IMG/VR virus record: IMGVR_UViG_3300025120_000758
Location: 1-20,071 of that record
Origin: a virus
Direction: 5' to 3' (one strand)
Length of the DNA: 20,071 nt
Made by a program: the position numbers and the translations under genes. The stretch's first letter is position 1. The number at the start of each line of letters is the position of its first letter. Of this stretch, positions 1-20,071 are shown piece by piece. The notes beneath the pieces were generated by a model. It was not told the origin of the DNA. It worked only from the letters and a program-made list of their open reading frames with translations, and did not search any database.

Positions 1-503
1 TCATCTTTAAGTCTTTGCTTTACGGCTTCTATTTTCTTTTTTCTTTGATCTTCTGTTTGTTTTCTTTGCTGTTCTCTAGCTTTAAAATATTCTTCTCTTT
101 TAGAATCATCAAAATCAGAGTGGCCAAAAAGATTAGCTATAGATGCTTCTGCTATTTTACCTTCGTCGGTACTATTGTTAGCGCTAGCATTTGTCCAATC
201 ATCTGCACCTGTTTTTCTAGTGTAATAAACGCCTTTTGATTTATCGTTTGGATCTATTTCAAACTTATATTCATAACCATCGCCTCTGTCAATTGTTTGA
301 CCTGGTGGCACTGAAGATCCACTTGCCGATTCGGACCCTGTATTGTTTTCTGACTCCGAGCTCGGGTCCTTCTGGGAGTCGTTTGTCTTTACTTCTTCAA
401 CAGTAGTTTCTGTTCTGCCTTTAAACTCTTGAGCTTTAGCAAATATTTCTTCTTGAGATAATCCAGTGTCTTGTAAAGAAGTTATATATTCTATTAATGT
501 CAT
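1..503 (-). CDS. N-terminal part of an unrecognised phage protein, probably virion-associated
   Basis: The frame is open from an ATG at 503 to the left window edge, giving 167 residues with no stop. The ATG directly follows the TAA of the upstream gene (TAAATG), which suggests translational coupling. The first 30 residues (starting MTLIEYITSLQDTGLSQEEI) look helical. A Ser/Glu/Asp/Gly-rich linker follows at about residues 38-68. Next is a more ordered stretch containing GDGYEYKFEIDPND, GVYYTRKTGADDW and ASIANLFGHSDFDD, and then a very charged Lys/Glu/Gln helix up to the window edge. I do not recognise a catalytic domain. Its place at the end of a tail and ejection block suggests a large internal or ejected virion protein, which is an inference from position only. 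Base composition jumps to about 63% GC in the linker (351-380). Confidence 0.8.
   Translation of the reverse strand, partial: MTLIEYITSLQDTGLSQEEIFAKAQEFKGRTETTVEEVKTNDSQKDPSSESENNTGSESASGSSVPPGQTIDRGDGYEYKFEIDPNDKSKGVYYTRKTGADDWTNASANNSTDEGKIAEASIANLFGHSDFDDSKREEYFKAREQQRKQTEDQRKKKIEAVKQRLKD
332..380. repeat. GC-rich patch with overlapping short inverted repeats
   Basis: Bases 351-380 are 19/30 G+C by hand count, in a surrounding near 30%. The patch holds a perfect 10-base palindrome, CCGAGCTCGG, at 356-365. It also holds an inverted pair GACTCC (352-357) / GGAGTC (375-380) and a second pair GGACCC (333-338) / GGGTCC (364-369). It lies in the low-complexity Ser/Glu linker of the partial gene at 1-503. 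It could form alternative RNA hairpins, or it may only reflect GC-rich serine, proline and glutamate codons. Confidence 0.4.
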
Positions 504-1604
504 TTAACTTAATTTATTATCTTGTATAAACTTTTGAGCTTTCTCCTGCTTAGCTTTTTCTAAATCAAACACAGCCGCGTCTTCTTGTACTGTTGGTAGT
601 TTGTTTGTGATAAATTGCTTTAAATAGTTTTTAGCAAAATATTTAGCATAGTTTGATTCAAATAATTCTTTATTTTTTTGAGATAAAGGTAGTACTTCTT
701 TATAATTCCAAGCTAAACTACCCGCGTTAGCATTTTGAGCCATTTGATCATCTTCTTCTTCGCTAGATCCTCTAGCTATAAAAACATTCCAAGCAGCAAC
801 TACACTTTGCTCTTGCTGCAAAAGACCAGCGATTTCTGCGTTTATAAAAGGTTTTGTTTTTCTAGCGATTTTATCTATATCAAATTTTAATATGTTTCTA
901 CCTTTACCCATGCCAATGTCTATGATTTCGTAATCATATGATCCATCAGTGTTTTTTAATATAAATTCATCAGCTATAGCAGCCTGTGGTATTAATTGAC
1001 CATTTTCATCTGCAGAACCCTCTTCCAGCACACCGCTATCGATTAAAAGCTTTAGCATGTCTGCGTTTATATCTGGTGTTTCAGTAACTAAATCATTATT
1101 AGCTTTAATTAAAGAGCTTAAAGTGTTGCTGTTTATTATTAGAGGTTTTTCAAATAAAGGTCCTTCAAAAGTTATTTCTTGAGATCCATCTTTTAATAAT
1201 TCTAAGTAAACATTATATCCTTCTGTTTTAGAAAATCCAGGCTTATTATTCATCATGCAATTAGCTACCATAAAAGAATAATCATTATTAACGTCGTAAT
1301 AAGTATCATCAGTAGTAGATAACTGATCTACAACTTGCTCTATAAATTTTAAAGAATTAGCTGGAGCAGTGTCTAATCTCTCTATTTGCTTGTTTTCATA
1401 ATCACAGTATTCATCTACACATTTACCTGATTGAATCGCCATTTTTAATTTAGCGTATTCTTTGCCTGTGTCTTTATATGCATTGTCTAGTATACCAAAA
1501 GTAGTATCTATATTAGCAGATACATATTCCTTGTTATAAGCTAGAGCATTGCTTTTATTAGCTTGCTGTATTGAAAGATTATATGTTATGTTTTTATTTT
1601 CCAT
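504..1604 (-). CDS. Unrecognised 366-residue phage protein, likely virion-associated
   Basis: I place the start at the ATG ending at 1604 (MENKNITYNLSIQQANKS). The frame also has an ATG at 1655, but using it would overlap the upstream gene by 41 bases and add 17 residues unlike a usual start. The chosen ATG leaves a 10-base gap after the upstream stop and has an A/T-rich leader. The protein is soluble-looking and acidic, with no signal peptide or membrane segment. It has a short Cys pair (GKCVDEYCDYEN, about residues 61-72), a middle region with several hydrophobic beta-like stretches, and a Lys/Gln-rich helical C-terminus (about residues 310-366). I do not recognise a family. It lies between an ejection-type protein and another late protein, so a virion or ejection role is plausible but inferred. 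Its stop abuts the next start at 503. Confidence 0.75.
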   Translation of the reverse strand: MENKNITYNLSIQQANKSNALAYNKEYVSANIDTTFGILDNAYKDTGKEYAKLKMAIQSGKCVDEYCDYENKQIERLDTAPANSLKFIEQVVDQLSTTDDTYYDVNNDYSFMVANCMMNNKPGFSKTEGYNVYLELLKDGSQEITFEGPLFEKPLIINSNTLSSLIKANNDLVTETPDINADMLKLLIDSGVLEEGSADENGQLIPQAAIADEFILKNTDGSYDYEIIDIGMGKGRNILKFDIDKIARKTKPFINAEIAGLLQQEQSVVAAWNVFIARGSSEEEDDQMAQNANAGSLAWNYKEVLPLSQKNKELFESNYAKYFAKNYLKQFITNKLPTVQEDAAVFDLEKAKQEKAQKFIQDNKLS

Positions 1605-1614
1605 TAGCGAATTA

Positions 1615-2298
1615 TTATTTTTTAGAGAAAGCTCCAGCTGAAGCCATGCTGCCAACTGAACTTACAACGCCTCCTATAGCACCTGTTACTGCTGCAGTTT
1701 GATCTCTTCTAGCTTGAGCTTCTTGACCTCTCAAAGCCGCTATTTGATTTGAAACTCTATCAAGTTGCTGCATTTCTCTTTGTTCTGTAGCCCCAAAAAC
1801 AAATTGTTTTCCTGAAACATCTGCTTGCTGAATTCTTTGAGCTTCTGCCATTTGCTGTGATTGAAGCCTTTGTTCTCCAGATAACCGCTGTTGATTGTTA
1901 TTAGCTTCTTGTCTTTCTATATCTGCAGCAATACCTTTTTTGCTTTGAAGAGCTGCTTGAGCTAAGGCTGTTGCGCCACCAGCTGATGCGCCAGTTGCTC
2001 TTAAAGTATCTAAGGTATTAGCCAAAGCAATATCAGTTTGTTCCATCTGAATCTCAGTGGCTTTAGTAGCAACTGTTAATTTTTCAAATGGATTACTAAG
2101 CATAGCACTTAAACTAGTAACTCCTTCGTAAGGGTTTATAATTTCTTGTCGGTTAGCTTCTAGTTGAGCTAATTTTTTTTCTAATTTTTTAGCTTTTCTT
2201 CTAGCTCTGCGTGCTGCTCTTCTTGCTGATCTAGAGCCAAAAATACCACTAGCAATTGAACCTGCTGCACCAACAGCACCTGCTACTACTACACTCAT
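1615..2298 (-). CDS. Internal virion / DNA-ejection type protein (T7 gp14-like architecture)
   Basis: This 227-residue protein begins with a Gly/Ala-rich hydrophobic stretch (residues 1-22). A strongly basic run of about residues 23-42 follows (GSRSARRAARRARRKAKKLE), then NPYEGVTS and a long Gln/Ala-rich helical region (about 75-200). It ends with a second Gly/Ala/Val hydrophobic stretch (about 203-222). The same layout, hydrophobic ends with a Gln-rich helix between, is familiar from small internal virion or ejection proteins of short-tailed phages such as T7 gp14 and its many marine relatives. Those proteins leave the capsid and line a channel in the host envelope. Its position after the tail genes fits. 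The assignment rests on architecture and context, not on catalytic residues. The start is one base past the upstream stop (TAATATG). Confidence 0.65.
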   Translation of the reverse strand: MSVVVAGAVGAAGSIASGIFGSRSARRAARRARRKAKKLEKKLAQLEANRQEIINPYEGVTSLSAMLSNPFEKLTVATKATEIQMEQTDIALANTLDTLRATGASAGGATALAQAALQSKKGIAADIERQEANNNQQRLSGEQRLQSQQMAEAQRIQQADVSGKQFVFGATEQREMQQLDRVSNQIAALRGQEAQARRDQTAAVTGAIGGVVSSVGSMASAGAFSKK

Positions 2299-2299
2299 A

Positions 2300-2821
2300 T
2301 TATTTGCTTTTTAATTTTAATTGTTTTTTCATGCTTTCAATACTAATATCTGGATCGTTAAAATCTTTAGCAATAACGTCACTTAAAACGTCTTCAACTT
2401 TATATTTATCTGTAGCGTGTACAGTTATCCACACGCTGTCTTCATGCATGTATATTAATCTTTTAGTTCCTGGTTTTGTTATTCCATTATAAGGCGCTTT
2501 TATTCGCTTAATACCCTCATCTGTTAATACAGATATATCACCTTTTTGTACAAAATAAGGATGTTCTTTTTTATGTATACCAGTAGAGATTATTTGTCCT
2601 TTAGGCATAAATATTTCTCTAATATATAATCCATCTGCAAACGTGTGCTTAAGTGGATTAATCGTGTTAGCTATTTTATCTTGTCCAGGTTTTTCAGGAT
2701 TACCATAAGAACCTGGTAAATCTAATAGCTTATCTTCAAAGTCCATTATGAGCTCTCTAAAGCGCTCTATGTGCTCTAGTTGCTCTAATGTATACTCTTG
2801 TTTTACTAAGGAATTGCTCAT
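2300..2821 (-). CDS. Phage cupin-like (RmlC-fold) protein
   Basis: This protein has 173 residues. A helical N-terminus (residues 1-35) leads into a compact beta-rich domain at about residues 55-140. That domain includes LKHTFADGLYIREIFMPKG, TGIHKKEHPYFVQKGDISVL, IKAPYNGITKPGTKRLIY and MHEDSVWITVHAT. This is the pattern of a small cupin barrel. His83 and His87 stand in the place of the first cupin motif, and His126 and His135 in or near the second. The usual cupin glutamate is not evident, so metal binding is uncertain. Small cupin proteins with similar sequence occur near the structural genes of many phages, and their role is not established as far as I know. It sits between the tail muzzle genes and the ejection-type protein. 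It has no membrane segment or signal peptide. Confidence 0.7.
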   Translation of the reverse strand: MSNSLVKQEYTLEQLEHIERFRELIMDFEDKLLDLPGSYGNPEKPGQDKIANTINPLKHTFADGLYIREIFMPKGQIISTGIHKKEHPYFVQKGDISVLTDEGIKRIKAPYNGITKPGTKRLIYMHEDSVWITVHATDKYKVEDVLSDVIAKDFNDPDISIESMKKQLKLKSK

Positions 2822-2840
2822 TTAATTTAATTTAATTTAA
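2821..2840. repeat. Four tandem TTTAA pentamers in the leader of the cupin-like gene
   Basis: Plus-strand bases 2821-2840 are four exact copies of TTTAA. The repeat spans the stop codon of the upstream 590-residue gene and the leader of the cupin-like gene, up to the last base of its ATG. Copy-number change by slippage would alter spacing between stop and start. It may be no more than A/T-rich leader sequence. Confidence 0.6.
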
Positions 2841-4609
2841 TATCCGTTATTCATGCTGTAAACGCTTTCTACAGAAAATAAAGATTTTTCACCTCCCACG
2901 TCTGTTACATTGTCAGTAGACATTTTAACAACAGCATAAAAACCTTTTATACCAGTTATGTTTACACCAAAATTAACTTCACCAGCGCTAGCTTGCGTAG
3001 TGTTTATTAAATTGGCAACATATTTATTTTCTTTTAAATTAAAACCAGCATAATACGTATTAGAGCTCTGGGCGTTAGGAAATCCAGTGGTAGAAATATA
3101 ATTAGATCTTGAAATATATCCATTGAAAGATATTAAATCTCCAACTGTTAAATCTACTGGTTGGTCAATTACTAATTCACCTGTTGTTGTGTTGTATGAA
3201 ACAACCTCTGCTCCAACAAAACCTCCAGATGGAAAATTTAAATAATTTCCTTGAAAAATACTACCAGTAATACTGCCTACATTTAAAAATATAGTAGAAG
3301 AATAGACTACATTTTGAGAAACAGTAGCGCTTGCTTCTGTTAAGATATACTCTCCTTGTGTGTAACTAAGAACTACGGCTGTATTATCTTGAGAAGAAGT
3401 AAAATTATTTAAAGAAGTATCTATAGAAATAGCTCCAGTTTCATCTGATATAAAACTATCTACTTGCCATCCATTACTACCTTCGTATCCTATTGTTTTA
3501 AATGTTTTTGAGTTAGTTGGATTTGGGTTAAACACAAAAGTAATTGAACTTACATTATCTTCATCATAGAATCTACCTCTTTTAACTTGGTTGCTATAAT
3601 GTCTGAATAGTTTAGCTTTTTTATAATCTGGATTAGATGATCCATCAGGTAAAAACTGCTCATCTATTGTTTTTACAGAATAAAAATTATTTCTTAAACT
3701 AAAAACTTCGTCAGGTTCATAGTCAAAAAAGCTAACCCAACCCTGAGCTCTTTCGTCAAAATTTAATGTTAAAATTTCGCTTCTTACTCTACTTGGTGAT
3801 CTTGATAATTGAGGATTTTGAATTGAAACTAAATATTCGCTTGCGTATATATCGTATGCTCCTAATATTTTACCTTTAACAGATGGGTTTGTTGAAAGCT
3901 TAAGTTTGTCTCTAAAAAAGTCTTTCATACCGTAAGATGATATTTCAGTAATACCATCATTTGATAATCTAAGAACTACATTATTGTTTCTATCTGTAAA
4001 ATATTTTCTATTACCATACACGCCGAAGCTTTCAGGATTTTGAGATATTCCATACTTACCAATATACGGTTGAATTGCACCAATAACAAGATTAGAGCTT
4101 GTAACAGTTCCACCTCCTTCAGCTGAAAATATAGCATCTTTATCTATCAATGCTCTACTCACTTTGAGTTCTTGAAATATATTTAAGTTTGTATCTTCTG
4201 CATATAGCTTTTGTATACTTCCATTTGCAGGATCTAAAGCTTTAGTTATATCTTCACCAACAGAAAATACATTTGTATTATTTATACCTGTTCTTGAATT
4301 AAATATACCAGAGTATATTAACGCATTAAATCTTCTAGTTCCTATAGGCTCATCTTCTACTATATAAGCTTTTGCTCCAAAATCAACTGAAGTATTATTA
4401 TATCCTCCTTTTATTCTAGATTCTTCTATAACCCAAGTGTCATTATCATCTAAATTAGATTGAACTGGATAACCTGTTGATAAACCTGAAATCCCTAGAT
4501 TAGCAGGTATACCAAAAGAACCGTTCCAAACAGGGTCACTACTGTCGTTATTTACCTTTTTCAGTAGAAAAGTATTAAAATATTTTACTTCTATTATTGC
4601 ACCTGCCAT
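2837..4609 (-). CDS. Tail stabilization / 'muzzle'-type protein, C-terminal half
   Basis: This 590-residue protein resembles the C-terminal part of the long tail stabilization (muzzle) proteins of Bacteroidota short-tailed and crAss-like phages, judged from remembered sequence patterns. Conserved-looking blocks are IEVKYFNTFLLKKV (residues 6-19), WVIEESRIKGGYNNTSVDFG (59-78), LIYSGIFNSRTGINNTNVF (97-115), KALDPANGSIQKLYAEDTN (123-141), SRALIDKDAIFSAEGGG (151-167) and GITEISSYGMKDFFRDKL (219-236). It ends with GIKGFYAVVKMSTDNVTDVGG (553-573). A beta-rich insert at about residues 425-497 (TTGELVIDQPVDLTVGDLI) resembles segments in the neighbouring large protein. The gene begins 32 bases after the 1890-residue protein, which looks like the matching N-terminal half. 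If so, the tail organelle here is made from two chains. Confidence 0.7.
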   Translation of the reverse strand: MAGAIIEVKYFNTFLLKKVNNDSSDPVWNGSFGIPANLGISGLSTGYPVQSNLDDNDTWVIEESRIKGGYNNTSVDFGAKAYIVEDEPIGTRRFNALIYSGIFNSRTGINNTNVFSVGEDITKALDPANGSIQKLYAEDTNLNIFQELKVSRALIDKDAIFSAEGGGTVTSSNLVIGAIQPYIGKYGISQNPESFGVYGNRKYFTDRNNNVVLRLSNDGITEISSYGMKDFFRDKLKLSTNPSVKGKILGAYDIYASEYLVSIQNPQLSRSPSRVRSEILTLNFDERAQGWVSFFDYEPDEVFSLRNNFYSVKTIDEQFLPDGSSNPDYKKAKLFRHYSNQVKRGRFYDEDNVSSITFVFNPNPTNSKTFKTIGYEGSNGWQVDSFISDETGAISIDTSLNNFTSSQDNTAVVLSYTQGEYILTEASATVSQNVVYSSTIFLNVGSITGSIFQGNYLNFPSGGFVGAEVVSYNTTTGELVIDQPVDLTVGDLISFNGYISRSNYISTTGFPNAQSSNTYYAGFNLKENKYVANLINTTQASAGEVNFGVNITGIKGFYAVVKMSTDNVTDVGGEKSLFSVESVYSMNNGY

Positions 4610-4641
4610 ATTTAATTATTACTTATTTTACACTATAATTA

Positions 4642-7600
4642 CTATATTATAGAAAATTGAAAATTTTCTACATCATTGGGTTTATTAGGTGTAGCCATGT
4701 GTGCTCCTAAACTAGTACATATTTGATTTCCATGGCTATTGATTTGTTCTCTTTGGCCAAGGGTCACAGCTCCTTGGTCGAATGGTACTGGATTATTGTT
4801 AGAATCTAATTCATTATTCTTCCACTCTTGAGCCCATTGAAACCAATATTTTCTAAAAGCATCTCTTTCTTGGGTTAACTGGTCTATGAAATTCCCACTT
4901 CTCCATTTTGATCCAATCCAACCACTGAAAACATACATTGCCCATACTTTTTGAATATCTTCTATGCTTGTTGTTGTGCCGCTTGTGCGGGAATAAAACC
5001 AAGGGCTAGTTGTTGCTTTCTGTGGACCACTATACGTATATATTATTTGAGGTCCTTGTGCTGTAAAATCCCAATTTATATCTAATCCGGCTACTCCTCC
5101 CCTGTCCGGCCTATCCTTAGCATCGCTACTACTACTAGTAGACAATTCGTTGTAATAAAACTGCTTTTGGCCAGAACTGTTTACTGTTGTATACTGTATT
5201 CTAGAAGTTCTTATAGCTGGGTGACCTTTAAGAACTCTAAATCTCATTGCACTTTTTGTAATTGCTGCGTTATTATAGTTCCATCCAGGCCCATAAGTGC
5301 TGTTTCCAGTGCTAGAATCATAAGTACCTCCAACGTCTCTAAACAGCTTCATGCAACCTGTCAAAGCTAATCCAGGAGCACCTTGGCTTCCTGCTGGTAA
5401 AGCTGTGTTTTTATCTCCTTCTATTATTTCATAAGTCCAAAGATAATCAGGAGCTCCGCTATAACCTGTAACTGCTATTCTGCCGTTTATTTTTGGCGGT
5501 AATCCCCACCCATTTATTTGATCTGTAGTAAAAGGACTCCAAGGAGCATAAATATCAGTAGAAGGTGTTGGTTGTCTTTGAACTAAATGATCACCACCCG
5601 AAATAGGCGTTGTCATTGGAATAGTTATTGAATTAGGAGTACCTAATGCAGTGGCATAATCTGCCATAGAAAAACTTCCAGCTATTCCATGGCTTTGTTC
5701 CCCAGGTGTACAACAAACTTGCGCTTCTTCACTTACATTATTAAAATAACCCATCGCGTAAATATACCAACCATAATTATCACTAGACGCACCTGGGGTG
5801 TTAGAATTTATTTCAAATACAGTAGAAGGATAATACCACCATCGAGTTCTAACTGAGTCTGGCTGACAAAAGTTAGCAGCGCCGCAACCCTCTATACCAT
5901 CAAAAATCGGCGGAGCAGAATCTGTCCCAGGTAAAATATATTGAGGTGGAGATCCACCGTAGGTTTCAGCAAATTCACCGTAAGCATCTACTTGGTGAAG
6001 TTTGTTCCAAAAATTTTCTGATCTAAGTTGAACATTCATTTGTACTTCTATAGTAATAAACTCAAGATTTTCTCCACCGTCTTGAATCGCAAGTCGCACG
6101 TAGTAATTACCTCCTGGAAAAAGACTAGGAAAATCAGAACTATTATTTACTAGTCTGAACCTAAGATTTCCATTAGGATTAATAGTAGGTGGTAGTATCG
6201 AAAATAAAGGGGTTGGATCTCCTCCGCTCCCTTGAAAAACAGCTTCAGGACCGTTTATAGAGCCAAGCCTTTGACGCCATATTCTAAAATTGATTTCTTG
6301 GTTTGGATTATTTACCATTTCAAGATCTCTAATCGACAACGCGATACCTCCGTCACCAGGATTTGGTGTTACTATGTTTGCCGCACCATTGTTTATATTT
6401 ATTATAGCTATATCTCTAACACCTTTACTTGTTATAACTGGAACAGGATCAGGGTATGGAACAGCGGGCGTGGCCCCAGGCCCATATGTTATATTTGAAA
6501 GTGGGCTTTCATTTAAAGCTTCAACTGTAAAAAACTCTGGAACTATATTGCGTAAATTAGCCGTTCTTGTTACAAAGTTTTCTTGACCATCTACTACTAT
6601 TCTAAAATTAAAAGTAAACTGCCTTAAACCTTCATTTTCATTGTAAAAATAATAAATATTATCAAAATAATTTATAGCACCAGAAACTGGTCCACCTAAA
6701 ATGCTTGGAGTTGTTTGAGATGTTGTTTGTATTTGCCAAGGTCCAACACCAGAGGGGTTAGTTTGTAGATTAACTAATCTAAAATAGTCCGCATCTTCTC
6801 CATTAACATTTTGACCTAGTTGATTTGTTATTGCTGGTGCTCCATTTGGCGCGCTCAATTCTAATATATCATTTAAACCTAAAGAAATTGTTTGACCAAA
6901 ATTATCAACTACTTGAAAAGGCGCTGCTAATATACGGCCATTTTGAGCTAAGCCTTCATCAAAATTAGGGTTCCATGATATATTTGATCCAGAAGGATTG
7001 CTTTGATTATTTAGTACAGATTCGTTTAAATCTGATATCAAACCTGATGTAGATGTTTCCCAAAATATATCTATAGCACTTTCCACTGGTTCTGTTTCAG
7101 CTATAGCAAGATATTGCAAACCAGGTCTAGTTAATTCAAAAGGAGGAACAGAAGAATTTCCTTTTGTAGGAGTAAAAAATATTTTAATGTTATCAGGTAG
7201 GTTTACCACTACAGCGTTGCCACTAGAATTTACTAAACCTACTTCCATTGTTCCAGCAGCAGCAGGCGCACCACCTACAGGCGTATTATTACCAACATAT
7301 GTTTCAGATGGTATACCAACGCCAGTTACTAAATAGTTTCTTAAAGAATTTAAAGTAGTAAGAACACTTGTAGCTGCGGAAACTGAAGTTATTGTTATAG
7401 TGCTTGAAGGTCCACCAGGTGGAGGGTTCGATAGAGACTCACCGCCTGCAGGTAAATAGTTAGAACTAGCTAGTTGACCAATTTTAAATTCTGTGCTTAG
7501 TCTAGCAATCAATGGGTTCGATTCTAAAGAATAAAACTGAGGAAATAAATTTTGCAGCGGTGGATTAAGAGGATCAAAGTCAAATAAATCATTAATAGTA

Positions 7601-10314
7601 GATATAACAGAAACAGTGTCTGTAGTTCTTTGTGGGTAATATTGAGTATTAGAAGCTCCTATGTTAGTAGATGAAACTAATGTAGTTGTGTTTTGTACTC
7701 TACCAATTAATTGAACTGAACTTCTAAATTGTTTTTGATCTGGTCCAACCTCTGTTAAATCTCTAGGTACTTTATTTATATTGTCGTTTATAAGAACAGC
7801 GTGTGAAGTTTGACCTACTTCTAGGGTGGTATCATTAGGATACGACGCCATTATACCGGGTAAGTAAACATTGTAATAATCTTGCTGGGTTTGCTTAACT
7901 ACAATTTTATATGAATACCAGCCAAGAGGGTTATAATCTACACTAGTTATATCGCTATTATATAGATTATCATTTGGTATAGGAGCATTCATTAATATTT
8001 TTAATGAATTTCCAGGCCAAGATGTTTGAGTAACTCCTGCGTTTATATATGGAGAAAACAAAGTAGATCCAGCATATTCTACGCCATCTACTATAATAGA
8101 TGTTTCGTTATTAGATAAAATAACACTAGACTGTCTACCATATCTATCAGAAAGGACGAAACCTATTTGGTAATTTCTATTTGTTTTAACAGAACTATTA
8201 GGATATTCTATTTTAGTAACAGAGTTTTCCGTATCAGATCCAGGCTCTGCTATAACAGTCACAGTTCCAGCTGGGAATGTTACAGCGTTTGAAAGAGTTA
8301 AAATAGAAGCTCCTGATACATTAGAAGTAGCACTAGTTACTTGAGTGCCTGTTGGTATATTAACACCATAATCATTACATGTTACATAGTAACCTGTCCA
8401 CAAACCATCAGTTCCAGCGGTTTTTAGAGAAATAACAACATTTATTGGATCACCCGCAGCGTAAGTTGCAGCGCCGGCACTATAAGCAAAAGCAGCATCA
8501 TTAAGATTAAAATCTGCTTTTTGTGTAGAGGCAACATTGTAGTTTAAAGAATCTGGTGGATTTATTTTGTTTTGAAAATTACCATATATAACTCTATTTC
8601 CAGCTACTTCTTGAGCTTGAGCTCTAACTGGTATTTTATCATACACTCTAATTAAATTACTTTCTGGTAAAGTTTTAGTTGGCTTTGTAGATCTATATTC
8701 ATAATTAAAGCTGGTAATATCACCAATAATAATAGGAGAATTATCGTCTAATTGAGCAACGGTTTTATTAACTTTTATAATTCCGGCCACTGGATTACTA
8801 GGGTCTGTAGGAGTAAATTCTGTTATTTGAGTTTTACCAATTTCAAAGCCAGGACCATTAACAATATTACCAACTGTTATACCTCCTTGAATATTTTTTA
8901 TAGATATAGAAGCGCCAGCCGCTCCAGGCGTTTGTGCTCCATCTACTTCGCAAATACAAGATTGATTTGTTATTTTATCTACAGGTAATGTTTCAACAAC
9001 TCTCACAGCTATACCATCTGATTCTTTATAAAGTATATCAATTTCTTTTATTTTTAAAGCTGTTTGTAAGTCATAATTGTTAAAAGGAAGAGGTATTTTT
9101 AAATCAATACTATTAACTTTATTTTCCATAAAATAAACAATAGTACTTCTATACGCCTCATCTTGGTCGTTTTTAGCTTGACTTCCTTTTTGAGTAAGAT
9201 TATTAGGATCTACAAACATAAAATAGCCATCTTGTTTTGGTATAAAAGCTATTTGAGTAAAAGGAGAAAATATAGAATATGTATTATCTTGAAATTTATA
9301 TCTATAAGCAAATCTAACAAATCTATCTTCAAGATAATCTGGATCACCTGAAAAAGTAGGATCAAAATAAGGGTTGGCGTTAAAAACAAGTTTTTGATTT
9401 TCTTGAATTGTTATAGAACCACTTAGCGTTATATCAAAATCACCAACACCAGCCGGTGTACCAACATTGCTTACTGTTCTACCTGTGTCAGTAAGAGCAA
9501 AATTACCACCCGGTATGTTATTTTGAATAAAAACTCTAGAGGCTGTTGTATATGGATTACCAGTACCATTATTTATTTCACCTATAATATTATCAACAGG
9601 TATTACGTCTGAAGTTAAAGTTCCAGCAGTTGCAGACAAAGCACTACCTCCGTTAGGTAAAAACAAACTACTAACATCTTTCATTGTAGTTTCGTAAGAA
9701 GTTGCTGAACCTAAAACACTTGATTGATAGAGCTCTATTGCTTCAAAAGGATTGTATTTAGCTACAGATATTTGATCTTCAGTCGTGTAATATGTTGGGT
9801 TTGTGTTTTGAGAATTTGAATTAGCTAAAATTGTATTTATTACTCTTGGTTGATTTCTGTTGTCTGTAAAAAATAACAAATCTTCTAACACGTTAACACC
9901 AGTTATTAAGTTTGTTTGAGAAAAATTAAGAAACGCACCTTGTACTAAAATAGTAGACTGGTTGGTCAATGTGTTTGTAGATATTATAAAGTTTTTAGCC
10001 GCAGGTTCATATTCTCCTTGTCCTAAATTTAAATTAGGGTTTTCATCTGTATAGTTTGTAAAAAATAAATAAGCAACACTGTTTAGTTCATCTGAAAAAC
10101 TACCAATGCAAACTATATTTAAAAACCCAGTTAACGCACTATAGTCTACAATATTAACATTTCCAAGAGTGTTTTCTAAATTACCAACTTTAGATCCTTC
10201 TGATTTACTTACTTGAACATTTCTAGCATCTCTATATTCACCTTCAGGTAGTAAACGAGCGTCCAAGTCTTTATTCATCTTGGACTTTAAAAAAGTATTT
10301 TGAACTTTAGCCAT
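4642..10314 (-). CDS. Very large tail stabilization / 'muzzle'-type protein with a Trp-rich C-terminal module
   Basis: This protein has 1890 residues. Its N-terminus carries the family-like signature MNKDLDARLLPEGEYRDARN (residues 13-32), followed by SEGSKVGNLENTLGN (38-52). Other blocks I recognise from crAss-type and marine Bacteroidota phage stabilization proteins are SNLIRVYDKIPVRAQ (552-566), LSDRYGRQSSVILSNN (721-736), NPLGWYSYKIVVKQT (795-809) and ESAIDIFWETSTSGLISDLN (1078-1097). Beta-rich inserts lie at about 238-315, 465-530, 640-690 and 975-1050. A cadherin- or Ig-like stretch lies at about 1300-1430. From about residue 1431 to the end the composition changes: 16 Trp against 7 in the first 1430 residues, plus most of the cysteines. 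That part may contact the host surface. Such proteins close the tail and interact with DNA and receptor; this role is by family analogy. Start and stop are clear. Confidence 0.7.
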   Translation of the reverse strand: MAKVQNTFLKSKMNKDLDARLLPEGEYRDARNVQVSKSEGSKVGNLENTLGNVNIVDYSALTGFLNIVCIGSFSDELNSVAYLFFTNYTDENPNLNLGQGEYEPAAKNFIISTNTLTNQSTILVQGAFLNFSQTNLITGVNVLEDLLFFTDNRNQPRVINTILANSNSQNTNPTYYTTEDQISVAKYNPFEAIELYQSSVLGSATSYETTMKDVSSLFLPNGGSALSATAGTLTSDVIPVDNIIGEINNGTGNPYTTASRVFIQNNIPGGNFALTDTGRTVSNVGTPAGVGDFDITLSGSITIQENQKLVFNANPYFDPTFSGDPDYLEDRFVRFAYRYKFQDNTYSIFSPFTQIAFIPKQDGYFMFVDPNNLTQKGSQAKNDQDEAYRSTIVYFMENKVNSIDLKIPLPFNNYDLQTALKIKEIDILYKESDGIAVRVVETLPVDKITNQSCICEVDGAQTPGAAGASISIKNIQGGITVGNIVNGPGFEIGKTQITEFTPTDPSNPVAGIIKVNKTVAQLDDNSPIIIGDITSFNYEYRSTKPTKTLPESNLIRVYDKIPVRAQAQEVAGNRVIYGNFQNKINPPDSLNYNVASTQKADFNLNDAAFAYSAGAATYAAGDPINVVISLKTAGTDGLWTGYYVTCNDYGVNIPTGTQVTSATSNVSGASILTLSNAVTFPAGTVTVIAEPGSDTENSVTKIEYPNSSVKTNRNYQIGFVLSDRYGRQSSVILSNNETSIIVDGVEYAGSTLFSPYINAGVTQTSWPGNSLKILMNAPIPNDNLYNSDITSVDYNPLGWYSYKIVVKQTQQDYYNVYLPGIMASYPNDTTLEVGQTSHAVLINDNINKVPRDLTEVGPDQKQFRSSVQLIGRVQNTTTLVSSTNIGASNTQYYPQRTTDTVSVISTINDLFDFDPLNPPLQNLFPQFYSLESNPLIARLSTEFKIGQLASSNYLPAGGESLSNPPPGGPSSTITITSVSAATSVLTTLNSLRNYLVTGVGIPSETYVGNNTPVGGAPAAAGTMEVGLVNSSGNAVVVNLPDNIKIFFTPTKGNSSVPPFELTRPGLQYLAIAETEPVESAIDIFWETSTSGLISDLNESVLNNQSNPSGSNISWNPNFDEGLAQNGRILAAPFQVVDNFGQTISLGLNDILELSAPNGAPAITNQLGQNVNGEDADYFRLVNLQTNPSGVGPWQIQTTSQTTPSILGGPVSGAINYFDNIYYFYNENEGLRQFTFNFRIVVDGQENFVTRTANLRNIVPEFFTVEALNESPLSNITYGPGATPAVPYPDPVPVITSKGVRDIAIININNGAANIVTPNPGDGGIALSIRDLEMVNNPNQEINFRIWRQRLGSINGPEAVFQGSGGDPTPLFSILPPTINPNGNLRFRLVNNSSDFPSLFPGGNYYVRLAIQDGGENLEFITIEVQMNVQLRSENFWNKLHQVDAYGEFAETYGGSPPQYILPGTDSAPPIFDGIEGCGAANFCQPDSVRTRWWYYPSTVFEINSNTPGASSDNYGWYIYAMGYFNNVSEEAQVCCTPGEQSHGIAGSFSMADYATALGTPNSITIPMTTPISGGDHLVQRQPTPSTDIYAPWSPFTTDQINGWGLPPKINGRIAVTGYSGAPDYLWTYEIIEGDKNTALPAGSQGAPGLALTGCMKLFRDVGGTYDSSTGNSTYGPGWNYNNAAITKSAMRFRVLKGHPAIRTSRIQYTTVNSSGQKQFYYNELSTSSSSDAKDRPDRGGVAGLDINWDFTAQGPQIIYTYSGPQKATTSPWFYSRTSGTTTSIEDIQKVWAMYVFSGWIGSKWRSGNFIDQLTQERDAFRKYWFQWAQEWKNNELDSNNNPVPFDQGAVTLGQREQINSHGNQICTSLGAHMATPNKPNDVENFQFSII

Positions 10315-10320
10315 TAAATT

Positions 10321-11571
10321 TTAGTGTTTTATCCATTTAGATTTACCTCTCATCACTTGAATTATTTCGTCAAGTTTAATATTAGATAGTCTTATTTTAG
10401 CATTTCTAAGTTTAGCACTTCTATCTCTTTTCAATCGCATCACGTCGTTTGCATTTTGGTTAGCTCTAACAGATACTATGTTATATAATATAGAAGCATA
10501 CAAAGCGTCTTCTGCTAATTTAGGTACTTTAGAGTCAACGTCATAGGCTAGGCCATCAGATATGTATTCTAAGACAATTATTTTGTCTACAAGATTACTA
10601 GAAAAAGAAATTTTACCTTCTCTGTAGTTACAATTAAACCAACCATTTCGCTGAGCATATTGAGGCAATATACCATACTGTTGACCATAAAAAATATCAG
10701 TTCCAAATCCATAAAAATTAGCCCAATAAGCGTAGTCGTCTAAATTATTAAAAAACTCTTGGCTAATTATTTTAGTATTTGCTTTTTTCCACCTGTCTTC
10801 AGTAATAGAAGTTCCTTCTATATTTGAACCAAAATTATCTTGAATAGGTAAGCCAGTTGCGTCTTGCACTGGATTGTTATACGGACTAGTTGTAAGATTG
10901 TTTGCTGGATATATGGGCATTTTTACTCCTAATCTATCAATATAACAAACGCTTACATAGTTTACATAGTCTTGAGGTAAAACTATGTTTAAACTGTGTG
11001 GTACTGTTAATTCTTGAGAGTGTATGCTTTTAAGAGTATCATAGCTAAACTCTTGTAAAGATCTTTTGGCAAAAAATAATACATCTGATTTTTTAGCTGA
11101 TTGAAGTATTTTTCCATCACCCACGTAACCAACCATAAAGTTGTCACACACGTCGCTTAAGCTTAGATATTCGTAGCCACCATAATTTTCTTCTACAGTT
11201 TCACCAAAAGCGTCAAATCCAGTTCCCGCAGCAGAGTCTCCATAATTGCCGCCACTTAAAGTTTTTAATTGAACTACTAAATAAGTTCCTTGAGTAAGAG
11301 ACACTGGAGCTGCAATAGTTCCTAAAGATATTGTATCATTACTGACTCTATAAGCAGTTGTATATTCTGTAAAACTATCTGGTAATCCAGTTGTGCTTGT
11401 ATATATTTTAAAATTATTTAAAGCATAGTTAGTAATTGTCGGATCAAAAGAACCAAAAACTAAATTAGTTTCAAAAGATGTTTTAAAATCAGTCTGACCA
11501 GTAGCGTTTTCTACTACAAACACTTGAGCGCCTTGATAGTATTGTTGATTTGTTTCTGTTACTAAACTCAT
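10321..11571 (-). CDS. Tail ring / head-tail connector protein (conserved Bacteroidota-phage structural protein)
   Basis: This protein has 416 residues. An N-terminal beta-rich domain (about residues 1-125) leads into the conserved core: KKSDVLFFAKRSLQEFSYDT (160-179), SLNIVLPQDYVNYVSVCYID (193-212), a LGVKMPIYPANNL block, IEGTSITEDRWKKAN (251-265) and SDGLAYDVDSKVPKLAEDAL (338-357). It ends in a basic helical tail, RDRSAKLRNAKIRLSNIKLD (382-401) then QVMRGKSKWIKH. From memory this core is widespread beside the capsid and muzzle genes of marine Bacteroidota phages, and it fits one of the ring proteins that join portal to tail in crAss-like virions. The exact ring number cannot be told from sequence. 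The gene starts 4 bases after the preceding gene and ends 6 bases before the muzzle gene, so the three are probably co-translated. Confidence 0.65.
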   Translation of the reverse strand: MSLVTETNQQYYQGAQVFVVENATGQTDFKTSFETNLVFGSFDPTITNYALNNFKIYTSTTGLPDSFTEYTTAYRVSNDTISLGTIAAPVSLTQGTYLVVQLKTLSGGNYGDSAAGTGFDAFGETVEENYGGYEYLSLSDVCDNFMVGYVGDGKILQSAKKSDVLFFAKRSLQEFSYDTLKSIHSQELTVPHSLNIVLPQDYVNYVSVCYIDRLGVKMPIYPANNLTTSPYNNPVQDATGLPIQDNFGSNIEGTSITEDRWKKANTKIISQEFFNNLDDYAYWANFYGFGTDIFYGQQYGILPQYAQRNGWFNCNYREGKISFSSNLVDKIIVLEYISDGLAYDVDSKVPKLAEDALYASILYNIVSVRANQNANDVMRLKRDRSAKLRNAKIRLSNIKLDEIIQVMRGKSKWIKH

Positions 11572-11575
11572 TTAT

Positions 11576-12385
11576 TTAAGATTTTTCGTTAGCTTCCACT
11601 TGAGCAACCTCTTGAGAGGCAACGTCTATTATAGTGGGATCATTTATTATTACACCTGCGTATTTTAATATGCGAGTTATAATATTAGTTTGTTCAGAGT
11701 TATGTAAAGTAAAATTAACAGAACCAGACGAATTAGCTATATATTGGCCTTGAATACCTAACCTGTAAAACCAAACAGGGTTTGTTGGACTTACAATGCA
11801 GTTCATTTCAACACTAGTTGGTAATGGAAATATTTTAAAATAAGGATCAAATCCTGGCACTAAAACACCACTGTCGGTATACGCTAAAGGATATTTTTCA
11901 GTTGGCGCTGTTAATTTAGATCTTATAATTTTATTGTATTCAGACTTAGAAACAAGCTGAGTTATATAATTACCGCCAGATGTAGAGGCGCTAGAACTAT
12001 AAGAAGAACTTTGGGAACTAGAAGAATTATATGTAGAAAGTATTTCACCCACCCAATACACTTGAAATAACATTTCTCCAGCAGGTGGAGTATTTTGGCT
12101 GTATGACCATCCATCTTGATCTGTGTCATAAGTCAAAGGTAAATCTTTTACAAATGGAGAGATTTTTTCTTCTTGATTTTTAAAAATATTAAAATACTGA
12201 GTATCGTTTTGTGTGTTGTTTTGATTTTGACGGTTTAATTGATTACCATCTGGAAAATATGATTCAAATATTTCCAACTGTACTTGCTGAGCCAAATTAT
12301 TAAACTCAGCTGGAGTAATATAACCTCTTTGCTCTTTATTTAATATCTGCAAGACTGTTTGATATACCGTATTTACATTTACCAT
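11576..12385 (-). CDS. Second tail ring / head-tail adaptor protein with a serine-rich loop
   Basis: This protein has 269 residues. Its N-terminus, VYQTVLQILNKEQRGYITPA (7-26) then EFNNLAQQVQLEIFESYF (27-44), is a helical motif I recognise from small connector or ring proteins of Bacteroidota short-tailed phages. It is followed by beta-rich segments (DPYFKIFPLP, NPVWFYRLG) and a C-terminal helix with NIITRILKYAGVIINDPTII (234-253). A low-complexity serine stretch (residues 121-136, 12 of 16 Ser) sits in the middle and probably forms an exposed loop. The codons there mix TCT, TCC, AGT and AGC, so it is not a simple trinucleotide repeat. Location between capsid genes and the larger ring protein supports a connector role. 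The assignment is inferred from motif memory and order. Confidence 0.6.
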   Translation of the reverse strand: MVNVNTVYQTVLQILNKEQRGYITPAEFNNLAQQVQLEIFESYFPDGNQLNRQNQNNTQNDTQYFNIFKNQEEKISPFVKDLPLTYDTDQDGWSYSQNTPPAGEMLFQVYWVGEILSTYNSSSSQSSSYSSSASTSGGNYITQLVSKSEYNKIIRSKLTAPTEKYPLAYTDSGVLVPGFDPYFKIFPLPTSVEMNCIVSPTNPVWFYRLGIQGQYIANSSGSVNFTLHNSEQTNIITRILKYAGVIINDPTIIDVASQEVAQVEANEKS

Positions 12386-12400
12386 ATTAATTTTTTATTT

Positions 12401-12439
12401 ATACTATAAAGGCGGCCGAAACCGCCTATGTTATAGTAT
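12401..12439 (-). promoter_or_regulatory. Long intercistronic RNA hairpin
   Basis: Outer arms ATACTATAA (12401-12409) and TTATAGTAT (12431-12439) are perfect reverse complements. Inside them AGGCGG (12410-12415) pairs with CCGCCT (12422-12427). Three unpaired bases (12428-12430) form a bulge. In the transcript the loop is UUUCGG, so a U-G pair could close a UUCG tetraloop. The minus-strand transcript continues into an A-rich, not U-rich, leader, so this is not a typical intrinsic terminator. It may be a 3'-end or processing barrier, or a weak attenuator, between the 271-residue gene and the ring-protein gene. Confidence 0.7.
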
Positions 12440-12448
12440 CACTTGTTT

Positions 12449-13264
12449 TTATAGTTTTTTATCTATAGATTTATAGATTTCAACACCTTCATCTGTTTTT
12501 AAGAAAGCAGCGAATGCTGAGTAAGGATTTTCGTCAAAAGGTACATTCATTAATTTTCTACCATTTGACCCCCACGTAAATGTTCTTTGATCACCTGATA
12601 AGTTTATTATACCAGCTTCTGAAGCTCTAATAGCTATATTTCTTAATTGAACATTGTCATCATTAGCTAAGTTTATGAACAATTGAGGATTAGATCTTGC
12701 AAATAAGCGAACATCTCTTTTTAGTTCTTTAGAACTCATTTCATTTACTTTAGAACCAATTTCAACTCTTAGTATAGCTTCTATTTGGTCTATTTCCATT
12801 ACTCTAGCAGCATTTAAAGCGTCAATTTGAAGATCTAAAAGATCTAAATCATCAGCAGCTTCTTCAACAGCACTAAACTCTTCGTATACTCTACCTTTTA
12901 AAGGGTGATACAAAGAAAGTAATTTTTGTAAATTTTGTTGCTGCTTTTTTACTTTTAAAGTACCTTCTTTAAATCTAATATGACCCATAGTGCACTCGCC
13001 TTTTTGCTCATCTACAAAGGGTGAGTCTTGATTAGTGGCATATCTTAACTCTCTTTGTGAACCACTTTTTTCATCAAAATAAAGTAGAGAGTGTTTTCTT
13101 GTATGTTTTCCAGGTATCGTAAGAGTTAAAGGAGATTTTTTTCCTTTTAAATAGTAAACTCTATCTTTAATTTCCCACGTTGGTTTTGTGGGTTTAGGAG
13201 CAGTTTTCACCGCAACCTCTTGAGGTGCAACCTCAATAGTTTCTGCTGTAGCTTTTTTAGCCAT
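12449..13264 (-). CDS. Conserved phage protein of unknown role after the capsid gene
   Basis: This protein has 271 residues. An Ala/Lys/Pro/Thr-rich N-terminus (1-28) precedes WEIKDRVYYLKGKKSPLTL (30-48), which looks like a small beta domain. HSLLYFDEKSG, RELRYATNQDSPFVDEQKG and HIRFKEGTLKV continue it, then NLQKLLSLYHPLKGRVYEEF (111-130). The rest is an acidic helical region (about 131-215) and a C-terminal segment with FTWGSNGRKLMNVPFDENPY (229-248). I recall similar proteins next to the capsid gene in marine Bacteroidota phages, but no function is known to me. A capsid accessory or head-completion role would fit the position. It is the only gene here bracketed by hairpins on both sides, so its level may be set separately from capsid and ring proteins. 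Confidence 0.7.
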   Translation of the reverse strand: MAKKATAETIEVAPQEVAVKTAPKPTKPTWEIKDRVYYLKGKKSPLTLTIPGKHTRKHSLLYFDEKSGSQRELRYATNQDSPFVDEQKGECTMGHIRFKEGTLKVKKQQQNLQKLLSLYHPLKGRVYEEFSAVEEAADDLDLLDLQIDALNAARVMEIDQIEAILRVEIGSKVNEMSSKELKRDVRLFARSNPQLFINLANDDNVQLRNIAIRASEAGIINLSGDQRTFTWGSNGRKLMNVPFDENPYSAFAAFLKTDEGVEIYKSIDKKL

Positions 13265-13291
13265 AATATAATAAAATTAAATAGTTATAAA

Positions 13292-13324
13292 AATAATACC
13301 CCGCCCTAAGACGGGGATATTATT
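13292..13324 (-). terminator. Terminator-like hairpin after the major capsid gene
   Basis: In the transcript sense the stem is AATAATA, a bulged T, CCCCGTC, loop TTAG, GGCGGGG, TATTATT. That is 7 GC-rich pairs including one G-U, extended by 7 A-T pairs. It is followed directly by the T-rich TTTATAACTATTTAATTTT. It lies 15 bases past the capsid stop and 27 bases before the next start. This is a typical intrinsic-terminator layout. It would let capsid mRNA accumulate over downstream tail mRNA, with readthrough feeding the rest. Confidence 0.75.
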
Positions 13325-13339
13325 AAGTTTGAATCATTA

Positions 13340-14791
13340 TTAGATTCCTTTGAATAATACAAAGTTATTAGCAGCTTGCACAACTAAACATCTTTCAGAT
13401 AGGAAGTTTACTTCCATAGCATCTAAAGTAGATGTAAATGCTCCGCCAGCAGAACCAGTCAACCAAGACTTCATACGACGATCATCAGCTTGTGAAGCTC
13501 TATAACGAACGTGTAAGAAAGGTCTACGGATGTTAGTTCCTAATACTTGATCGTATACAGTTGATGTTCCAGCAGGTACTAATACACCTTCAATAGAGTT
13601 TATTCCATCTATAGCGCCACGAGTTGAAGCATCATTTAAGTATTTCCAATCAGTTTTGTAGAAATCGTAAGATCCTCTACGGAAACCACTAAATCCAAGA
13701 TTTAATGCCATTTCCTCAGAGTTTTCAAATAAACCAAATGCAGTACCACCGGCAGTTCCACCAGAGATTGCAGCTAGCATATCATCAAAATCAAGAGCTG
13801 TTTGTCTTTGTAAGAAAAGCATGTTTTCTTCAATAGCACCTTGAGTATCTAAGTTTTTCAAAATAGCATCAAATTCATCTAGTCCAGCAGCAGCAGTAAA
13901 TCCTACTTGTACATTACCACGATCTTGAATAGCAGCAAATAAACCTTCACTACCAGGCATTTTAGCTGGAGTTGGAGCGGCTAGAGCTGATCTTTCAGAT
14001 TCTACCATTGACATTTCTAAGTAATCTTCAAAACGTAGTCTTGTTTCAGACTCAGCTTTTAAGTACCATAAATATCCAGAAGCACCATCTTCAGTAGCAA
14101 CTTCAACCCATCCAATTTGAGCCATATCAGAACCAGATACTACGTATTGATCTCTAATAATTAACGGCGTGTTTGAAAACTGAGTTAAAACAGGCTCAAT
14201 GCTGTGTCGCTCTTGTGACAATCCAGTACCACCTTGAACAATAGAAGTTCCTTTTTGGTAAGCAGAACCGTATACAAATATTTTTAATCCTGCGTTATTA
14301 GCACCAAAAGTAGTTGCTATAACAGCACCGTCAAAAGCGCCTACAGTAATAGTATTAGGACCTGCGCCAGGAGTAGAAGCAGTAATCAAAGCTTTTGATT
14401 CATTTCCAGTAGCAGGATCTAAAATGACTATAGTATCATTTACAGACATAACATTGTTTACACCGGCTGGAATAGTAAGAGTATTTGCTCCAGCGGCTCC
14501 AGTTGATACGCCATCATAAGATATATGTAATCTATTTTGTTCAGACCAAATTACTTGATCAGATGTCATTGGCATTTCAGCGCCAACCATTCTTAAGAAT
14601 CCAGATAACGTTCTGTTTCCATAACGCTCTACTTCTTGTTCATAAATTTCTGGTAGGTACTGTTGTGCAAACGAATCGCCACCATTACCAGGTCCAGCAG
14701 GACCACCAGCGTTAAATTTTAGGTAGTTACTGTTTAAAATCTCTTGCGTTTGCGAAGGGATTAAACTACCAAATTGAGGAGTTAAACTCAT
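13340..14791 (-). CDS. Major capsid protein (HK97-type fold expected)
   Basis: This protein has 483 residues. Conserved-looking blocks are FAQQYLPEIYEQEVERYGNR (41-60) and TLSGFLRMVGAEM then SDQVIWSEQNRLHISYDG (77-94), which I recognise from capsid proteins of Bacteroidota short-tailed phages. A beta-rich, Gly/Ala/Thr-rich segment (about 95-175) looks like an inserted surface domain. The middle (about 245-345) is helical. The C-terminus carries PFLHVRYRASQADDRRMKSW (424-443) and ends AANNFVLFKGI. It lies straight after the scaffold-like gene and before a terminator, the usual place for a heavily made capsid protein. Arg CGT and C-ending Phe, Tyr and Asn codons appear more often than in neighbours, consistent with high expression, though I did not count them fully. 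The HK97 fold is assumed from the virus type, not shown. Confidence 0.85.
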   Translation of the reverse strand: MSLTPQFGSLIPSQTQEILNSNYLKFNAGGPAGPGNGGDSFAQQYLPEIYEQEVERYGNRTLSGFLRMVGAEMPMTSDQVIWSEQNRLHISYDGVSTGAAGANTLTIPAGVNNVMSVNDTIVILDPATGNESKALITASTPGAGPNTITVGAFDGAVIATTFGANNAGLKIFVYGSAYQKGTSIVQGGTGLSQERHSIEPVLTQFSNTPLIIRDQYVVSGSDMAQIGWVEVATEDGASGYLWYLKAESETRLRFEDYLEMSMVESERSALAAPTPAKMPGSEGLFAAIQDRGNVQVGFTAAAGLDEFDAILKNLDTQGAIEENMLFLQRQTALDFDDMLAAISGGTAGGTAFGLFENSEEMALNLGFSGFRRGSYDFYKTDWKYLNDASTRGAIDGINSIEGVLVPAGTSTVYDQVLGTNIRRPFLHVRYRASQADDRRMKSWLTGSAGGAFTSTLDAMEVNFLSERCLVVQAANNFVLFKGI

Positions 14792-14806
14792 AATTGTTTA
14801 ATTTTT

Positions 14807-16006
14807 TTAGTTAAATTTTTTAGTTTTTATTTTAAGCTTTGTAGAATCAGCGCCTGAAATAGCTTTAACTTTAAATCCGCCAATAAACACATCTCCTTGA
14901 GTAGTTCTAGCTTTAGTGTCACTCAAGTTCTTTGATTTATTTACAACGTCTTTTACAGCATCTGCTTTTCCTTGCTCATAAAAATGAGCTGCAATCTTAT
15001 CTACATTTTCAGCAGCATAAATAGCCTTATGATAACCATTAACGTCTTTAACATCACCATTTTCGTCTAGGAACTTCCCAACGAGGTTTGTTATATTAGA
15101 CTGGCTTTCTGCAACTTTATCAATATTTTGAATATTATACTTATATTTCTTTTCACCAACACTGATATCAAAACCTTTGAAATCATTGCTAAAAAGCTTT
15201 TTTGTATTATCTTTAAACATTTGATGCTGTTGCTCAGCTTGTTCTTGCTCCTTGTTATATCTATTGAAAAAGTCCATAGCTTTTTGTTGGTCTTGAGTTA
15301 CGCCCGGTCTCAACTTGATCTCGTCGTAGTATTTACTCTTTGTTTCCTCTAAAAAGCTTTTGGCTTTTGCAACTTCTTCTTTAAACGCAAGCTTTTTTTT
15401 GCGTATATCTCTTTCCTCGTCTATATCTTCATCATAGTCAAAATCTTCTAATAAAAGATCAAGATCTTCAGAATCTAAATAAGGTTTATTTTTTTTGTAA
15501 TACTCTTTTATAAGAGTTTTATCGTCTACATTACTATAATCAGCGTTTAAACGAGTGTAATCTTCTATTGTTCCACCTGTTTCTTCCATAAAAGAAACTA
15601 GTTTTTCAATATTCTCTGGCAATGGTTTGCCTAATATTTTTTCATCTTTTATAGCTTTTTTAACCTCGGTTTCAGTTACTACTTCTTCTTTAGTTACTTC
15701 TTGGATCGCAGAAAACCCTTCAGTAGTCTCGTTGGACTCTTGTACAGGTTCTGCCACCGCTGCGCTATCTCCGGATGGTTTTTCCACAGATACCTCCTTT
15801 GTTTCTCCGACTTGAATGGCATCTTCTTCTTTTTTTATTTCTACTTTAGTCACATTACTTTCTAGTTCTACTAAAGGTTCTTTTGGATTAACATTTACTT
15901 TTGTAACATTATCCTTTGTTTCAGTTAATTTTTTAGGTGTTGTTTTCTTTTTTAATTTGAATTCACCTTCCTGTTTAACATTTTCATTTGTTTTTACTTC
16001 TGACAT
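14807..16006 (-). CDS. Capsid scaffold-like protein
   Basis: This protein has 399 residues, is very rich in Lys and Glu, and lies between portal and capsid genes, where tailed phages commonly encode the scaffold. Residues 1-125 are low-complexity Lys/Glu/Thr/Val and probably disordered, with NVTKV occurring twice (33-37 and 51-55). An ordered-looking helical part follows: NIEKLVSFMEETGGTIEDYT (132-151), YSNVDDKTLIKEYYKKNKPY (157-176) and the acidic DLDLLLEDFDYDEDIDEERD (181-200). Charged helices with coiled-coil potential continue to about 270. The C-terminus is basic (DSTKLKIKTKKFN), as in scaffolds that hold capsid subunits through a charged tail. Scaffolds direct shell assembly and are then removed. 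I see no protease domain in it. The assignment is by position and composition plus remembered similarity to marine Bacteroidota phage proteins. Confidence 0.7.
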   Translation of the reverse strand: MSEVKTNENVKQEGEFKLKKKTTPKKLTETKDNVTKVNVNPKEPLVELESNVTKVEIKKEEDAIQVGETKEVSVEKPSGDSAAVAEPVQESNETTEGFSAIQEVTKEEVVTETEVKKAIKDEKILGKPLPENIEKLVSFMEETGGTIEDYTRLNADYSNVDDKTLIKEYYKKNKPYLDSEDLDLLLEDFDYDEDIDEERDIRKKKLAFKEEVAKAKSFLEETKSKYYDEIKLRPGVTQDQQKAMDFFNRYNKEQEQAEQQHQMFKDNTKKLFSNDFKGFDISVGEKKYKYNIQNIDKVAESQSNITNLVGKFLDENGDVKDVNGYHKAIYAAENVDKIAAHFYEQGKADAVKDVVNKSKNLSDTKARTTQGDVFIGGFKVKAISGADSTKLKIKTKKFN

Positions 16007-16037
16007 AATATAATATAATTAAATAATTAATATAGAT

Positions 16038-18425
16038 TTACAGCGACGGCATTATACCCGCTGCATCTTGTTCTTCAAAATTTATTGGTGGTAAATCTTG
16101 TTTTCTTTGATTTATCATCTGACTTTGCTGCGTACCTTCCATTTTTATACGCTTGTCTTTTGCGCCTTCTCTCTGTTGATCACCTTGTGTTTTAACTTGT
16201 GATTGAAGTTTAGCTAATTCCATGTCAAACTGATGTTGCATTTGCATTTTCTGCTGATCAAGCTGTGCTTGTATCTGCATTTTTTGAATCTCCATTTGTG
16301 TTCTAGACTGCTCGTATTGAACTTTAGAACCACTAATTGCTTCTTGCTTTTGAACTTCATTCATTGCAATTTTCTCATTAGCATCAGCTTGAGATTCTGC
16401 TTGAGCTCTAATATTAGCTTGAGCATTTTCTTGATCTAGCCTAGCTTTAGCTTTACGCTTAACTTTAAGAAGTTGATTTGCTAATTTAAGATTTTTAATC
16501 TGTCTTAAATCTATAGCGTCTTCGAGATCAATACCTCCACTTTGTAGAGCTACTTGAATATTTTGTTCTAGTTGAGCTTTCTCTTCATCATCTGGTTCTA
16601 ATTCTAAGAATATACCAAAATCATGTAAATTTAAATTTACAATTTCTTTTAAAGTATTAACGTTATAATTGCTAATAGAGTTTGTTAAAGACTCTGCCGT
16701 TAAAGGAAACTCTAAAGCGTCAGCAATTTTAAGAGCTGTATTTTCTGCTATTCTAAGAGTTAAATAAGAAGATGATTGCTTTATATGTCTAGTAGCAGTA
16801 TTAGAAGCATTAGCTGCCATTTTTTGTAAACCTACTAGCGTGCTTTTGTCGGGCGTGCTACCATCTCTAGCTTCATTAAGACCCGTTACATCACGTATCA
16901 TTTGTAAATAATACTGATATGTATTTATAAGACTTTGTATTTTACCTTGACCAGAACTAGAGTTTAATTCTTGAATAGGTACTTTACCAGGATTCATATC
17001 GCCGTCCTGCGTGAGAGATCTACCAACAATACTACCAGTTTGAAAGTACATATTTAATGCTTCTGCTGGATTATAATTTGTACCATTACCAAGATCAACT
17101 TCAGCTAAACCGTCCATGTCTAAATAAACACCATCTGGTACTATTCTAGACATTACTTGTTGTAACTTTAAATGAGTTAATTGAATCATATCAGCAAAAC
17201 TAATACATTTACTCACTAGTGATTCTATTCTACCTTTATACATTCTAGGTGAACAAATAGCGTAATTCATTTTAACCTTTGTAGTGTCAGCATAAGGTCT
17301 TGACATGTTTTCAGCTAATTCCCATTTAAGCATTGTATCAGTACCTAACACTTTAGCGCCGCTATATAAAACCTCTATAGATCTTGAAACTCTTTCAAAG
17401 TTATCATTTTCTGGCGGATTAAATGTATCTGGCTTTTCAATAGCTTTCATTAACCCTTGATCTGTTTGTTTTATTTTAAAAACTTGATTATGATAAGTCT
17501 TATAATCAAAATATAAAACTTGAACAGTGTTTTCATCGTATCCACCCCAACCAGTTACGTACTGTCTATTTCCTGGCATTTTTTGTATACGCTCTAACTC
17601 TTTTTTAGAAATATTAGGAAACTCTTTTTTAAGCTCTGGTATTGTTATAGATTTTATTTCCCCAACATAATATATATCTTCAAAATTAGGATCCTCAGTA
17701 TAAGAATAAACCATATAAGCTGGATCCACGTAGTCAATAGTAATACCATTTGCTGTATTAAAATTAGTTTTAGCAGCTGCAATACCGCAAACTGTTAAAT
17801 CCATGTTTAATCTACGCTTAATGAGCTCGTACTTATTTTGAGCCATAACAGAAGATATAGCTTCTTCTTCAGCTATTTCTATGCTTTGTTTATAAGAAAG
17901 CTGCATATGTAATTCTAACTCTTCTTCGTTTTCAGGAAGCAACTCAGGGTTTAAAGTCTGATATAAGTTTATGCCAAAACTATTTTTTATATTTTCTAAG
18001 TAATCTTGAGCTAGCATGTCTTCGTATATTTTAGAAGCATACTTGGTTCTTTTTTTAATAGAATCAGGATCTTGAGCGTAAGCTTTTATATCATAAGAGT
18101 GAGCTGATATACCATTTACAACAATGTCTACAAATTTAGATAAAATAGGAACTGGTTTCCAGTCTAAATTAAGATAAGACAAATCACCATTAATAGATAA
18201 TTCATCTTTATATTTTTGAACAGGTTGTTCTCCTCTAGCGTATAATCTAAGAGTATTAAAGTTATTCCAGTTAGTCAAATACGTATTACCGTTTGTTCGA
18301 CCAGATTTGAACCACTCATATTCAATAGCCATAGCTACTTGACTGCCGTATTCCAGGCTTGCTTTTTCAGCATCGCTAACAACTTGACTTGGAAAAGCGC
18401 TATTTGAATTAGTGTATATATTCAT
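16038..18425 (-). CDS. Portal protein
   Basis: This 795-residue protein follows the terminase directly (TAAATG junction). Recognisable portal blocks are FNTLRLYARGEQPVQKYKDE (56-75), YLNLDWKPVPILSKFVDIVV (84-103), the stem and clip region, ISFADMIQLTHLKLQQVMSR (408-427) and IRDVTGLNEARDGSTPDKST (510-529), followed by LVGLQKMAANASNTA. The YARGEQ and DWKPVPILSKFVD patterns match my memory of crAss-type and marine Bacteroidota phage portals. The portal forms the ring at one capsid vertex through which DNA is pumped by the terminase and later leaves. The C-terminus (about 655-775) is a long Gln/Met/Lys-rich helix, probably a coiled coil (barrel or crown). Length is within the range of large podovirus portals. 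Start choice is secure because it abuts the upstream stop. Confidence 0.88.
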   Translation of the reverse strand: MNIYTNSNSAFPSQVVSDAEKASLEYGSQVAMAIEYEWFKSGRTNGNTYLTNWNNFNTLRLYARGEQPVQKYKDELSINGDLSYLNLDWKPVPILSKFVDIVVNGISAHSYDIKAYAQDPDSIKKRTKYASKIYEDMLAQDYLENIKNSFGINLYQTLNPELLPENEEELELHMQLSYKQSIEIAEEEAISSVMAQNKYELIKRRLNMDLTVCGIAAAKTNFNTANGITIDYVDPAYMVYSYTEDPNFEDIYYVGEIKSITIPELKKEFPNISKKELERIQKMPGNRQYVTGWGGYDENTVQVLYFDYKTYHNQVFKIKQTDQGLMKAIEKPDTFNPPENDNFERVSRSIEVLYSGAKVLGTDTMLKWELAENMSRPYADTTKVKMNYAICSPRMYKGRIESLVSKCISFADMIQLTHLKLQQVMSRIVPDGVYLDMDGLAEVDLGNGTNYNPAEALNMYFQTGSIVGRSLTQDGDMNPGKVPIQELNSSSGQGKIQSLINTYQYYLQMIRDVTGLNEARDGSTPDKSTLVGLQKMAANASNTATRHIKQSSSYLTLRIAENTALKIADALEFPLTAESLTNSISNYNVNTLKEIVNLNLHDFGIFLELEPDDEEKAQLEQNIQVALQSGGIDLEDAIDLRQIKNLKLANQLLKVKRKAKARLDQENAQANIRAQAESQADANEKIAMNEVQKQEAISGSKVQYEQSRTQMEIQKMQIQAQLDQQKMQMQHQFDMELAKLQSQVKTQGDQQREGAKDKRIKMEGTQQSQMINQRKQDLPPINFEEQDAAGIMPSL

Positions 18426-20071
18426 TTAACTTATTATTTTTGATGTAGTTCCCCTGTTGTCATATCTTTTGATACCTAAATCTACAGGTTCTATAATTTT
18501 TTTATTTACAGGATAATACCTATGCTTATTACAAGCCATTAAAGCTAGTCCAGAACTAATAGAAGCATCGTGTTTTGTTCTATTGTTTATATTAAATTTA
18601 GCCCAGTCTTCTAATGTTCTTTGAAAATAAACGTCACCATAACCAGACTCTTTTAGTCCAACAAAATGCTCTATATATGTTTCTATAGCAGATGCATGTG
18701 CTTGCTTTATATCTTCACTAGAGTTTGGTATACCGCCTAGTTCTCTTTCTGTTACAGATAATTTATTATATTTTTTATCAGGTCTATTAATTGAAAAGCC
18801 TCTATAACCTCTTCTTTTAAAATAATACAATATTCTTGGTTTATTATTTTCTATAAGTATTGGCATGCCGTAAAACACGCAAGCCATAAGAACATCTTCA
18901 AAAAATATTTCAGCTGTTTGTGGTCTAGCTATATATTCTAAAAAGAAATGATTAGGAGGTACGTCTTCCATAGAGAATTTAGTAAGACCATGTAAAGATC
19001 CTTTAGAACCTCTTTTATCTACTGTACCTGATATATCATATGGATCACAACCAAAAGCTCCCATATATGCATTGCCAGGGTGATTTATACCATTTTTACT
19101 ATACTTTTTATTTTGCAAATGACTAGGTGGAACCCAAGTTATTAAAAACCTACCGTCGTTGTTTGGAACAAATACAACATTAGTATCTTGCTTAGCATCT
19201 TGCCATTGAAAAGATCCTTTTGTCACGCTTATAGAATTTTTAATATCTTCATTAAAATCTATTTGCTCGTATATCTTAGTTAGATTAAATAAAGATTCTT
19301 TTGATTCATCTCTAAATGCGTGTTTAGTAGTTCTTGGAAATTGTCTATAAAATTCATTTAAAGCGTCTTGATCTTTTTTAAGACCATCTACTTCATTATC
19401 CCAATATTCTATTACACCTAAATCTATTGTTTCACCCTGTGGTCCTTCAACTGGTTTTTTAGGCGTGTCGAAGACAGGTAACCCATAAGAATCAATGTAT
19501 CCTTCGTAATTCCACTCCATAGGTATGAACAAGCTATATAGTCCAGAGCGAGTTTGTCCATTTGCATTTCTTTGCGTGACGTCTGAGTCATTGTAAAGTT
19601 TTTTAAAATTATCACCGCCTTTATCTAATGAGTTGCTAGTTGAACCCATCATACATTTACCTATAATTCTACTACCTAATCGTAGACACGTCTTCGTGAC
19701 ACGCCAGTTGTTGAGGATGTTCGTCGGACGCTCCCACTTGCCGCTCTCATCGTGGACGAGTAGCTTGAGTTTCTCACCGTCATACGAGTTGTCGCCTGTG
19801 TTTTTCCAGTCGATCGTAGTGTCGAGCCCGTCGAGTTCACGTAGCGTCTCGTTGTTCTCAAGCTTCTTACGCGTGTATTTTGTCGCGGGTACTCTGTACG
19901 CAAGCTCCGTTTTTGGCCTGTCCATACCGTCCTGTATCGGTTTAAAAAAGAAGGGGTAATTAACCGATATCGGTACCACCTTGTCTGTAAACATCTTCTT
20001 CGCATCAGGTCCAGATTTAGATAATATTCCAAACCTAGAGTCGCTTGATATGGTTGCCATATTAACGCACT
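18426..20071 (-). CDS. terL: Terminase large subunit, N-terminus cut by the window edge
   Basis: The frame stays open past the in-frame ATG at 20060 to the right edge (…CVN before that Met). I treat this as the C-terminal part of a longer protein, because the Walker A region of the packaging ATPase is absent. Numbering from that Met: the PFFFKPIQDGMDRPK block is at 36-50, Walker B LKLLVHDESG at 98-107 with Asp104 and Glu105, and the coupling motif GSTSN at 139-143. The nuclease domain shows FGCDPYD (Asp339), ILIENN (Glu404) and KHDASISSGLALMA (Asp498), a plausible Asp-Glu-Asp metal triad. Terminase pumps DNA through the portal and cuts concatemers. The ILSKSGPDAKKMFTDKVVPI region resembles crAss-type terminases. 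Residues about 39-127 are encoded by a GC-rich island with different codon use (19681-19945). The protein reads through it without a frame change. Confidence 0.9.
   Translation of the reverse strand, partial: CVNMATISSDSRFGILSKSGPDAKKMFTDKVVPISVNYPFFFKPIQDGMDRPKTELAYRVPATKYTRKKLENNETLRELDGLDTTIDWKNTGDNSYDGEKLKLLVHDESGKWERPTNILNNWRVTKTCLRLGSRIIGKCMMGSTSNSLDKGGDNFKKLYNDSDVTQRNANGQTRSGLYSLFIPMEWNYEGYIDSYGLPVFDTPKKPVEGPQGETIDLGVIEYWDNEVDGLKKDQDALNEFYRQFPRTTKHAFRDESKESLFNLTKIYEQIDFNEDIKNSISVTKGSFQWQDAKQDTNVVFVPNNDGRFLITWVPPSHLQNKKYSKNGINHPGNAYMGAFGCDPYDISGTVDKRGSKGSLHGLTKFSMEDVPPNHFFLEYIARPQTAEIFFEDVLMACVFYGMPILIENNKPRILYYFKRRGYRGFSINRPDKKYNKLSVTERELGGIPNSSEDIKQAHASAIETYIEHFVGLKESGYGDVYFQRTLEDWAKFNINNRTKHDASISSGLALMACNKHRYYPVNKKIIEPVDLGIKRYDNRGTTSKIIS
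19681..19945. other. GC-rich, differently coded island inside the terminase gene
   Basis: By hand count bases 19681-19920 are 129/240 G+C (54%), while 19621-19680 are 18/60 (30%). On the far side the value falls to 43% over 19921-19980 and 37% over 19981-20040. The left edge is sharp, near 19680. The island encodes terminase residues about 39-127, including Walker B, and shifts to GC-ending codons (CTC, GTC, GAG, AAG, GAC, ACG) and CGT arginines. The reading frame and conserved motifs are intact. It may be a recombination tract from another phage, or an assembly chimera. Confidence 0.85.

Follow-up and report, generated by a model that had tools for sequence, protein, structure and literature searches.

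The question raised by this locus is why a large tail protein of a crAss-like phage ends in a segment which differs in composition from the rest of its chain. The window (the whole stretch of viral DNA analyzed here, 20,071 nt) is filled by a crAss-like phage structural gene block on the minus strand, comprising terminase, portal, putative scaffold, MCP, more structural genes and the muzzle; the scaffold assignment is a probable one and rests on position. A first-pass annotation had marked a tryptophan-rich module at the C-terminal end of a muzzle-family protein, and its coordinates were right (4642-6027, residue 1430 to the stop). The ORFs at 10321-11571 and 11576-12385 matched phrog_13977 and phrog_14543 respectively, both labelled head and packaging, virion structural protein, and from their position they are putative ring proteins. 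Directly after MuzC (2300-2821) there is a 173-aa protein which matched short tail fiber and adhesin families (phrog_12032, E 5e-32; phrog_24280), and in Podoviridae sp. ctfjg026 the gene following the muzzle is annotated as a putative glycosidase. The features of the muzzle region are presented in Table 1.

Table 1. Features of the split muzzle in the window.
Feature	Position	Strand	Evidence
MuzN, N-terminal half of split crassvirus-type muzzle, 1890 aa	4642..10314	-	phrog_14478, E 2e-39
MuzN core, residues 1-1260, conserved in the lineage	6535..10314	-	column conservation mostly 0.3-0.8
Ig/cadherin-like domain, residues 1261-1430, preceding the module	6025..6534	-	AF2 model residues 1-168; VIA
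Trp-rich terminal module, residues 1431-1890, apparently an enlarged form of the lineage's terminal domain	4645..6024	-	
muzN-muzC spacer, 32 nt, bearing AAGTAATAAT ending 5 nt before the muzC ATG	4610..4641	-	
MuzC, C-terminal half of split muzzle, 590 aa	2837..4609	-	phrog_14478 profile 920-1155, E 4e-46

The protein does belong to the muzzle family as had been proposed, but it is not a whole tail protein: the ORF is the first half only, and the second half is the next gene. The split, and the place of the module at the break, had been overlooked. The N-terminal muzzle profile was found in MuzN, with a best stretch on phrog_14478 of residues 5-195 against profile positions 2-179 of 1474, and the C-terminal muzzle domain (Pfam crAss_MUZ_C, PF25729, E 4e-10) was matched by MuzC and is thus present in the gene pair, whereas MuzN alone does not have it. 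In place of the single polypeptide of a crassvirus muzzle there are two ORFs with a 32-nt spacer. Profiles were compared by hhalign against a target of five single-chain muzzles with crAss001 first. Residues 1-589 of MuzN aligned to residues 1-321 of crAss001 gp44 (prob 100; a greedy alignment reached 558) and residues 108-390 of MuzC to residues 1031-1291 (prob 100; the greedy alignment started at 1003), while MuzN residues ~919-1890 had no reliable counterpart in crAss001 by this comparison. Since the two proteins map to either side of the IG2/crass region of gp44, the break appears to fall within the part which forms the tip-located IG2/crass fold in crAss001, by homology at the profile level only.

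The gene encoding gp44 (PMC10172136) directly follows that of the ring protein gp43 and its N-terminal and C-terminal regions are homologous to MuzN and MuzC, but it encodes one 1371-aa chain, unbroken in the IG2/crass region, to which no counterpart of the module could be aligned. The closest annotated relatives, Cellulophaga phi38:1, Flavobacterium elemoF and Podoviridae sp. ctfjg026, have a similar gene order from portal to muzzle but their muzzles are single ORFs of 1324, 1493 and 1551 aa. The available excerpts of PMC10172136 present the crassvirus muzzle as a highly conserved protein and the likely gate and docking part, its length varying through insertions in the crass and IG2 regions, and according to the same paper the T7 nozzle protein shares ring-joining and propeller domains with crassvirus muzzles. 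No description of a split muzzle was found in the available portions of the literature on the crassvirus muzzle.

To place the break among relatives we examined 165 rows, many of which share contigs: the window, its own copy (L004), three phage records and 160 viral contig loci. The halves were in different ORFs in 140 rows and in one ORF in three (the phage records), and 22 were incomplete; among the 143 loci with both halves located only the three phage records were fused. The 140 split loci collapse to 93 distinct junctions. At 84 of these the spacer is 17-49 nt long, with 33, 31 and 20 in the three modulo-3 classes, so no fixed frame joins the two ORFs; at the other nine it is longer, and in one of these MuzN is broken. 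When the fused ctfjg026 muzzle was used as the query, 80 loci were found, of which 78 were fused, one was partial and one (L216) was interrupted elsewhere. In bacterial genome contigs all four loci found have the halves in separate ORFs as in the window. These loci were binned in MAGs labelled Bacteroidetes (L261, L263), Flavobacteriaceae (L264) and Ilumatobacteraceae (L262), the last of these being probably a binning error.

A tree of the shared C-terminal region was built from 70 sampled rows, 40 split (the window, three genome loci and 36 chosen at random) and 30 fused. The split rows formed one side of one branch (SH-aLRT 88, in a tree for which the tool warned of long isolate branches), which makes a single fission the simplest history; most simply, the muzzle was split once, in the ancestor of this crAss-like lineage. 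The muzzle region of Maribacter phage Panino (L179, 6379-9219 and 9330-10292) is also annotated as two CDS, but its MuzC match spans both, so that the break is placed differently from that of the window. In two further loci (L102, L109) the reading frame of MuzN is interrupted.

The spacer itself carries a conserved element. AAGTRATWMT was found at most 40 nt upstream of muzC at 78 of the 93 distinct junctions, 12-21 nt before the start codon and in most cases beginning 15-16 nt ahead of the ATG. Fifty of the 93 junctions have the strict form, AAGTAATAAT, which has 31 occurrences elsewhere in the 3.5 Mb of the same loci (both strands counted) and, on the window's coding strand, is confined to the site before muzC. 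The element may act in starting translation of muzC, as a promoter or as an exchange boundary. In six loci (L029, L034, L042, L045, L068, L077) a muzN-muzC gap of 431-502 nt holds a further ORF, 134-157 aa long and bearing a GG...DID motif; sub-threshold matches were seen for L068 (NTP_transf_2, E 0.0017) and L029 (Polbeta, 0.025), and no family was matched by those of L034, L045 and L077. The two ORFs of the window are adjacent, on the same strand and matched by the same family profile, as would be expected of one gene broken by assembly error or joined by frameshifting, but this reading is almost certainly wrong and was ruled out, because the identical break recurs at 93 distinct junctions, the spacers fall in all modulo-3 classes and the spacer element is conserved.

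We then turned to the segment that follows the Ig-like domain. From the loci 94 distinct complete MuzN ORFs were taken, related to one another and not independent; ORFs open at either end, the fused L001-L003, L102 and L109 were dropped, and identical ORFs were counted once. Column conservation per 45-residue block falls to 0.08-0.27 after residue ~1440 from the level given for the core in Table 1, and the segment is a distinct, variable terminal domain; the first-pass annotation had likewise taken it for a separate domain. A tail of at least 69 aa is present on 93 of the 94 MuzN. The tails of 93 rows (without L084, whose tail is 2 aa) fell into 13 sequence clusters, 23 rows being in that of the window, and 26 rows have short tails of 111-154 aa. 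Homologues of the module were detected by tblastn at 50%, 46%, 46%, 49%, 31% and 29% identity in L005, L006, L027, L087, L092 and L054, and at 26%-27% in L078 and L009. In one locus (L140:13661-14260) the place of the usual terminal domain at the end of MuzN is taken by a Hint domain (Pfam Vint PF14623, E 2.8e-10).

Comparison of long and short terminal domains gave three colinear profile matches (E 1.8e-5, 0.0034 and 0.14; reversed control 0.59), that is one good match and two weak ones, and two predicted models were consistent with homology of the two forms. The model of the window Ig domain plus module (630 aa) had pLDDT 70.5 and pTM 0.75, with model residues 542-604 below pLDDT 50, and that of a short form (L026, 229 aa) had pLDDT 89.5 and pTM 0.80. 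The order of elements is the same in both: a first strand is followed by the GWYIYA strand, a third strand, the PWFY strand accompanied by a helix and, at the end, the YxFxII strand, which by eye is kept in several tail types. Relative to the short form, the long one has approximately 200 additional residues after the third strand and ahead of PWFY, as well as a poorly predicted stretch preceding the final strand, and the module of the window is thus read as an enlarged form in which two insertions have been added to a scaffold common to the short tails. An alignment was made of 19 rows from the window's cluster of 23, omitting three near-duplicates and the short L038, and only six module columns were invariant in it (N7, G85, G92, P136, P341 and W342, module numbering). 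Among the tryptophans W1772 was kept in 19 of 19 members and W1799 in 17, while the other 14 were the same in 1-12 members.

Searches for a known family or fold gave little. The Ig domain and module of the window matched no Pfam or PHROG family, and a family search with the 19 module members returned only Kelch_6 (0.0087) and TonB_C (0.023), each for a single member. Fold searches of the PDB and the viral library with the Ig-plus-module model gave no match at E 0.001. By VIA the Ig-like domain of this model, which has no Pfam match, was cadherin-like (best Z 7.5, rmsd 2.7, 100 aligned), as was that of the short-form model (best Z 9.2, rmsd 2.5, 94 aligned), which was matched through its Ig part only; the VIA rows for the window model mostly cover residues 1-168, and the empty result for the module carries little meaning. 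The module alone found no match in a direct search of the phage collection, and its own peptide patterns found no relative in viral_contigs. The module relatives were recovered via the two muzzle halves, and an alignment-based module search gave 13 loci, all on contigs already found in this way. Podovirus-like phages often have tail spikes which depolymerise polysaccharides of the cell surface, according to the available excerpts of PMC10136315, and the module could on that ground be an enzyme such as a glycan depolymerase and not a binding domain; we consider this very improbable, as no enzyme family was matched in the 19 members and the six invariant columns include no typical acid-base residue.

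The composition which first drew attention to the module was confirmed. Sixteen of the 23 Trp are in residues 1431-1890 and seven in 1-1430 (hypergeometric p 5e-6), and in none of 2000 shuffles did the densest 460-residue window reach 16; the module likewise has the majority of the Cys (6 of 10, p 0.017). The GC values reported for 4681-5580 (39.6%) and 9001-9300 (25.3%) were reproduced and the contrast is real, but the latter is the AT-richest 300-base block of the gene and so an extreme case; the whole of 4642-6024 has 39.3% GC against 33.6% in the rest of the gene. Similar values were found for the MCP (38.4%), the Ig domain before the module (38.2%) and the ORF at 1615-2298 (40.1%).

The same contrast runs through the lineage. 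In the 59 of the 94 MuzN with tails of at least 150 aa, Trp per 1000 was 24.8 in tails and 5.4 in cores (tail higher in 57 of 59) and GC was 0.381 and 0.339 (tail higher in 59 of 59). When tail GC was predicted from tail amino acids and core codon usage a value of 0.373 was obtained, and for the window 0.383 against 0.393 observed (core 0.336). Amino acid composition accounts for approximately four fifths of the GC excess, and foreign DNA was ruled out on this basis as the cause of the GC contrast. Mapped on the core tree, tail type required 14 changes where the minimum is 13, and a single branch separates the window's type from all others. Tail type therefore agrees with core phylogeny and is old, and the same count ruled out that distant lineages swap tail types freely. 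Profiles of the Ig and terminal domains had no match in the fused ctfjg026 lineage, which indicates that both were gained, or diverged past recognition, before the split lineage radiated.

The first-pass annotation had read the module as a separately acquired graft. Its higher GC and Trp content, the empty searches of Pfam, PHROGs and the phage collection and the fused muzzles without a counterpart are what a recently acquired foreign domain would give, but the GC is raised in every long tail, mostly as a matter of amino acid composition, and the module is one lineage-wide family on one branch. The graft was not borne out, and a recent foreign origin is very unlikely. The opposite outcome set out in that annotation, a conserved core part of the family with the same composition, was found in part: the segment is shared and has the same composition, but it is variable and not conserved.

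How the variation arises could be followed in close relatives. Among 357 pairs whose core identity exceeds 0.55, the mean identity of the tail was lower than that of the core in every band. For the pair L079/L082 amino acid identity was 97% in the core, 97% in MuzC and 51% in the tail, in which the last ~20 MuzN residues are nonetheless identical, and identity at fourfold sites was 0.94, 0.93 and 0.49 in the core, MuzC and tail respectively (p 3e-18). Nearby genes are 86%-100% identical except the giant last gene (L079:13681-21885 versus L095:15997-21192; 70%), and identity is 100% for the two genes which separate it from MuzC. The low synonymous identity of the tail indicates that a diverged allele was imported, and not that the protein was changed in place by selection. 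Diversity-generating retroelements act at adenine-directed sites, and one was ruled out as the source of variation in this pair because identity at fourfold sites had fallen to 0.49.

Among 39 close pairs compared at fourfold sites the tails were less alike than the cores in 14 at p<0.01, pairs which are not independent as several share members, and more alike in four (L143/L145, L028/L033, L016/L144 and L122/L127); 21 gave no tail-core difference at p<0.01. Both directions of difference fit a segment with its own recombination history, and the 21 null pairs add no support. Within a type, recombination between relatives replaces the alleles of the terminal domain, and wide-range swapping was not seen. 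Variable patches were also noted in the MuzN core, at ~901-1020 in L079/L082 (two 60-residue blocks with identity 0.75 and 0.42) and at ~241-300 in L028/L033 (0.35).

In the available excerpts of PMC10172136 and PMC10136315 the crass domain of the muzzle is placed at the tail tip, where contact of this domain with the cell surface is proposed to trigger opening of the gate. On balance we favor the reading that the module is an exposed, recombining cell-contact part on the free C-terminus of MuzN, at the tip of a muzzle split in the ancestor of the lineage; the data show the split, its single placement on a tree, the scaffold common to long and short tails and the locally discordant divergence, and the parts which we infer are co-assembly of MuzN and MuzC, position at the tip and host contact. 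The ancestral muzzle would have been split inside the region forming the IG2/crass fold, and the MuzN and MuzC chains presumably assemble together as a hexameric gate. The split would leave a free C-terminus near the distal tip, bearing an Ig-like domain and then a terminal domain with variable insertions, and recombination between relatives would replace terminal alleles while core and MuzC are unchanged. Local replacement of this kind fits because a part which contacts a changing host surface would be expected to vary. The earlier suggestion of a host-recognition domain at the distal end of a tail protein is in this respect plausible. Pfam and PHROG searches, and fold searches which mainly covered the Ig part, yielded neither a receptor or ligand nor a known binding fold for the module.

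The main rival to this reading is a structural role, in which the terminal domain clamps MuzN to MuzC or neighbouring subunits, or aids gate opening, and varies with its partners and not with receptors. We regard it as doubtful but realistic. The near-universal retention of a tail, the last strand kept over several tail types, the identical end of the otherwise diverged L079/L082 tails and the Ig and terminal domains without counterpart in the fused lineage would all suit such a clamp, but in L079/L082 the remaining MuzN, MuzC and most neighbours are near-identical, so no partner among those genes co-varies with the tail.

The cell-contact reading can be taken further, to a proposal which we put forward as rather unlikely: that fission of the muzzle made the gate the main host-recognition protein, with its tip end a recombining cassette of Ig stalk and terminal domain, bounded downstream by the conserved 10-base element before muzC, which could be an exchange boundary or a dedicated start signal for the second half. 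At the level of the lineage, a two-gene muzzle with a locally replaced terminal domain at the break is natural variation which points to the docking surface, and the terminal domain may offer a defined segment for the study of cell contact in environmental crAss-like phages.
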